DNA from: Sorangium cellulosum
GTDB lineage: Bacteria > Myxococcota_A > Polyangia > Polyangiales > Polyangiaceae
Reading direction: 5' to 3'
Assembly (NCBI GenBank): GCA_020720045.1
Contig: DYPH01000011.1
Location: 1 to 64,000 of the forward strand
Length of the DNA: 64,000 nt
A model generated the notes under the pieces. The model was given only the letters and a program-made list of their open reading frames with translations. It did not search any database and was not told where the DNA came from. Positions 1 through 64,000 of the stretch are shown one piece after another. Both the position numbers and the translations under genes were made by a program. Numbering within the stretch: the stretch's first letter is position 1; every line of letters begins with the position of its first letter.

Positions 1-44
1 ACATTGCTTTGATCACATCCCGTGTAAATTGCAATTCCGAGCAG

Positions 45-968
45 CTACCTAGAGCCCGGAATGGCGCCGCCATTGGCAACCTTCGGGTCACAGGCGCCGG
101 TGCCGGTGTTGCAAAACGCACTGTTGCTGCATTCTGCATCTTTCTTGCAGCCGCGGCAGCTCCCGGCGCCCGCGCCGGCGAGGGAACAAATCGGTTTCGT
201 CTTGACCTGGCAGGGTTGGCTCGCTGCGGAGCCTTCGTTGCCGTTGCAGGCGATGCAGGTGTTCGTCGGAATATCGCAAGAATTTCCGCAAGAAATCGCG
301 TCGGGAAGCGGCGCGGCTGCCGGGCACGGCCCTTCGACCAGGCGGATGTCATCAAACTCGGCGGCGTCGGTCGGCAGGATCGCATTCGTCCCTTGGAACT
401 GCTCCCCCTTGATGACGATCTTCGTTTCGCCCGCGAGCGGGACGAACTGTTTCGCCGCCCAATGCCACTTTCCGTCCTTGGCGATCGGCGTGACGGTGTC
501 ATTGACGCCGTAGTTCGTGCGAAAGCCGGGCTGCCCGCCGATCAACCAGTGCTCTACGCCAGAAGCGCGCGTGCTTGCCGTCGCGTTCAAACCGACGAAC
601 CCGTTGCTATTGCCCTTGCCCCGAACGAGCACCTGCATGCAGTAGGTCGTGCCCGGCTTCACGGTGATGAGGTTCTTCGTGAAGAAGCGCCCACCGGCCC
701 ACGGAAGCGTCTCACGCAGGTATTTGCCGGAGCAGGTCGCTGCGTCCGTCGTCGTCGCGAGCGCGGTCCCCTGGCCGTTTCCGAAGTTCGAGAAGTTAAC
801 GCTCGTCGTCTCCCACGCGTTCGTTCCGTTCTCCCAATTTTCTTTGAAGATCACATCACCCGTAAGCGCTTCTTCCAAAGTGTCTACGGCAACCGGCTCC
901 TGAGCGGAGCACGCGATTGCGAAGGATGAGATGCTTCCGAGCGCGAGAATCGAGCGAATAAATTTCAT
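45..968 (-). CDS. Secreted lipoprotein with jelly-roll-like domain and Cys-rich tail
   Basis: The 307-residue product begins MKFIRSILALGSISSFAIAC, a signal peptide ending in a lipobox-like Cys, so it is probably lipid-anchored and exported. Residues of about 40-210 (FKENWENG, then FDDIRLVEGPC) resemble the beta-sandwich carbohydrate-binding modules of CBM4/9 type, where a closing FDD(I/V) strand is usual. The C-terminal 80 residues hold repeated Cys-x(2-6)-Cys spacings (CGNSCDIPTNTCIAC, CRGCKKDAEC), a disulfide-rich tail often seen in myxobacterial surface proteins. An in-frame ATG lies upstream, but only the start at 968 puts the signal peptide at the N-terminus. The ligand is unknown. The carbohydrate-binding idea is inference. 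Confidence 0.75.
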   Translation of the reverse strand: MKFIRSILALGSISSFAIACSAQEPVAVDTLEEALTGDVIFKENWENGTNAWETTSVNFSNFGNGQGTALATTTDAATCSGKYLRETLPWAGGRFFTKNLITVKPGTTYCMQVLVRGKGNSNGFVGLNATASTRASGVEHWLIGGQPGFRTNYGVNDTVTPIAKDGKWHWAAKQFVPLAGETKIVIKGEQFQGTNAILPTDAAEFDDIRLVEGPCPAAAPLPDAISCGNSCDIPTNTCIACNGNEGSAASQPCQVKTKPICSLAGAGAGSCRGCKKDAECSNSAFCNTGTGACDPKVANGGAIPGSR

Positions 969-1189
969 AGGAACACCGGAGCTACGACGAATGAAACCGC
1001 CGCGGGGGGGACGGACCGATGTGCCATCGCCCGACGTTGGGCGCGCGCATCGTGGGATGCCGCGCTTCTTGGCGCACTTCCGCACACAGGTCAAAGGGGA
1101 TCACCGGTGCGCGGCGTCTCCGCGACCGAGAATTCACCGACGTCACAAGATCGCTCGCGGCTCGCACGCACGAGTGCCATGTTCGCGCC

Positions 1190-1939
1190 ATGGATCGTGT
1201 TGCCCCTCGCACGCGCCCGCAGGGCCGAAATGCCGGTACCCAGCGCTGGAGCGAACTGCTGTTCGTCCACGCCACCGTCCCCGCGGAACAGTTGCGATCG
1301 CTCGTGCCCGCGCCCCTCGAACTCGACCTGTGGGAGGGGAAGGCGCTCGTCGGCTTCGTCCCCTTTAAGATGGAGAACATCGTCCCACCGCTGATTCCAC
1401 CGGCGCTCGGGCTCAACTTCTTGGAGACGAACCTGCGGACGTATGTGCATCATGCAGGAAAACCAGGTGTCTTCTTCTTGTCGCTAGAGGCGAGCTCGCT
1501 CCTGGCCGTCGAAGTGGCAAAGACCTTCTGGGGACTGCCGTATTTCCACGCAGATATGTCCGTCGAAGCGGGCGCGTCGGTCGTGACCTACGAAAGCCGT
1601 CGGCGGCACCAGCACTCCCACTTCCGCGCGAAGGCGCGCTTTGGGGAGGCCCTCCCGGCGCCAGAAGCACCGTCGGCCACGACACCGTTGAGCCTCGAAT
1701 ACTTCCTGCTTGAGCGGTATCTCTTGTTCGTCGCCCGCCGGGGCGAACTCCACTGTGGCGCGGTCCACCACCCCCCGTACCCGCTCCGCGCCGTCGAACT
1801 CCTCGAGTTCTCCGAGGAGCTCACGGCGGCCGTCGGTCTTTCTGGTGTCAGTGCGCCGATTTGTGCACACGCGTCGCCCGGCGTTTCCGTCGAGGTGTTT
1901 TCGACGTACCCCGTCGCAACGCTCCCCCTACAGAGGTAG
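1190..1939 (+). CDS. DUF2071 / YqjF-like protein
   Basis: The 249-residue protein shows the pattern of the DUF2071 (YqjF-like, acetoacetate-decarboxylase-like fold) family: an early WSELLFVHATVPAEQLRSLVP stretch, then GFVPFKMENI, LNFLETNLRTYV and FFLSLEAS, as is typical of these proteins (the family often has R-x-Y near the middle). The catalytic role of the family is not established. The start at ATG 1190 gives a protein beginning just before the conserved part. An in-frame start further upstream (1019) would add 57 residues of low-quality sequence. It is followed 34 nt later by a lipoprotein gene on the same strand. Confidence 0.72.
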   Translation: MDRVAPRTRPQGRNAGTQRWSELLFVHATVPAEQLRSLVPAPLELDLWEGKALVGFVPFKMENIVPPLIPPALGLNFLETNLRTYVHHAGKPGVFFLSLEASSLLAVEVAKTFWGLPYFHADMSVEAGASVVTYESRRRHQHSHFRAKARFGEALPAPEAPSATTPLSLEYFLLERYLLFVARRGELHCGAVHHPPYPLRAVELLEFSEELTAAVGLSGVSAPICAHASPGVSVEVFSTYPVATLPLQR

Positions 1940-1960
1940 CGAGCAGACGCCGTTCCGGAG

Positions 1961-1966
1961 TAGTGT
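1961..1966 (+). promoter_or_regulatory. -10-like box close to the start codon
   Basis: TAGTGT lies 7 nt before the ATG at 1974. A sigma-70 type -10 at this distance would put the transcript start at or next to the A of the ATG. No clear -35 is visible. Confidence 0.4.
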
Positions 1967-1973
1967 CGCGCCG

Positions 1974-2753
1974 ATGGACGCCGGGCCCCAGAAGCGAACG
2001 ACGGTCGCGCCGCGTGCGTTCGTTGTGCTTTTTGCCGCGGGCCTTCCTCTGCTCGCAGCTGCCGGTTGCTCCGTCGAGGAGGGGGTCGGTACCGCAAGCG
2101 GGGAACTCGACGTCGCCGATTGCTGGACGGGCCCCTACGACCTCGCACCCGACTTCTTTGGCGGGCAGCCCTACCGGAACACTTACGCGATTCGGATCCA
2201 GCGAGGGAGCGATTTCACAACGTTTTCGGACGGTTTGTCCTTCCTCGTTGACGACATCGATGCGATTCGGCCGAAGAACGGGACTTCCTTGTATGGTACA
2301 CCGATTCCGGTCGGCCTCGCGCCAGGAATTGCGGCGCCGGGGACCCCAATCGTCGCCGATCCGAATCCGACGTTGGTGCACGGGAACCTCTCGCTCCAGA
2401 CGACCTGCCGGACGCAAAACACCACGCTTTACGCCCTTCGCGAGGTGAGTCTTGGGGCCGGTGGCGCTTGCATCGGCGCGTCGGCCATCCCGGTGGCTAC
2501 CCGTTGCTCTGCGACCGCGCCGGCCGCAACGACGGGGAAATCGACGATTACCTTCGGAAGTCTCTTCAACGGAAATCCGGGAGAAGCGAACGCAAAAGAG
2601 CGTTTGACCGACGCAAACTTCGACGTGTATCTCGCCGATCCTCGAGAAGTCTGTCCGGGCGGGAATGGTCCGCCTCCGCCCTGTCGCGGGCACCTGCAGG
2701 GCTCGTTTCGTTTCTACTTTTCTCGTTCCCGCCCCGCACAGGCCTTCCCGTGA
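1974..2753 (+). CDS. Putative lipoprotein of unknown function
   Basis: This 259-residue protein has an N-terminal signal peptide (FVVLFAAGLPLLAAAGC) ending in a lipobox Cys, so it is probably a lipoprotein. The mature part starts with a conserved-looking segment (DCWTGPYDLAPDFFG) and has several Cys pairs (TTCRTQN, GGACIGAS, ATRCSAT). I recognise no family. A TAGTGT box 7 nt upstream of the ATG suggests its own promoter. Its TGA overlaps the GTG of the next gene (GTGA), so the two are probably translated together and may act at the cell surface together. Confidence 0.7.
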   Translation: MDAGPQKRTTVAPRAFVVLFAAGLPLLAAAGCSVEEGVGTASGELDVADCWTGPYDLAPDFFGGQPYRNTYAIRIQRGSDFTTFSDGLSFLVDDIDAIRPKNGTSLYGTPIPVGLAPGIAAPGTPIVADPNPTLVHGNLSLQTTCRTQNTTLYALREVSLGAGGACIGASAIPVATRCSATAPAATTGKSTITFGSLFNGNPGEANAKERLTDANFDVYLADPREVCPGGNGPPPPCRGHLQGSFRFYFSRSRPAQAFP

Positions 2754-3682
2754 ATCGATCCCTCCGAAGACTGTCCACGGCTCTCGTCCTCGCGCTTCCC
2801 ATCGGCGCGTGGTCGTCGGTCGCTGTGGCGGCTCCTCCGAGCGCGGAGGCCGCCAAACCGGTCGAAGCCGCCAAACCGGTCGAAGCCGCCAAACCAGCCT
2901 CCGGACTCGCCGCGACTCCCGAACAAACGGCGGCTGAGGGGCGCGTTCACTTCGCCAAAGACGCCTGGGACAAAGGGGATTTCGACCGGGCAGAAACGCT
3001 CTATCGGGAGGCGATCGAACGCGGCTCTTTGTCGCCGGAAACGGTCGTCGAGTGCTACGTGCGGCTCGGCTCCCTGCGGAGCATCCTTGGGAAGAAGAAG
3101 GCGCTCGAAGCCTTCCGCGCGGCCGCGATTCTCCACCGAAACTTCACGTTGCCGACGGAAGCGGGCAAACGGGAAGTTGCGCTCGCCGACCAGGCTCGAA
3201 AAGACACCGACGGCTTCGGAGAGATCACGCTGACGGCGGAAGTCGCAAAAGAGAGCCCCGCGGGCGCGCCAATCCCGGTAACGGCGCGCCTGGATGCTGC
3301 GCACATCGCCGTCGCGCGCAAGATCGCGTTCATCGCCCACGACGGGCTCTATGGAAAAGAAGAGAAGTCGGTACGGGACGTCGCTGAAAAATCTGATTTC
3401 CTGATCCCAGCAACGCTCGCCGGCCCCGGAACTCGTATTGCCGTCCGCGTAGATGCCCTGGACCAGTTCGGCAATCGCCTCGCTTCTGTCGAAAACACAG
3501 TAATGATTCCCGACGATCGTCCCAAGGACGACAAATCGGCGAAAAAGGGCGGGTTCTGGTCGAGCCCTTGGCCCTACGTGATTGGCGGCACGCTTCTCGC
3601 GGGGGGCGCCGCCACCGGGTACTACCTATTCTTGCGCCCGACCGATCAAGTCCATATCAACACGGTGACGATTCTTCGTTAA
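2750..3682 (+). CDS. Exported TPR-like protein with C-terminal membrane anchor
   Basis: The 310-residue product has a signal peptide ending at AVAAPPSA, then a tandem EAAKPV repeat (three copies). Next comes a helical region of about residues 58-150 (AEGRVHFAKDAWDKGDFDRAETLYREA) that reads as a tetratricopeptide-type repeat. Residues of about 160-260 form a beta-rich domain, and a single transmembrane segment (WPYVIGGTLLAGGAATGYYLF) lies near the C-terminus. This layout is frequent among myxobacterial periplasmic proteins that sit next to surface lipoproteins. The start is the GTG that overlaps the upstream stop codon. The function is unknown. Confidence 0.72.
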   Translation: MNRSLRRLSTALVLALPIGAWSSVAVAAPPSAEAAKPVEAAKPVEAAKPASGLAATPEQTAAEGRVHFAKDAWDKGDFDRAETLYREAIERGSLSPETVVECYVRLGSLRSILGKKKALEAFRAAAILHRNFTLPTEAGKREVALADQARKDTDGFGEITLTAEVAKESPAGAPIPVTARLDAAHIAVARKIAFIAHDGLYGKEEKSVRDVAEKSDFLIPATLAGPGTRIAVRVDALDQFGNRLASVENTVMIPDDRPKDDKSAKKGGFWSSPWPYVIGGTLLAGGAATGYYLFLRPTDQVHINTVTILR

Positions 3683-3945
3683 GTGCGCCGGCGGCCTCCA
3701 CGTCGACGAGCGATTGAGGGGCGTCGTCTTCGTGAGCCTGCCCTCCGGCGCAGCGTCCATCGTGCACACCGTGGGTGAGCGGAACGGCTTCGTTGTTGCC
3801 GAACAATGACGATTGACCTCGCCGCCGCCGTGTAGATCGGCTGCGGCGATCGACCGCCCCCAAGGCAGCGCACCCAAAAGTCCCACTACCGCTCGCAGGT
3901 CGCCGCATCCAAGTCCCGGTTTCGCGTTACCCTCAAGAGATCCCG

Positions 3946-4881
3946 TTGAGCGCCATCGCCCCTTTCAACCCCCGCATTCTTCTCGTTACCGGCAAAGGGG
4001 GCGTGGGGCGCAGCACCACCGCCGCCGCGCTGGGTCATGCGTTCGCTAGCGCCGGGGAAGCGGTTCTTCTTCTGGAAATTGGAGGAGTTGGCGATGACGC
4101 GTCCGCGCTCGCTCGCGCGTTCGGGCGCGTGCGCCTTCCGACGAAACCGGAGCGCATCGACACCGCGGCGCGGCCAGACCGTGGCGCGATCTTTGGGGCT
4201 CTTCTCCTTGCCAACACCGGCCACGAGCGATTTCTCCGGCGGGTGCTCCCCGGCGGGCCCCTCGTTGCTGCGGCGCTGCGCAATGACGCCCTGCAGCGTC
4301 TCCTGAATGCGGCGCCTTCGTTCCAAGAGATGGGGATTTTCTATCACTTGTTAACGATCCTGCGAGAGACAGAAAACCAACGATTTCGATGGGATCGAGT
4401 CATCATCGACATGCCGGCAACCGGCCACACGCTGGCACTCACCGAGCTCCCGGCTCAGCTCCTCCGACTCCTCCCCAACGGCTTCATCGGCGAGGAACTA
4501 CGTGCAGGACGCACGCTTCTCGAAGACCGGACGCAGACCGGCGCGGTCGTCGTGACCCTCCCCGAGCGGCTGCCGATCACCGAGAGCCGCGAGCTTGCGC
4601 AGGGGCTCGCAAAGAGCGGCGTAGGCCTCTGCGCCTACGTCGTGAACAAGATGCCGGCAACCGACTTTTCCAAAGAAGAACGGAAGGTTTTGGACGCGTG
4701 GCTTGCCGATTCACCGCCCCTCTTTGGGCGCGGCGACTACCTGCGGTCCGCCGACGCGAAGGGGCTCGCCCGCGAGCTTGACGGCGACGGCGCCCCGCTG
4801 GTTCTCCTGCCCGAACTCGCCCTGAGCGGCCCCGCGCTCCCGCCCGCCCTGATCCCCTACCTCACCAAAGGCCCGTCGTGA
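3946..4881 (+). CDS. ArsA/Get3-type P-loop ATPase, subunit 1 (P-loop Lys replaced by Arg)
   Basis: The 311-residue protein starts with RILLVTGKGGVGRSTTAAA, a deviant Walker A of the ArsA/Get3/MinD class. In this family the first Lys (signature Lys) reaches across the dimer and the second Lys holds the nucleotide. Here the signature Lys is kept, but the second position is Arg. Further family features are the switch-like IIDMPATGHTLAL segment (about residues 150-162) and a VVVTLPERLPITES region resembling the A-loop of ArsA proteins. The likely start is TTG at 3946, 12 nt after a TACCCT box. The gene overlaps the second ATPase by 4 nt (GTGA). Family role: ATP-driven client binding or transport. 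The client here is unknown. Confidence 0.82.
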   Translation: MSAIAPFNPRILLVTGKGGVGRSTTAAALGHAFASAGEAVLLLEIGGVGDDASALARAFGRVRLPTKPERIDTAARPDRGAIFGALLLANTGHERFLRRVLPGGPLVAAALRNDALQRLLNAAPSFQEMGIFYHLLTILRETENQRFRWDRVIIDMPATGHTLALTELPAQLLRLLPNGFIGEELRAGRTLLEDRTQTGAVVVTLPERLPITESRELAQGLAKSGVGLCAYVVNKMPATDFSKEERKVLDAWLADSPPLFGRGDYLRSADAKGLARELDGDGAPLVLLPELALSGPALPPALIPYLTKGPS

Positions 4882-6014
4882 GCGCTCCAGTCGTCCTCCC
4901 TCTTGTTGATGATGCACGTGTCCTCGTCTGCTGCGGTGCGGGCGGTGTCGGAAAAACATCGACGGCGACTGCACTTGCGTTGCTTGCGGCTCGGCGGGGC
5001 CGTCGCGTCCTCGCGCTCACCGTCGACCCGTCGAAGCGGCTCGCGCAGACCCTCGGCGTCGAGCCGAACCGACGCGAGCCTACCGCCGTCTCGCGCGAAC
5101 GCCTCCAAGCCGCCGGAATCACCGCAGGAACGCTCGATGCCTGGATGCTAGACCCGGCAAAGGTCGCGGAGGACGCGGTGAAGCGGGTCGCCAAAGATGA
5201 GGCGGCTCAGCAGCGCCTCTTCCAGAATCGCCTCTACAAAGAGGTTTCACGCATGGTCGCCGGGATGCAGGAATACACGGCGATGGAGGCCCTTTTCGGG
5301 TTTCTCGAGGCGGGTCGCTACGACCTTGTCGTCCTCGATACGCCGCCGGCGCGAAATGCCCTCGACTTCCTTGAGGGGCCGACACGTCTCGCGAGCCTCC
5401 TCGAAGGGCGCGTATTTCAACTCTTTTTGCCACCTACCGCCGATACAGGATTCTTCGAACGGAAGGCCTCGGAACTCCTTCTCTCCGTGTTGTCGGCGGC
5501 ATTTGGCACGGAGAATGCGCGAGATCTCCAGGAATTTTTCAGTCTATTTCTCCCCGTCTTCAAAGACTTCGGGCTCCACGCATCAAAGGCGCGAGCACTT
5601 CTATCGTCGGCGTCGACCGGCTTTCTCCTGGTGACGTCGCCCGCCGACGAAGCGGTCGCGGATGCGCTGTATTTTCAGCAACGTACCGTCGATCTGAAGC
5701 TACCGTTTCGCGGATTCCTCCTCAATCGTAGCGAGGCCGATGCCGCCGGGCGCACGCTCCCTACGCTTGGCGAGGACGACGCGCAGGTTCCAGCTCTTGC
5801 GCAGGCGTTCGCGAAGTTTCTTCCGCTCGCCGGCGCAGAACAGACTCGCCATGCCCGCGATGCCGCGCTTCTTGCAACGCTCGCCGCGAAAGCAGCCGGC
5901 GGAAGCGGAAATGACGGGCCGACGGCATTCGCGCGCGCGCTCCCGACCCTCGTGACCGGCGCCTCGGAGCTTGAAGGGCTCGCGGTTCTCGCCGACGCCC
6001 TTGCAAGGGCCTAG
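4878..6014 (+). CDS. ArsA/Get3-type P-loop ATPase, subunit 2 (signature Lys replaced by Ala)
   Basis: The 378-residue protein opens with VLVCCGAGGVGKTSTATALA. The nucleotide-binding Lys of the P-loop is present, but the signature Lys of the deviant Walker A is Ala. This is the reverse of the defect in the upstream partner. LTVDPSKRLAQTLG and VVLDTPPARNALDFL match switch I and switch II regions of the ArsA family. GTG at 4878 overlaps the stop codon of the first gene, so the two are made in equal amounts. Paired Get3-like ATPases are known from Actinobacteria (Rv3679-Rv3680 of Mycobacterium), and a heterodimer is the natural inference. Confidence 0.85.
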   Translation: MSAPVVLPLVDDARVLVCCGAGGVGKTSTATALALLAARRGRRVLALTVDPSKRLAQTLGVEPNRREPTAVSRERLQAAGITAGTLDAWMLDPAKVAEDAVKRVAKDEAAQQRLFQNRLYKEVSRMVAGMQEYTAMEALFGFLEAGRYDLVVLDTPPARNALDFLEGPTRLASLLEGRVFQLFLPPTADTGFFERKASELLLSVLSAAFGTENARDLQEFFSLFLPVFKDFGLHASKARALLSSASTGFLLVTSPADEAVADALYFQQRTVDLKLPFRGFLLNRSEADAAGRTLPTLGEDDAQVPALAQAFAKFLPLAGAEQTRHARDAALLATLAAKAAGGSGNDGPTAFARALPTLVTGASELEGLAVLADALARA

Positions 6015-6105
6015 GCACGCGCGTTTGCCCGCGCCACGACCGGTCGAGGGGTCGTCGAGGCATCGTCGAGGGGTCGTCGCGCGCCCCCCGCATTTCCCGC
6101 CACGG

Positions 6106-6134
6106 TTGACTGTGCCAGTCTCCAATGGCATCGT
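6106..6134 (+). promoter_or_regulatory. Sigma-70-like promoter of the hydrolase fusion
   Basis: TTGACT (6106-6111), 17-nt spacer and CATCGT (6129-6134), followed 7 nt later by the ATG at 6142. The good -35 and ideal spacing support this reading, although the -10 deviates from consensus. The transcript would start at about the start codon. Confidence 0.5.
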
Positions 6135-6141
6135 TTTCCGC

Positions 6142-8073
6142 ATGCGCTCTGCCCCTCCTGGCCCAGTCCAAACGTTTTTCCGCAATTTCAGTAATTTGTG
6201 GCCGTCGTCGCCGTCGTCGCCGTCGCTGCCGCCGACCACGGACGTGCCATCGACGGTTTGCGAGGTAACGCATCGCGTTGTTCGCCGCGGGGACGTCGCG
6301 CTCGCGGTCACCGAGAGACGCCCGAAGCGCGTGACGGCGGAAGCACCGCCCACCCTTCTTTTCGTGCACGGGTATCCGGACGATCAATCGGTCTGGGATG
6401 CCGTCGCCGAGCGCCTTGCAGGCACCTTCCACATCGTGACGTTTGATGTTCGCGGCGCGGGAAGATCGACGGTGCCCGCGAAGCTCTCTGCGTATTCGCT
6501 GGAGGAACTCTCTGCGGATATTGCCGCTGTCGCCGACGCGGTGCGCCCCGACGGTGCGGTTCATCTCATCGGCCACGATTGGGGCTCGATTCAGGCGTGG
6601 GAGCCGATTACGGATCCAAAACTCCTAAATAAATTCAAAAGCTTTACATCAATTTCAGGCCCCTGTCTCGACCACGTGGGCCAAGGAATGCGTACGTGGA
6701 CGGCGCCGGTCCGCGGCCGCCTTCATCAGGCAATTCGCTCGTGGTATATCGGTTTCTTCCACCTCCCGGTCGTCGCGCCCACGGCGTGGAAGCTGTTCGG
6801 AGACCGATTTGATAATTTGCTCGAAACTTCAGAGGCAATTGCGCCGACCGCGCGTGGGACGCGAAGCCGTGTCGCCGACGGTGTTCACGGAATCTCTCTC
6901 TATCGCGCCAACATCCTCCCCCGTCTTCTCGCGCCGCGGCGGCGGAGTACGGCGATTCCCGTTCAAATCCTCGTCCCCGAGGACGACGCGTACGTAACGC
7001 CCGCGCTCACGGAGGCGTTCGAGGAGGGGTACCCAGATCCGCGGCTCCGGCGCCTCGTTCCAAACGTGGAGCGTCATTTGATGCCGGGGGGGCACTGGGT
7101 CCTTCGGAGCCGGCCTGAAGCCATCTCGACACGGATTGAGTCATTTGTTGCGCGCGTTGAAGCTCGGACCGTGACGAACCGCGTCGTGCGACTTGTTCCG
7201 CGGAGCCCGCGCTTCATCCTCGACGAAGTGCCCCTCCATTGGCTTGAAAGCGATGTGCAAACGACGCACACCGTAAACGTGCTTTCGTTGCTCCTTCCTG
7301 CCGGCGAACATTGGTTCGCAAAGGTCTTTCAGGAGGCACTCCCCCACATCGAGGATCCGTTATTGAGGCAGGAGATGCGCGGCTTTGCGGGCCAGGAATC
7401 GAACCACGCCTTCGCCCACGAAAAAGTCCTCGCGCTCTTCGAAAAGCAGGGGCTCGACGCCGAAAGAATGCTCCGTCACGTCGACGCGTGGTTCGCCTTT
7501 GGAACCTCAGAACCCTTCGAAAAAAAGCTTCCACCGAGGCTTGACGCGGCCTGGCTGCGCCATCGGGTCGCCTTGATTGCCGCCGTCGAGCAGTACACGA
7601 CGTTTCTCGGAAATTGGGTGCTTGAAGCCGATGAGCTTGCCAGCGCAAGTCTTTCATCCGAGATGATTTCGCTGTTGCGGTGGCACGGCGCCGAAGAGGT
7701 CGAACATCGAGCGACGGCTTTCGACGTCTTTGAAGCGCTCGGGGGCGGCTACCTGGAGCGCACAATCGCCATGAGCGAAGCATTCGGAGCACTCTTTTAT
7801 CTGTGGGTTCGGGGCATCAGAACACTCATGGCGAGTGATCCGACGCATCCAGGACCGCCATCCTGGCGCACATTTTTTGCCGCAGGGCGCCGGAAACAGT
7901 TGCCGACGTTCGAACAAATTGGCGCCGCGACGCTTCGCTACGTCACTCCCGGCTTTCACCCTGCCCAAGAGGCAGGTAGCGGACGCGCCGCCGCCACCTT
8001 GGCGGGGCTCTCGGGCGGTCGCCTGCCCGGCAACGGAGAACTTCGCCGTGGAGGGGCTGGCGGGGCTCGATGA
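6142..8073 (+). CDS. Alpha/beta-hydrolase fused to metal-dependent hydrolase (PF10118-like)
   Basis: This is a two-domain protein of 643 residues. Residues of about 40-330 form an alpha/beta-hydrolase: HGYPDD oxyanion region (76-81), GHDWGS nucleophile elbow with Asp146 as in epoxide hydrolases and haloalkane dehalogenases, a later EDDAYV acid loop and GGHWVL with the catalytic His. Residues of about 350-620 match the predicted metal-dependent hydrolase family COG3687/PF10118: HWLESDVQTTHTVN, LLPAGEHWF, QESNHAFAHEKV and WHGAEEVEHRATAFDVFE supply clustered His/Glu ligands of a ferritin-like helical bundle. The ATG at 6142 is supported by the promoter 7 nt upstream. The stop codon overlaps the MerR gene (ATGA), so the regulator may control it. 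The substrate is unknown. A hydrophobic ester or epoxide is plausible. Confidence 0.82.
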   Translation: MRSAPPGPVQTFFRNFSNLWPSSPSSPSLPPTTDVPSTVCEVTHRVVRRGDVALAVTERRPKRVTAEAPPTLLFVHGYPDDQSVWDAVAERLAGTFHIVTFDVRGAGRSTVPAKLSAYSLEELSADIAAVADAVRPDGAVHLIGHDWGSIQAWEPITDPKLLNKFKSFTSISGPCLDHVGQGMRTWTAPVRGRLHQAIRSWYIGFFHLPVVAPTAWKLFGDRFDNLLETSEAIAPTARGTRSRVADGVHGISLYRANILPRLLAPRRRSTAIPVQILVPEDDAYVTPALTEAFEEGYPDPRLRRLVPNVERHLMPGGHWVLRSRPEAISTRIESFVARVEARTVTNRVVRLVPRSPRFILDEVPLHWLESDVQTTHTVNVLSLLLPAGEHWFAKVFQEALPHIEDPLLRQEMRGFAGQESNHAFAHEKVLALFEKQGLDAERMLRHVDAWFAFGTSEPFEKKLPPRLDAAWLRHRVALIAAVEQYTTFLGNWVLEADELASASLSSEMISLLRWHGAEEVEHRATAFDVFEALGGGYLERTIAMSEAFGALFYLWVRGIRTLMASDPTHPGPPSWRTFFAAGRRKQLPTFEQIGAATLRYVTPGFHPAQEAGSGRAAATLAGLSGGRLPGNGELRRGGAGGAR

Positions 8074-8825
8074 GCAGCTACACGATCGACGCCCTCGCAC
8101 TGCTCGGCGCTTCCACCGTCCGAAACGTTCGATCTTACCAGGAAAAGGGGCTGCTTCCGGCGCCTACTCGCCGCGGGCGAAGCGCCATTTACGACGACCG
8201 GCACCTTGCGCGCCTCCGGACGATTGGCGCCCTGCTTGGGCGCGGCTACAGCCTTTCAAGCATCTCAGAATTAATAGATTTTTGGCAGACGGGGCGCGAC
8301 TTTGACGACCTTCTTGGTCTTGAGGAGGCGCTCGCCTTGCCGTTCTCCGAAGAGGAGCCGGCCGTGATGACTGCGGAGGCGGTCGCCGAAATTTGGGGCG
8401 ACGCCACGCTCCTCGAGGATGCGATCGCCGTCGGCTTCTTCGAGGTCCAGGCGGACGGGGCGCTCCGCGTTCCAAGCCTGCGTCTGCTTCACGCAGGCGT
8501 CGCGCTTCGAAAAGCCGGCGTGGACGGACGGGCCCTGTTGGCAGAACTCGTACTTTTACGAAACGATATTGAAAGGTTAACGGAGCGTTTCGTTCGCCTC
8601 GTCGTACCGGCGGTGCTTAGCCAGCTCGGGACGCCTCGCTCAGATTCTTCCCCGGACACGTCGGGCGTCGCCGCCGTCATCGGAACGCTCCGTCCGTTGG
8701 CGAAGCGTGTCGTCGATGCCGAACTGGCCCGTGCCCTAGAAATTCACGTGCTTGCATTTCTTGCGGAAACACTCACGGGCGCGCCGGGCGCGCCGCCCCC
8801 AAAGGTGGGGACGCCCCCGCGATAG
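8070..8825 (+). CDS. MerR-family transcriptional regulator
   Basis: The N-terminal 75 residues carry a MerR-type winged helix: TIDALALLGASTVRNVRSYQ, EKGLLPAPTRRGRSAIYDD, then HLARLRTIGALLGRGYSLSSI. The C-terminal 170 residues are helical and resemble no MerR effector domain that I can name. No metal-binding Cys pattern is present, so a small-molecule effector is more likely than a metal. The start codon overlaps the end of the hydrolase fusion by 4 nt. Autoregulation of that two-gene unit is an inference from position. Confidence 0.85.
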   Translation: MSSYTIDALALLGASTVRNVRSYQEKGLLPAPTRRGRSAIYDDRHLARLRTIGALLGRGYSLSSISELIDFWQTGRDFDDLLGLEEALALPFSEEEPAVMTAEAVAEIWGDATLLEDAIAVGFFEVQADGALRVPSLRLLHAGVALRKAGVDGRALLAELVLLRNDIERLTERFVRLVVPAVLSQLGTPRSDSSPDTSGVAAVIGTLRPLAKRVVDAELARALEIHVLAFLAETLTGAPGAPPPKVGTPPR

Positions 8826-9026
8826 CCATTTTCCACGTTCAGAGTCTTCGTCGTACTCTTCGAGCCGCAGCACCGAATATCGCTTCAAGTCTGGGAACGT
8901 TTCCGGGTAGTGTCGGGATCGGTGCCGGATTTTGACGTGGTGGTGCAATGTTGATCCACCGCGGTCCCCAAGACGCTATCATGAACGTCTCGGGGGCTAC
9001 TTTCGCCACCGACTAAGGAGCGCACC

Positions 9027-11540
9027 GTGGCCGCGGATCCCGCCTATCGTCGTCCAGGAGACACCTACTTTCTCGGCGATTACCGCATTGTCGACGACCT
9101 CGGCATGGGCGGCATGGCCAGCGTGCACCTTGCGCGCCTCGACCGCGACGGCGGGTTCCAGAAATGGGCCGCCGTTAAGAAGATCCATGCCCACCTGATC
9201 GAAGACGACTCGTTCGTAACGATGTTTCTGGACGAGGCACGCGTCGCAGCGAGCATCTCGCACCCGAACGTCGCCGCCGTCTTCGACCTCGGGAAGGACG
9301 GCGACACGTATTGGATCGCGATGGAGTACCTCCACGGCGAACCCCTCCGCGACATTATGCGGAAAACGGAAGAACTCGGACAGCTCATGCCGCCGGAGAT
9401 CGCTTGCCGCATCATCGCGGACGCCGCCGAAGGCCTGCATGCCGCCCACGAACTCACCGGAAAAAATGGGGAGAAGCTCGGTCTCGTTCACCGCGACGTC
9501 ACCCCCCACAACTTGTTTGTGACCTACGACGGGGTAACGAAGGTCGTAGACTTCGGGATCGCGAAATTTTCCAGCCGTTCGTCGAGCACGCGTGCCGGTA
9601 CCCTTAAGGGGAAGCTTGCGTACATGTCGCCGGAACAAGTCGCCGGCGAGGGCATCGACCGCCGCACCGACATCTTCGCGCTTGGCGTCGTTTTGTGGGA
9701 AATGACCACGGGACAGCGGCTGTTCCGCATGGACAGCGACCTCGATACGCTCGCGAAAGTCCAGGACTGCAACGTACCCCGTCCGAGCACGATCGTGCGC
9801 GGCTACCCGGTCGATCTCGAAAAGATCGTTCTCAAGGCGCTGACGAAGAATCGCGCGGAACGCTATCGGACTGCACGTGAGTTTTCACGCGCGCTTCAAA
9901 GCTTCTTTTTGCGGCGTGGCCTCTTCATTTCAAACGATGAAGTCAGCCACTACATGCACTCGGCCTTCCAGGAGCGCATCGACAAGCGCGAAGCGCACAT
10001 GCGTTGGGCGGCGGAGGTGACGTCTGGGGAGCAGAGCCCCGATCGGATGCGCCCAAATCCGAACAACCAGCGCTCGGAACAGAGCCGCTCGAACGTGCGC
10101 CCGCAAACGGCACCGATGGGGGCACGCCCGCCGGGCCCTCAGGGGTTCGATGCGCCGCGTCCCGCCCCTGCCGGCGGGGGGCGCCCGCAAGCGCCGCGAC
10201 CGACGTTCCAGGAACCGACGCCACAACCACTGGAAAACTTTGAACATGATGACGGCGACGGCGACATGCCGACCCTCATCGCGATGAACGGCGCTGCCGG
10301 GTTCGTCCCGCCGACCGCAGGCCGACCGGCCGCCGGAGTGCCCTCGCCGCTGGGAGACGACGATTTCGGTTCCCTCGCGAGCGACGATGACGAAAACGAC
10401 GGTGAAGACCGCACGATCGTCGAGGCGGGCGTCGGCGCGCCGGCTCCGACCGGTGCGCGTCCCGCGGCTGGGCAGCAGGTCCCCGCTGGCGCGGCACGAA
10501 CGATCGGCATGCAAAACAGCCCGCAAGGCCCCTTCGGTGCGCCACCGGCGATGGCGAATCGACCGGCACGCGCGCAGACGATGCAGGGAGTCGCCCCCGT
10601 CGGCGAATATGGTCAAAATCCCTACGGAAATCAGCAGCAGCAGCAGCAGCCCGCCTTCGACGCGCCGAGCCCCTTCGACGCAGCGCGCGTCGACCCCGCG
10701 AACCCCTTTGGCGCGACCCAGCTCCCGACCGATAGTTTCGGAATGGGTGGGAATTCTCCCTTCGGGGCGCCCGCCGAGCCGGCGTTTAATCCCTTCGACG
10801 CACGCGGCAACAACGCGAACGATTTCGGTGCTCCGCCTGCGTTCTCCGCGATGCCCGCACCGGGCGTCGAATCGTTTGGCAATGCCCCTCAGGCGCCGCG
10901 CGAGCTGACTGCGACGGTGGTTGGGGCACCGGCCGCTGGTAAAAACTGGAAAGTTTACGGTCTCGTTGCCGCCGCGGTCGCTGCCCTCCTTGTGATCGGT
11001 CTCGGGGCCGTCATCCTCGTGGCGAAGAAGCCGGAACCGGCCTTCGACCCGAAGCTGGCGAGCGCAACTGGACCGTTCCAGACCACGAAAGGGGACTTCT
11101 TCGTCGCGATTGCGCCGAAGCCGGCCCCGCTTCCGCCGCCGGTCGAAACCGCTGTTGTGCCGCCGCCGGTCGAAAGCGCCGTCGCGCCACCTCCCGCATC
11201 GGCAAGTGCAGAACCAGATCCGGTGAAGCCGGATGGGAAGCCCGACCCGAAACCAAACACGACCACCACCGCGACAACCGCAACGACCGCCGCAACACCC
11301 CCAATCAAGAAGGTCGATCCGCCGAAGCCGACCGGTACCGGGACGCTCACCGTCGTTTGCATGCCGAGCTGCGACAACATCACCATCGACGGCGCATCGG
11401 TCGGGCCGGGCCCCGTGTTTAACCGCTCGGTCGCCGCCGGGAACCATTCCGTGTCCCTCTCGTCGGGGGCGACGAAGAAGAGCCGTTCGGTGAAGGTAGA
11501 GCCGAACAAGCTCTCTTCGATCCGCGAGCCGATGCGTTGA
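9027..11540 (+). CDS. Membrane-anchored Ser/Thr protein kinase with PEGA-like C-terminus
   Basis: This 837-residue protein starts at GTG with a clear Shine-Dalgarno AAGGAG 7 nt before it. The kinase domain (about residues 14-280) has LGMGGMASVHLAR, the ATP Lys in WAAVKKIH, VHRDVTPHN at 154-162 and VDFGIAK with Asp175. The catalytic-loop Lys found in most kinases (HRDxK) is Thr here, a variant common in myxobacterial kinases. A long Pro/Ala/Gln-rich linker follows, including six consecutive Gln around 10630. Then come a transmembrane helix (about 644-665) and a small PEGA-like beta domain (about 770-837, TLTVVCMPSCDNITIDG) outside the membrane. The stop overlaps the next gene, so they form one unit. 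Confidence 0.9.
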   Translation: MAADPAYRRPGDTYFLGDYRIVDDLGMGGMASVHLARLDRDGGFQKWAAVKKIHAHLIEDDSFVTMFLDEARVAASISHPNVAAVFDLGKDGDTYWIAMEYLHGEPLRDIMRKTEELGQLMPPEIACRIIADAAEGLHAAHELTGKNGEKLGLVHRDVTPHNLFVTYDGVTKVVDFGIAKFSSRSSSTRAGTLKGKLAYMSPEQVAGEGIDRRTDIFALGVVLWEMTTGQRLFRMDSDLDTLAKVQDCNVPRPSTIVRGYPVDLEKIVLKALTKNRAERYRTAREFSRALQSFFLRRGLFISNDEVSHYMHSAFQERIDKREAHMRWAAEVTSGEQSPDRMRPNPNNQRSEQSRSNVRPQTAPMGARPPGPQGFDAPRPAPAGGGRPQAPRPTFQEPTPQPLENFEHDDGDGDMPTLIAMNGAAGFVPPTAGRPAAGVPSPLGDDDFGSLASDDDENDGEDRTIVEAGVGAPAPTGARPAAGQQVPAGAARTIGMQNSPQGPFGAPPAMANRPARAQTMQGVAPVGEYGQNPYGNQQQQQQPAFDAPSPFDAARVDPANPFGATQLPTDSFGMGGNSPFGAPAEPAFNPFDARGNNANDFGAPPAFSAMPAPGVESFGNAPQAPRELTATVVGAPAAGKNWKVYGLVAAAVAALLVIGLGAVILVAKKPEPAFDPKLASATGPFQTTKGDFFVAIAPKPAPLPPPVETAVVPPPVESAVAPPPASASAEPDPVKPDGKPDPKPNTTTTATTATTAATPPIKKVDPPKPTGTGTLTVVCMPSCDNITIDGASVGPGPVFNRSVAAGNHSVSLSSGATKKSRSVKVEPNKLSSIREPMR

Positions 11541-13156
11541 AAAGCGAAGCTTTCTCAAGACTGATCTCGACGGGATTTGTCGCCCTCTTCGCCGGTTCGG
11601 CGTGCGCGGGGAGCGACGTCACCGTGACGATCGACTCGCGAGCGGTCTCGGCCGGTGTCGTGTGGTACGACGTCGCTGTCATCGAAGCGACCGACTGCGC
11701 CCAGGCACTCCCAAACATGGTCGCCGGCATTCCCCAAGATGCGGGCTCCTTGTGGACCGGTTTTGGCGTGGGGGTATCCAAGTCGGTCCCGCCGCTCGGC
11801 GACATCAAGAAGGGGAAATACACCTTCGCGGTCTCTGCGAAGGACGCGAATTGCGGAACGATTGGGCTTGGTTGCACCGACATGGAAGTGTCCGGCGGCG
11901 AAGAAGTAACCATCGTCGTCAAGCCGACGGAGAATCCGGGAATCGGCGCTTGCGATGCAACGGCCCAGTGCGTGGCGGCCAACTGCATTCCGCGACCGAC
12001 GACCGGCACGGGCAGTGTGCGGTCGCTGGTCTTGGAGCGAACGGGCGAGGGGGATTTTGGCGACCCATTTGGGGGAGTTGGTACGGTCATTGGCACGCCG
12101 GCGCTCATTGCGCGCGGCAACCAGTTCCTCCTCGCCTACCGGGAACAAGGGGCGGCCGGTACACGCCTCACCACGCGCACACTCGGTTCAGATGGCCTCG
12201 CCGCCTCGCCGGTCGCACGGCTCCTCGACGGCCGATGCGCTCTCAGCGAAGGTGACGCCACCGCCGTTGCCGCTGGGGGTGGCTCCGTCGTCGTCGGATT
12301 GAGCCACCCGCCATGCCCCAATAACGCGAGCAAGGGGGGCATCGATCTCGTCGAGGTCGGTGTTGACGCGGTTCCGACCCGCGTCTCCTTCACCGGAAAT
12401 ACCGGTGTTTCCAGCACGTTTTCCTCCGCTTCTGGACTCGCCTACGACCCGAACGCAAAAGCCTTTGTCGCCGCGTTCCAGGCGGCCGGAGCGCCGACGG
12501 TGGCAACCGTTGATGCGCGCCTGGTGCTCGGGAACGGAGTCCGCGTAGGCGACGGAACCGGGAGCGCCAATGCCGTCGCGAGCTCGCCAGCGATGGCGTT
12601 GCTCCTCACGGCCGACAGCCGCGGGCTCGCCGTGCGAGCGGGGAAAAGCGTTGATGCGGCCGCACAAGGGCTCGTCATTGCTCGACTTGCCGGTCGCCTC
12701 GGCGCCGTGTGGATTGACGGTCGGAGCGCCTACGTCGCCAGCACGATCGCGAGTGAAGCGGGGGACGACATCGCGCTCGCCCGCTTTGACGTCGCCGCCG
12801 ACTTCCTCTCCGCAAAACGGACCGACCACACGACGGCGACGCCGGAAGGCTCGGGCGCAATCACCGGTCTCGCCCTCACCGGTCGGAGCGACCGCCTCTT
12901 CCTCGCGGCAACACGCAAAGGGGCCGTCGACCTCTTCGTCTACCGACGCACGCCCCTCGGCTTCGACTTCGAGACGCACCGCCCCCTCACCGATGGCGCA
13001 TTTCTCTCGACGCCCGGCCAGGTTCGCGACGGCGGCGTTGCCATTGCGGCCAACGACGCTGCCGTCTCGGTCGCCTGGACGCGCACCACAACGACCGCCG
13101 CGGGGGACACTCCGGGGGGCTGGTCTGTCTTCGCAGCACCGCTCGTAAAACCTTGA
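11537..13156 (+). CDS. Secreted lipoprotein coupled to the kinase gene
   Basis: The 539-residue protein starts with TTG overlapping the kinase stop (TTGA). Its signal peptide ends in LFAGSAC, a lipobox. The N-terminal 120 residues have paired Cys residues (ATDCAQA, DANCGTIGLGCTD, GACDATAQCVAANC). The remainder is rich in short beta strands with repeated SSxxxxxAYD- and AGDDIALARFD-like turns, suggesting a beta-propeller-like fold. I recognise no family. Translational coupling to a membrane kinase with an exported C-terminal domain suggests that the two products meet at the periplasmic face. This is inference. Confidence 0.72.
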   Translation: MKSEAFSRLISTGFVALFAGSACAGSDVTVTIDSRAVSAGVVWYDVAVIEATDCAQALPNMVAGIPQDAGSLWTGFGVGVSKSVPPLGDIKKGKYTFAVSAKDANCGTIGLGCTDMEVSGGEEVTIVVKPTENPGIGACDATAQCVAANCIPRPTTGTGSVRSLVLERTGEGDFGDPFGGVGTVIGTPALIARGNQFLLAYREQGAAGTRLTTRTLGSDGLAASPVARLLDGRCALSEGDATAVAAGGGSVVVGLSHPPCPNNASKGGIDLVEVGVDAVPTRVSFTGNTGVSSTFSSASGLAYDPNAKAFVAAFQAAGAPTVATVDARLVLGNGVRVGDGTGSANAVASSPAMALLLTADSRGLAVRAGKSVDAAAQGLVIARLAGRLGAVWIDGRSAYVASTIASEAGDDIALARFDVAADFLSAKRTDHTTATPEGSGAITGLALTGRSDRLFLAATRKGAVDLFVYRRTPLGFDFETHRPLTDGAFLSTPGQVRDGGVAIAANDAAVSVAWTRTTTTAAGDTPGGWSVFAAPLVKP

Positions 13157-14484
13157 ACTTCAATCACAAAGAGCCTCTCCCCCTCACAACGATCGACGCC
13201 GACATTGAGGGGGACGAGCCGCTGGGCCGCGGCGTCGCGTTTCATGTGCTCCCCGACGGCCGGCGTCGTGCGGTGTTCGTCCCTCTGGCTGCGCGCGGCG
13301 ACCGGGTGCGGCTCGCAATCTTTGACCGGGGCAAGGAGCTGGAAGGGCGTGTTCTTGAACGCATTTCCGCCGGTCCCGACCGCGTCGTCCCCGTCTGCGA
13401 AGACCACGAACGTTGCGGCGGCTGCGATCTTCTCCAACTAAGCGCCGCCGGGCAGGCCCACCGACATTTGGCCGTCGCAAAGAGCGCGTTTGGCGACCTC
13501 CTTCAAGGCAGCACCCTGACGATGCACCCGGCCCCCGTCGAGAGCAGCTATCGGGTACGCGCCCGCCTCCACGCCCGCTTTGAGCGCAGTGGACGGAGCC
13601 AAAAACCGAAGCTTTCCATCGGCTTCCATGCTCCGCGTAGCCACACCATTGTTTCGCCCGTCGAATGCCACGCGCTTCGGCCGGAACTTGAGGCGGTTCG
13701 TCGCCGGCTCCCGGAACTCCTCGCCCACCTCAATGGCGACGCAGAGATCTCCCTCGCGCTCGGTAAGAATCGGCGACCGGTCCTGGCGATTCACCTCGAG
13801 AAGAGCCCCCATCCCGCGTTCCTCGCCCCCTTCGAAAAAGCTGTAATTGCTGGGGAAATCGACGGAGCGCAGGCGTTTATCGCCGGCTCTGCACGCCCCA
13901 TGCAAGTCGGCGATCCGACGCCGCTCCTGGAGGGCCCCGACGGCGCCCCCCTCGAACTCGCTCCGGGCGGCTTTTCGCAAGCGTCCGAACCGGGAAATCG
14001 TGCGCTTGCCGCCCACGTGGCGGCGGTCGTCGACGAACGGGTTTCCGGCCCCGCGAAAGTGACCGAACTCTACGCGGGCGCAGGAAACTTCACGATTTTG
14101 CTCGCAAAAAATGGGCGCAAGGTCACCACGTGGGAGGCCGACGGCGCCGCCGTCGAAGCGGCGCGGCGGAATCTTCGTGCCCGTGGCGTCGCGAACGTCA
14201 CCGTCAAAGCGGGGGACGCCGACCTCGCCCCCCTCGACCGCGGGCTCGCCGCCGTCGTCCTCGATCCGCCGCGCAAAGGCGCCTACTTGCGGATGCCGAC
14301 GCTGAAAAGTGCCCGTCCAAAAACGATCGTCTACGTCTCGTGCGACCTCATCACGCTCACGCGCGACCTTCGCGTGCTGACGGAAGCGGGGAGCTATAGG
14401 GTCGAAAAGGTTGATCTATTTCCCCTTTTTCCCGGAACGAGCCACGTGGAGACCGTCGTCGTGCTCGCCCGAAGCGACGCGTGA
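13153..14484 (+). CDS. Class I SAM RNA methyltransferase, TrmA/RlmD family
   Basis: This 443-residue protein belongs to the RNA 5-methyluridine methyltransferase family. It begins with an N-terminal TRAM-like beta barrel (residues 10-72). Cys82, Cys88 and Cys91 (CEDHERCGGC), with a later Cys near residue 175 (SPVECHAL), form the 4Fe-4S cluster pattern of RlmD. The SAM-binding motif is TELYAGAGNFTILLA, and VLDPPRKGA and IVYVSCDLITLTRDL carry the catalytic Cys. Which uridine of rRNA or tRNA it modifies cannot be told from sequence. The TTG start overlaps the previous stop, and the stop overlaps tilS. Confidence 0.88.
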   Translation: MNFNHKEPLPLTTIDADIEGDEPLGRGVAFHVLPDGRRRAVFVPLAARGDRVRLAIFDRGKELEGRVLERISAGPDRVVPVCEDHERCGGCDLLQLSAAGQAHRHLAVAKSAFGDLLQGSTLTMHPAPVESSYRVRARLHARFERSGRSQKPKLSIGFHAPRSHTIVSPVECHALRPELEAVRRRLPELLAHLNGDAEISLALGKNRRPVLAIHLEKSPHPAFLAPFEKAVIAGEIDGAQAFIAGSARPMQVGDPTPLLEGPDGAPLELAPGGFSQASEPGNRALAAHVAAVVDERVSGPAKVTELYAGAGNFTILLAKNGRKVTTWEADGAAVEAARRNLRARGVANVTVKAGDADLAPLDRGLAAVVLDPPRKGAYLRMPTLKSARPKTIVYVSCDLITLTRDLRVLTEAGSYRVEKVDLFPLFPGTSHVETVVVLARSDA

Positions 14485-15338
14485 CCGCGCCGACGCTTAC
14501 CACCCTGGTCGCACGCGCCCTAAAAAAGGCAGCGTTTCCCAAGGGTTCACGAGTGCTCGTCGCGGTGAGCGGCGGTGCCGATTCGACCGCCTGCCTGCAC
14601 GCGCTTCATCTTTTGCGAGAGCGGTTCTCCTTGGAACTGTTCGCCCACGGCGTCGATCACGGTTTGCGCGCGCAAGCGGCGGCCGAGCTTGATATTGTTG
14701 CGAAACTATCGGAATCACTACAGATTTCGTTCAGTCGCACCCAGCTAACGGTCGCTGCCGGCGGCGACCTTCACCGACGCGCCCGGGACGCACGCTACGA
14801 AGCCCTCGAAGGGGCCGCGGCGGCGATCGGCGCCTGCGCGATCGTGACGGCCCACCACCGCGACGATCGCGCGGAGACCGTGCTTGAGCGCCTCCTCCAC
14901 GGCGCCCACCTGGAAGGCCTCGGCGTGCTGCCGATGCGCGATGGAAATCGCTTCCGTCCGCTCATCGCGGCGAGCCGCGAGGATGTCCTTGCCCACTGTG
15001 CGCGCCATCAATTGCCGTTTTCCGACGACCCCTCGAACGACAACCGGCGCTTCCTCCGCGCACGCCTCCGGGCAGAAGTGCTGCCGGTCCTACGGGCGAT
15101 TTCCCCCCAAATTGATGCCCACCTCGCCGCGCTCGCTGACGACGTTTGCAGAAGAATTTCAGTCACTTCTATCAGTGCCCTGCCGCTGAGTACCGGCGCG
15201 CGGCGCCGCATCAGCGAGGCGGTAGCCGCCGGCGCGAAGACGGTCCCGCTCCTGCTTGACGGCGGAATCCCGGCGACGGTCGTCGTCGGGGGGGGCGCAG
15301 AAAAGATCCACCACCGCCCTCGAAAGCATCGCGAATAG
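14481..15338 (+). CDS. tilS: tRNA(Ile)-lysidine synthase, short form
   Basis: TilS converts C34 of the AUA-reading tRNA-Ile to lysidine in the cytoplasm. The 285-residue protein has the PP-loop VSGGADST (29-36), the [12 protein letters not shown] motif that activates the cytidine, and [18 protein letters not shown], which is diagnostic for TilS. It lacks the C-terminal substrate-binding domains of the 430-residue E. coli enzyme and so is a minimal form, as in several other bacteria. The GTG start overlaps the methyltransferase stop. It is followed by ftsH, a neighbour that tilS has in many bacteria. Confidence 0.92.
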
Positions 15339-15432
15339 CGACTATCGTGCCTACAGGACGTTCCTACCTTCGCGCATTCTAGCGCGTGCCGTGATCCTGC
15401 CTCCCGATGCTGCCGTCGCAGCCCGAGGTCCC

Positions 15433-17382
<1,950 letters not shown>

Positions 17383-17397
17383 CCGTTTCCTTGGCAG

Positions 17398-17431
17398 AAA
17401 ACGTGCCCACCGTGACCCGGTGGGCCGTTTT
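17398..17431 (+). terminator. Intrinsic terminator after ftsH
   Basis: Perfect 8-bp stem GCCCACCG (17405-17412) / CGGTGGGC (17418-17425) with a TGACC loop. Flanking AAAACG/CGTTTT extends the stem with one bulge, and the 3' side ends in TTTTCGTTTG. It lies 16 nt after the ftsH stop. Confidence 0.8.
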
Positions 17432-17589
17432 CGTTTGTGCGCCGAAGGTCGCCCGATTCTCAGCATTTCCATGCGCAGGATTCGCAAGGTTGAGTGCCGA
17501 ATACGCAGCCTCACCTACCTCGTCGCTTCCCCTTGCGAGTGCCGCCGCAGAGGTTTAGGAGTCGCGCGCAAACTTGGAGGTTTCGGACC

Positions 17590-18603
17590 ATGGCGACGAA
17601 GATTGCGATCAACGGATTCGGACGTATCGGGCGCTGCATCGTGCGGGCGCTGTTTGAACGCGGCATCACCGACATCGAGCTCGTCGCGATCAACGACCTC
17701 ACCGACGCGAAGACGCTCGCGCACCTCTACAACTACGACACCGTCCACCGCCGCGCCGCGCACCGGGCGACCGTCGTCGACGGCGGCCTGGCGATCGATG
17801 GCAAAACCATCAAGATCACTGCCGAAAAAGACCCGGCGAACCTCCCGTGGAAGGACCTCGGCGTCGACATCGTCCTCGAGTGCACCGGCCTCTTCACCGA
17901 CCGCGAAAAGGCGGCCGCGCACCTCACGGCGGGGGCGAAGAAGGTTCTCATCAGCGCTCCGGCGAAGAACCACGACAAGACGATCGTCCTTGGCGTCAAC
18001 GACGGCGAGTACGACGCGGCGAAACATCACGTCATTTCGAACGGTTCCTGCACGACGAACTGCCTTGCGCCGGTCGCCAAGGTCCTCCACGACACCTTCG
18101 GCATCAAGCAGGGCCTCATGACGACGGTCCACTCGTACACGAACGATCAGGCGGTCCTCGACATCCCCCACCGCAAGGGGGACCTCCGCCGCGCCCGCGC
18201 CGCCGCCCAAAACATGATCCCGTCGTCGACGGGGGCTGCCAAGGCGCTCGCCGAAGTGCTCCCCGCCCTCAAGGGGAAGCTCGATGGCCAATCGATTCGC
18301 GTACCTACGATGGACGTGAGCGTCGTCGACCTCACCGTCGAACTCGAGAAGCCGGCGACGAAGGATGCAATCCACGCTGCGATGAAGGCGGCCTCGGAAG
18401 GGCCCCTCAAGGACATCCTCGCCTACACGGACGAACAGCTCGTCTCCAGCGATTTCATTGGACATCCCGCCTCCTCGATCTTCGACGCGACCGTCACCCA
18501 GGTCATGGGCGACCGCTTCATCAAGGTCATGAGCTGGTACGACAACGAGTGGGGTTTCTCGAACCGGATGATCGAGCTCGCCCAGCTCGTCGCGAAGGCC
18601 TGA
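17590..18603 (+). CDS. gap: Glyceraldehyde-3-phosphate dehydrogenase
   Basis: This 337-residue enzyme oxidises glyceraldehyde-3-phosphate with NAD. It shows the Rossmann start KIAINGFGRIGRCIVRA, the catalytic Cys in SNGSCTTNCLAP, the substrate-binding TTVHSYTNDQ and the C-terminal SWYDNEWGFSNRM. The ATG at 17590 has a TTGGAGG Shine-Dalgarno 9 nt upstream. It heads a glycolytic unit with pgk (2-nt gap), tpiA (overlap) and secG. The position after a strong terminator implies its own promoter in 17432-17560, but I cannot pick one with confidence. Confidence 0.96.
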   Translation: MATKIAINGFGRIGRCIVRALFERGITDIELVAINDLTDAKTLAHLYNYDTVHRRAAHRATVVDGGLAIDGKTIKITAEKDPANLPWKDLGVDIVLECTGLFTDREKAAAHLTAGAKKVLISAPAKNHDKTIVLGVNDGEYDAAKHHVISNGSCTTNCLAPVAKVLHDTFGIKQGLMTTVHSYTNDQAVLDIPHRKGDLRRARAAAQNMIPSSTGAAKALAEVLPALKGKLDGQSIRVPTMDVSVVDLTVELEKPATKDAIHAAMKAASEGPLKDILAYTDEQLVSSDFIGHPASSIFDATVTQVMGDRFIKVMSWYDNEWGFSNRMIELAQLVAKA

Positions 18604-18605
18604 CC

Positions 18606-19865
18606 ATGAACCAGGAAATCGCGAAAGAAACGGCGGCAGAAGAGGCTCCGAAGCCGGAGCGCTCGCCGTTGCTCGTCAACATCAAGTCGCTCAGCGATCT
18701 CGACCTCGAGAACAAGCGCGTCTTTATCCGCGTCGACTTCAACTGCCCCCTCGAAGACGGCAAAGTCAGCGACGATTCCCGCATTCGCGAAGCGTTGCCG
18801 ACGATCAAGCACGCGATGGCGGCCGGCGCGAAGGTCATCCTCGCCAGCCACCTCGGCCGCCCGAAGGGGAAGCCGACGCCGGAGTTTTCCTTGGAACCGT
18901 GCGCAGCCAAGCTCGCGGAACTCCTCGACATTGAAGTTCACCTCCCCGAAGATTGCATCGGGGACGCCGCGAAAAAGGTCATCTTCGACCTCCGCGGCGG
19001 GCAGGTATGCCTCCTCGAAAACCTCCGTTTCCACGCGGAGGAAGAGGCCAACGACGAACAATTCGCCGCCCAACTCGCCCAGCTGGCCGACTGCTACGTC
19101 AACGACGCCTTCGGGGCAGCCCACCGCGCCCACGCGAGCGTTCACGCCCTCGCGCGGATGTTCCCCCAGCGCGCCGCCGGCCTCCTCGTCGAGAAGGAGC
19201 TCTCGTCCCTCGGACGCGTGATCGCCAACCAGGCGCGCCCGTTTGTCGCCATCCTCGGTGGCGCCAAAGTCTCTGATAAGATTGAAGTTATCGAAGCTTT
19301 GCTCGGCAAAGTCGACGCGCTTCTCATCGGCGGCGCAATGGCGAACACCTTCCTCGCCGCCCAGGGCCTCGACATGAAGCGCTCCCGGGTGGAAGCCGAC
19401 AAGCTCCCCCTCGCGCGGACGCTCATGGAAAAGGCGAAGGCGCGCGGCGTCGACCTGCTCCTCCCCGTCGATGTCGTCGCAGCGCCGACCCTCGAAGCGA
19501 AGTCGGGCACCGTCGTCGCGACAAACGCCCTCCCCGACGACGGCATGGCCCTCGACATCGGCCCCGCCACCACGAAAAACTTCGCCGCCCGCATCGCCGA
19601 CGCAAAAACGATCTTCTGGAACGGCCCGATGGGGCTCTTCGAGAAGGCCCCGTTCGCCGCAGGCAGCATCGGCGTCGCGAAGGCGATGGCGGCCAGCGAA
19701 GGCTTCACGGTCATCGGTGGCGGCGACAGCGCAGCGGCGGTCAAGGTCGCCGGCGGCGATGTTGCCTCGAAAATCGACCACATTTCGACGGGTGGCGGCG
19801 CTTCTCTCGAGCTTATCGAGGGGAAGAAGCTGCCCGGCATCGAAGTCCTACGGAGCCTCCAGTGA
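18606..19865 (+). CDS. pgk: Phosphoglycerate kinase
   Basis: Phosphoglycerate kinase makes ATP from 1,3-bisphosphoglycerate. The 419-residue product has an N-terminal extension of about 25 charged residues before the usual start (LSDLDLENKRVFIRVDFNCP). Family signatures seen are ILASHLGRPKG, ENLRFHAEEE, NDAFGAAHRAHAS, the nucleotide-binding AILGGAKVSDKI, the NGPMGLFE motif and the closing TVIGGGDSAAAV and HISTGGGASLE. It follows gap by 2 nt, and its TGA overlaps the tpiA start (GTGA). Confidence 0.96.
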   Translation: MNQEIAKETAAEEAPKPERSPLLVNIKSLSDLDLENKRVFIRVDFNCPLEDGKVSDDSRIREALPTIKHAMAAGAKVILASHLGRPKGKPTPEFSLEPCAAKLAELLDIEVHLPEDCIGDAAKKVIFDLRGGQVCLLENLRFHAEEEANDEQFAAQLAQLADCYVNDAFGAAHRAHASVHALARMFPQRAAGLLVEKELSSLGRVIANQARPFVAILGGAKVSDKIEVIEALLGKVDALLIGGAMANTFLAAQGLDMKRSRVEADKLPLARTLMEKAKARGVDLLLPVDVVAAPTLEAKSGTVVATNALPDDGMALDIGPATTKNFAARIADAKTIFWNGPMGLFEKAPFAAGSIGVAKAMAASEGFTVIGGGDSAAAVKVAGGDVASKIDHISTGGGASLELIEGKKLPGIEVLRSLQ

Positions 19866-20656
19866 ATCCGAACCGACGCCCGCTGGTCGCCGGCAACTGG
19901 AAGATGAACGCGGGCGGCGGCGAGGGGATGGCGCTGCTTGCAGACTGCATTCAGTTTGCACGACTGTTTCCGGCGGTCGAAGTCGCCGTATTTCCTCCCT
20001 TTGTGCTCCTCGCCTCCTGCTCGGCGGAGCTCCATGAGAGTGCGTCGGCGGGCGTTCATGTGTCGCTCGGCGGCCAAAACATGCACAACGCACCGAAGGG
20101 CGCGTTTACCGGCGAAATTTCCGCGGAAATGCTGACCGAGTGTGGCTGCGGCCACGTGCTCCTCGGCCACTCGGAACGGCGCCAATTCTTTGGAGAAACG
20201 AACGCTTCCGTCGCCGCAAAGACCGAGACCGCCTTCGCGAATGGGCTCGTCCCGGTCATCTGCGTCGGCGAGCTCTTGGAAGAACGCGAAGCCGGTCGTA
20301 CGCTTGCCGTCATCGATGAGCAATTTGATGCGGTAAAACCGGTACTTGTCGCAAGTCCGGGCAAGCGCTTCGTGCTCGCCTACGAGCCGGTATGGGCCAT
20401 CGGAACCGGCAAAACGGCCGGCCCCGCCGAAGCCCAGGAAGTGCACGCCCACCTCCGCCGTCGCCTCTCGGAAATTTCCGCCGACACCGCGTCAAAAACC
20501 CGCATCCTCTACGGTGGCTCGGTAAAACCAGACAACGCCAAGGCGCTTTTTTCCTGCGAAGACATCGATGGTGCATTGGTTGGCGGGGCGAGCTTGGACG
20601 CGCGCGCGTTCGGTGCTATCGCCCACGCCGCCGACGAAGTGCTCCGCACCCGTTGA
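19862..20656 (+). CDS. tpiA: Triosephosphate isomerase
   Basis: This 264-residue TIM barrel interconverts dihydroxyacetone phosphate and glyceraldehyde-3-phosphate. The catalytic Lys is in VAGNWKMN, the electrophilic His in LLGHSERR, and the catalytic Glu with the mobile loop in AYEPVWAIGTGKTA. ILYGGSVKPDN and GALVGGASLDA complete the phosphate site. The GTG start overlaps the pgk stop codon. Length and motifs are normal for the family. Confidence 0.96.
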   Translation: MNPNRRPLVAGNWKMNAGGGEGMALLADCIQFARLFPAVEVAVFPPFVLLASCSAELHESASAGVHVSLGGQNMHNAPKGAFTGEISAEMLTECGCGHVLLGHSERRQFFGETNASVAAKTETAFANGLVPVICVGELLEEREAGRTLAVIDEQFDAVKPVLVASPGKRFVLAYEPVWAIGTGKTAGPAEAQEVHAHLRRRLSEISADTASKTRILYGGSVKPDNAKALFSCEDIDGALVGGASLDARAFGAIAHAADEVLRTR

Positions 20657-20721
20657 GTCTCGTGACCGCTTGACCGTCTCTTAGCCCTTGTTGGGGTCGC
20701 TCAAGCCCCTGAATTTCCCGG

Positions 20722-21087
20722 ATGAAAGCGCTCGAAACCCTCTTCTCCATCATCCACGTCCTCGTGGCCGCCCTCCTCGTCCTCGTCGTCCTGCTCCAGC
20801 AGGGCAAAGGGGGCGGCGTCGGTGCCATCGGCGGCGGAACCGCGACCCAGGTCTTCGGCGGCCGCGGCGCCGGGAACGTGCTGACCCGCGCGACCTGGAT
20901 TTTCGCAAGCATTTTCCTCGTGACGAGCGTTTCGCTCGCCAGCATCCCCCGCTGGAGCGACAAGAGCTTCCAGTCGAAGCTGGAGGAGAAGGTCAAGGCG
21001 AAGGCCAAGAAGAAGGCGGAAGGGGTCGCACGAAGCAAGGACGAGGCTCCGAAAGAGGCGCCGAAGATGGCTCCGGCGACGCCTTGA
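20722..21087 (+). CDS. secG: Protein translocase subunit SecG
   Basis: SecG is the small, non-essential membrane subunit of the SecYEG channel. The 121-residue protein has two transmembrane helices (about 8-26 and 53-72) separated by the family loop QQGKGGGVGAIGGGTATQVFGGRGAGNVLTR (read in two parts, about 27-56). A Lys/Ala-rich cytoplasmic tail of about 45 residues is longer than in E. coli. tpiA-secG adjacency is widely conserved. No good Shine-Dalgarno is visible before the ATG. Confidence 0.92.
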   Translation: MKALETLFSIIHVLVAALLVLVVLLQQGKGGGVGAIGGGTATQVFGGRGAGNVLTRATWIFASIFLVTSVSLASIPRWSDKSFQSKLEEKVKAKAKKKAEGVARSKDEAPKEAPKMAPATP

Positions 21088-21091
21088 ACCG

Positions 21092-22438
21092 GTGACATCC
21101 CCGGAACACCCCGGACGCCGCGCCCTTTTGGGGGACGCGGCGTTTCTCTTCGTCGCGTCCCTCCTGTCGAGCTGGGCGCTGCATCGTGCTGGATTTCAAC
21201 AGATTTCTGACGACGACTACGCGCGTATCACGATCGCGCAGCGTTTCGTTGCGGCGCCCCGGCTCGACCCGTCCGGCACAAGCTGGCTCCCCTTCCCGTT
21301 TTGGCTCCTCGGTGGGACGTTGGCCGTCGTCGGCCGCTCGCTCACGCAGGCGCGGGTCGCTGGCGCGGTCCTCAACGGGCTTTTTCTCGTCGCGCCGCGC
21401 CTGATTGGCGATGGGCGCCTGCCGCGGGCCGTCCTGAACGGGGCGATGGTGCTGCTTTTGGCGACCCCTTGGGTCGCCTGGGTCGCTGCCGCGCCAGTGC
21501 CCGAAGCGCTCGTCGTCGGCGCCGTCGCCGCTGCCGCCCTGGCAACAACCGCTTCCCGCCCCTCCTGGGCCGCGGCAACGCTCCTCCTGGTCGCGACGCT
21601 CTCCCGCTACGAAGCGTGGCCCTGCGCGCTGCTGTGGCCGTTGCTCACGCTCACGAATCGCCCCGCGGGCCCGGCGCGCAGGTCGAAGGCGGCGCTCGCG
21701 TATGCGTTTCTTCCGCTCCTTGGTCCGCTCGCGTGGCTTGTGGCAAATCGCCTCAATCATGGCGATGCCCTCCACTTTTTTGCGAGGGTCTCTGGGTTTC
21801 GCCAGAGGATCGGCGCGAGCGACATCCCGTTCTTCGGGAAGCTAGCGACCTACCCGCGGGCACTTCTTGCGGTCGCGCCGGAAGTGTTGCTCGCAAGCGC
21901 ACTTGCAGGCGCCGGCCTCGCGTCTTCCCGAAATAGTGAAGAAACCCGGAAGTTTACCCAACGCTGGTGGCGGGCACTCACGCTCGCTGCCGGTCTGCTC
22001 GCGTTCTTGGTCTATGGCATCGTGAAAGACGGCGCCCCGACCCACCATCCCGAACGTCCGCTGCTCCCGGTCGTAGCCATCCTCTTGTTTTTCTTAGGGG
22101 ATGCCGTAGCGCTCTCCCTTCGCGCAGCGCCGGTGCGCGGCCGAGCGTCGACGGTTGCACTTGTGGCGTTCTTGGGGGTCTATTTTGCCGCGCGTACGGC
22201 AAAGGAATGGCGTTTTTTTCCCGGAAATACAGCCACGGAGCGCCGGAACGACGCGATCGCCGCCGGCGCCTCCCACCGGGGGGAGCGTGGCCTGGTCCTG
22301 CGGCCGTGCGCCTACGAACACTTTGCCTTCTTGGCCGCCCACGGCGCGCCGGAGCTTGTCGAAATCCAAGAGAATCCGCCCGGGACGACGCTTTCCGTGG
22401 GCCCCGGATGCCCACACGTTTCCGTCGTCGCCAAATAG
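21092..22438 (+). CDS. Polytopic membrane protein, GT-C glycosyltransferase-like
   Basis: The 448-residue protein has about ten hydrophobic helices. The early segment QQISDDDYARITIAQRF fits the first periplasmic loop of GT-C (GT39/ArnT-like) glycosyltransferases, where one or two Asp residues act on a polyprenyl-phosphate sugar. The following SGTSWLPFPFWLLG and many Arg-rich short loops also fit. It starts at a GTG 4 nt after the secG stop, so the two are co-transcribed. The donor and acceptor are unknown, and the family assignment rests on topology and one motif. Confidence 0.6.
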   Translation: MTSPEHPGRRALLGDAAFLFVASLLSSWALHRAGFQQISDDDYARITIAQRFVAAPRLDPSGTSWLPFPFWLLGGTLAVVGRSLTQARVAGAVLNGLFLVAPRLIGDGRLPRAVLNGAMVLLLATPWVAWVAAAPVPEALVVGAVAAAALATTASRPSWAAATLLLVATLSRYEAWPCALLWPLLTLTNRPAGPARRSKAALAYAFLPLLGPLAWLVANRLNHGDALHFFARVSGFRQRIGASDIPFFGKLATYPRALLAVAPEVLLASALAGAGLASSRNSEETRKFTQRWWRALTLAAGLLAFLVYGIVKDGAPTHHPERPLLPVVAILLFFLGDAVALSLRAAPVRGRASTVALVAFLGVYFAARTAKEWRFFPGNTATERRNDAIAAGASHRGERGLVLRPCAYEHFAFLAAHGAPELVEIQENPPGTTLSVGPGCPHVSVVAK

Positions 22439-22441
22439 CGA

Positions 22442-22471
22442 AGGCCCCCGCCGCCAAAGCGACAGGGGCCT
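22442..22471. terminator. Possible bidirectional terminator between convergent genes
   Basis: AGGCCCC (22442-22448) pairs with GGGGCCT (22465-22471) around a 16-nt loop. It lies between the ends of the membrane protein gene and the lipoprotein gene on the other strand. There is no U-run, so the call is weak. Confidence 0.35.
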
Positions 22472-22490
22472 AAGAAGAGCCCGCTCGACG

Positions 22491-23510
22491 TCACGGCAAC
22501 GTGAAGTAGTCGCACGTTCCGTTCGAGGTGAGTTCGTTGTAGGAATCGACGCAGTGGGCCGCCGCGAAGTCGGGGTCTGGGCCGCAGAGGTTCGTCGCAC
22601 ACTGGGTATCGAAGACGCACGCAGCGCCGACCGGGAAGAGGTCGACGCACTTTCCGCTGACGTTGTCGGTGTTGTCGCAGAAACGGCCATTTTCGCCGAC
22701 GCCGTGATAGGAGCAGGTATTCGAACGGCGTTTGGTCGCGGTCGGGTACTCACAGCGGTCGCCAGCGGCATCGAGCGGAGCGCACGTGCCGGCGCCGTTC
22801 ACGATGTTCTTGCACGCTCCGTTCGGCGCGCATTCGATGTTCGTGCGGCAGGCACCGCCGATTGGCTGAAGGCCAACAACAACATCCTTGCACGCGTTCA
22901 CAATCGCGGCGTGCTCGGCGGCGGTTCGCACAGGCAGCGGGATCGCGCGGATCGCATCAATACATCCGGCCGCCTTCGCCGCGTTCAGCTGAAGGCGCCC
23001 GCCAGCCGTCACGCCGGGGGCGAGCAAATCTTCATAAAGATTTGCAAATCCAGCAAGATAGATCGTCGTACATTTCCCAACCTGCCACGCTACCGGATTG
23101 CCGCAGGCATTCTGAAGGGCCGAGCAGTTCGCGGTAGCCTGATCGCCCTGGAACTTAGCGATGGCCTCGGCGTTCGCCGCAGATCCGTCCGGATTCACAA
23201 AAACATCCGGTCGAGCGTCGGCGTCGGTGGTTGCGTCGGCGTCGGTGGTTGCGTCGGCGTCGGTGGTTGCGTCGGCGTCGGCGTCGGTGGTTGCGTCGGC
23301 GTCGGTGGTTGCGTCGGCATCGGCGGTCGCATCGATAGCGGCGTCGGTGGTGCTGTCGCCTGCGCTGTCGATCCCCGCGTCGATACTGCTATCCGGGTTC
23401 GGATCTTCGTACGTAACGGAAAGTTCACAGCCGGCAGCGGCGAAAACCGCAGCGGCGCTAAACAGTCCGAGTACAGCCAGCGTTGCGGTGCGGGTCTTCA
23501 AAGCTCTCAT
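22491..23510 (-). CDS. Lipoprotein with Asp-Ala-Thr repeat spacer and Cys-rich C-terminal part
   Basis: The 339-residue protein starts with a signal peptide ending in FAAAGC (lipobox). Residues of about 30-105 are a low-complexity spacer of DADATT units encoded by an 18-bp tandem repeat. The C-terminal 230 residues contain about 18 Cys in pairs (ECAPNGACKNIVNGAGTC, GAACVFDTQCATNLC), which resembles the Cys-rich repeats of many myxobacterial surface proteins. A GGAG Shine-Dalgarno lies 5 nt before the ATG. It is 68 nt downstream of the RiPP pqqD-like gene on the same strand but probably not part of that unit. The function is unknown. Confidence 0.75.
   Translation of the reverse strand: MRALKTRTATLAVLGLFSAAAVFAAAGCELSVTYEDPNPDSSIDAGIDSAGDSTTDAAIDATADADATTDADATTDADADATTDADATTDADATTDADARPDVFVNPDGSAANAEAIAKFQGDQATANCSALQNACGNPVAWQVGKCTTIYLAGFANLYEDLLAPGVTAGGRLQLNAAKAAGCIDAIRAIPLPVRTAAEHAAIVNACKDVVVGLQPIGGACRTNIECAPNGACKNIVNGAGTCAPLDAAGDRCEYPTATKRRSNTCSYHGVGENGRFCDNTDNVSGKCVDLFPVGAACVFDTQCATNLCGPDPDFAAAHCVDSYNELTSNGTCDYFTLP
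23215..23328. repeat. 18-bp tandem repeat inside the lipoprotein gene
   Basis: The unit GCGTCGGCGTCGGTGGTT is repeated six times. One copy is enlarged to 24 bp and the last copy has diverged. It encodes the ADATTD-type spacer of the lipoprotein. Copy number could vary between strains by slippage. Confidence 0.9.
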
Positions 23511-23578
23511 AAGTTCTCCATACTGGCGAGCGTGCGATGCCGCCACTTTCCTCGCGGGGTTCCGCTGTGAAGTCGCCT

Positions 23579-23869
23579 TTACAGCGCGGGTGCGGCCTGC
23601 TCGACGAGCTTTCGCTTAAGCAATTCTGCGACCAACGCACCGAGGTCGGCGCGAAGCCGCCCCTCCTCGACGTCGAACTCCCCGTCGATGCCGGCGGCGA
23701 ACTCGTTCGACGTCTTTCCGGCTACCAATGCGTCGAGGAGCCGCGCACCGAGCGGGTCGAGGGCAAAGTACTCACCGCTGTCGAGATCCAGCAGCACCAC
23801 GTCCTCTTCGAAGCGGCGCGTGAAGACGTTGGTCGGGAGTTGAAGGCGGAGGTCGGCGGGGTCGGTCAT
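23579..23869 (-). CDS. PqqD-like leader-binding protein (lasso B1 type)
   Basis: This 96-residue protein matches the PqqD/RRE fold: LPTNVFTRRFEEDVVLLDLDSGEYFALDPLGARLLDAL (read as two adjoining motifs), then a helical C-terminus. In lasso-peptide clusters the stand-alone PqqD-like B1 protein binds the YxxP motif of the leader peptide and presents it to the modifying enzymes. It overlaps the kinase-like gene by 4 nt (ATGA) and is the last gene of the RiPP unit. The upstream in-frame start would add 23 residues with no family match, so 23869 is preferred. Confidence 0.83.
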   Translation of the reverse strand: MTDPADLRLQLPTNVFTRRFEEDVVLLDLDSGEYFALDPLGARLLDALVAGKTSNEFAAGIDGEFDVEEGRLRADLGALVAELLKRKLVEQAAPAL

Positions 23870-24648
23870 GGGGAAGTCGGTGACGGGGGGAGCAGGGCGT
23901 CGGCGAGAACGTTCGCCCCGTGCGCGAGCGCCCCCCAAGCGCGGGGGCGTGCGAAGCGGCGTGTAGGTATCTGTTGCACAAGGGTGTGGGCCCGTTCAAG
24001 CTCGGCGCGTCGGCCGGCCGGATCAAAGGCAAATCGCGCCCCCTGGGCAAGCACGGCGGTTAGCGCGTCGGCCCCGTGGACCGAAGAGACGACAGGCGAC
24101 TCCTCGGGCCCAACAAACGTGAGAATAACGAGCGCTTCCACGGGAACCTCGGAAACAACGTCCGCAGGAAAAAGCGTCTTTTCCTCCGAATTAACGAGGT
24201 TTTCTCCGGCGAAAATGGTCGCAGATTGCGCGTCGAGGGCGTGCTCCTCTTCGCCACCAGAGATGCCATTCGCGCCCCAGTGGACGACGTCGTCGGCAAT
24301 CAACGTGCACCCCGCATATGCACAGAGTGCCGCGGCGAGCGTGCTCTTTCCGTGGCCGCTGTTCCCCAAAAGAACGATGGCGCGTCCGCCGCGAGCGACC
24401 GCAGCCCCGTGGAGGGAAATTTCGTCGCGGAGCGAACGCTCAAGCGCCGCAAACGGGCCCCGCAACAGGCGCCGTCGCTCCCGTTCCGGCATGGAGGCGG
24501 CCGTATAGCGCTCCAGAACGTGGCCGTCCCGGCGGGCGCGGAGGTGGGCCGCTCCGGGCCATTCGGCGACGAGGCTGCCATCAAGGTCACGCCCGATGCG
24601 ATGCACCACGCGCCCGTCGTGGAGGGAATTCGCGAGCCAGCGAATCAT
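23866..24648 (-). CDS. HPr kinase-like protein, RiPP-associated
   Basis: The 260-residue protein has ISLHGAAVARGGRAIVLLG, NSGHGKST as the Walker A (P-loop G95-T103) and LIADDVV with Asp119-Asp120, all typical of the HPr Ser kinase/phosphorylase fold. It lacks the N-terminal domain of true HprK. Homologues occur in lasso clusters, where some phosphorylate the C-terminal Ser of the peptide (paeninodin type), and in other PqqD-linked systems. The core peptide here ends in Met, so a different target residue (Thr or Ser in the core) would be needed. Translation is coupled on both sides (4-nt overlaps). Confidence 0.82.
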   Translation of the reverse strand: MIRWLANSLHDGRVVHRIGRDLDGSLVAEWPGAAHLRARRDGHVLERYTAASMPERERRRLLRGPFAALERSLRDEISLHGAAVARGGRAIVLLGNSGHGKSTLAAALCAYAGCTLIADDVVHWGANGISGGEEEHALDAQSATIFAGENLVNSEEKTLFPADVVSEVPVEALVILTFVGPEESPVVSSVHGADALTAVLAQGARFAFDPAGRRAELERAHTLVQQIPTRRFARPRAWGALAHGANVLADALLPPSPTSP

Positions 24649-26399
24649 CGGTGAGCCCTTTTTCGCGCGCGAAGCCAGTGCTCGACGGTGCAGGCGGCAT
24701 AGATAAACCCGAGCGCCGCCCCCCGCTTTTCGTCGTCGGGCGCGTTGCGAACCGCGTCGCGGTACGTGACCCACGGCGTCGCGTTGACGATCCCGAGGGC
24801 GACCAATTCGCGGGGAACATCAATGAATTCCTGAAATTCCGCGGAAGAGTACGCCTGCGAAAGCCCAAACGCACCGTCGAGGTCCCCTTTTGTGCGACGA
24901 AGACGTACAAAATCAGGGACATGCCCGCGCAACGCCCGACGCCACAGACCACGATGCAGCGCGCCATCTTGAAGGAGCTTCGGCGGAAGTGAAGCCAAAA
25001 ACCGGACCAATTCGGCATCCAAGAGCGGATCGACCCGACGAACCCCCGACGCGGCCTGCGCGGGGAGCGCATACTCAAGCTGCGTGCGAAAATCGGCGTA
25101 CGTGTCGAACCCCGAGTGGGAAACAACACGAGCGAGACGTTCGTCGGCATTTCGCGGGACCATGCGCCGCGCCGCCGCCGCCCGCCCGCGACGCTCTTGG
25201 TAGGCGCGACCGTACGGCCCCGTCCACGAAACCCACCCCTGTTCGCGGGCGAGCCACCCGCGAAGACGCAGCGACGGCGGGAGCAGCGGTCGGAGCAACG
25301 GACGGAGGAGGTAGTCCAGGAGTCGCCCGCGCCGGGTCGTCGGCCAGGGGACTTCGAGCGCGAGCACATGGCGAACCGTCGCGAGCGGTGACCGAAACAG
25401 CAGCTGCGAGAGCGCTTGCAACGGGCCGGCGAGCACCTCGTCGCCCCCCGCACCGGTCACAAGAACATCCGCACCGAGGGAAGCTGCGTAGGCATTTGCC
25501 TGTATTTCCAGGGAAGCCGAAAGCATCGGATACGGCAAACCGGCGAGGATCAAACCGTCTTGCGCTGTCGCCGACGCATCGCGCGGCAGGAGCGGCAAAG
25601 GCACAATCCCGTAGGCCTTCGCGAGCGCGTCGACGTAAGGGCGGTCGTCGTTGCCTGCGGCAGAAAAATGCCAAGTAAGTACCCGAAGTTCATCAATAGA
25701 GGCGCCGCGCGCTTCCGCAATCAACGCAGCGAGTACGCCGGAAGAATCGAGGCCACCGCTCAGCAAAATTGCGACGCGACGCGCGCCAGCAAGCTGACGA
25801 CGGACGGCGTCGCGAAGGGTCGACCAGAGCGCGTCTGCCGCTTCGTCCGGCGAAAAGGCCTGCTCAGCGAGCGGCGCTCCCTCGAAGCGACGCCGCGACC
25901 CCTCAACGAAAACGTCGCGCTCTTCGCCGGCGACCAGCCGCTCAATGCCGCGTTGAGCGGTCCGATGCCCCTCGGGGCGCAACAAGAGCGCGGTCCCGGC
26001 TGCCCAATCGCGATCGACGTCCCCTCCGCGCCCGGCTTGACGCGTGGCTGCCTCAACGACATCAAAACGCCCCGCGACAACCGCGAATTCGTCGGTATGT
26101 GCAAGATACACGCTCTGCCCACACGGGACCCCGCGCACCACACGGATGCCGTCGGGGCCGATTGCGACGCGCGTCCCGGACCCGACGCTCCCGTCGGACG
26201 CGGGCGCCCCAAATTGGAGTGCGCCTGCGGGCCCGCTCGCCGACACGGGTGCCGCGCTTCCACCGCGGGAGGCGAGCGCAGCGTTGCCCGAAGTCGTTAC
26301 GACGAGCGGCCCTCGCCACTGGTCGTCAATCGGACTAAGCCCACGAGCGAGCCGTTCCGCGGCTACCGCTCCGCCATGATGGACGACGGCGACAAACAT
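24645..26399 (-). CDS. Asparagine-synthase-like lasso cyclase
   Basis: This 584-residue protein is of the AsnB fold used by lasso macrolactam synthetases. The N-terminal domain (about 1-200) is a degenerate Ntn glutaminase: the residue after Met is Phe, not the Cys2 needed to hydrolyse glutamine. It therefore probably activates a side-chain carboxylate for attack by the peptide N-terminus rather than making Asn. The ATP pyrophosphatase motif LLSGGLDSSGVLAAL is at about 212-226, and GAGGDEVLAG follows at about 319-328. It starts 1 nt after the precursor stop, as in known precursor-cyclase pairs. Confidence 0.85.
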   Translation of the reverse strand: MFVAVVHHGGAVAAERLARGLSPIDDQWRGPLVVTTSGNAALASRGGSAAPVSASGPAGALQFGAPASDGSVGSGTRVAIGPDGIRVVRGVPCGQSVYLAHTDEFAVVAGRFDVVEAATRQAGRGGDVDRDWAAGTALLLRPEGHRTAQRGIERLVAGEERDVFVEGSRRRFEGAPLAEQAFSPDEAADALWSTLRDAVRRQLAGARRVAILLSGGLDSSGVLAALIAEARGASIDELRVLTWHFSAAGNDDRPYVDALAKAYGIVPLPLLPRDASATAQDGLILAGLPYPMLSASLEIQANAYAASLGADVLVTGAGGDEVLAGPLQALSQLLFRSPLATVRHVLALEVPWPTTRRGRLLDYLLRPLLRPLLPPSLRLRGWLAREQGWVSWTGPYGRAYQERRGRAAAARRMVPRNADERLARVVSHSGFDTYADFRTQLEYALPAQAASGVRRVDPLLDAELVRFLASLPPKLLQDGALHRGLWRRALRGHVPDFVRLRRTKGDLDGAFGLSQAYSSAEFQEFIDVPRELVALGIVNATPWVTYRDAVRNAPDDEKRGAALGFIYAACTVEHWLRARKRAHR

Positions 26400-26400
26400 C

Positions 26401-26559
26401 TCACATGTTCATCGTGTTGCCGCCCTCACCGATCTTGTTCGACGTGCCGAGCGTGAGCTCGCGAACCGAACCGAGATGGCGAAGTTGCGGGGTGACATAC
26501 GCGCGACGGCCCGTAGTTTGGGACGCGGGGCGTGAAACGTTTGAATTCAATGAGTTCAT
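26401..26559 (-). CDS. Lasso-type RiPP precursor peptide (52 residues)
   Basis: The leader (1-37) contains YVTPQLRHLGSVRELT (21-36), which fits the lasso leader pattern YxxPxLxxxGxxxxxT exactly. Thr36 is at position -2, so cleavage after Leu37 leaves the core GTSNKIGEGGNTMNM (38-52). Gly1 and Glu8 of this core are correctly placed for an 8-residue macrolactam ring with a 7-residue tail. The start at 26559 is chosen because a strong GAGGAG Shine-Dalgarno lies 8 nt upstream and a promoter precedes it. The in-frame ATG at 26625 would add 22 residues with no leader features. The mature product is inferred, not shown. Confidence 0.8.
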   Translation of the reverse strand: MNSLNSNVSRPASQTTGRRAYVTPQLRHLGSVRELTLGTSNKIGEGGNTMNM

Positions 26560-26582
26560 GCGACTCTCCTCGGAAGCGACAG

Positions 26583-26611
26583 TGTCTATCCGAACGTTGA
26601 TGCCGGGGCAA
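26583..26611 (-). promoter_or_regulatory. Promoter of the RiPP unit
   Basis: On the minus strand TTGCCC (26606-26611), a 17-nt spacer and TAGACA (26583-26588) lie upstream of the precursor Shine-Dalgarno. This is a sigma-70-like element inside the gap after the methyltransferase gene, so the RiPP genes can be transcribed without it. Confidence 0.5.
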
Positions 26612-26632
26612 CGCCCAATATTCACGGAGCGC

Positions 26633-27559
26633 TCAGAGGCGCGGAAGCGGAAGGCTATTCATCTGACGAAAACGGACCTTGTCGGCGAAGGTCGTCGTCC
26701 AGCCCCAGAGGTAGTCGTCCTGGACCGGCTGCGCAAACAGCGCCACAGCGACCTCCTCGCCGGCGCACACGGCAACGGGCTCCGGCCACGCGAAAAACGC
26801 GCGTCCGTAGACGTGGTCTTCACCGGGCGCATTGGAGTATCCGATCCCGGGGGCAATCTCCGCATCGAACCAGAGCACGAACCCGTGAGCAGTCCCGTCT
26901 CTTTCGAAAGAAAAACGAGCATTTCCACGAATCGGCGCCGGGGTCACCGTCGCGTAGTCGACGCTCCCAAACTCGACGGCCGGCGCCAGGAGCTGGCTCG
27001 CTTGAAACGGATGCCCGCGATCATTGTGATATTCGCTGGCGGCCGCATCGCGGGCGGCCCGCAAATCGAAAGGGAGCGGCGGGGTAGAATAGGGGCCGAC
27101 GCGCGCCCCCCAGGCGACCGGCGCTTCAATCGGCGCCACAAAGAGCCGGTCACGGAAGGGCAGGAGGGCGCCTCCGGGCTTCAAGAAGCGGTCGCGTGCG
27201 TGGGCGATGAGCTCGATGCCGCGGACGAAAAAAGGAAGATTTCCGCGAAGATCAGAGACGATGACGTCGACCTTCTCGGGAAGCTCGTAGGCAAACGCAT
27301 CGCCACGATGCACAACAATACGGTCGCCGAAGCCGTTCGCCGCGGCTAGGGCCGGGAGGACGTCAATCGCCTCGGCAACATCGAGCGCGTAGACCTTCGA
27401 GGCTCCAAATGCGCAGGCCGCCAAGGAAAAAAAGCCGCTCCCGGCGCCGAGGTCGAGCACGACGGCCCCCGGCGTAATGGCGGCGCGAAGGGCGGCCAGG
27501 TAGGCGTCGGTCCGTCCGCGATCGGCAAACATGCGGCCGTAGTCGGAGAGGTGGTACAC
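26633..27559 (-). CDS. PRMT-like class I SAM methyltransferase
   Basis: The 308-residue protein opens with YGRMFADRGRTDAYLAAL, matching the first helix of protein arginine methyltransferases, then VVLDLGAGSGFFSLAAC (motif I), VYALDVAEA (post-I) and VIVSDLRGN (motif II). The C-terminal half is the beta-barrel typical of the PRMT fold. The usual double-E hairpin is not obvious, so the acceptor may not be arginine. The start is a GTG at 27559, and the divergent oxygenase gene begins only 15 bp away. It precedes the RiPP precursor by 73 nt on the same strand, and a role in tailoring the peptide is possible but unproven. Confidence 0.75.
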   Translation of the reverse strand: MYHLSDYGRMFADRGRTDAYLAALRAAITPGAVVLDLGAGSGFFSLAACAFGASKVYALDVAEAIDVLPALAAANGFGDRIVVHRGDAFAYELPEKVDVIVSDLRGNLPFFVRGIELIAHARDRFLKPGGALLPFRDRLFVAPIEAPVAWGARVGPYSTPPLPFDLRAARDAAASEYHNDRGHPFQASQLLAPAVEFGSVDYATVTPAPIRGNARFSFERDGTAHGFVLWFDAEIAPGIGYSNAPGEDHVYGRAFFAWPEPVAVCAGEEVAVALFAQPVQDDYLWGWTTTFADKVRFRQMNSLPLPRL

Positions 27560-27573
27560 GAGGACCGCCTACC

Positions 27574-28395
27574 ATGAACGGAACCGAAGGTCTTGGGCCG
27601 ATCTTTCGCACGATTGAGCGGGAACTTCTTTCCCACCTCGATCCGCACAGCGATCGAACTCTTTTTGAATCAAATTTGAGCACTGAGGAGGCAACTCAAA
27701 GGCGATTGTCGAGCGAGGGATTTGCAATTCTTGGCGGTCCTATCAGCGCGCCACGGGCCTTCGACCCGCTCTTTGACGCAGCGTCGCAGCTCGGCCTCCC
27801 TCCCCTTTTTGTGTTCGCCGCTGCCGGTACGCTTGGCTTCGCGGAAGCGGCCGCTCGGGCGCTCGCGCCGGTCGGCGACTACGAAGTTCTCGAAGACTTT
27901 TGGGCGTTTGAAGTGGCCCCGGGCGCACGCGGCTGGCCGCCGCACCGCGGGAACGGGGACGCGTGCTTTTCCCGCGCGCAACCGACGCTCCTCAACCTGT
28001 GGGGCGCCGTCGGTCCGGCCTCCGCCGATCGCGCGTGCATGTACGCGGTCCCCCTCGACGAGGACCCGAACTATCCAAATCATTTGGACAAACTAGATGC
28101 GCCGCTCGCAGCCATTCGAGCGCTGCCGCTCAGCGATCGAGAGCTGCTCTTCTGGAACGCGAACCTCCTTCACTGGGGTGGCCCCGCGAGTGTGTTTGCG
28201 GGTGGGCTTCGGCGGGCGGTGACGGCGACGCTCGTCCTCCGTGGCGCCTTCCCCGAACTCCGCCGCTACGAAGCGCAGACCCCTCGGGAACGGCTCGACG
28301 CCATCGCTCGCCAGGTCCTGGTTTACGGCCACGTAGCGCCAGAAATCGAGGCCTGGGCACGGTTTACGGTCGGCGCAGGGCGTCTCCTGAAGTAG
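27574..28395 (+). CDS. PhyH-like Fe(II)/2-oxoglutarate oxygenase
   Basis: The 273-residue protein resembles the phytanoyl-CoA dioxygenase superfamily. His124 in WPPHRGNGDACF and His200 in LLHWGGPAS are the probable Fe ligands, and Arg213/Arg214 in LRRAVTATL would bind 2-oxoglutarate. The acidic ligand, normally two residues after the first His, is instead a more distant Asp129, so the metal site is uncertain. It is transcribed away from the methyltransferase-RiPP unit with almost no space between the starts. Hydroxylation of a small molecule or peptide is the general family role. Confidence 0.68.
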   Translation: MNGTEGLGPIFRTIERELLSHLDPHSDRTLFESNLSTEEATQRRLSSEGFAILGGPISAPRAFDPLFDAASQLGLPPLFVFAAAGTLGFAEAAARALAPVGDYEVLEDFWAFEVAPGARGWPPHRGNGDACFSRAQPTLLNLWGAVGPASADRACMYAVPLDEDPNYPNHLDKLDAPLAAIRALPLSDRELLFWNANLLHWGGPASVFAGGLRRAVTATLVLRGAFPELRRYEAQTPRERLDAIARQVLVYGHVAPEIEAWARFTVGAGRLLK

Positions 28396-28553
28396 CGCCC
28401 GCGTCCGCAACGGAAGGCAAACAATTCGACGTCTCCAAAGCGTTCGGGCGTTGATCTTCGCTTATGTGCTGCTAGGTGCGACACCGCATTACGAAGGCGA
28501 CAGCGGACGACACGACCCGCCAAACACGCCCTCGAACCCCGCAGGAGATTGCC

Positions 28554-29525
28554 ATGCTTCGTCACCCGTTCTCGTTCGTCACCGCTGTTGCCCCGCTCTT
28601 CGCCGTCGCACTCGCTCTTGGGGGATGCGCCGCGGAGCCGGAAACGACGGCAGACGCCGACGAAAGCGCGGAAGACGACCTCAGCGCGGCGAGCAACACT
28701 GGCTTCTTCCAGGTCACCCGTCGCGATGCACGGCGCTGTGCAGCTCCGGGCTGCGGCGGCTACTTCGTGGCTCGCGTCAATGCGGCGAAGACGCGCTGCG
28801 CCGACGGCACCTACGCGACCGAATGCTACGTTTCCGCGCTCGACTTCAACACGAGCGGGCTGAGCGGCAGCGCGCAAAACGAAGCGACCGATTTCCTCAC
28901 GAACGGCGACGGCATCGTGAAAGGGGCCTTCAAAGCGCTCGGCGCACCGAACGCTGGCATCGCGTCGTTTTCGGTGAAGGAAGTCTGGAAAGGTGCGACC
29001 GGTGCAACCCCGAGCGGCAGCTTCTACCGGCTTGCCGATAGCGGCATCCGCTGCGTCACGACCCCCTGCCCGAGCCTGAAGGCCTCGAAGCTCAACAGCG
29101 CGAAGGTCTACGACGCGACCGGCTACGCCCTCGACAAAACGAGCCCGAAGGCGTCCGCGGCAGCCATCGCCGAGGCGACCACAGCCGCAGCGACGGCGAA
29201 CGGCTTCTTGATCGCCACCAAGACGGCGGTTCCGAACAACAACGCCCTCGTTGCAACCGAATTTTACACACGATTTGCCCCGACGACCCTCGGGCGCACC
29301 TGCGGAACCCGCGGCGGGACGATCTGCTCGAGCGACGAGTTCTGCTCCTACAGCCAAGCGGCCGCCTGCGGCACCTTCGATGCGGGCGGCTCCTGCACCA
29401 AGAAGCCGCAAGCGTGCACGGCGCTCTACCAGCCGGTCTGCGGCTGCGACGGCCGTACCTACGGCAATGCCTGCTCGGCGGCAAACCAGGGCATTTCGGT
29501 CAAGGCGACCGGCGCCTGCCCCTGA
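28554..29525 (+). CDS. Lipoprotein with DUF6748-like and Kazal-type domains
   Basis: This 323-residue protein has a signal peptide ending in LALGGC (lipobox). Residues of about 40-230 (FFQVTRRDARRC, CGGYFVARVN, CYVSALDF) look like the DUF6748 family of Myxococcales surface proteins. The C-terminal 35 residues (CTALYQPVCGCDGRTYGNAC) form a Kazal-type protease-inhibitor motif with the expected Cys spacing and the conserved YGNxC. The ATG has a GCAGGAGA Shine-Dalgarno 6 nt upstream. A surface-tethered inhibitor of serine proteases is a plausible role, but this is inference. Confidence 0.78.
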   Translation: MLRHPFSFVTAVAPLFAVALALGGCAAEPETTADADESAEDDLSAASNTGFFQVTRRDARRCAAPGCGGYFVARVNAAKTRCADGTYATECYVSALDFNTSGLSGSAQNEATDFLTNGDGIVKGAFKALGAPNAGIASFSVKEVWKGATGATPSGSFYRLADSGIRCVTTPCPSLKASKLNSAKVYDATGYALDKTSPKASAAAIAEATTAAATANGFLIATKTAVPNNNALVATEFYTRFAPTTLGRTCGTRGGTICSSDEFCSYSQAAACGTFDAGGSCTKKPQACTALYQPVCGCDGRTYGNACSAANQGISVKATGACP

Positions 29526-29580
29526 TCCCGCCCCGCTGACGGACGACTTTCCGCAGAACGACACGACCCCGATTCCACGT

Positions 29581-30258
29581 TCATTCGTGAGGATCGTGGG
29601 TCGTGTGCCCGTTTGTGGCGAGAAGACCGGCGCCACCGCCCGGCGCGCGTGGTTTCCGCTGAAAAAACACGTAGAGCGGGGCGACCGTACGCGAGACGAC
29701 CTCGCGCGCTGCGTACCGTATCGCGAACGGATAGGTGTGACGATCGGCAGCAACGCCGTCGGCCTCAAGCCCTTCAGCGCGCGCGTAGTAGAGCGCACGC
29801 GACAGGTGAAACGCCTGCGTGACGACGACAACGCGGCTCGCCCCGAAGATGCGGTGGGCCCGCCAGAAGGTGCTGTAGGTGTCGAAGCCGGCGTGATCGA
29901 GAAAGATCTCGTTGTCAGGAACGCCCGCCGCGACCAGGTATGCGCGGCTCGGTCCAAGTTCGTCGTAGCCGTCGCGTCCGTGATCGCCGCTTACGAGAAT
30001 TTTCTTTGAAATCCCTTTGTTCCAGAGTTCGATCGCCTGATCGAGGCGGTCCCGGAGGACCGTGGAGAGGGCGCCGTCGGGACGAACGCCGGCCCCGAGA
30101 ACAACGAGGGTTGGCTCACCTGCCTGCCCTTCGCTCAGCGACCTCGCGGGTGCATGGCTGGAGCCCTGCTCAAGGACATACGCATTCGTGGAAACCACGA
30201 AGGCGATCCCGAGCGCGAGCGCAGCAAGAAAGGATCGTTGTACCGGGCCACGCGCCAT
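29581..30258 (-). CDS. SanA/YdcF-like DUF218 membrane-anchored protein
   Basis: The 225-residue protein has an N-terminal transmembrane helix (FLAALALGIAFVVSTNAYV). The DUF218 signatures TLVVLGAGVRPDG, KILVSGDHGRDGYDE, FDTYSTFWRA and VVVVTQAFHLSRALY match the SanA group. SanA of E. coli affects vancomycin exclusion and the cell envelope, but its chemistry is not established. The gene converges on the Kazal lipoprotein gene with a 55-nt gap. Confidence 0.85.
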   Translation of the reverse strand: MARGPVQRSFLAALALGIAFVVSTNAYVLEQGSSHAPARSLSEGQAGEPTLVVLGAGVRPDGALSTVLRDRLDQAIELWNKGISKKILVSGDHGRDGYDELGPSRAYLVAAGVPDNEIFLDHAGFDTYSTFWRAHRIFGASRVVVVTQAFHLSRALYYARAEGLEADGVAADRHTYPFAIRYAAREVVSRTVAPLYVFFQRKPRAPGGGAGLLATNGHTTHDPHE

Positions 30259-30391
30259 CGTTCGCCAAACGTCCCAGGTTCCCGTTCGCTTCCCAGCCGA
30301 GGGGAGTTACCCCCGCAATGGCTGAAATTGGTGCAGAATTCTGGGGGACAAAGAATGGTCGGGTCTGGCGAATTCTGGTAGGCCGCCCGGA

Positions 30392-30646
30392 ATGACCGAC
30401 CTCCTCGAAATCGCATGCGACGCGGCAACGATTCTTGAAGGCTACGGCTTCGTCGCCTGCGGCAGACGCGTCAACGGGGTCACCACCGTCGATTGCTGGC
30501 TCCGCGCCGATGGCGCGACCCACCGGTACGCGTTCCCCCTCGACGCAAACGACCGGACGGGACGCCAGGTCGCCGACCGCTGCGCCGCGATCCTTCAAGC
30601 CCAGCGCCTCGCCGAACGCGCCCCGTCCGCGCTTGCCTTGAACTGA
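30392..30646 (+). CDS. Small hypothetical protein
   Basis: This is an 84-residue product beginning MTDLLEIACDAATILEGYGF, with two Cys and no signal peptide or membrane segment. Residues 25-60 read as two beta strands (TTVDCWLRADGATHRYAFPL) followed by a helix. I recognise no family. Codon use is like that of the neighbours. A TAGGCC box lies 7 nt before the ATG, giving some support for an independent leaderless transcript. Confidence 0.5.
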   Translation: MTDLLEIACDAATILEGYGFVACGRRVNGVTTVDCWLRADGATHRYAFPLDANDRTGRQVADRCAAILQAQRLAERAPSALALN

Positions 30647-30678
30647 ACGTCACTGAACGGGCGCCCGCGATAGGCCGG

Positions 30679-31122
30679 TCACTCGGCGGCAATCGGCTCG
30701 TCGGCCCCGACGTCGTGGACGTCGCTCGGGACGATGTCGAGCTGGGCGATCCCCGCCTTCTTCGGGCGCCCGCGCCGTGATACCTCCGGTTCGATCCGCT
30801 TCGGACGACCGAGCCCCTCCTCCACGCGGGCGGCGAGTTCGGGTCGATCCTCAGCGAAAATACGCAGATACCCGAGTGCGCGCTGGGAAAGGCGCTCAAG
30901 AGCCTCAAGGGCGACCGCCTCCTCGGCGAGCGCCGCCTCAAGGACCCGACGGGCAGCGTCGACTCGCTCGTGGGCCTCGGAAACGGCGGCGTAGGCGGCG
31001 CTGACGCGGGGAGCGTCAACGTCGGGGAAACGGACGTCGGCGAGCTCCTCGTGGAAGAGGGCAACGACCGTCCGAGACGCAGTGGAGAGCGCGGGCGTGG
31101 TGGCGGAGGTACCGTGGGACAT
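30679..31122 (-). CDS. Helical protein with AT-hook-like motif
   Basis: The 147-residue protein has a long helix (about 35-95, AHERVDAARRVLEAALAEEAVALEALERL) likely to form a coiled coil. RRGRPKK (about 122-128) matches the AT-hook core that binds the DNA minor groove. An ATG at 31122 follows a TTGACG-N17-TTCCCT promoter by 6 nt. A DNA-binding or nucleoid role is suggested by the motif only. It is the downstream neighbour of the DUF3025 gene with a 60-nt gap. Confidence 0.6.
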   Translation of the reverse strand: MSHGTSATTPALSTASRTVVALFHEELADVRFPDVDAPRVSAAYAAVSEAHERVDAARRVLEAALAEEAVALEALERLSQRALGYLRIFAEDRPELAARVEEGLGRPKRIEPEVSRRGRPKKAGIAQLDIVPSDVHDVGADEPIAAE

Positions 31123-31128
31123 GCCCTT

Positions 31129-31157
31129 AGGGAACCATGCGTTCAGTGTCCCGTCAA
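31129..31157 (-). promoter_or_regulatory. Sigma-70-like promoter of the AT-hook gene
   Basis: On the minus strand TTGACG (31152-31157), 17-nt spacer and TTCCCT (31129-31134), ending 6 nt before the ATG at 31122. The -35 is good but the -10 is poor. Transcription would start at about the start codon. Confidence 0.45.
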
Positions 31158-31182
31158 GAAACACGGATCGGATTTTCAGTAG

Positions 31183-31932
31183 TCAGGTCGTGAACGGGCG
31201 CGGGAAGAACCAGGAGGGTGCCAAGGGAACCGCCGCCCCGGCTCCAAGAACGCCCGCCGCAACCCCTTCGACGGAGGCGGCAAGTGCCTCGTCGACCGCA
31301 GAAAATCCGCCGCCGCGGACCGGAAGCGGGAGCGCGAAACAGCGAAGCGGCGCGCCGCCAAGGGCCAAATGTTCGCAAATCGCGTGCCCGAAAAGGATCG
31401 GATAGGCGCCATCGGCGACCATCAGCGCGTCCAACGCTGCGCCCGAGCGCTCCTCGAGGGCGCCAGCAACTGCCTCTAACATATTAAAATCACACACGAA
31501 TAATAACCCACCTTCGTCGAGCATCGCCAGCCGATCCTGGGCGCGTGTACGCATGCCGGGGAGCCGTGCGGGCCCGTCGGCGACCCGAGCCGCCTGTTCC
31601 GCGGCCTGGCGCGTGTGAATCGCTCGTTTTGCTTTCGGAAAGAGCGCCCACGCGAGGGCATTGAAGAGGTCATGAACGTTTGCGGGGCGTGTAGGCACCT
31701 CGTTCCGCGTGACGATGGCGCCGTCGTACAAATCTTCGAGGCGAATCGGGGCGTTGGACCGACGTCGCGGCTTCGGTGCCTGGGGAACGAAGTGTACGGA
31801 AAGCGAGGGAACTTCCGCGCGAAGAACCGCATCAAGGCGGGCGACCGCCGGGAGACCGTCCTCCTCGCTCCCGAACGCCGCCACCAGGTCCGCATACGGC
31901 GCAAGCACGGGATGGGACCGTACAAACGCCAT
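31183..31932 (-). CDS. DUF3025-family protein
   Basis: The protein (249 residues from ATG 31932) contains TRPANVHDLFNALAWALFPKAKRAIHTRQAAEQ (read in parts, about 95-130), the hallmark of DUF3025: an Asn-His-Asp-Leu-x-Asn-Ala core followed by FPxxK. Later CDFNMLEA and LFGHAICEHLALG also fit. The family is widespread in proteobacteria and of unknown function. A TACTGT box lies 5 nt before this ATG. An upstream GTG at 31980 would add 16 residues. Confidence 0.8.
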   Translation of the reverse strand: MAFVRSHPVLAPYADLVAAFGSEEDGLPAVARLDAVLRAEVPSLSVHFVPQAPKPRRRSNAPIRLEDLYDGAIVTRNEVPTRPANVHDLFNALAWALFPKAKRAIHTRQAAEQAARVADGPARLPGMRTRAQDRLAMLDEGGLLFVCDFNMLEAVAGALEERSGAALDALMVADGAYPILFGHAICEHLALGGAPLRCFALPLPVRGGGFSAVDEALAASVEGVAAGVLGAGAAVPLAPSWFFPRPFTT

Positions 31933-31937
31933 AGAAA

Positions 31938-31943
31938 ACAGTA
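31938..31943 (-). promoter_or_regulatory. -10-like box close to the start codon
   Basis: TACTGT on the minus strand, 5 nt before the ATG of the DUF3025 gene. It fits the leaderless pattern seen at several genes in this window. Confidence 0.35.
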
Positions 31944-32045
31944 GTTTCGTAGCTCCAGCCGGGGAAGAGAGCGCGACCACGACGCGACTCTCGCAAACGC
32001 TTCGGCGCGGGGCAATGACGACGGGAAGGCCGCCTCACTTTCGCG

Positions 32046-32051
32046 TACAGT
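32046..32051 (+). promoter_or_regulatory. -10-like box close to the expansin start
   Basis: TACAGT ends 7 nt before the ATG at 32059 and overlaps an alternative GTG at 32050. That makes the GTG an unlikely start if this is the -10. Confidence 0.4.
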
Positions 32052-32058
32052 GGGGCGC

Positions 32059-32946
32059 ATGAATGGTCGCCCTTCGCTCAGCCCGGCCCGCCCATCGGTG
32101 TTCGCCACAACCTCTCGAACTTCGAAGATTTTCCGCCGAGGTGTCGCCAGCGCGGCCCCCTTCTTGGCACTCTTCGCGCTCGTCGCCTGCGCGGGCGGCT
32201 CCGGTGCACCGCTCCCTCTGTTTGGCGAGGACGGCGGCGGCATCGATGGCGGAACTCCAACTCCTGAAGAAGATTCAGGAACGGTCGCCGAGCCCGACGC
32301 TGAGCCGCCCACCGACGCCGCTGTCCCCCCGGACGCCGCGCCGAGCGGTGGGGCGCTGGGGCCCGACGTGAGTGGACGCGGAACCTACTACGCCGCCACC
32401 GGCGCAGGAAATTGCTCGTTCCCCGCGACGCCGAACGACCTCATGGTCGCGGCCGTCAATCCGAGTGACTACGCCGGTTCTGCGGTCTGCGGATCGTGCC
32501 TGGAGGTCACTGGTCCGAACGGAAAAGTCGTCGTTCGCGCCGTCGATCAATGCCCCGAATGCCCGAAAGGGGCCCTCGATCTTTCGAAGGAAGCCTTTGC
32601 AAAACTCTCGCCAGTTTCTGCCGGCGTCATTGCAATCACCTGGCATCCGGTCACGTGCCCCGTTACCGGTCCGATTCGCTATCAGCTCAAAAGTGGTTCG
32701 AGCCAATATTACACCTCGATTCAAGTTCGAAACCATCGGCTTCCGATCACAAAGCTCGAACTTGAAGTCAACGGGGCGTTCGTCAATGTCCCACGCCGAG
32801 ATTACAACTACTTCGAGCTCGCGAGCGGCGTCAAAACCGCGGGCGCCTTTCGCGTCCGCGTGACGGCTCTCGGCGGGAATGTGCTGACCGATACGCTCCC
32901 CGCGGCGACAACGACCAGCGAAATTGCAGGGTTAACAAACTTCTGA
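32059..32946 (+). CDS. Bacterial expansin-like lipoprotein
   Basis: The 295-residue protein has a signal segment ending in LFALVAC (lipobox) and an acidic, Pro-rich linker. Residues of about 100-195 form a double-psi beta-barrel of the expansin type: GRGTYYAATGAGNCSFP, VCGSCLEVTGPNGKVVVRAVDQCPEC, and GALDLSKEAFAKLSP with the conserved Asp of the catalytic-like site. Residues of about 205-290 (YQLKSGSSQYYTSIQVRN, then NYFELASG) match CBM63, the second expansin domain that binds cellulose. Expansins loosen plant or microbial cell-wall polysaccharide without hydrolysis. The lipobox suggests that it is kept at the cell surface. Confidence 0.85.
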   Translation: MNGRPSLSPARPSVFATTSRTSKIFRRGVASAAPFLALFALVACAGGSGAPLPLFGEDGGGIDGGTPTPEEDSGTVAEPDAEPPTDAAVPPDAAPSGGALGPDVSGRGTYYAATGAGNCSFPATPNDLMVAAVNPSDYAGSAVCGSCLEVTGPNGKVVVRAVDQCPECPKGALDLSKEAFAKLSPVSAGVIAITWHPVTCPVTGPIRYQLKSGSSQYYTSIQVRNHRLPITKLELEVNGAFVNVPRRDYNYFELASGVKTAGAFRVRVTALGGNVLTDTLPAATTTSEIAGLTNF

Positions 32947-32977
32947 GCGCCGCCGGCCAGCTACGCTAAAAGGGGGC

Positions 32978-33892
32978 ATGCGCATTTCTTCTCGCGAACG
33001 CACCTCGTCGTCCCCCAAGCTCTTTTTCTACGCCGGCACCGTGGCCGTTGCGCTGGTGGCCTTCGCCGTTGGCGGCTGCAAGAAAGACACGTCGACGTCC
33101 GGATCGGGGGCGGTCGGAGCGACGAGCGATCCCGCAATCGTCGCCGGGTCACCGCTCGCCGGGGATTTCGAGGGGACGATCGCCCTTCGCGCCGCCTCCA
33201 CGACCGACGGGAAGAGCGGGGACATCACTTTCCACATCAAGAAGGACCTCGCCCGCATCGATCTGCCGAAGAGCCTGACGAAAGATGCCCACCTCGGCGG
33301 CGACGGCGTTTGGCTATTGCTTTCTGGCCCGGAGAAGCGCGGCTACGCGGTGATCGACTCGCAGAAATCGGCCATGTTCATCGACTTCACGAAGGTGCGC
33401 GATCAGGCATCGGCGATGCAGGCGAAGTCGCCGGTCGCGATGTTGAAAGACGCCGCGAAGGCACCGAAACCGGACTTGAAGAAGACCGATAAGAGAGACA
33501 CCGTCGCCGGCCTACCCTGCGCGGAATGGGAACTGACGAACAAGGCGGACGGCAAGGATCAATTGGTCCGAATTTGCGTCGCCGAGGCGCAGTCGGGCTG
33601 GCTTTCCTCGCTCGGCGAAAAGATGTTGCCCGACGACTACGCCTTCGCTGCCGCCTTGGCCGATGGAAAGCACTTCCCGGTTCGCGTCGTCGCGATTGAG
33701 GGGGGCAAAGAGACGGGGCGCGTGGAAGTGACGAAATACGCGAAAGAACCGGTCGCCGATGCGCTTGTGCACGTCCCCGACGGCTACGCGAAGACCGACC
33801 TCTTTCAAATGCTCCAATCGATGATGCAGCTCGGCGGCGGCACGTTGGGCGGCGAGGGCGGCCCCGTACCGCCGGCCCTTCGCCACCGCTGA
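32978..33892 (+). CDS. Lipoprotein with DUF4412-like domain
   Basis: The 304-residue product has a signal peptide ending in FAVGGC, a lipobox. Residues of about 60-270 (FEGTIALRAAST, ITFHIKKDLARIDLP, KRGYAVIDSQKSAMFIDF, VAGLPCAEWEL) resemble DUF4412, a beta-sandwich related to the LolA/LolB lipoprotein-carrier folds. It sits 31 nt after the expansin gene, and a TACGCT box 10 nt before its ATG suggests separate transcription. It converges with the radical SAM gene with only 2 nt between the stops. Confidence 0.72.
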   Translation: MRISSRERTSSSPKLFFYAGTVAVALVAFAVGGCKKDTSTSGSGAVGATSDPAIVAGSPLAGDFEGTIALRAASTTDGKSGDITFHIKKDLARIDLPKSLTKDAHLGGDGVWLLLSGPEKRGYAVIDSQKSAMFIDFTKVRDQASAMQAKSPVAMLKDAAKAPKPDLKKTDKRDTVAGLPCAEWELTNKADGKDQLVRICVAEAQSGWLSSLGEKMLPDDYAFAAALADGKHFPVRVVAIEGGKETGRVEVTKYAKEPVADALVHVPDGYAKTDLFQMLQSMMQLGGGTLGGEGGPVPPALRHR

Positions 33893-33894
33893 AA

Positions 33895-35820
33895 TCACGT
33901 CACGGGCAGGCGTTTCCGAAGGGGGGCGCCGCTCCCTTCTTGGTCCGGCGTCTTGACCCACGGCTGTTGAAGCGGCCCTTGCCCTTGGTGAACGGGGCCG
34001 CCCATCGCGGGGTCTGTTTGCGCGGCCGACGGCTCCCGCCAGACGGCAAAGTCGGGCGCGAGAGGCCCAGGCAGGGTCGGTTGGGCGGGGCGTTCGAGAA
34101 GCTGAAAATCGTGGCGAACATCCAGAAATAGCGGAAGATTTTTCGTGCGCCCCTCCGCGGCAAGCCAATCGCGAACGCGCGTCATGTTGTTGACGAGGAC
34201 CCAGTGCTGGGGATCCTCCTTCGCGGCACGGAGGAACCAGCTCTTCATGCCGTCGACGTCGCCGCGCGCCTTCGCGATCGCCGCGAGGTGGTTGTAGGCC
34301 AAGCCGGGCGCCGGCCATCCAAGGGCGAGCGCCGTATGGACGTGCTGTTCGGCTTCGTCGAATTCGCCTGCATGATACAAAGAAGCAGCAAGGTCCATCG
34401 ACGCGGCGTGGTGGGGCCCAAGTCGCTCGGCGATGGCTCGGTACTCGGCGACGCCATCGGTGTGCATCGTGCGTAGACCCTTGTTTTGACGAAAGAATGC
34501 GTCAAGGATGGCGAGAGTCCGCTCATCGCAGTCGAAAGGGGTCTTCAGCTCCTGAAAGTCGCCGGTAAAGTACACCTTTCGGTCGAGCCAGGTCTTCTCG
34601 GCGTCGTGAAAATCCTTCGTTCCCGGATAGATCGAAAGGCACGAGAAAATGTACTCGTGGGGACGAACCGCTTCAATGAACCGACGGGTTTCCTCAAAAG
34701 ACTCCACCGTTTCGCCGCGGTTCCCGAGCATCATGTACCAGCGAACCTTGATGCCTACGTTCTTCGCGGCAACGGTTGCGGCACGAATTTCCTCGGTTGT
34801 AATCTTCTTTTCGATGCGGTCAAGAATCGCCTGAGAACCGGTTTCGACACCGAGACTCAATCGCTGGCAACCTGCGAGACGCATCTCGCGAAGCAGCGGT
34901 TCATCGAGGACGTCGACGCGCGTGTCACAAGACCACAAAAACCGAATCTTTTCGTCACGAATTCGCTGACATAGCTCGCGAACGCGCTTCTTGTTCGTCG
35001 TAAATGTATCGTCTTTGATCTGAATTTGCTGAACGGGAAGCTTTCCGAGCGCGGCACGAATCGCAGCGATAATGTAGTCGTTGCTGTTCGAACGGAATCC
35101 TCGCCCCCAACTCGTTTCCGCTCCGCAGAACGTGCATGACCAGGGGCACCCGCGAGACGTCATCAGGATATGGGTTGGAAAGTAGTCCTGAGGCGCTGCG
35201 AGCGTATCTAGATCGGTGATATTCGCGCGCTTTGGCCCATGAACAATGCGCGATCCTGGTCCCGCTTCTCGGTAGATCGTCCCCGCGATCCCGCGCGTGA
35301 CGCCGCTTGTCTCCAACCGGTGGAGGAGTTCGAGGAACGTGACGTCGCTCTCGCCGACGCAGATCGTGTCGATCGACGGGTGGAAGGTGAGCATCTCCGC
35401 GCCAAGCGGCGTCGCATGAGGGCCACCAACCACGACATGGCAGTTGGGGTGGAGTTTTTTTGCCAGCGCCGCGACGTAGCCGACACCACGCCGGTTGGCC
35501 GTCCAACAGGAGAGCGCCAGGACGTCCGGCGCAAGGTCGCGAACGACACGCTCAACCTCGTTCCAAGAAAAATTGGAAAGATTGAGAACCTTTACCGAAT
35601 GCCCCGCCCGGATCGCCTGGGCGCCAAGGGAAAGGAGTCCGTCGGGGATCTGGAAGAAGTCGGCGTCGAGATCGCCCTCCTGGTACTCGGCGGGCGCCCC
35701 CGTGGAAGCGGGCCCTCCGACATCGCCGCCGGTCGACTCCGACGGACGGGTCGACCGGTCGTTGGCATCGCCGGCAGCAGGGATTTTCCAGGGCGGCGGA
35801 TACAGAAGTGCGACCTTCAT
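33895..35820 (-). CDS. B12-binding radical SAM protein with C-terminal TPR region
   Basis: The 641-residue protein has an N-terminal cobalamin-binding-like Rossmann domain (MKVALLYPPPW, later VLALSCWTANRRG and HVVVGGPHATPLG). The radical SAM core follows, with the 4Fe-4S motif GCPWSCTFCGAE (Cys-x3-Cys-x2-Cys), GVETGSQAILDRI and YMMLGNRGETVES. Residues of about 470-590 (HHAASMDLAASLYHAGEFDEAE) are TPR-like repeats, and the last 60 residues are Pro-rich. The family includes methylases and ring-forming enzymes, so the reaction cannot be deduced. The start at 35820 puts the Rossmann strand first, and TAGCCT lies 8 nt before it. Confidence 0.85.
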   Translation of the reverse strand: MKVALLYPPPWKIPAAGDANDRSTRPSESTGGDVGGPASTGAPAEYQEGDLDADFFQIPDGLLSLGAQAIRAGHSVKVLNLSNFSWNEVERVVRDLAPDVLALSCWTANRRGVGYVAALAKKLHPNCHVVVGGPHATPLGAEMLTFHPSIDTICVGESDVTFLELLHRLETSGVTRGIAGTIYREAGPGSRIVHGPKRANITDLDTLAAPQDYFPTHILMTSRGCPWSCTFCGAETSWGRGFRSNSNDYIIAAIRAALGKLPVQQIQIKDDTFTTNKKRVRELCQRIRDEKIRFLWSCDTRVDVLDEPLLREMRLAGCQRLSLGVETGSQAILDRIEKKITTEEIRAATVAAKNVGIKVRWYMMLGNRGETVESFEETRRFIEAVRPHEYIFSCLSIYPGTKDFHDAEKTWLDRKVYFTGDFQELKTPFDCDERTLAILDAFFRQNKGLRTMHTDGVAEYRAIAERLGPHHAASMDLAASLYHAGEFDEAEQHVHTALALGWPAPGLAYNHLAAIAKARGDVDGMKSWFLRAAKEDPQHWVLVNNMTRVRDWLAAEGRTKNLPLFLDVRHDFQLLERPAQPTLPGPLAPDFAVWREPSAAQTDPAMGGPVHQGQGPLQQPWVKTPDQEGSGAPLRKRLPVT

Positions 35821-35828
35821 CGCGGCCG

Positions 35829-35834
35829 AGGCTA
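35829..35834 (-). promoter_or_regulatory. -10-like box close to the radical SAM start
   Basis: TAGCCT on the minus strand, 8 nt before the ATG at 35820. No convincing -35 was seen. Confidence 0.35.
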
Positions 35835-36025
35835 CTACAGCCGAACGACCATCGGTGGACCCAATCCGTGCACTCTGCACGCGAAAAACCGCGAAGAGCG
35901 GGGGGCGGTTGGATCGTCTGCGCGGGCGCCTGGATCAATGATGCACCAGGAACTTTGCGTCAACGCAGCGCGTGAATCGTTGAATTTATTGCCTAACGTT
36001 CTCGAAAAATTTGTTCGAGAGGTGA

Positions 36026-36055
36026 TTGAGACACTGGCACAACCCTTGGTAGAAT
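36026..36055 (+). promoter_or_regulatory. Sigma-70-like promoter of the NlpC/P60 gene
   Basis: TTGAGA (36026-36031), 18-nt spacer and TAGAAT (36050-36055), ending 6 nt before the ATG at 36062. The inverted repeat CTCGAA/TTCGAG (36001-36019) just upstream may be an operator. Confidence 0.5.
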
Positions 36056-36061
36056 GAAGGC

Positions 36062-37111
36062 ATGTCGATCAAAGCCCGCTTGCTCCTCGCGCTTCCGCTC
36101 CTCGCGTTCGCAACGCTCACTGGCGTTGGCTGCGCGGCCGACGACACCGTCGTCGAAGCCGACCGTGGCCTCACCGACGACACGGAAGCCAACGGAGACA
36201 GCGTCGACGAAGATGCCATCACTGTTCAGCAATTCCCGGTCGGAACCGTCCTGGAGGCGACCGACCCGCTGAACTTCCGCTCGTCGCCTCAAATCGCGGA
36301 AAACCGTATTCAGGTGCTCGCAGAAGGGAGCACGGTCACCGTCCGCGGCACGAACGACGGCAGCTGGGTTCCTGTCAGCTACCGCGGCACCAACGGTTGG
36401 GCCCACGGCGCCTACCTGAAATCGACGGGCGGCGCGGCGAGCGGCGGGTCGAGCGATTGCTCCTCCGGCGACGGGTTCTATTGCGGCGGAAACGGCGTTA
36501 CCGGCGATGCGAACACCCTCTTTTACTGCCGGAGAGGCGTCCCTCAAGTTTCCGAGCGCTGCGGAACGACGTGCCAGAAGCAGCCCAACGGCGTCCCCGA
36601 CCGCTGCCCGCCGCCGGCCACCGGAACCGGCGCAACGTCTGGAAACTACGACGCCATCGACCGCGCCCGCGAATGGGTCCGCGTGGGCATGCCCTACTGT
36701 GGTGGCACGAACGGCGGTAGCGATTCCATCTGTGGCGGGACCTGTCGGCGAACCGGCGCATCGAACAACTCGGCGTGGAACGCGTACCGCTCGGATTGCT
36801 CGGGCCTCGTCAGCTACGCTTGGGCTCTCCGCGCCCCCGGCCTGACGACGGCCGGTTTTGCCCCCAACGGAAACGGTGGCCAGCTCGTCAACTTCACCGA
36901 CCTCCGCCCCGGCGATGCCGTGAACGCGCGGGGACACATCATCCTCTTCGTCCGCTGGGAGGACAAAGCGGCTGGAAAAGCACGCGTTATCGAGGAGTAT
37001 TCCTGCGGGCGCACGGCGACGGAGCGCTTCAAGTATTTCAAGAACGAAGGCGGCTCGAAGGTTGAGGTCGTCGGCGACAGCCGCCAGTACTTCGCAATCC
37101 GCAAGGACTGA
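36062..37111 (+). CDS. Lipoprotein with SH3b and NlpC/P60-type peptidase domain
   Basis: This 349-residue protein has a signal peptide with lipobox Cys24 (LTGVGC). Residues of about 57-125 form a bacterial SH3 domain (LNFRSSP, GSWVPVSYRGTNGWAHGAYL), which usually binds peptidoglycan. A Cys-rich link (about 130-185) follows. The C-terminal domain has Cys246 in DCSGLVSYAW and His292 in GHIILFV, the catalytic pair of the NlpC/P60 papain-like family, which cleaves D-gamma-Glu-diaminopimelate or related bonds. The likely role is cell-wall turnover or lysis of other bacteria. It has its own promoter and a strong terminator. Confidence 0.85.
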   Translation: MSIKARLLLALPLLAFATLTGVGCAADDTVVEADRGLTDDTEANGDSVDEDAITVQQFPVGTVLEATDPLNFRSSPQIAENRIQVLAEGSTVTVRGTNDGSWVPVSYRGTNGWAHGAYLKSTGGAASGGSSDCSSGDGFYCGGNGVTGDANTLFYCRRGVPQVSERCGTTCQKQPNGVPDRCPPPATGTGATSGNYDAIDRAREWVRVGMPYCGGTNGGSDSICGGTCRRTGASNNSAWNAYRSDCSGLVSYAWALRAPGLTTAGFAPNGNGGQLVNFTDLRPGDAVNARGHIILFVRWEDKAAGKARVIEEYSCGRTATERFKYFKNEGGSKVEVVGDSRQYFAIRKD

Positions 37112-37140
37112 GAGCGCGCCTGCGCGCCACTCACCGCGAA

Positions 37141-37169
37141 AGGCCGCCCCGAATCGGGCGGCCTTTTTT
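37141..37169 (+). terminator. Intrinsic terminator after the NlpC/P60 gene
   Basis: GGCCGCCC (37142-37149) pairs with GGGCGGCC (37156-37163) around CGAATC, followed by TTTTTT. This is a textbook rho-independent terminator 30 nt after the stop. Confidence 0.93.
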
Positions 37170-37205
37170 GCGTTGGCGCGGAAGGAACTCCTGAACGGGA
37201 GGCAA

Positions 37206-37225
37206 TTCGTTGGTGCACCAACGAA
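37206..37225. promoter_or_regulatory. Perfect 20-bp palindrome, probable operator
   Basis: TTCGTTGGTGCACCAACGAA is a perfect dyad. Its 16-bp core is repeated at 37932-37947, and it lies about 100 bp upstream of the -10 box of the nitroreductase gene. It has no loop or U-run, so it is not a terminator. Binding by a dimeric regulator is the natural reading. Confidence 0.6.
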
Positions 37226-37314
37226 CTCCCACAAGCGCGAGTCGAGGAACGAGTTCCGTGCAACGCAACCCCATGCAGGCGCCGATCTCCCCTTCCCCAC
37301 TCGCCGATCCTCGA

Positions 37315-37320
37315 TACCTT
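37315..37320 (+). promoter_or_regulatory. -10-like box close to the nitroreductase start
   Basis: TACCTT, 7 nt before the ATG at 37328. It is about 100 bp downstream of the palindrome centre. Confidence 0.4.
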
Positions 37321-37327
37321 GCGCGCC

Positions 37328-37915
37328 ATGAGCAAACTCGACGACAAGGTCCTCGACCAAATCTTCCGCGAAGCCCACACCTTCAACAGCTTCACGGACG
37401 CGCCGGTCTCCGACGAGGACATTCGCGCCATCTACGAACTCGCGAAGTTCGGCCCCACCGCGGCGAACACCTCCCCGGCGCGTTTCCTCTGGGTGCGCAG
37501 CGCTGAAGCGAAAGAAAAGCTGCGGCCGACCCTCTCCGCCGGCAACGTCGAGAAGACGATGAAGGCCCCTGCGACCGTCATCGTTGCCGCCGACTACGAG
37601 TTCTACGAGCAGCTCCCGAAGCTCTATCCCCACGCCGATGCGCGCTCCCGGTTCGTCGGCAACGACGCGTCGATCGACGCGACGGCAAAGCAATCCGGAA
37701 GCTTGCAGGCGGCCTACCTAATCGTCGCGGCGCGGGCACTCGGTTTCGACTGCGGTCCGATGGGCGGCTTCAACGCCGGCGCCGTCGACGAGGCGTTCCT
37801 CACCGGCACGAAATGGAAGTCGTCGCTCTTGATCAATGTCGGCCATGGCGCCGCGGGGGGCAGCTTCCCGCGAAACCCGCGGATGGCCTTCGAGGACGCC
37901 GTTCGCATTCTCTGA
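37328..37915 (+). CDS. Nitroreductase-family protein, RutE-like
   Basis: The 195-residue protein closely follows the RutE group (malonic semialdehyde reductase / FMN-dependent nitroreductase): FNSFTDAPVSDEDIRAIYEL, FGPTAANTSPARFLWV, ERLRP-like KEKLRPTLSAGNVEKTM, then SGSLQAAYLIVAARALGFDCGPMGGF. In E. coli RutE reduces a uracil-degradation product. No rut genes are nearby, so the substrate here may differ. It is flanked by two copies of the same palindrome and followed by its own terminator. Confidence 0.88.
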   Translation: MSKLDDKVLDQIFREAHTFNSFTDAPVSDEDIRAIYELAKFGPTAANTSPARFLWVRSAEAKEKLRPTLSAGNVEKTMKAPATVIVAADYEFYEQLPKLYPHADARSRFVGNDASIDATAKQSGSLQAAYLIVAARALGFDCGPMGGFNAGAVDEAFLTGTKWKSSLLINVGHGAAGGSFPRNPRMAFEDAVRIL

Positions 37916-37928
37916 GCAGAAATTTCGC

Positions 37929-37950
37929 ATTCGTTGGTGCACCAACGGAT
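37929..37950. promoter_or_regulatory. Second copy of the palindrome
   Basis: The core CGTTGGTGCACCAACG is identical to the one upstream of the nitroreductase gene, and one position outside it breaks the symmetry. It lies 13 nt after the nitroreductase stop and about 100 bp upstream of the -10 box of the malic enzyme gene. Confidence 0.58.
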
Positions 37951-37954
37951 TTCG

Positions 37955-38006
37955 ACGCGGTGAGGAAAAGTGCTGCATTGCAGCAACCTCACCGCGTTCG
38001 CTTTTT
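37955..38006 (+). terminator. Intrinsic terminator after the nitroreductase gene
   Basis: ACGCGGTGAGG (37955-37965) pairs perfectly with CCTCACCGCGT (37987-37997). Inside it TGCTGCA pairs with TGCAGCA. A TTTTT run follows at 38002-38006. It ends the nitroreductase transcript before the malic enzyme promoter. Confidence 0.82.
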
Positions 38007-38041
38007 GGGCGTTTCTGACTGCCGGCACCGAGGAGCGCGAG

Positions 38042-38047
38042 TATGGT
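38042..38047 (+). promoter_or_regulatory. -10-like box of the malic enzyme gene
   Basis: TATGGT, 9 nt before the ATG at 38057. It lies about 100 bp from the second palindrome, the same spacing as at the nitroreductase gene. Confidence 0.35.
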
Positions 38048-38056
38048 CGCGCACCT

Positions 38057-40351
38057 ATGGTCTCCCCGAATCGCCGTAAAGACGCCCTCGAATACCACTC
38101 GCAGGGCCGCCCGGGAAAAATCGAGGTTATCGCGACGAAGCCGTCGGTGACGCAGCGCGATCTCTCGCTCGCCTACTCACCCGGTGTTGCCGAGCCGTGC
38201 CGCGAGATCGCCCGCGATCGGGACACCGTCAGCCTATACACGGCCCGGGCGAACCTCGTCGGAGTGATCTCGAATGGCACCGCCGTGCTCGGCCTCGGCA
38301 ATATCGGCCCCTACGCCGCAAAGCCGGTCATGGAGGGCAAAGGGATGCTCTTCAAAAAATTTGCCGATATCGACGTCTTCGACCTCGAAATTGACGAATT
38401 GGATCCGGCCGCCTTTGTCGAGTGCGTATCCCGTCTCGAACCGACGTTCGGTGGCATCAATCTGGAAGACATCCGCGCCCCGGAATGTTTCTGGATTGAG
38501 GAAGAGCTGCGCCGGCGAATGAATATCCCGGTCTTCCACGACGACCAGCACGGAACGGCCATCATCACCGGTGCCGCCCTCCTGAATGCCTCAGAACTCC
38601 AAGGAAAATCTTTGGGCGATCTGCGCGTCGTCTGCTGCGGGGCTGGCGCTGCTGCCGTCCGCTGCATGGAACTCTGGGTCTCTTTGGGGGTCGCCCGCGA
38701 ACAGATCATGATGGTCGACAAGTGGGGGGTCGTGTACGCGGGACGCACGGAAGAAATGGACCCGTACAAAGGTGCTTTCGCCCGCGAAACTGACTGTAGG
38801 ACGCTCGCCGAAGCGATCGTCGGAACCGACGTATTCATTGGCCTCTCTGCGGGAAATCTAGTCACCGAAGAGATGCTCCACACGATGGCGAAGAAGCCGA
38901 TCATCTTCGCGCTTGCCAATCCGGACCCAGAGATTCCCTACGACGTGGCGGCGCGCGCGCGTCCGGATGCCATCGTCGCGACCGGTCGAAGTGATTTCCC
39001 CAATCAAACGAACAATGTCCTCGGTTTTCCAGGAATTTTCCGCGGAGCACTGGATGTTCGTGCGACGACTATCAATGAAGAGATGAAGCTCGCAGCAACG
39101 CGCGCAATCGCATCCCTCGCAAAGGCCGATGTGCCCGATCGCGTCGTCGAGGCGTACGGCGTTCAATACCTTCGCTTCGGACCCGACTACATCATTCCGA
39201 AGCCCTTCGATGAGCGCGTCGTCGCATGGGTTGCGCCTGCCGTCGCGAAGGCCGCGCAAGACACCGGCGTCGCGCGGATCTCGCTCGACATCGTTGATTA
39301 TAAGGAGAAGCTCCTTCAGCTCAATTCACCGACTCGCTTCATTCTTCGGAAGATCTTCAACATCGCAAAGACGCAACTTCAGCGAATCGTCTTCCCGGAA
39401 GGGGAAAATGCGCGCGTCTTGAAGGCGGTGGCCATCGTCCGCGATGAGGGCCTTGCTGAACCGATTCTCCTGGGAAATCCAGCTGAAATTCAACGTGTTG
39501 CAACGGAAATGGACTTGGATATCGATGGCATCCGCGTCGTCGATCCCGAGAGCTGTCCCGACCTTGAGCGCTACGTGCAGACCTACTGGGAGCTCCGCCG
39601 TCGGAAGGGCGTTACTCTGTTTGGGGCGCGCAAGTCGGTCGCGCGCGAGCGGAAGCTCTTCGGGATGTTGATGGTTCATCTCGGCGACGCGGACGGCTGC
39701 GTCTCCGGGCAGACGGCCAGCTATTCGGAGACGATCCGGCCCGCCCTTGAAGTCATCGGCCTCGCCCCCGGCTACACGCGCGCTGCCGGCATGTACATGA
39801 TGGTGAAAGGGCAGAACGTCCTCTTCTGCGCCGACACGACGGTAAACGAAACGCCGGATGCCAACGTGCTTGCCGAAATCGCGATCCAAACGGCAAACGC
39901 CGTTTGGGACCTCGGCGTGAAGCCCCGAATCGCCATGCTTTCCTATTCCAACTTCGGGTCGGCGACCGGCGAAGAGCCTCGACGCGTCGCCGCTGCAACG
40001 GCGATCGCACGCAAGCGGCGCCCCGACCTCATGATCGACGGGGAAATGCAAGCCGACGTCGCCCTGGAACCATGGCTTCGCGATGAGTGGAGCTTTGCCA
40101 ACCTGGACGGCGTCGCAAATGTACTTGTTTTCCCAAGCCTTTCTGCCGGAAACATCGCCTACAAGCTGCTGCGTTCGTTCGGCGGCGCCGACGCCGTCGG
40201 GCCGATCCTGCTCGGCATGAGGCGTCCAGTGACGGTCCTCCAACGGAATACCGACGCCGAGGGGATCGTGAGCATGGTCGCGATTACGGCGGCAAGCGCG
40301 CTCCGCCAGAAGGGGGCAGGCGCGCAAGGGCATTGGACGTCGGGACGCTGA
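38057..40351 (+). CDS. maeB: NADP-type malic enzyme with C-terminal phosphotransacetylase-like domain
   Basis: The 764-residue protein has the MaeB layout. Residues 1-430 are malic enzyme: DLSLAYSPGVAEPC, GLGNIGPYAAKPVMEGKG, VFHDDQHGTAIITGAALLNA with the metal ligands, the nucleotide fold VVCCGAGAAAVRCMEL, and LANPDPEI. Residues of about 445-764 are a phosphotransacetylase-like domain (RIVFPEGENARVLKAV, later SYSNFGSATG and DGEMQADVAL), which in MaeB is regulatory and lacks acetyltransferase activity. It decarboxylates malate to pyruvate with NADP and is typically inhibited by acetyl-CoA. The ATG at 38057 removes the low-quality N-terminal extension. Confidence 0.93.
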   Translation: MVSPNRRKDALEYHSQGRPGKIEVIATKPSVTQRDLSLAYSPGVAEPCREIARDRDTVSLYTARANLVGVISNGTAVLGLGNIGPYAAKPVMEGKGMLFKKFADIDVFDLEIDELDPAAFVECVSRLEPTFGGINLEDIRAPECFWIEEELRRRMNIPVFHDDQHGTAIITGAALLNASELQGKSLGDLRVVCCGAGAAAVRCMELWVSLGVAREQIMMVDKWGVVYAGRTEEMDPYKGAFARETDCRTLAEAIVGTDVFIGLSAGNLVTEEMLHTMAKKPIIFALANPDPEIPYDVAARARPDAIVATGRSDFPNQTNNVLGFPGIFRGALDVRATTINEEMKLAATRAIASLAKADVPDRVVEAYGVQYLRFGPDYIIPKPFDERVVAWVAPAVAKAAQDTGVARISLDIVDYKEKLLQLNSPTRFILRKIFNIAKTQLQRIVFPEGENARVLKAVAIVRDEGLAEPILLGNPAEIQRVATEMDLDIDGIRVVDPESCPDLERYVQTYWELRRRKGVTLFGARKSVARERKLFGMLMVHLGDADGCVSGQTASYSETIRPALEVIGLAPGYTRAAGMYMMVKGQNVLFCADTTVNETPDANVLAEIAIQTANAVWDLGVKPRIAMLSYSNFGSATGEEPRRVAAATAIARKRRPDLMIDGEMQADVALEPWLRDEWSFANLDGVANVLVFPSLSAGNIAYKLLRSFGGADAVGPILLGMRRPVTVLQRNTDAEGIVSMVAITAASALRQKGAGAQGHWTSGR

Positions 40352-40420
40352 CCGTCGCCCGTTCGTCCCGGCCACAAATTCGGTGGTCGACGGCAACGGC
40401 CAACCCCTAAGACCCTCCGC

Positions 40421-41245
40421 ATGACGACCGGGCTCTACGACTACGCACGCCTTGATGCCTCCGGCGAAGCCAACCGCGCGATTTTCCGCATGGAAGCGCG
40501 CGCGGTCGAACCTGCCTCCGAGGCGCTGTTTGACGCGCTCGTCGCGCCGCTTGTCGACGCGTGGCCCGGCGATGCGGCGGTGCTTGAGGTCGGCGCCGGC
40601 ACCGGTGCCCTCGCGCGGCGTGTTGCCCAACGGCACGCAAGCGCCCGCGTGCACGCGACCGATCTGAGCCAAGAAATGGTCGCGGCGGCGGCGCGCTACG
40701 CAGACGACCATCCTGGGAAGACGCGCCTCACGTTTGCCGCCCGCGCCGCCGAAGATGCCGTTGGCGACGTGGAAAACCGCTGGGACGCCGTGCTCTCCTC
40801 GGTGATGATCCCTTACTTGCAGGATACAGCGATCGATTCGCTCGCCGACCGACTTGGAGCGGCGCTCCGAAGGGGCGGCGTCGCCGTCTTCCTCGAGCAG
40901 GATCTCGCGACCGATTCGCTCTTCCACCCCGATCCCGCACTGGTTGCGAAGGTGCTCGGCAAAGAGGCGCGCGTGGTCGGGCGCAATCACGGCTTGGGCC
41001 TTCGCGCCGCCCTCCGCCGGGCGGGACTCGCCGTCGAACCGACCGTCTCTCACCTCTGGTCGACGACGTCGTTCGGCCCCTATCTTCGCGATCTCTTTGG
41101 GCGTTCCGTCGCGGAAGGCATGAAGACCGGGCGCCTCACCGCCGACGAGGCGCAACGGTTCCTTGGGGGACTCGCCCACGCCGACGCGGCCGGCGACTTC
41201 TACTACGGCCTCGTCTACCACCGGATTCTCGCCATAAAAGTGTAA
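40421..41245 (+). CDS. Class I SAM-dependent methyltransferase
   Basis: The 274-residue protein has AVLEVGAGTGALARRVA (motif I), VHATDLSQEMVAAAARYA (motif II) and a later RRGGVAVFLEQDL strand, typical of small-molecule methyltransferases of the UbiE-like group. The region before motif I (LYDYARLDASGEANRAIFRME) resembles ubiquinone/menaquinone-type or polyketide O-methyltransferases, but the substrate cannot be assigned. It is 69 nt after the malic enzyme gene. TAAGAC lies 7 nt before the ATG. Confidence 0.78.
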   Translation: MTTGLYDYARLDASGEANRAIFRMEARAVEPASEALFDALVAPLVDAWPGDAAVLEVGAGTGALARRVAQRHASARVHATDLSQEMVAAAARYADDHPGKTRLTFAARAAEDAVGDVENRWDAVLSSVMIPYLQDTAIDSLADRLGAALRRGGVAVFLEQDLATDSLFHPDPALVAKVLGKEARVVGRNHGLGLRAALRRAGLAVEPTVSHLWSTTSFGPYLRDLFGRSVAEGMKTGRLTADEAQRFLGGLAHADAAGDFYYGLVYHRILAIKV

Positions 41246-41325
41246 TATACACCCAGTATGTGCAGAGAACGCGACCGCGAGGCGTCGCCAGAGACGGCGG
41301 GCGCCGATTCCGGTAAGGGGGCCCG

Positions 41326-42624
41326 ATGAAGGCATCCGCGCCGACGATGTACGCGATCGATTTCGGCACGAGCAACTCGCTCCTCGCGGCCGCCAACGGC
41401 ACCGATGTGTTTCCGCCGGTCCCCCTCGACACGAGCGCCCCCGACCCGACGATCCTTCGCAGCGTCCTGTATTTTCCCACGGCGAGCCGCTGCTTCGTCG
41501 GCCAGCAAGCGTTGAACGAGTACGTCGAGAACGGCCTCGAAGGCCGCCTCCTCCGCTCCCTCAAACGCCACCTCCCGACGCGGAGCTTTCGCGGAACTCA
41601 AATCGACAATCGTCAGCTCTCTTTGGAAGATCTCGTCGCGATCCCGCTCCGCGAAATGCGCACGCGCGCGAACGCCCACTTCGGCGACGTAGACGTCAAG
41701 AAGGTCGTCCTCGGCCGCCCCGCCCGCTTCTCCACCGACGACGCCGACGACGATCTCGCCGAGAAGCGCCTCCGCATCGCCGCAGAAAAAGCTGGCTTTG
41801 AGGAGATCTACGTGTTGCCGGAGCCGGTCGCTGCCGCCCACGAGTTTTCCGATGCCTTCGCCGACGCCGAGGCGGGGGAACGGGTCGTCGTCGTCTGCGA
41901 CTTCGGCGGCGGGACGAGCGATTTCACCGTATTGAAGCTCGGAAAAAAAGCCTTTGAGCGAACCGACGTTCTCGCGATTGGTGGGGCACCGCTCGCCGGG
42001 GACGCCCTCGACGCGAGCATCATGCGTTCCCACGTCGTCAAACACTTCGGCGGCGACGTTTCCTACCGCGTTCCGATGGGGCACAATGTGCTAACCATGC
42101 CGAAGAACGTCATGGAGCCGCTCTGTTCGCCGGCCCATCTCTCGATGATGCGTCGCCCGGACATTGCGGATTTTCTTCGAAATGTTCGGAGCTGGTCCCT
42201 CGGTCCCGACGACCGCGAGAAGCTTGATCAGCTCACGACGCTCGTCGACGAGGGGCTCGGATTTCAGCTCTTTGAAGTCATTGAAGGGGCCAAGAAGACG
42301 CTCTCTGGGCGCGACGAAGCCTCCATTGAATTCACCTATCCGGACATCGACGTCCACGACGCGATCAGCCGGGACGCCTTCGAGGCCGCCTCGTCACGGC
42401 CAATCGCGACGATCCTCGCCGCCCTCGATGAGACGATGGCCGCTTCTGGCGTCCGCGCGAGCGACGTCGACCTTGTCTGCTGCACCGGCGGCACCGCCCG
42501 CGTGCCACGCATTGCGCAGGCGATCGCCGAGCGTTTTGGCGCCGACAAGATGCGTGATTTTAAGAGCTTCCACTCGGTGGTGCAGGGCCTTGCCCACCAC
42601 GCGCGTTCGCTACTCGCCGAGTAG
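41326..42624 (+). CDS. YegD-like Hsp70-type ATPase without substrate-binding domain
   Basis: The 432-residue protein has the Hsp70 nucleotide-binding fold: AIDFGTSNSLLAAANG (phosphate 1), KVVLGRPARF, VLPEPVAAAHEF, VVVCDFGGGTSDFTVLKL (phosphate 2) and VDLVCCTGGTARVPRIAQAI (adenosine). It stops after this domain, with no peptide-binding beta-sandwich or lid, as in E. coli YegD. The physiological role of that group is unclear. TAAGGG lies 6 nt before the ATG. The last 15 nt overlap the convergent cytochrome gene. Confidence 0.87.
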   Translation: MKASAPTMYAIDFGTSNSLLAAANGTDVFPPVPLDTSAPDPTILRSVLYFPTASRCFVGQQALNEYVENGLEGRLLRSLKRHLPTRSFRGTQIDNRQLSLEDLVAIPLREMRTRANAHFGDVDVKKVVLGRPARFSTDDADDDLAEKRLRIAAEKAGFEEIYVLPEPVAAAHEFSDAFADAEAGERVVVVCDFGGGTSDFTVLKLGKKAFERTDVLAIGGAPLAGDALDASIMRSHVVKHFGGDVSYRVPMGHNVLTMPKNVMEPLCSPAHLSMMRRPDIADFLRNVRSWSLGPDDREKLDQLTTLVDEGLGFQLFEVIEGAKKTLSGRDEASIEFTYPDIDVHDAISRDAFEAASSRPIATILAALDETMAASGVRASDVDLVCCTGGTARVPRIAQAIAERFGADKMRDFKSFHSVVQGLAHHARSLLAE

Positions 42625-43569
42625 CCACGACTCCGACAGGAGGGGGCGCTCACCGAAGATTGCGAAAAGGCCGCCTCGGTCGCTCGCGCCACGCTCGTAA
42701 ATGACGTCGAGATGGGCACGGACCGCCCCCGGCGGGCGCGGGACCGACCATGTGCGCGGCTCGACACCGAGCCGGTTGTCCCCCACTTCTTCGCGATGGC
42801 CAGCAGCCGTCCCGAACGCCCGTCGCAAGCGAATTTCCGCGTCGGAGGTCACCACGCCGCCGGCCCCTTCTGTCCAGAGGCGGACGCGGAGAGCACGAAA
42901 AAGGTCACCGGTCGGGAACGCATGGCCGACGCCGACCGCGCGCAAGGTCACCGTGAGCTCGTGGGGGGCTGCGGAAAAGGTCGCCCGCACGGGATTCGCG
43001 CGGAGCGGATCCCGAGTTCCGCGGAAGCGGTGATCGCCCGCCTCGTGGCAGCTCGTACAGGGGGCTGCGGCAAACGGGGAAGCGGCATGCTCGTGGGCCG
43101 TCCGCTGGAGACTGGAATTTGCGCCGTTTGCGACGGCAAAATCGTGGCAATTCGAACAAGCAACGGTGCTTGCACGCGTGTTCGCGTGTTCGCCGGCGTC
43201 CCCGTGGCGGGGCGGGACGGCGTGGCAATCGAGGCAGCCGATCCCTTCGGCGGCGGCCGAGGGGCGCCCCGCGCGGAAACCTGGCGCGTGGCAGTCGCGG
43301 CAGAACGGGAGCGGCTCGTCGGCGTAGGCCTGCTGAAAATCGGCGTTGGAAAACGATGCATGATGCATAGATTCTGCCCACCCGCGCGTCGCTTCCGCAT
43401 GGCAGGAGGCACAGCGCGCCGACGACTCCGACCGGTTCGACGGCTCCGGGATTGCCCGCACGGCCGGACGCTGAACATTCGCTGCCGTCTCTTGCGGACC
43501 ATGGGCGGCGCAGGAAGCCCCCGCGAGGAGCGCCCCGAGGGCGGCCACCGTCGAAAGAGAGGCTCGCAT
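42610..43569 (-). CDS. Five-haem c-type cytochrome, exported
   Basis: The 319-residue protein has a signal sequence (TVAALGALLAGASC, possible lipobox) and five CxxCH haem c motifs: CASCH, CRDCH, CLDCH, CSNCH and CTSCH. Extra His residues (GWAESMHHASF, RTAHEHAASPF) are candidate distal ligands, as in the cytochrome c554 / multihaem family. A C-terminal beta domain of about 120 residues (GHAFPTGDLFRALRVRLW) follows. It probably carries electrons in the periplasm or outer membrane. It begins 1 nt after the stop of the upstream lipoprotein gene, so the two form an operon. Confidence 0.85.
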   Translation of the reverse strand: MRASLSTVAALGALLAGASCAAHGPQETAANVQRPAVRAIPEPSNRSESSARCASCHAEATRGWAESMHHASFSNADFQQAYADEPLPFCRDCHAPGFRAGRPSAAAEGIGCLDCHAVPPRHGDAGEHANTRASTVACSNCHDFAVANGANSSLQRTAHEHAASPFAAAPCTSCHEAGDHRFRGTRDPLRANPVRATFSAAPHELTVTLRAVGVGHAFPTGDLFRALRVRLWTEGAGGVVTSDAEIRLRRAFGTAAGHREEVGDNRLGVEPRTWSVPRPPGAVRAHLDVIYERGASDRGGLFAIFGERPLLSESWLLGE

Positions 43570-43570
43570 C

Positions 43571-45460
43571 TCAGGGGCCGGAAACGGGGATGCCTTCGGG
43601 CACGCCGCAAAGAATCTCGGGCCGCTGCTCAAACTTCGCAGCGACGGCCGCGCGGGCGAGCGCCTCCCCTTCCTCGATGGAAGCGACAGGAATTCCAAAG
43701 TAATTCCTGGCCCCCGCGACGAAGTGAATGCCAGCCTTTGGCATTTGGGGCGTCTTCCCGAGCGCTCTCAATAGCCCTTTCGCGTCGCTCTCGAGCCCTT
43801 TGCGGCTATTTCCGCGCAGCAAAAGGGCGAACGGATGCGTGCATCCAGGCATGGCGGCCGGCGCGAAGCTCATGAACCCATCGCCGGCACCGACGTTGTT
43901 CCCGCGATCCGGTTCTTGGCAACGGAACGTCTCCGCGGGCCGCACGCTGCGAAGCACGGCCCGGTACCGTTCTGGGGCGCCCCACCCGATCCCCTTTTTC
44001 CCGTGTTCGGCGTTAATGTACGCATCGCCCGCGGCGCGTACGGCGACGCGAACCGCTCGGTAGTGGGCGCCACTCCGCGAGAATGGCGGCTTCGGCAGCG
44101 GGACATCCTCAAAAGAGATTCCCGTGGCGAGACCGTCTTTGCGTGATGGTTTTTGACGAAAGACCTTCCCGCTCGCGCTCGCGTACCAGACGTCCCCAAC
44201 CGCGACGCCATCCAGCGATTTCCCCTGGTAGGGCGCCCCGGTCGCGCTCGATTCGGCAGTGGCGATTGCCTCCGGAAGCGCCGGGCGTTCGACGCTACCA
44301 TCCGGGAATACAATGGCAAGAGTGCCACCAAGAACACACCACAGTTCCCCCTTCAAACCGACTTGGCAGCTTCTTGCGCGATCGGGGAGCGTCGCGAGCG
44401 GCCCTGGAGCAAGCCGCTTGGCATCGCCGGTCGTGGTGGCAGGCGCGCGATAGACCTGCCGGTCGACCACAAAGAGAAACGCAGAGCCGTCGCGCGTGGG
44501 AAGAAGCTCGGAAGGAGCCTCGGCGAGCGGAAACGTCGCCAGCGGCCCGCCCGCAGATGCCGCCGGACCGACGATCCATTCCACGCGCGCCGGCGCACTG
44601 TCCGACGTTCCGCCCACCGTCCGCACCGCGCCAAACGCCCCCGAGGGAAGCCAAGAAAGTGCACGAAACTGCCCAGAAAAACCCGTTTTTGCGGGGGGAC
44701 TCGATGCAGGCACCCCGAAGCGGAAGAGCCCCGTCGCGACGATCGCGTCGTCATCGGTGCGCACCTCCACCGCCCCACCAACGCCCCCGCCGGGCATCGC
44801 GCCGATGCCGTGAAACCAAAGGGGCGGGTTCATCCCGTTCGCTCCCAGAGGGTGCATAAAAAGAGTGGCCGCGCCGCCATGATCTGGGTTTGGAACTCGG
44901 AACAGATCGGCATTTGAAACCATCCGCCCCGTGCGATCGACTTCAAAGAACGTCGCGTCGGCCGTCTCCCAAATCCCCCGCACGAACGTCGCCCGGGCGA
45001 CCGGTGGCTCTTGCCCCGGTTTTGCCGGTTTGGTGAGGCTCGGAAACGGGTCATCGATGAGTGAATTTCCAACAAACTTAGCGAAGTGAACGGTGCCACC
45101 GCGCCCCCAGGGGCCACCTTCCGTGCCGGTGACAACGACAGCAGCGGGCGCTTCGGCGCCAGAGACGCCGCCGGGGAGGATCGTTGTCATGTGGATGCAC
45201 ATTCCATCGATCGCAACGAAGAGGGGGCCTGGCGCATCATCCATGTATGTTGCAAACGCTTTGCGCGACGGGCCTTCGACGGGAGCGCCGTCTTGATCGG
45301 GGCGCGCCACAACGGGCGTCGCCGAAGGGGCCACCACCGACCTCGTCGTCTCCCCGGGCGACATCGTTGGATGAGCAACGTGAGGGTTCGGCGGGCGACT
45401 CGGCGCTACACAAGCAGCGCCAACGAGTGCAAACCACACGCACCGACCGAGTCGTTTCAT
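43571..45460 (-). CDS. Large putative lipoprotein paired with the multihaem cytochrome
   Basis: The 629-residue protein starts MKRLGRCVWFALVGAACVAP, a signal peptide with lipobox. The body has many short strands with repeated W/F-rich turns (FRALSWLPSGAFGAV, LFVVDRQVYRAP, ELWCVLGGTLAIVFPDG), which suggests a beta-propeller. No redox motif is seen. A GAGGAAAG Shine-Dalgarno lies 5 nt before the ATG. It is transcribed with the five-haem cytochrome (1-nt gap), and a role as structural partner or anchor for it is inferred only. Confidence 0.7.
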   Translation of the reverse strand: MKRLGRCVWFALVGAACVAPSRPPNPHVAHPTMSPGETTRSVVAPSATPVVARPDQDGAPVEGPSRKAFATYMDDAPGPLFVAIDGMCIHMTTILPGGVSGAEAPAAVVVTGTEGGPWGRGGTVHFAKFVGNSLIDDPFPSLTKPAKPGQEPPVARATFVRGIWETADATFFEVDRTGRMVSNADLFRVPNPDHGGAATLFMHPLGANGMNPPLWFHGIGAMPGGGVGGAVEVRTDDDAIVATGLFRFGVPASSPPAKTGFSGQFRALSWLPSGAFGAVRTVGGTSDSAPARVEWIVGPAASAGGPLATFPLAEAPSELLPTRDGSAFLFVVDRQVYRAPATTTGDAKRLAPGPLATLPDRARSCQVGLKGELWCVLGGTLAIVFPDGSVERPALPEAIATAESSATGAPYQGKSLDGVAVGDVWYASASGKVFRQKPSRKDGLATGISFEDVPLPKPPFSRSGAHYRAVRVAVRAAGDAYINAEHGKKGIGWGAPERYRAVLRSVRPAETFRCQEPDRGNNVGAGDGFMSFAPAAMPGCTHPFALLLRGNSRKGLESDAKGLLRALGKTPQMPKAGIHFVAGARNYFGIPVASIEEGEALARAAVAAKFEQRPEILCGVPEGIPVSGP

Positions 45461-45566
45461 CGTTTCTTTCCTCGGATGTTTTCCTAAAGAGCGCTCTCCG
45501 ATTCAGCGTCTCCGATCCGGCGTCTCGCCGGGCGGAGATAAACGTATCAAGAATTTGAGCCCCCCA

Positions 45567-46322
45567 ATGCCGTATCGCCGCCCCCTCTTCCTCGCGATCG
45601 TCGCCGCGTCGGTATTCGCCCCAGAGGTCGCCGGCGCCTGTGGTGTATCTGGCCCCGACGGAGCTTCTTTGTGCGCCCTTGCGGGGGGCGGCGGCCCGAA
45701 GTGGCGCGTCACCGCCGCGGGCGTCTACACGGCGACGCGCCTGACGTTCGGCGACGGGATCAAAGGGGATAACACCCGAGGTGGATCGACCATTTCCTTG
45801 GGCTATCAAACCTCGCCGCGCGTCGTCCTTCAAACGGGAATCGGTGCCCTCCTCGGCGGCACCTTTGACGCACCGAACGGACGCCACACGTTTTCGCCAG
45901 GCTTGTTGGCGACCGCAGGCGCCTCGTGGCGCGTATTCGGCGGGCCCGAGGTCGACGAAACCACCGGCGAAGCGATCGACAAGAACCCCTTCGTCGTCGT
46001 CTCCGCGGCGCTGTCCTTTCTGTCGAGCACGACGACGCGCGGCAACGAGCGGGCGGTCGGCTACAACGCCTTCGATCTCCGCGGCGGCGTCGTCGTCGGT
46101 GTCACGCTTGCCGAGCGCTTCCGCCCCTACCTGCTTGGGCGCGCCTTCGGCGGCCCCGCGTTCTGGCGCTACGAAGGGGCCGCCAAGCAAGGGACCGACC
46201 TCTACCACGTGCAGATCGGTGGGGGCGCCTCGGTGGCGCTCGGCAAAGGCTGGGCGATCTACGCGGAGGGGGTCCCGCTCGGCGAGCGGGGCGTCTCCGG
46301 CGGGCTCTCCACATCGCTGTAA
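45567..46322 (+). CDS. Outer-membrane beta-barrel-like protein
   Basis: The 251-residue protein has a signal peptide (FLAIVAASVFAPEVAGAC). It then has alternating strands of the type AGVYTATRLTFGDGI, TISLGYQTSPRVVLQTGIGAL, DLRGGVVVGVTLAERFRPYLLGRAFGGPAFWR and QIGGGASVALGKGWAIYAEG, the last with Gly-rich turns typical of outer-membrane beta-barrels. No family name is certain. The gene runs up to the end of the convergent trpB-trpA gene, with one base between the stops. A TTG 12 nt upstream is an alternative start. Confidence 0.68.
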   Translation: MPYRRPLFLAIVAASVFAPEVAGACGVSGPDGASLCALAGGGGPKWRVTAAGVYTATRLTFGDGIKGDNTRGGSTISLGYQTSPRVVLQTGIGALLGGTFDAPNGRHTFSPGLLATAGASWRVFGGPEVDETTGEAIDKNPFVVVSAALSFLSSTTTRGNERAVGYNAFDLRGGVVVGVTLAERFRPYLLGRAFGGPAFWRYEGAAKQGTDLYHVQIGGGASVALGKGWAIYAEGVPLGERGVSGGLSTSL

Positions 46323-46323
46323 T

Positions 46324-48399
46324 TTACACCGAGGTCGCGGCGCGCATCGACGCCACGAAGGCGGAGAGATCGCGTGCAGCCTGCACAGGATCACTCGCGT
46401 TGGCGACGATGCGGACGACCGCCGAACCGGAGATGACGCCGCGAGCGCCGGCAGCGACGGCCGCCCTCACATGGTCCGGTTTTGCGACGCCAAACCCGAG
46501 AAAGGGCGGCGGAGCCCCTCGTTCTTGCAGCGCTTTGAAGAGTTCTGCCGGCGGAGCGACCGACGCATCGACGCCGGTGACGCCGGACCGCGCGAGGCAA
46601 TAGGTGTAGGCTGCACCTTCGCGCGCAACCGTCTCCAGCGTCGCGGCGGGGGCGTCCGGCGGCGCGAGCAAAACCGGTGCAAGCTGCACCGATCGCGCTG
46701 CGGCGGCGAAGGGGGCGATCTCGCCGCTCGGGACGTCGGCGACAAGGACCGAGTCGACGCCAGCCGCCGCTGCCGCCTCGTAGAAGCCGGCGCGCCCACC
46801 GGCGCCGCCAACAACGAGGCTCGCATAGGTCAAGAGGCCGATCGGAATCGCCGGGTGCTTCGCGCGAAATTGGCGCAAGATTTCGAAGGCTTTTGCCGTG
46901 GTGCTCCCGGCGGCGAGGGCGCGCACCGAGGCGGCCTGAATGACCGGCCCGTCGGCGACCGGGTCGGAAAACGGGAGGCCGACTTCAAGGGCATCGGCGC
47001 CCCCCGCAACGAGCGCCTCCAGGTAGCGGAGGCTGTCTGCGGCGTTCGGATCACCGACGACGAGGAACGGAACAAAGAGCGCGCGCGGGTCGCGAAAGCG
47101 TTCCGTGTATCGTGCAGCATTTCCACGGAGGTTCGCAGCGGTGTGAGGCGCGGTCGCGAGCGTGCGGGCCGGAGCTTCGATCGGCGGCGGAGGAGGAGGC
47201 AATTCACGGGCAAACGCCCGCGCGCGCTCGACGTCCTTGTCGCCGCGCCCCGAGAGGTTCACAAGGATGATCTGCTCGGTCGTCGCTGCTGCCGCCATTC
47301 GCTTGGCGTGGGCGAGCGCGTGCGCCGATTCGAAGGCGGGGAGGATCCCCTCGCAGCGCGCGAGCTCCTGGAAGGCGGCGAAGGCCTCCGCATCGGTGAC
47401 GCCGACGTAGCTCGCCCGGCCGCTCTCCTGGAGATAGGCGTGTTCGGGGCCGACACCCGGGTAGTCGAGACCGGCAGAAATCGAATGAGTTTCCGTCACT
47501 TGCCCGTCATCATCCTGGAGGACGAAGGTCTCCGAGCCGTGAAGGATGCCCGGCCTGCCGCGCTGCAAGGTCGCGCCGTGGGCGCCGGAATCGAGGCCGT
47601 GGCCAGCCGCCTCGACGCCGATGAGGGCGACCGATGCATCCTGCACGAAATCGGCGAAGATCCCGATGGCGTTGCTGCCGCCACCGACGCAGGCGACCAC
47701 GGCGTCCGGGAGGCGACCGAGACGCTCAAGCATCTGGGCACGCGCCTCTTTGCCGATGACCCGCTGGTACTCACGCACGATCCATGGGAACGGGTGGGGC
47801 CCGGCGACGGTACCCAGCAAATAATGGGTCGTCGCGTAGCTCGCCGACCAATCGCGCAGCGCTTCGTTGACGGCGTCTTTGAGCGTGCGACTTCCGGCGG
47901 TGACCGGAACGACCTCGGCCCCCATCAGCTCCATCCGAAAGACGTTCTGTTTCTGGCGCTCGACGTCGTCGGCCCCCATGTAAATGCGCACCGGCAGCCC
48001 GAGCAGGGCACCCGCAAGCGCGGTCGCGACGCCGTGCTGGCCGGCCCCAGTTTCAGCGATGAGGCGGGTCTTCCCCATCCTCCGTGCGAGGAGCGCCTGC
48101 CCAAGCACCTGATTGGTCTTGTGGGCACCGCCATGGAGCAAGTCTTCCCGTTTGAGGAAGATCCGCGCCTTCATCCCTTTGCCAAAGTTGCGGCATTCGT
48201 AAAGAGAGGTCGGGCGTCCCGCGTAGTCACGAAGCAGCGTCTGCAACTCTTCTTGAAAAGCAGGATCCTTCTCCGCTGCCAGGAAGGCCTCCTCAAGCTG
48301 CTTGAGCGCCGGCGCAAGAATTTCAGGAACATAGGCACCACCAAAGCGCCCAAAGCGACCATCGCGACCGAGATCGGTGTATTCCTCAAAGAAGCTCAT
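46324..48399 (-). CDS. trpBA: Fused tryptophan synthase, TrpB-TrpA
   Basis: This 691-residue single polypeptide carries both subunits of tryptophan synthase. Residues 1-398 are TrpB: PLP Lys94 in GGAHKTNQ, phosphate loop GGGSN (239-243) and LSGRGDKD. A Pro-rich linker (401-406) follows. Residues of about 425-691 are TrpA with catalytic Glu472 ([10 protein letters not shown]) and Asp483 (VADGP). TrpA makes indole, and TrpB condenses it with Ser. In fungi the two are fused in the opposite order (alpha-beta), and in most bacteria they are separate. It is the last gene of the trp operon and overlaps the upstream gene by 4 nt. Confidence 0.95.
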
Positions 48400-50852
48400 C
48401 GTTGAATCCCTCGCCGTGACGGTTCGCGAAGTGCGTCGATCAATGCCACTATTTTTTCACGATCTTTGCAACCAACTGCCGACTCCAAACGGGAGCTAGC
48501 ATCGAGGGCAAAAACGCCATCCCTGTAGGCGGCCCGCGCGTTCTCCGCGGAGATCCCCCCGGCGACGATGAAGGCGTCACGTGCAGGATGCACAGAAATA
48601 CGTGCATGATCCCAGGAGATCCCCGAACCGCCAGCCCCGGTATCGAGGACGTAGCGATCGATCCCGGCCGGCAAGAGGGCGTCGAGATCGGCGGTAGCGC
48701 CATCGACGACCTGCCAAATCTCGACGGAGGACGGAAGCGCCGCCCGAAGAGCGTCGACGGGCGGAGGCTCGCCGTGGAGTTGCACCGCGCGGAGCCCGAA
48801 GGCGGCCACGTGGGCCGCGATTTCGGCCGCGGATGCGCCCCGAAAGACGCCGACACGCGGGCAGGACCATGCGGTTTGCACGTATTTTTCGGCATCGGCG
48901 AGCGGCACCCAGCGCGGCGTCTCTGGGACGAACACGAAGCCGGCATACGCGGCGCCCAACGCGGGGAGCGCGGCGACGTCTTCCGGGCGACGGAGGCCGC
49001 ACACTTTGAGCCGCCCGAAGGCGAGCGCGCGGGCTGCGCCATGGACGTCACCGGCCCCCATCAGCGACGACCCGACCAAGAAGCCATCGACGCAGCGGCC
49101 AAGGCGCGCAACGTCGGCCCGGCTCGCGATCCCCGACTCGGAGATCAGGAGGCGGTCGTCGGGCACCTTGGAAGCGAGGCGCTCCGTTGTGGCGAGATCG
49201 GTCTTGAGCGTGCGCAAATCCCGATTGTTGATGCCGACGATCGGCGCATCGAGGCGAAGCGCGCGCGCAAGTTCGTCGTCGGTGTGGGCCTCGACAAGAG
49301 CGTCTATCCCCAGGGTTTTCGCACGTGCGAGCCCGGCAGCGACCTCCGCGTCGGTGAGCACCGACAGCATCAAGAGGACGGCATCGGCACCATACGCGTG
49401 CGCCTCGTCGATCTGCCAAAGGTCGACGACAAAATCTTTGCAAAGTACAGGCAAATCCGTTTTGGCACGCACCTCGCGAAGGATCTCGAAGCTCCCGCCA
49501 AAGAACGGCTCGTCGGTGAGGACGCTCAGCGCGTCGGCCACTCCCGTGTAGGCTGCAAGGATCTCGTCGACGTCTAGGGCGCTGCGAAGGACCCCTTGCG
49601 AGGGGCTCCCCTTCTTGACCTCCAGGATGAACGCGCAGTGCCGTGCCGATCGGCGGGCAAGGGCGCGGGCGAACCGATGATCGGCCGGGTGGGCCTCCGC
49701 GCGAGGAGGGAGCGCTCCGCAAGCTGCCTTCCGTGCGGCGACGTCGACGCGTTTCCGTGCGACGATTTTCTTTAGAACATCAGGCATTTCTGCAAGCGCG
49801 TTTCCGCGGTCGCCGGGCGGTACGTCGACGGACACGCGCGAAAAGAAGCGGCGGTGGGCGTCGAGAGCCCCCTTCGGCGCGCCGCTGGCGAGGAGGTCGC
49901 GGGCCTCCTTGACGCCGTCGGCGAAGGGGATTCCTCGGGCGAGGGCGAGGCTCGCCCCAGCGTTGAGCGCCACGGCGTCGGCCTGCGCGGCGCTCCCGGT
50001 GCCGGCGAGGATCTCCGTCAGGATCGCAGCATTCTCGACGGCATCGCCACCACGAAGGGCCGCGAGCGGGATCGGCGCAACGCCGGCGAGCGACGGGTCG
50101 AGGTGCCCGGCTGCAAATATGCCGTCGACGACCTCCACGAACTGCGTTTTTGCATGGGGGGCAACTTCATCGAGGCCGTCGCCGTGGACGACCTGCGCAC
50201 GCACAACGCCAAGCGCCGCAAGCACCTCCGCGAGCGGGCGTAGGAAACGTGCGTCGAAGACGCCGACGAGCTGCGTCCGCGGAGCAGCCGGATTGAGCAG
50301 CGGTCCAAGGAGATTGAAAATGGTCCGCCGACCAAGGCCCTTCCGGACGCCTGCGACGTGACGAAAGCCAGAATGGTAGCGGGGCGCAAAGAGGAACGCG
50401 AACCGCGTTTCCTCGATCGCCTCTGCGGCACGCGCCGGCTCAAGTTCAATAGGAACTCCAAGAGCTTCAAGCACATCCGCCGACCCACACGCTGAGGTAA
50501 CAGAGCGATTTCCGTGCTTGGCAACGGAGAGGCCCGCCGCTGCAAGAACAAACGCACTTGCTGTGGATAGGTTAATCGTCCCAAACCCATCCCCGCCGGT
50601 CCCACAAACGTCAATCACCGGGGTGCTCAATACAGGAAACGGCGTCGCCAGTGCGCGAGCGGCTCGGGCAGCGCCCAGGATCTCGGCAGTCGCCTCCCCC
50701 TTCTCTGCGAGGGCGAGGAGGAAGGGGGCAAGGACTTCGGGAGGGACCTCCCCGTGCAGAATCGCCGTGAAGAGTGCTTCCGCATTCGCCGCGTCGAGGC
50801 TCGATCCCTGCGTCATCCGCTCGGTCGCCGCAAGCAGGACGTCGAGATTCAT
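48396..50852 (-). CDS. trpDCF: Trifunctional TrpD-TrpC-TrpF fusion
   Basis: The 818-residue protein joins three steps. Residues 1-340 are anthranilate phosphoribosyltransferase (DVCGTGGDG at 81-89, [18 protein letters not shown]). Residues of about 355-605 are indole-3-glycerol-phosphate synthase ([12 protein letters not shown] at 409-420, [22 protein letters not shown]). Residues of about 613-818 are phosphoribosylanthranilate isomerase ([12 protein letters not shown] with Cys618, later DTGAGGSG and [11 protein letters not shown]). It therefore converts anthranilate to indoleglycerol phosphate in one chain. Fusions of C with F, and D with G, are common, but a D-C-F chain is less usual. Overlaps trpG by 4 nt and trpBA by 4 nt. 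Confidence 0.94.
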
Positions 50853-51436
50853 GCCCCCTCCAGAACGTTGCGCAGAAGGCGATCGCCGTCGGGCGTCAGG
50901 ATCGACTCGGGATGAAACTGAAGACCGATCTGACGCGCCTTCGGATCGCGGATCGCCATCGCCATCGGCGGCAGGCCGCCTGTCGTTAGGCGCGCCGAAA
51001 TATGAAATCGTTCCGGAACGATACGCGTACAGAGCGAATGGTAGCGGGCGACCGGCATCGGCGATGGGAGTCCTGCGAAGGGGCCCGCCCCATCATGCTC
51101 CAGGAAGGATGCCTTCCCGTGAACGATCTCGCCGACCCCCTCCACCACCCCGCCCGCCTCCAGCACCATCGCTTGGTGGCCGAGGCAGACCCCGAGTACC
51201 GGGACACGGCCGCGGGCAAGTGTGAGCAGCGGAATTGTGCATCCTGCATCTTTCGGATGCCCGGGTCCCGGTGAGAGCACGATCAATGCGTCGTCTCGGA
51301 GCGCTTCGGAGAAAATACGCGCCGGCTCGGCGGTATTCCGGAGAACCCGGACGGTCGCTCCGAGCCGCTCAAAGCTCTCGGCAAGATTAAAAACAAACGA
51401 ATCTTTGTTGTCGACGAGCAGCACCGTCCGCTTCAT
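50849..51436 (-). CDS. trpG: Anthranilate synthase glutamine amidotransferase subunit
   Basis: This 195-residue class I glutamine amidotransferase supplies ammonia to TrpE. LLVDNKDSFVFNL, VLSPGPGHP and nucleophile Cys84 in LGVCLGHQAM are seen, and QFHPESILT carries the catalytic His and Glu. The size is normal for a stand-alone subunit. Both ends overlap neighbouring trp genes by 4 nt, so synthesis is coupled. Confidence 0.95.
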   Translation of the reverse strand: MKRTVLLVDNKDSFVFNLAESFERLGATVRVLRNTAEPARIFSEALRDDALIVLSPGPGHPKDAGCTIPLLTLARGRVPVLGVCLGHQAMVLEAGGVVEGVGEIVHGKASFLEHDGAGPFAGLPSPMPVARYHSLCTRIVPERFHISARLTTGGLPPMAMAIRDPKARQIGLQFHPESILTPDGDRLLRNVLEGA

Positions 51437-53076
51437 GGCTCACGCCCTTCCGCCAAGAAAGCTTCCGAAATTGCGATCGCTTCGAGGGTAGCCGCCGCTT
51501 TTCTTCGCGTTTCATCGGCCTCGAGTTGCGGCACAGAGTCGTGAACGACTCCTGCCCCCGCGCGGACGGTTGCGATCCCGTTCTCAACGACGGCCGAGCG
51601 AATGATGACCGCCGAATCGAAGGCACCGCGGCCGGTCGCGTAACCGATCGCCCCCCCGTAGGCGCCGCGGCGCGTCGCTTCGTGGACGCGGAGAAGTTCG
51701 AGGGCTCGTACCTTCGGCGCACCGACGAGGGTCCCCATGTTCATCGCGGCGGCGATCGCGTGGAAGGCGTCGAGGCCGGCGCGGAGGATGCCGGTGACGC
51801 CGGAAACGAGATGCATCACGTGGGAATAGCGCTCCACGACGAGGAGCGGCTGCACACGTCGGGTCCCCGTGCGGCAGACGCGCGCGAGGTCGTTCCGGGC
51901 AAGGTCGACAAGCATCATGTGCTCAGCGACCTCCTTGTGATCGAGGCGGAGGTCGGCCTCCACGCGATCATCCTCGTCGGGCGTCGCCCCACGACGCCGA
52001 GTCCCCGCGATCGGGCGGACGTGGATACGAAGGTCGGTAGCATTGGACCAGCCGTCGCCGCCGTCGGCCCGCGCCGGCTCCGGTGTGACGCGGATCGACG
52101 TCTCCGGCGAGGCGCCAAAAAGCGTAAAATCTTGGTCACATAGAAAGAACTGGTAGGGGCTCGGGTTTCGCTGCCGGAGGACCCGGTAGGCAGCGAGCGG
52201 GTCCGTGCAAGGTACACGGAACGAGCGCGAGGGGACAATCTGGAAGACGTCACCGGCCACGATGTGGGTCTTCATTGTCGCGACGATCGCCTCGTAGGCC
52301 CCATCGTCGAGGTCGAGGGCGGCTGCAACGCGCGTTGGAAGAGGCCCATTTGCCGCCAACGGCGCGGAGGCATCGGCGAGGTGCAACGCGTGGAGCGCCT
52401 CGCATTGGCGGACGAGTTCGGCGAGGCGCTGAGCGGCGTCGTTCACAACGGGGTCATTGGCGCCTTCCCCGTGGTGGAAGGCCGTGCACAAGATCTGCGT
52501 TTGACCGGCCCGAGGGTCGACAACGACCAGCGACTCGGCGAGGTAGTAGACGTAGTCAGGAACGGCGGTAACGTCCTCGCGGTAATCCGGAAGATCTTCG
52601 AACGCCCCGACAAAATCAAAGGACTGAAGACCACCAAGAAAGACCGAAAAAGGCCCAGCATCTTCCGTGACTGTTGCGCGGGTCAGGGCGCGCAACACGT
52701 CGAGCGGCGACGGGGCATGGAGACGCGCCTCCGCATCGGGGTCGGCGCAGCGAGGGAACTCGAGCATGAGGGCCCTCGGATCGTTCTCGACGACGAACGC
52801 GGCGAGTTCCTCGGCGAGGGCTGCGAGGATCGCGACGCCGGCCGGCGCACAGACCTCCACGCGGACGCGCGGCAGTCGACAGGCAACGCGCACGGCGGCG
52901 CCGACGAGCAACAGACTCTTTTGCGATCCCCGCTTCTGTTCGCCGCCTTCAGCGACACCACTCTCCAAAAACACTGTATTTGCTGCAGTTCCCCCCTTCG
53001 TGAGCGCCGCATGGAGGGCGACCGGCGGGAGCGAGAACGGCAAACTCCGGGTGCGCGGCGTTGCAAACAGCTTCAT
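51433..53076 (-). CDS. trpE: Anthranilate synthase component I
   Basis: The 547-residue protein turns chorismate into anthranilate with TrpG. The C-terminal chorismate-binding domain has FQIVPSRSFRV, PYQFFLCDQDFTLFGASPETSIRV, RPIAGTRRRGATPDEDD, VDLARNDLARVCRTGTRRV, GAPKVRALELLR and RRGAYGGAIGY. The N-terminal part would contain the tryptophan feedback site, but I do not recognise the usual LLES motif in it with confidence. It overlaps the DAHP-synthase-like gene (4 nt) and trpG (4 nt). Confidence 0.94.
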   Translation of the reverse strand: MKLFATPRTRSLPFSLPPVALHAALTKGGTAANTVFLESGVAEGGEQKRGSQKSLLLVGAAVRVACRLPRVRVEVCAPAGVAILAALAEELAAFVVENDPRALMLEFPRCADPDAEARLHAPSPLDVLRALTRATVTEDAGPFSVFLGGLQSFDFVGAFEDLPDYREDVTAVPDYVYYLAESLVVVDPRAGQTQILCTAFHHGEGANDPVVNDAAQRLAELVRQCEALHALHLADASAPLAANGPLPTRVAAALDLDDGAYEAIVATMKTHIVAGDVFQIVPSRSFRVPCTDPLAAYRVLRQRNPSPYQFFLCDQDFTLFGASPETSIRVTPEPARADGGDGWSNATDLRIHVRPIAGTRRRGATPDEDDRVEADLRLDHKEVAEHMMLVDLARNDLARVCRTGTRRVQPLLVVERYSHVMHLVSGVTGILRAGLDAFHAIAAAMNMGTLVGAPKVRALELLRVHEATRRGAYGGAIGYATGRGAFDSAVIIRSAVVENGIATVRAGAGVVHDSVPQLEADETRRKAAATLEAIAISEAFLAEGREP

Positions 53077-53930
53077 GGGAACTCCTTGCCGGCGACGGCG
53101 GCGATCGCTTCCAATTCCTGAGCGAGCTTCGCGAGCGCGGCTGGCAAGAGGCCGGTGACAAAGGCCCCGTCGGCACCGACGACGAGCGAGGCCTTCACGA
53201 GCGGCGCAATCCGGGAACGTCCCCCCGCCTCCGACGGATCGACGAAGACGGGAAGATGAGAACGCTCTTTCAAATAAGCGATCGCAGCAAAGTCGATACT
53301 CCGAGAGGCGGTCGGTTCAAATCCACGAATACCGCCGTCGACGAGGGCAACCTTCCCATTTCCTCCGGCAACGATCTGCTCGGCGGCGACGAGCAGTTCA
53401 TCCAGCGTAGCCGCATCGCCGCGGCGGAGAAACACGGGGATTCCGCGAGCGGCGACAGCATCGAGGAGGCGGGCATCGCGCATCCGATCGCCGGGGACGA
53501 CGAGGGCGCTCGCAGGTACCGTCGCCGCTTCGGGTGGGTACCCGACCGAAACGAGGGTTCCGTGGGGCTCGGCTTCAGCGTTTCGCGGGTACCCCAGGCT
53601 GCCGTCGACGATGAGGGTGAACCGTCCGCCGCCGATCGTGCGGGTGCCGACAGAAAAAACGGTATCGTGAGGGTGCACTTCGCGGCCGACCCGCGTGTAG
53701 GGCGCAAGAATCGGCTTGACCGCCTCGACGGCCGGGTCGGCGTCAAAGTGGAGCGCCGCGAGGGCCCGCTCATCGCCGATGGCGCCGAGGACCACACGCT
53801 CGGAGCCAGGCAAGTGAAGAGGGGTACATCCGGCGGCGGCGATGGCCGCGAGGATGCGATCGACGGTCGCCGAGGGCGCGTGGGGCTTAAGGACGATGAT
53901 CATGGACAGTTCGTCGCGCCGGATGGGCAC
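53073..53930 (-). CDS. DAHP-synthase-like protein, probably inactive, heading the trp operon
   Basis: The 285-residue protein aligns by eye with type I-beta DAHP synthases (AroF/AroG of Thermotoga type). Residues 10-75 form the regulatory ferredoxin-like domain (MIIVLKPHAPSATVDRILAAI, VVLGAIGDERAL), then REVHPHDTVFSVG and FTLIVDG. But the metal-binding Cys of GPCS is missing, the KPRTS substrate loop is absent, DPSH reads DPSE (231-234), and the C-terminal Glu and Asp ligands are not there. The length is 50-60 residues short. GIRGFEPTASRSIDF and SHLPVFVDP remain. A GTG start at 53930 has GGAGG close upstream, and ATG 53903 is an alternative. A regulatory pseudoenzyme is inferred. Confidence 0.78.
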   Translation of the reverse strand: MPIRRDELSMIIVLKPHAPSATVDRILAAIAAAGCTPLHLPGSERVVLGAIGDERALAALHFDADPAVEAVKPILAPYTRVGREVHPHDTVFSVGTRTIGGGRFTLIVDGSLGYPRNAEAEPHGTLVSVGYPPEAATVPASALVVPGDRMRDARLLDAVAARGIPVFLRRGDAATLDELLVAAEQIVAGGNGKVALVDGGIRGFEPTASRSIDFAAIAYLKERSHLPVFVDPSEAGGRSRIAPLVKASLVVGADGAFVTGLLPAALAKLAQELEAIAAVAGKEFP

Positions 53931-53974
53931 GATCCTCCAAATAAGGGAGTAACTTCAGCCGTTTCTTTTGCGAC

Positions 53975-54082
53975 GCCGACGGACCCTTCGCGGGCGCGAG
54001 ACAGCTGTCTCAGCGCACAAAGGAAGCCGTCGGCCCCCGCCAGCGCCACGCGCACGCCGTCGCAGCAGCGAACGACGGGGGC
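53975..54082 (-). promoter_or_regulatory. Possible trp attenuator: alternative hairpins
   Basis: In the minus-strand transcript, between the leader peptide and the first structural gene, four segments can pair in mutually exclusive ways. CCGTCG (54078-54073) pairs with CGACGG (54062-54057). GCCCCCG (54082-54076) pairs with CGGGGGC (54039-54033). GCCGACGG (54034-54027) pairs with CCGTCGGC (53982-53975), the last enclosing the perfect 14-bp palindrome at 53998-54011. No U-run follows, so this is not a standard terminator. The arrangement recalls trp attenuation. Confidence 0.4.
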
Positions 54083-54101
54083 ACCGGAGGGGAAACGTGA
54101 A

Positions 54102-54164
54102 TCACGGAGCGAGGGTGACGAAGGGGACGCGTCGCGTCAACGAAAACCACCATGCAGTCTGCAC
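54102..54164 (-). CDS. Candidate trp leader peptide with tandem Trp codons
   Basis: This is a 20-codon frame starting GTG, encoding VQTAWWFSLTRRVPFVTLAP. It has two adjacent TGG codons (54147-54152) and a stop upstream of the hairpin region of the trp operon. Tandem Trp codons in a short upstream frame are the hallmark of trp leader peptides. A GGAG 12 nt before the GTG is a possible but distant ribosome site. Chance occurrence cannot be excluded without comparing relatives. Confidence 0.45.
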   Translation of the reverse strand: MQTAWWFSLTRRVPFVTLAP

Positions 54165-54272
54165 CTTTTGGGTCGTCTCCGACCCTGAACGGGGCTTCTC
54201 CCAGCCCGGCGCCGCAGAACGCACCGCGTCTTTTGTCTCCACGCGTGGCGCGGGTCTGTTAGCAGGCCGACC

Positions 54273-56687
54273 ATGATCCGGTCTGATTTTGCGCCCCTCG
54301 TCGGGCCCGCCCTCACCGAGGCGCTCGACGCCAAGGGCTACGCCACGCTCACCCCCGTCCAAGGGGCAGTGCTGACGTCCACCCACGACGGACGCGACCT
54401 TCGCATTACCTCACAGACCGGTTCGGGCAAGACGGTCGCCATCGGGCTCGCCATGCGCGCCCATCTCCTCGCCGCCGGCGAACCGCTTACCATCACTCGC
54501 GAAAACGGCGTAAAGGCGGCCCGCCCCCGGGCGCTGGTCGTCGTCCCCACCCGCGAGCTCGCCAAACAGGTCGAGGAAGAACTCGCCTGGCTGTACTCAA
54601 AAGCGCAAGTGCGCGTCGTCTCCGTCACCGGCGGCGCCGTCTACCGCTTGGAGCACCGCGCCCTCGCCGCCGGCCCTGGCATCGTCGTCGGCACCCCTGG
54701 CCGCCTCCTCGACCACCTCGATCAAGGGACGATTGATCCTTCCGGCGTCGCCGTGGTCGTCTTCGACGAAGCCGACCGAATGCTCGATCTCGGCTTCCGG
54801 GACGATCTTTTGAAGATCGTCAGCCTTACGCCGAAGAATCGTTTGACGCACCTCTGCTCCGCGACCTTCCCGCGCGATGTGAAATACCTCGCCGATCGCG
54901 TCCAGAACGACCCGGTCCACGTCGAAGGTACGCCCCTCGGAAGCGTAAACAAGTCGATCGAGCACGTCATTCACCTCGTCGATCCCGCCGAGCGGATCGA
55001 TGCGATCGTGAATCTGCTCCTCGCAGCAACCGACTTTCAAACGCTCATCTTCGCGAAAACTCGCGCCGACGTTGCCGAGATTACCGCGCGCCTGGGAGAC
55101 GCCGGCTTCCAGGTCGGTTCGCTCTCGGGCGAGATGGAACAGTCCCAGCGAAACCGTGCGCTAGCCGCCTTCAAAAAGGGCAAGATGCATGCGCTCGTCG
55201 CGACCGACGTCGCCGCGCGAGGCATCGACGTTCAGGACATCGGCCAGGTCATTATGGTCGACCCGCCGACCGACCCCGACACGTACACGCACCGAAGTGG
55301 ACGAACGGGGCGCGCCGGCCGGAGCGGTCGTTCGCTGCTGATTGTTCCGCCGTTCGCCCAGCAGAAGGCCTTGTTCTTGTTGGCTCGTGCCGGCGTCCGC
55401 CCCGCCGTCGAGCCGATCCCGACTGCAACGTCGATCCGCGATGCGATGGACGAGCGGCTCTTCAAGGCGCTCACCGACAGCGACGACGCTGGCGCAAGCG
55501 GCCTCCCGACGATCGTCGACGACCGCGCCCGCGAGCTCGCCAAGCGTATCCTGGCGACCGAAGGGGCCGACGAGGCACTTGCCCGGCTCATCGCGAAGAC
55601 CCGCGCGTCGGGGCCGTCGGAACCGCGGGAAATTCGAGCAGTTGCGTCGCCGGCTCTCCGAAAGTACCGCGACGCCGAGACCGGCGGCGAGGTCGCGCGA
55701 CCGGGAAAAGGGCCGAACCCAGACGCCCACAAAGGGGCGTGGGTCCCCTTCCGGGTCTCCTACGGCCGCGAGCACGGCGCCGACAACCGTCGGCTGCTCG
55801 CCATCGCCTGCCGCCGCGGTGGCGTCCACAGCACGTCGATCGGGACGATCAAGGTCTTCCGGACCCACGCGGTGATCGAGATCGCCGATAACGTTTCGGA
55901 CGGCTTCGAAAAAGCGTCGGGGCAACCCGATCCGCGGGACCCGCGCGTTCGCTTCAAGCGCCACCTCGATGAGCCGCCGGCCGGCGGCTACGACGGTTCC
56001 GGGGATCGCGGACCGTCGGAAGCGCGGGAACGGCCGGCGCCGGTCGTCGACGTCGACCGCATCGACCTTGCCGACACGACGGCCACGGAGACGCCGATCG
56101 TCCCCCGCGAACGTCCGTCGACGGCGACCCTGGAAGTCCGGAGCTACCGAACGCCCGAATTCGTTGCGGAAGCGGTCACGGAAGCGCCCCGCGCCCCCCG
56201 GCCGCCGCGCCCCTCTTTTGGCGACGCCCCGCGCGCCCCGCGCCCCGCTTTCGGCAGCGACGGACCGCGCCCGCGGACGCCCCGAAGCTTCGACGGCGCC
56301 CCCCACGGCCGGATGTTTGACGGTCCGCGCCCGCCGCGTACCTTCGATGGCCCGCGCCCGCCGCGTACCTTCGATGGCCCGCGCCCCTTCGACAACGACG
56401 CGCCGCGACCGGCACGGACCTTTGATCGCGACGCACCCCGCCCGGCACGCACCTTTGACAAAGATGCACCCCGCCCGGCACGCACCTTTGACAAAGATGC
56501 ACCCCGCCCGGCGCGCACGTTTGACAAAGACGCACCGCGCCCGGTACGCACCTTTGACAAAGACGCACCGAAGGCCCCCCGTCGCATTGTCGGCACGGAA
56601 GCACCGCCGTCAAAGCCCGCCAAGAAGGCCCCCGCCAAAAAGCCGGTTACCGGCGGCGAAGAGCGCCCGAAGAAGCGGACCTGGTGA
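54273..56687 (+). CDS. DEAD-box RNA helicase with DbpA-like RNA-binding domain and repeat tail
   Basis: The 804-residue protein has the DEAD-box motifs: Q motif region with TPVQGAVL, SQTGSGKT (Walker A), PTRELAKQ, TPGRLLDHL, FDEADRMLDLGF (DEAD), SATFP, FAKTRADV, ATDVAARGIDV and HRSGRTGRAGRSG. Residues of about 485-560 (WVPFRVSYGREHGADNRRLLAIACRR) match the DbpA C-terminal RNA-binding domain, which binds 23S rRNA hairpin 92 in E. coli. The last 170 residues are Pro/Arg/Asp-rich repeats. It may act in ribosome assembly. It is divergent from the trp operon. Confidence 0.9.
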   Translation: MIRSDFAPLVGPALTEALDAKGYATLTPVQGAVLTSTHDGRDLRITSQTGSGKTVAIGLAMRAHLLAAGEPLTITRENGVKAARPRALVVVPTRELAKQVEEELAWLYSKAQVRVVSVTGGAVYRLEHRALAAGPGIVVGTPGRLLDHLDQGTIDPSGVAVVVFDEADRMLDLGFRDDLLKIVSLTPKNRLTHLCSATFPRDVKYLADRVQNDPVHVEGTPLGSVNKSIEHVIHLVDPAERIDAIVNLLLAATDFQTLIFAKTRADVAEITARLGDAGFQVGSLSGEMEQSQRNRALAAFKKGKMHALVATDVAARGIDVQDIGQVIMVDPPTDPDTYTHRSGRTGRAGRSGRSLLIVPPFAQQKALFLLARAGVRPAVEPIPTATSIRDAMDERLFKALTDSDDAGASGLPTIVDDRARELAKRILATEGADEALARLIAKTRASGPSEPREIRAVASPALRKYRDAETGGEVARPGKGPNPDAHKGAWVPFRVSYGREHGADNRRLLAIACRRGGVHSTSIGTIKVFRTHAVIEIADNVSDGFEKASGQPDPRDPRVRFKRHLDEPPAGGYDGSGDRGPSEARERPAPVVDVDRIDLADTTATETPIVPRERPSTATLEVRSYRTPEFVAEAVTEAPRAPRPPRPSFGDAPRAPRPAFGSDGPRPRTPRSFDGAPHGRMFDGPRPPRTFDGPRPPRTFDGPRPFDNDAPRPARTFDRDAPRPARTFDKDAPRPARTFDKDAPRPARTFDKDAPRPVRTFDKDAPKAPRRIVGTEAPPSKPAKKAPAKKPVTGGEERPKKRTW
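56391..56571. repeat. 33-bp tandem repeats in the helicase tail
   Basis: About five copies encode the unit DKDAPRPARTF. Two shorter copies encoding PPRTFDGPR lie just upstream (from about 56335). Codon differences between copies show that the repeats are not brand new, but copies 2-4 are nearly identical. Confidence 0.85.
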
Positions 56688-56703
56688 CCTTCCGCCTTCG
56701 CTG

Positions 56704-56746
56704 AAACGAAGAAGCCCCCGAGATTTCTCGGGGGCTTCCTTCGTTT
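56704..56746. terminator. Long bidirectional terminator
   Basis: GAAGCCCCCGAG (56711-56722) pairs perfectly with CTCGGGGGCTTC (56727-56738) around ATTT. AAACGAA/TTCGTTT extends the stem to 19 bp with one bulged C. It sits between the convergent helicase and beta-propeller genes. Confidence 0.9.
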
Positions 56747-56765
56747 CGTTGGAGCCGTCAGGAGC

Positions 56766-57779
56766 TCACTTCACATCGAAGGCCTGGACGACATTTCCAT
56801 TGAAGTTCGGAACAAGGATGCGATTGCGCTTGGAATCGAAGCCGATATCGGCCGGGGTCTTCGTCCCCACGATCACTGCCGTTGCGCCAGCACCAGCTCC
56901 GTCGCTCGCGAAGACCGAAGCCCCCTCCCAGCTCGCTACGAAAAACTTGCCGCCGAAGGAAACGATGCCGTCGAGGCTCCCCTTCGGGAACTTGACCGCC
57001 CCGGTCTTTGTGCCTTTTTCATCCAGCTTGTAGAGTTCGCCGGAGCCGAAGGTCACGACGACAACGTTCTTTCCGTCGACGACGAGGCCGTTCGGGTGGC
57101 CAAGTTCTTCCCCCTTCGCGAAGGCCTTCGCCTTCCCCTTCTCGATCACCCAAACGGCGTCGGTTTTTGTCGGTTCAATTCCCTTTTCAGAGATCTTGAT
57201 ACCCGAGTCAGAAACGTAGATCTTCCCATCAGCGCTCGCGGCGATGTCGTTCGCGAAGGTGGCCCCTTCGAGCTTGATCTCCCCCTTCGCTGCGCCGGTC
57301 TTCGCGTCAAACATCCGGACCGTCGAGATGTCGGCCACGTAGAGAACCCCCTTCACGATCGCCATCCCCTTCGGCGCGTCGAGGGTCACCTTGTTCTTCC
57401 CGCCCTCAATCCACTTTTCCGCCTTGATCTTTCCATCCGGCGTCAGCTCGGAAATGAAGCCGTTGTTGTCGACGGCTCCGGGCATTCCGTTGACGTTCGA
57501 GACGAGGTAGCGGTCGTTGGCGGCGTCATAGAGGACGCTCTCCGGCGTCGAGAAGGGGCCGGTGAAGGTGACGGCCGCCTTCGTCGGCTCCGGCTCGACC
57601 GGCTTCTCAAGCTTCGGCTCCACGCTCGGGGCCGTTGAAGCGCTCGGGGCTGCCGTCACCGTCGGCAGCGCCGTCGCCGAGATCTCGGGGGCCGGCGTGG
57701 CGGCGGGCTTCGGGTCTCCTCCGCAGGCGACTGCGAAGAGAGCGACGGAGGCGGAGAGGAGGGCAAATGAGCGAGACAT
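56766..57779 (-). CDS. Beta-propeller lipoprotein (SMP-30/NHL-like)
   Basis: The 337-residue product has a signal peptide ending in ALFAVAC (lipobox), then a Pro/Ala/Thr-rich spacer to about residue 75. The rest repeats strands such as PESVLYDAANDRYLVSN, APKGMAIVKGVLYVADI, ANDIAASADGKIYVSDSG and HPNGLVVDGKNVVVVTFG, which fit a six-bladed propeller of the SMP-30/NHL type. No metal-binding catalytic set is evident, so it may bind rather than cleave. Start at ATG 57779 with AAGGAA 9 nt upstream. The terminator of the preceding protease gene lies between the two genes. Confidence 0.78.
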   Translation of the reverse strand: MSRSFALLSASVALFAVACGGDPKPAATPAPEISATALPTVTAAPSASTAPSVEPKLEKPVEPEPTKAAVTFTGPFSTPESVLYDAANDRYLVSNVNGMPGAVDNNGFISELTPDGKIKAEKWIEGGKNKVTLDAPKGMAIVKGVLYVADISTVRMFDAKTGAAKGEIKLEGATFANDIAASADGKIYVSDSGIKISEKGIEPTKTDAVWVIEKGKAKAFAKGEELGHPNGLVVDGKNVVVVTFGSGELYKLDEKGTKTGAVKFPKGSLDGIVSFGGKFFVASWEGASVFASDGAGAGATAVIVGTKTPADIGFDSKRNRILVPNFNGNVVQAFDVK

Positions 57780-57888
57780 TTGAAATTTCCTTAGCAGGGA
57801 GGAGGTGTCGACGACCGCAAGGCGCGGTGCCGCCGGAAATGCCCCGTTCTCGAAGAAAGGGGAAGTGTTTTTCCGCGCCTGCTTGGAC

Positions 57889-57932
57889 GAAACAAGCAAT
57901 GACGCCGCAAGCTCTTCCGAGGTTGCGGCGTC
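57889..57932 (-). terminator. Intrinsic terminator after the papain-like gene
   Basis: GACGCCGCAA (57901-57910) pairs perfectly with TTGCGGCGTC (57923-57932), and the minus strand continues ATTGCTTGTTTCG. A 3-bp inner stem CTC/GAG is also present. The U-rich tail is only moderate. Confidence 0.65.
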
Positions 57933-57993
57933 CGGCGAGTGTTGGATGACCTTCCGCGAACGTGGTTCCGCGAGCGACGACGAAACGGCGAGG

Positions 57994-59205
57994 TCACCAG
58001 TGAATTACTGCCCCTGCGAGAGAGACCTTTCGCCCGTCGGTCAACGTCACCTCGGTTCCATTCGTGCGCCAGTCGTGGTCGTAGGTCTTGTAGACGGTGC
58101 TCGTCTTAAACGCAGTTCCTCGGTCGGACGAGGTTGCATAACGTCCGTTTCCAAAGGACGCGTCGACGTCGTAGCGAACGCTGGCGATCGACGCGAGGAG
58201 CGACGCGGGCGCGGAGAGCGCGAGTTGAAAACGGGCGCCGTTAGCCGGGTCGTGAATCGCGACCGCGTGCACCGTCGTGTCGTTCACCGGGCCGGCACTC
58301 GCCGGATCGGGCGTCGGATCGGGCGTCGGATCGGGCGTCGGATCGGGCGGGGTTGGAGACGGGCCGCCCGAGTCGACCGTCGTCACCCCTTGGTAGGAAA
58401 TACTCCGAATTGCTAGGAAATAGCAGCTTGAAGACTTGCAATAGTCGAGCGGTAGCTTCCCGTAGCCATGGTCGCCGAAGCTCTCCCCCCAGGAGTTCTT
58501 GAAGAGCAGATACCCGCCGCCGGCGTAGCTTGCGTCGCGGACGAAGCCGGTCACGGCGACGGCGTGCCCCCCGCGACGTCGTCCGGCGGGGAGCGGGACG
58601 CGGCCATCGGCAGAGGCGCCAAAGTTGTTGAAGGTGCTGATGCCGATCACGAGCGGGTGGCCGGCGGCGAGCTCGCCGAGCACCTCGTCGCGGGTCTCCG
58701 GCGCCGCGTAGGAGACGACCTTCGCAAGGCGCTGGGACGTGTAGTTGGCAACCGGGTTCCCGTAGTAGGGCCACGCCGACTCGGGGGCGATCGAAACCTT
58801 CGACGCCGTCTTTACGGAAGTGAGCATTTCATAGCGACGGTACGATTGATAATGATCAATCTCCGAAAGATCCGCGGAAACACTCAGCTTCTGTTTCGCC
58901 AAATTTTCAATCGCGGCAATCGTTGCAAACGCCGTACACCAGCCGCGTGAGCCCTGCCCTTTTATCGGCGAATCGAAGGCGCGTAGCGAGATTGTTTGCT
59001 GATCCGCACGTAATGCGCCTTGGTCGAAGTCGGCTTCAGGAAGCCCCGCACCGAGCTCAAGGGATTCCTGGGTAACGAGACTGTCGTCCCCTTCCACTAC
59101 GGTTTCAAAATCCCCGTCCTCCGCCGCACAACCTCCAAGAGCGAGTGCAGCGAGCAGCGTCACAGACCCAAGAATGAGGGGGAACTTCGGGGTGCGGGTG
59201 TTCAT
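57994..59205 (-). CDS. Papain-like (C1A) peptidase lipoprotein with C-terminal beta domain
   Basis: The 403-residue protein has a signal peptide ending in LALGGC26 (lipobox). It also has the full papain set: Gln84, catalytic Cys90 in GQGSRGWCTAFA, His214 in GGHAVAVTG and Asn237 in FKNSWGESFGDHGYGK. A (PDPT)n spacer encoded by a 12-bp repeat follows. Residues of about 310-403 (SVRYDVDASFGNGRYATSS, then TYDHDWRTNGTEVTL) resemble the prokaryotic YEATS-like beta-sandwich, with low certainty. It is a surface cysteine protease. The start at 59205 leaves the signal peptide at the N-terminus. Confidence 0.85.
   Translation of the reverse strand: MNTRTPKFPLILGSVTLLAALALGGCAAEDGDFETVVEGDDSLVTQESLELGAGLPEADFDQGALRADQQTISLRAFDSPIKGQGSRGWCTAFATIAAIENLAKQKLSVSADLSEIDHYQSYRRYEMLTSVKTASKVSIAPESAWPYYGNPVANYTSQRLAKVVSYAAPETRDEVLGELAAGHPLVIGISTFNNFGASADGRVPLPAGRRRGGHAVAVTGFVRDASYAGGGYLLFKNSWGESFGDHGYGKLPLDYCKSSSCYFLAIRSISYQGVTTVDSGGPSPTPPDPTPDPTPDPTPDPASAGPVNDTTVHAVAIHDPANGARFQLALSAPASLLASIASVRYDVDASFGNGRYATSSDRGTAFKTSTVYKTYDHDWRTNGTEVTLTDGRKVSLAGAVIHW
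58304..58351. repeat. 12-bp tandem repeat in the peptidase spacer
   Basis: GGATCGGGCGTC occurs three times, with a fourth partial copy. It encodes the PDPT spacer between the peptidase and the C-terminal beta domain. Confidence 0.85.
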
Positions 59206-59421
59206 GTCGGCTCGCCGTACACGTTCTGTGCCGGGGTGTCGGACAGCCGCATCAACTGTAGGCACTAGGCGCCAAGTTCGGGCAAGCACGCACATTTCCT
59301 TTCGGTTTCCGCCGGGCGGGCGCCCCAGCCGGTACCCAACGGAGACGGGAGCCTGGGGCATCCATTCCCCAGCCCCTGGTCCCCCCTCAGCCCGGTGTCG
59401 GAAACGCGCAAGACGGACGGA

Positions 59422-59449
59422 TTGACGCGATGCACAATTTCCCTAGCCT
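59422..59449 (+). promoter_or_regulatory. Sigma-70-like promoter of the lipase gene
   Basis: TTGACG (59422-59427), 16-nt spacer and TAGCCT (59444-59449), 6 nt before the ATG at 59456. This is one of the better promoters in the window and predicts a leaderless mRNA. Confidence 0.6.
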
Positions 59450-59455
59450 GGAGCC

Positions 59456-60508
59456 ATGACCGCTGCACCCGCGCCTGTGCTCGCCGTTTCCTCACCGCCT
59501 TCCGCGATCCCCGCCCTCGAACGGACGTTGGCCATCCTCAACGGCGCCGTCGGCGACTATCTGGATCGCCGCGGAAACGGGCTCGCGACGCCGTTCGGAG
59601 CGGTCCTGCCGTCGCAGGCGGGCCGGCCGATCCCGGCCACAACGGAAGGCTTCGCAGAAGCCTTTCCCGCCGCCTCTTCGCGGGTCGTCGTGCTGCTTCA
59701 CGGGCTGATGTGTACCGAACTCGACTGGCAGTACGTCGTCGACGACCAGCCGACCGACTACGGCATCTCATTTGCAAAAGACTTCGCAGCGACGCCGGTC
59801 TACGTGCGCTACAACACCGGTCTTTCTATCCCCGAAAATGGCGCACACCTCTCATCTTTTCTCGAGAAGCTTGTCGCCCAGTTTCCAGTCCCCGTCGAAG
59901 AGATCGTCCTCCTCGGGTTCAGCATGGGCGGGCTCGTCGTTCGCAGCGCCTGCCACGTCGCAGCAACAGCTTCGAAGCCGCCTGGGTGGCTTTCACTTGT
60001 AACATCATGCTTTTACGTCGGAACCCCTCATCGTGGTGCCCCTCTGGAGCGCCTCGGCCGTCTCGCAACGCGCCTCCTCGGACGTATCCCCGATCCCTAC
60101 GTGCGGTTGGCGGCAACTCTTGGAGACCTCCGAAGTGCCGGGATTAAAGACCTCGGAGATGCCGATTTGACGAACGAACACAGCCTCCAGGAGAAGCGCC
60201 TGACGCTTCTTGAGAATCCCGCCCACCCGGTTCCGCTCCTCCCCGCATTGAAGCACCACTTCATCGCAGGGACGCTCTCCGAAGATCCGCTTCTTTCGCG
60301 CGTTGTGGGGGACGTCATGGTGCCGATCACGAGCGCAACCCACGGGCAGACCGCCCCCGGGCCGGGTGGCGTCGGTGTGGGCCATGCCGTAGCCATCTTG
60401 GCGCGACGGGCCGACGGCAGCCGGATGGCGCATATGGACCTCGCCCACGATCGGCAGGTATACGACCAGATTCATGCATGGTACACCGACGCTGGAGTTG
60501 CAGGATGA
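59456..60508 (+). CDS. Alpha/beta-hydrolase of lipase type
   Basis: The 350-residue protein has VVVLLHGLMCTELDW (oxyanion region), the nucleophile elbow LLGFSMGGLVVRSA with Ser, and a C-terminal GHAVAILARRADG that may carry the catalytic His. YVGTPHRGAPLERLG after the nucleophile is characteristic of PGAP1-like and esterase/lipase EstA-type enzymes. There is no signal peptide, so it is probably cytoplasmic, and the substrate is an ester of unknown nature. It overlaps the next small gene by 4 nt (ATGA). Confidence 0.85.
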   Translation: MTAAPAPVLAVSSPPSAIPALERTLAILNGAVGDYLDRRGNGLATPFGAVLPSQAGRPIPATTEGFAEAFPAASSRVVVLLHGLMCTELDWQYVVDDQPTDYGISFAKDFAATPVYVRYNTGLSIPENGAHLSSFLEKLVAQFPVPVEEIVLLGFSMGGLVVRSACHVAATASKPPGWLSLVTSCFYVGTPHRGAPLERLGRLATRLLGRIPDPYVRLAATLGDLRSAGIKDLGDADLTNEHSLQEKRLTLLENPAHPVPLLPALKHHFIAGTLSEDPLLSRVVGDVMVPITSATHGQTAPGPGGVGVGHAVAILARRADGSRMAHMDLAHDRQVYDQIHAWYTDAGVAG

Positions 60509-60822
60509 ACGAAGAGACCGATCGCGCTGACGGACCGACGCACAAACGACCGATTTCGCTCGGAGAACAGCGCCTTCGCGGGTCTCTCGATCTGGTGCAC
60601 GATGCCGTCGAGCACGGCTCGCGCGCCATCGAAGACATCCACCTCGCCACAGCGGCTCGCCCCTTCGAACTTCTGGATCGCGTCCCGCCGATCGCAGCGC
60701 CGGTCCGCGCCGTGCGCGCCATCCACGACGCGACGGTCACGTTCAGCTACGGGATGGTCCGCCTCGTGACCACCGCCGTGGTGACGACCGCCCACTCGGT
60801 CCTCGACGTTGTCGCCCGCTGA
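60505..60822 (+). CDS. Small helical protein coupled to the lipase gene
   Basis: This 105-residue protein begins MNEETDRADGPTHKRPISLG and has three amphipathic helices (RLRGSLDLVHDAVEHGSRAIE, then ATAARPFELLDRV and TFSYGMVRLVTTAVVTTAH). I recognise no family. Its start overlaps the lipase stop, so the two are translated together, which suggests a chaperone or regulatory partner of the hydrolase. An in-frame ATG at 60478 would make the overlap longer but adds an odd extension. Confidence 0.65.
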   Translation: MNEETDRADGPTHKRPISLGEQRLRGSLDLVHDAVEHGSRAIEDIHLATAARPFELLDRVPPIAAPVRAVRAIHDATVTFSYGMVRLVTTAVVTTAHSVLDVVAR

Positions 60823-60856
60823 CCGAGATCGCGGAACGAAACGGCCGAAATCGCAG

Positions 60857-60862
60857 TAGAGT
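60857..60862 (+). promoter_or_regulatory. -10-like box close to the kinase start
   Basis: TAGAGT, 9 nt before the ATG at 60872. No clear -35 was found. Confidence 0.35.
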
Positions 60863-60871
60863 CCCCGCCGC

Positions 60872-62572
60872 ATGGAGCCCGACCGTTTCGAGACTTCGCC
60901 GACGGCTGCCCCGCGGTCGGATCGACCTGCCGGCGACGGCGGTGGCGGCAGTCAGGGCCGAATTTCAACGTCGCGGATCGCCAATGGTACCGAAATTGGT
61001 GGTGATTTTGTGATCGAGCGCCCCCTCGCCGAGGGGGGTATGGGGGCTGTATACGTCGCGCTTCAGCGGTCCACCGGCGTACGCCGAGCGCTCAAGGTGA
61101 TGCATGAAACGCTCTCCTTCGACGAATCGCTGACGAAGCGCTTCCGGCGTGAAGCGGAACTCGCGGCGACCGTCGAGAGCGATCATGTGGTGAAGGTCCT
61201 CACCGCCGGCCACGACGCAACGCTCAACGTCGCGTATTTGGTCATGGAACTGCTCGCCGGCGCCTCACTGGCGCGCGGGCTTGACACCCTCGCCCCGCTC
61301 TCCCCGGCGATGACGTCGGCGATCCTTACCCAGGTGGCCCACGGCCTCGGCGCCGCCGGCGACCTCGGGATCGTCCATCGCGACGTCAAACCGGAGAACA
61401 TCTTTCTCTGCCGGGCGAGCAGCGCAACGGCGCCGTTCTTCGTGAAATTGCTCGATTTCGGCGTTGCAAAGGACGTCAAACACGCGTCGCGGGTCGGCAC
61501 GCAAGCGGTAGGTACCCCCTTTTGGCTCGCCCCCGAGCAGACCGAATCGGAGCCCCACCTCTCACCGGCGACCGACGTCTGGCCGTTTGGACTGGTGGCG
61601 TATGCGTGCCTCGTCGGCAGACCTTTCTGGAAATCGGCAGGAAGTGCAAGCAACTCCACGCCGGCCGCCTTCCTCCGCGAGCTCCTGCTTGAGCCGATCC
61701 CGACGCCGTCGGTCCGCGCCCGCGAGCACGGCATCGCGCTGCCCGATGGCTTCGACGCTTGGTTTGCTCGCTGCGTCGATCGGGACCCTTCCAAGCGCTT
61801 TCCGGAAGCGCGCATCGCCGCACGGGTGTTTGCCGAGACGGTGGCTGCGCCGCAGCCACTTGCCGGCGAAACCGATCGTCTTGTTCAATACTTACGTGAG
61901 GAAGCGGCGCAGACGAGCAGCAGCTACATCGGGTTCGAACCGACGATCGCCACGCCGAATCCCCTCCAAGAACGACCGAGCCTTCCGGAGCGCTTTGGAA
62001 CGGCGCCGAGCGGCGAACGCCCTCCGGCCTCGCGGGGCGGGACGGTGAACACCTTCTCCGCCCCCGCGCTCCCGGCCGCGGTCCTCCGGCCGCGCGCCGA
62101 CGCCCCCGAAACTGGGCCGATTCCGATGAGCGAGCCGGTTCCGAAGAGCCTGTATGTGGTCGGTGCCGTCGTCGCGATCGCCTGCGTGGCGGCGCTCGTC
62201 TGGCCCCGGGGGCCAAAGCCACCGATCGCCACGGCGACGAAGGAAGTCCATGGGTTACGCGCGGGGAACTACCTCTGCCGCCTCGCCCCGACCGACGACT
62301 TCAACGTCCCTTGCGTCCTGACCGCCAAGAGCGATGAAAAGCTCGAAATGACGGTCAATGCCTCCACGGCGACCTGTTACGTCACCATCCGTCGCGGCGA
62401 CGGAAACGCGCCTCCGTCGGCGACCGGCTTCTGCAACCGGGAGCGCGGTATCGGTGCGGCAGGCATGCAGGTCCATGGCCCCGTCCGCCTCTCCGAGGCG
62501 GAAACCTATGAAATTCCGAAGCATGGCGCCGACGACATCGCCCTCAGCTTCCGCGGCCCCATCGCAAAATAA
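60872..62572 (+). CDS. Membrane-anchored Ser/Thr protein kinase
   Basis: The 566-residue protein has an N-terminal kinase domain: glycine loop LAEGGMGAVYVAL, ATP Lys75 in RRALKVMHE, HRDVKPEN (169-176) and DFGVAK with Asp195. All key residues are present, in contrast to the first kinase of this window. A WLAPEQT motif is the activation-loop end. A variable linker follows, then one transmembrane helix (about 427-446) and an exported C-terminal domain (about 455-566) with four Cys (YLCRLAPTDDFNVPC, TATCYV, FCNRE). It probably senses an external signal. There is a terminator directly after it. Confidence 0.9.
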   Translation: MEPDRFETSPTAAPRSDRPAGDGGGGSQGRISTSRIANGTEIGGDFVIERPLAEGGMGAVYVALQRSTGVRRALKVMHETLSFDESLTKRFRREAELAATVESDHVVKVLTAGHDATLNVAYLVMELLAGASLARGLDTLAPLSPAMTSAILTQVAHGLGAAGDLGIVHRDVKPENIFLCRASSATAPFFVKLLDFGVAKDVKHASRVGTQAVGTPFWLAPEQTESEPHLSPATDVWPFGLVAYACLVGRPFWKSAGSASNSTPAAFLRELLLEPIPTPSVRAREHGIALPDGFDAWFARCVDRDPSKRFPEARIAARVFAETVAAPQPLAGETDRLVQYLREEAAQTSSSYIGFEPTIATPNPLQERPSLPERFGTAPSGERPPASRGGTVNTFSAPALPAAVLRPRADAPETGPIPMSEPVPKSLYVVGAVVAIACVAALVWPRGPKPPIATATKEVHGLRAGNYLCRLAPTDDFNVPCVLTAKSDEKLEMTVNASTATCYVTIRRGDGNAPPSATGFCNRERGIGAAGMQVHGPVRLSEAETYEIPKHGADDIALSFRGPIAK

Positions 62573-62588
62573 AGTCTCTACGACCCTT

Positions 62589-62613
62589 ATAAAGAGTCAT
62601 TGGGACTCTTTAT
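62589..62613. terminator. Bidirectional terminator between kinase and pseudouridine synthase genes
   Basis: ATAAAGAGTC (62589-62598) pairs perfectly with GACTCTTTAT (62604-62613) around ATTGG. A-rich on the left and T-rich on the right, so it can stop transcription from both sides. Confidence 0.78.
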
Positions 62614-63399
62614 TTAGAGCGTCGCGACGAGCTCTTCCGGGACCCCAAACCGCAGGAGCGCTTCCCGGAAGTCGCTCGCGAGGGGGGCGTGGACGGTGAT
62701 CGGAGACGGATCGTGGGGCGGCCCTGGAAGCGTGATCGAGGCCGCATGAAGGCCGAGGCGCACGAGCCCCCCCTCCTCGCGGACCTTCCGTGTAAACCAG
62801 CCGGTGCCGTAGTTTGTGTCGCCAGCGATCGGGTGGCGGAGGTGGGCGAGGTGCCTACGAATCTGATGGAATTTCCCGGTTCTTGGCCGGGCCTCCACGA
62901 GGCAAAACCACTCGCCGGCGTGCAGGAGGCGAAAGTCGGTGACCGCCATCACGCGCTCCTTCCCCTCCGCTTTTGGGATCGCGTACTCGACGTGGGCCTC
63001 CGCCGGCATCGTCCCGCGAGCGAGTGCATAATACACTTTTTCGACGCGCCCTTCGTCGAAGGCGGTCCGGTAGCTCCGGGCGGCGTCTTCCGTGAGCGCG
63101 AACGCGAGAGCGCCGCTCGTCCCCCGATCGAGGCGGTGGACCGGGTACACGTAAGCGGCAGTCGTGTTCTCCGCTTCCTCACCTACGGTAGTTTCGGGCG
63201 GGCGAGAAGCTGCTGATCTTTCAGCATGTTCTGGCGCGTCGGCGGCCGAGCGTTCCGCGTCAAGGAGCGCCTGGAGGGTGTCTCGGGCGCGCATCATGGC
63301 GACGTCGCGATCGGGGGCGAGCTCGGTCCGGTGGGTCAGGAGCCCGGCCGGCTTGTCGACGACCAAGAGCTCGGCGTCGCGGTGGAGGATCGGAATCAC
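62614..63399 (-). CDS. RluA-family pseudouridine synthase
   Basis: The 261-residue enzyme isomerises uridine in rRNA or tRNA. VVDKPAGLLTHRTEL, the catalytic YPVHRLDRGTSGALAFA with Asp, and RTGKFHQIRRHLAHLRHPIAGDTNYG are hallmarks of the RluA group and suggest a TruC-like member. There is no S4 domain. An insertion of about 40 residues (about 45-85, with AERSAADAPEHAERSAAS) interrupts the usual N-terminal part. The start is a GTG at 63399. The target uridine is unknown. Confidence 0.88.
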   Translation of the reverse strand: MIPILHRDAELLVVDKPAGLLTHRTELAPDRDVAMMRARDTLQALLDAERSAADAPEHAERSAASRPPETTVGEEAENTTAAYVYPVHRLDRGTSGALAFALTEDAARSYRTAFDEGRVEKVYYALARGTMPAEAHVEYAIPKAEGKERVMAVTDFRLLHAGEWFCLVEARPRTGKFHQIRRHLAHLRHPIAGDTNYGTGWFTRKVREEGGLVRLGLHAASITLPGPPHDPSPITVHAPLASDFREALLRFGVPEELVATL

Positions 63400-63439
63400 G
63401 GGGCCAGGCTGAACACGTCGGTGCCGGGAGAGAAAGTGC

Positions 63440-63445
63440 TACCGT
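63440..63445 (+). promoter_or_regulatory. -10-like box close to the ferritin-like start
   Basis: TACCGT, 7 nt before the ATG at 63453. It fits the leaderless pattern. Confidence 0.35.
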
Positions 63446-63452
63446 CGCCGCA

Positions 63453-64000
63453 ATGCAGGAATCGGTGGCGTTCCCGCGCGGAATCTGGACGCTCCTGGCC
63501 TGCGTGCCGGTGGCGTGTACCGCACCGTTCGTCCACGCATCACCGTGGTTAACCGCTCGTCTTTTTGAGAGTTTTGCGCGCTCCGAATGGGAGAGCATGC
63601 TCGACCTCCGCGAGGCAGCCGCGCGGACGCCTTCGGCGGAGCGGGCGGCACGCTACCTGGCGCACGCCGCCGACGAAATGCGCCACACACGAATGTTCGC
63701 CAAGCGCGCCGAGGAGCTGGGGCACGTCGCGGAGGACGTCGGGAGCCGCGTCCCCTTCGGCGACCCCTCGCGGGTCGAGGCCCAGGTGGCGCCGACCGGT
63801 CTCGGCCAACGCGAAGAGCTTGAATTTTTAGCATTTGTTCATCACGGCGAGGCACGCGCCCTCGCCCAGCTCGAGACCCGGATTGCGATCCTCGACGCCG
63901 CCGGCGACCCGCGCAGCGCCGCCCTGTGCCGCCGCGTGGCCGAAGACGAACGGAACCACGCCGCGTATACCTGGGAACTCCTTGTGGAACTTTCCGGCGC
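63453..64000 (+). CDS. Ferritin-like protein (cut by the window end)
   Basis: The open frame from ATG 63453 to the window end (at least 182 residues) reads MQESVAFPRGIWTLLACVPV. It then has helices with paired metal-binding residues: ADEMRHTRMFAKRAEEL, HHGEARALAQLETRI and AEDERNHAAYTWELL. The Glu-x2-His and Glu-Asp-Glu-Arg-Asn-His spacing matches the ferritin-like four-helix di-iron fold. It faces away from the pseudouridine synthase gene. The C-terminus lies outside the window, so the exact family cannot be set. Confidence 0.72.
   Translation, partial: MQESVAFPRGIWTLLACVPVACTAPFVHASPWLTARLFESFARSEWESMLDLREAAARTPSAERAARYLAHAADEMRHTRMFAKRAEELGHVAEDVGSRVPFGDPSRVEAQVAPTGLGQREELEFLAFVHHGEARALAQLETRIAILDAAGDPRSAALCRRVAEDERNHAAYTWELLVELSG

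Follow-up and report, generated by a model that had tools for sequence, protein, structure and literature searches.

A lasso-type gene cluster of Sorangium cellulosum with a probable leader protease encoded at a second chromosomal site

Introduction

Established lasso peptide clusters carry a B2 protease that cuts the leader from the precursor; how, then, could a cluster that has all the other lasso parts release its core peptide? This question is raised by a locus of Sorangium cellulosum (assembly GCA_020720045.1), which lies in the stretch of 64,000 nucleotides analyzed here (contig DYPH01000011.1, positions 1 to 64,000; hereafter the window). An earlier reading of the DNA, made from the sequence alone, noticed a precursor, an AsnB-like cyclase, an HPr-kinase-like protein and a PqqD-like protein with no B2 beside them, and left three options: a protease elsewhere in the genome, another enzyme doing the job, or a new non-lasso class built from lasso parts.

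The closest known systems are the phosphorylated lasso clusters of the paeninodin type, which have separate B1 and B2 proteins and an HprK-like kinase and include the Bradymonas bsf cluster (PMC10368454); with these the locus shares the YxxPxL leader, Gly1 and an acid at position 8, an AsnB-like C protein, a kinase, a PqqD-type B1 protein and Ser3. It differs in that the window cluster has no B2 and its precursor has Thr rather than Ile at position −2; it adds PhyH-like, PRMT-like and Cys-rich genes, and neither an ABC exporter nor a nucleotidyltransferase gene lies beside it in the window. A search of open-access papers found no description of B2-less lasso clusters, and lasso-type PqqD proteins without a co-occurring leader peptidase and cyclase have been treated as possible false positives (RRE-Finder, PMC7470986).

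Organization of the cluster

The four genes named by the sequence-only reading were found at or very near the places where it had put them, all on the minus strand (Table 1), and they form the tight unit that it described: adjacent genes abut or overlap, an arrangement that fits translational coupling. Its proposal that the unit has its own promoter was not supported, as no sigma-70-like site was found in a search of 22.3–28.5 kb for promoters of this type, and the methyltransferase gene ends only 73 nt before the precursor gene begins. The unit is also larger than four genes, with the PRMT-like methyltransferase, the divergent PhyH-like gene and the Cys-rich lipoprotein conserved alongside.

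Table 1. Features of the cluster and its surroundings in the window, and the candidate protease gene elsewhere in the same genome
Feature	Position	Strand	Details
Cys-rich lipoprotein-like secreted protein, directly downstream of PqqD	22491..23510	-	conserved cluster partner
Low-complexity Asp/Ala/Thr repeat (DATTDADA...)	23195-23428		N-terminal part of Cys-rich protein
PqqD-like leader-binding protein (B1/RRE), 97 aa	23579..23872	-	PF05402
HprK-like kinase, 260 aa; candidate peptide kinase (Ser3)	23866..24648	-	Walker A GNSGHGKST
AsnB-like lasso-type macrolactam cyclase (C protein), 584 aa	24645..26399	-	SGGLDS at residue 214, GAGGDE at 316
Precursor peptide, 52 aa, MNSLNSNVSRPASQTTGRRAYVTPQLRHLGSVRELTL / GTSNKIGEGGNTMNM	26401..26559	-	leader 26559-26449, core 26448-26404
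PRMT/PrmA-like methyltransferase, directly upstream of precursor	26633..27559	-	PF06325 and PRMT_C matches
Divergent PhyH-like Fe/2OG enzyme, 273 aa	27574..28395	+	HRG 124-126, LHWGG at 199, Arg213
DUF6748 protein with Kazal-type inhibitor domain	28554-29525	+	adjoins PhyH-like gene
Trans candidate, 285 aa	own genome, contig C227:5203-6060		Cys237-His267-Asp280

Profile searches gave graded support to these assignments. The precursor passes NCBIfam NF033521 lasso_leader_L3 (22.4 bits, cut-off 19), and PqqD passes PF05402 (46.4 bits, cut-off 23.4) without reaching lasso_PqqD_Strm (54.2 bits, cut-off 70). The cyclase scores 95 bits with PF00733 and has an intact ATP-pyrophosphatase motif (SGGLDS) as well as a GGDE motif, its scores with macrolact_Ik_Al (70 bits) and the lasso cyclase model (56 bits) being below these specific cut-offs. 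The kinase is below the HprK cut-offs, both for HprK_rel_A (TIGR04352, E 3e-9, 36 of 200 bits) and for PF07475 (25 of 33.3 bits).

Comparison with the sister species yielded dN/dS values of 0.10 for the cyclase, 0.09 for the kinase and 0.06 for PqqD, and between these two species of the genus the values for all enzyme genes range from 0.06 to 0.25, the upper value being that of the trans protein described below. Such purifying selection argues against decay of the cluster. The precursor evolves more freely than the enzyme genes (0.76, based on few sites). Judged by its sequence, the lasso-type cluster is real and active-looking.

Search for a B2 protease in the window and in the genome

As the sequence-only reading had reported, no B2 gene lies beside the cluster: none was found in the window between 22.5 and 28.4 kb, nor in any other frame of the cluster, where a B2 in the same transcript might have been missed. 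The cluster is counted here as a lasso variant, since it does not itself contain a B2. The wider search that this reading had proposed gave the same picture, in that PF13471 finds no B2-type protein in the 6.34 Mb genome and a family-specific B2 profile finds nothing there at E <= 1. With NF033537, one notable weak match was obtained (G000:C227:5248-5478, E 0.004), which has an orthologue of the same length in the sister species. Still weaker matches to this model came from a PF01841 transglutaminase-core protein (contig C39) and from a TPR-type protein (C339); both were judged unrelated.

Related clusters in Polyangiales

A search for other clusters with these genes, likewise suggested by the sequence-only reading, recovered about 30 Polyangiales loci. 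Of 184 genomes of the order, 26 have cyclase homologues, and a phylum-wide sample showed them to be confined to the window's own family (E <= 1e-25); plasmids searched for the cyclase gave no match. Reading 30 neighbourhoods with iterated profiles revealed a conserved order, [PhyH-like, divergent]-[methyltransferase]-precursor-cyclase-kinase-PqqD-[B2]-Cys-rich lipoprotein, to which some relatives add genes for an ABC protein and a nucleotidyltransferase. The cluster tends to be found at a single place in the chromosome, close to secG and to a shared gene for a membrane protein.

A short B2 gene directly follows PqqD in nine relatives, and 15 relatives lack B2. Because of these nine, the pathway is by its gene content of the ordinary lasso type, and the window holds its B2-less form.

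Two accessory genes recur in these loci. A homologue of the Cys-rich lipoprotein-like protein is present in 23, nearly always directly after PqqD or B2; it might act as a receptor, immunity protein or carrier. The PRMT/PrmA-like methyltransferase is found in 17 loci, and many relatives, those with B2 as well as those lacking it, have this gene ahead of the precursor.

Precursor and predicted product

The window precursor combines a YxxPxL leader and Thr(−2) with a core that has Gly1, Ser3 and Glu8. Relatives without the ring acid or the YxxP motif would have spoken against the lasso assignment, and none were seen: all 31 cores have Asp or Glu at position 7–9 and all 31 keep a YxxP leader. Among 10,000 shuffles, the number of cores with an acid at 7–9 averaged 5.7 and never exceeded 15, and beyond the ring-position acid only a single acidic residue is found in the 31 cores together. 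The invariant acid and the near-absence of others strongly support macrolactam formation, and an N-terminal macrolactam with a ring of 7–9 residues is a well-supported prediction. Gly is the first core residue in 25 of 31 and Ser or Thr occupies position 3 in 18 of 31. All 27 precursors in a comparison have Thr(−2), whether or not a B2 is encoded in cis; the search pattern permitted Thr or Ser at this position.

In the Bradymonas bsf cluster, the HprK-like kinase BsfK phosphorylates Ser3 (PMC10368454). As the window core also has Ser3, it is a reasonable guess that its HprK-like kinase may phosphorylate this residue.

Co-distribution of the trans protein and B2-less clusters

The weak match on C227 belongs to a protein (the trans protein) with homologues in 17 genomes of the order, namely G103, which is a separate case, and 16 others, all of which carry the cluster; one of these, G155, was counted as cluster-carrying by its PhyH-methyltransferase end only, at a contig edge. 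Where the cluster could be read, the homologue is present in 14 of 15 B2-less genomes and in 0 of 9 genomes with a cis B2, the latter also with a sensitive profile (Fisher 7.6e-6, from counts that are phylogenetically non-independent). The single exception, G145, has no trans homologue and carries an orphan B2 of the conventional type. In the region L121:9086-12674, that gene adjoins two radical-SAM-like genes, near a subtilase-like gene, and lies apart from the two B2-less cyclase loci of G145. On the cyclase tree, which has long branches, rejection of a single origin for the trans state reaches only p-AU 0.016, and the partition between cis and trans is not fully accounted for by one clade.

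Features of the trans protein

The C-terminal third of the protein (GKSGCLRRT...LGLDVGATGHAWLAGD...YDIAF) contains Cys, His and Asp in B2 order, and these three residues are invariant across 19 homologues. Over the C-terminal ~75 residues, the window genome's own copy scores 18–19.5 of 33 bits with NF033537 lasso_biosyn_B2 (E 0.003–0.004) and 15 of 26 bits with PF13471, thus reaching neither curated B2 cut-off. Profile-profile comparison with true B2s places Cys on Cys and His on HAW (E 3e-4, hhalign probability 39%). The structure predicted for a Labilithrix homologue (pLDDT 77) has the Cys at the beginning of a helix, with the His and Asp positioned on or next to strands that follow.

Compared with the lasso B2 leader peptidase (NF033537/PF13471, MEROPS C96), the C227 protein is alike in the CLRR...GHAW...D pattern, in the aligned Cys and His and in its apparent role. 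It differs in being an orphan of sub-cut-off score that is fused to a degenerate methyltransferase-like N-terminal half, and in most members of its family the Trp after HA is replaced. A fold search matched this N-terminal half to SAM methyltransferases (best Z about 10), but no SAM motif is evident in its sequence, so that another role for the protein is possible. The same search gave no match for the transglutaminase-like half, and profile searches of the PDB yielded no credible relatives for either B2 or the trans protein. The predicted protease is therefore B2-like by its residues, their order and its association, and a non-member by curated score.

The trans protein was found solely in the window's family in phylum-wide samples, and viral contigs contained no relative. 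Its gene has a conserved second site, in most genomes with a large lipase-like gene on one side and a biotin-carrier gene on the other; the neighbours are housekeeping-like and include no RiPP genes. Two members of the family have a different setting. The G103 homologue, which just passes PF13471 (26.1 of 26 bits), is a stand-alone B2 within a lasso cluster, L196:2912-6828, that consists of precursor YQSPALHRLGCVDELLAGGSGKNSD, PqqD, the trans-family B2-like gene and cyclase. Another such cluster in G128, L199:4466-9282, has PqqD, kinase, the trans-family gene, precursor YVAPSLRRLGNVRELVGKTGAASD and cyclase. Both are complete, with a YxxPxL precursor that has Asp8, and they represent a second, distant type of Polyangiales lasso cluster, in which the B2 belongs to the trans family.

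The PhyH-like enzyme and the C-terminal Met

All 18 members of the PhyH-like family match PF05721 (best 8.8e-12), the window copy doing so below the cut-off (E 0.029). The gene adjoins B2-less clusters and never the nine that contain B2. It is no strict cluster marker, as homologues occur in G089, G090 and G109, where no cluster was detected, and G112 has one that lies apart from its cluster. The iron-ligand motif is HRG in 16 of 18 members, including the cluster-linked copies, and HRD in two copies that are not cluster-linked; all cluster-linked copies keep the distal His and Arg. A Gly in place of the acid is a known switch to Fe/2OG halogenase (D-to-G switch, PMC12346261), and the window protein has HxG in place of HxD. 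In this respect and in belonging to the PhyH family it resembles SyrB2 and other PhyH-type Fe/2OG halogenases, whereas its similarity to SyrB2 is weak (E 0.035) and the likeness to a halogenase comes from the primary structure; the motifs were read there, the single-sequence model having a pLDDT of 35.

The precursor ends in Met in 14 of 14 clusters with a PhyH-like gene and in 3 of 13 without, an exploratory association that was spotted after the fact. The main cluster of G127 has neither the gene nor the terminal Met, and its sisters have both; G127 appears to have lost gene and Met alike. That the protein is a halogenase-type HxG Fe/2OG enzyme whose target is the C-terminal Met in the lasso tail is a tentative reading, and on present evidence a rather doubtful one.

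Discussion

Among the options left by the sequence-only reading, a protease elsewhere in the genome is favoured by the divergent B2-like protein that tracks B2-less clusters. We consider that the window probably holds a lasso-type cluster with its leader protease in trans, the gene for which lies at a second chromosomal site. We infer that PqqD (B1) would bind the YxxPxL leader and the C227 protein, as a divergent B2-like cysteine protease, would cut after TL. The AsnB-like enzyme would then adenylate Glu8 and couple it to the Gly1 amine exposed by the cut; the resulting macrolactam is presumably threaded. Ser3 may be phosphorylated by the HprK-like kinase, and further tailoring of the peptide may come from the methyltransferase and the PhyH-like enzyme.

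In other RiPP classes, the gene for the protease is known to lie outside the cluster (review PMC10885120), and the neighbours of the C227 gene look like housekeeping genes; an unrelated host protease might thus remove the leader while the C227 protein acts otherwise, for example on a different RiPP. This is unlikely, as members of the B2-like family accompany the B2-less clusters and are missing where a cis B2 is present, Thr(−2), which is used in lasso leader processing, is retained, and two trans-family members are located in lasso clusters. Less likely again is that no cleavage at Gly1 is needed, the product being either a macrocycle that is no lasso or a modified peptide that keeps its leader, made with lasso parts. 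Threading is not readable from sequence and no exporter gene lies beside the cluster within the window, but the single acid at 7–9 in every core together with the prevalence of Gly1 fits an N-terminal amine nucleophile, and precursors of this kind also occur in sister clusters with a cis B2.

The assembly consists of 357 contigs, and a gene of 350 bp could be lost in a gap; that a conventional B2 of this genome was missed in this way, or that the cluster is decaying, is nevertheless very improbable. Completeness is estimated at 100%, a conventional B2 is likewise missing from the sister species and from many genomes of the Labilithrix type, some of them assembled in ~50 contigs, the Cys-rich gene directly follows PqqD, and every enzyme gene is under the constraint described above.

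If the protease sits elsewhere in the genome and is too divergent for standard models, a group of Polyangiales lasso clusters would have escaped notice, and attempts to express just the visible cluster in a heterologous host could be expected to fail. The present analysis provides a named candidate enzyme for leader cleavage and ties a PhyH-like enzyme with a halogenase-type motif to a RiPP. If that enzyme does act on the tail Met, this would be a new lasso peptide modification, in a pathway with a trans-acting protease.
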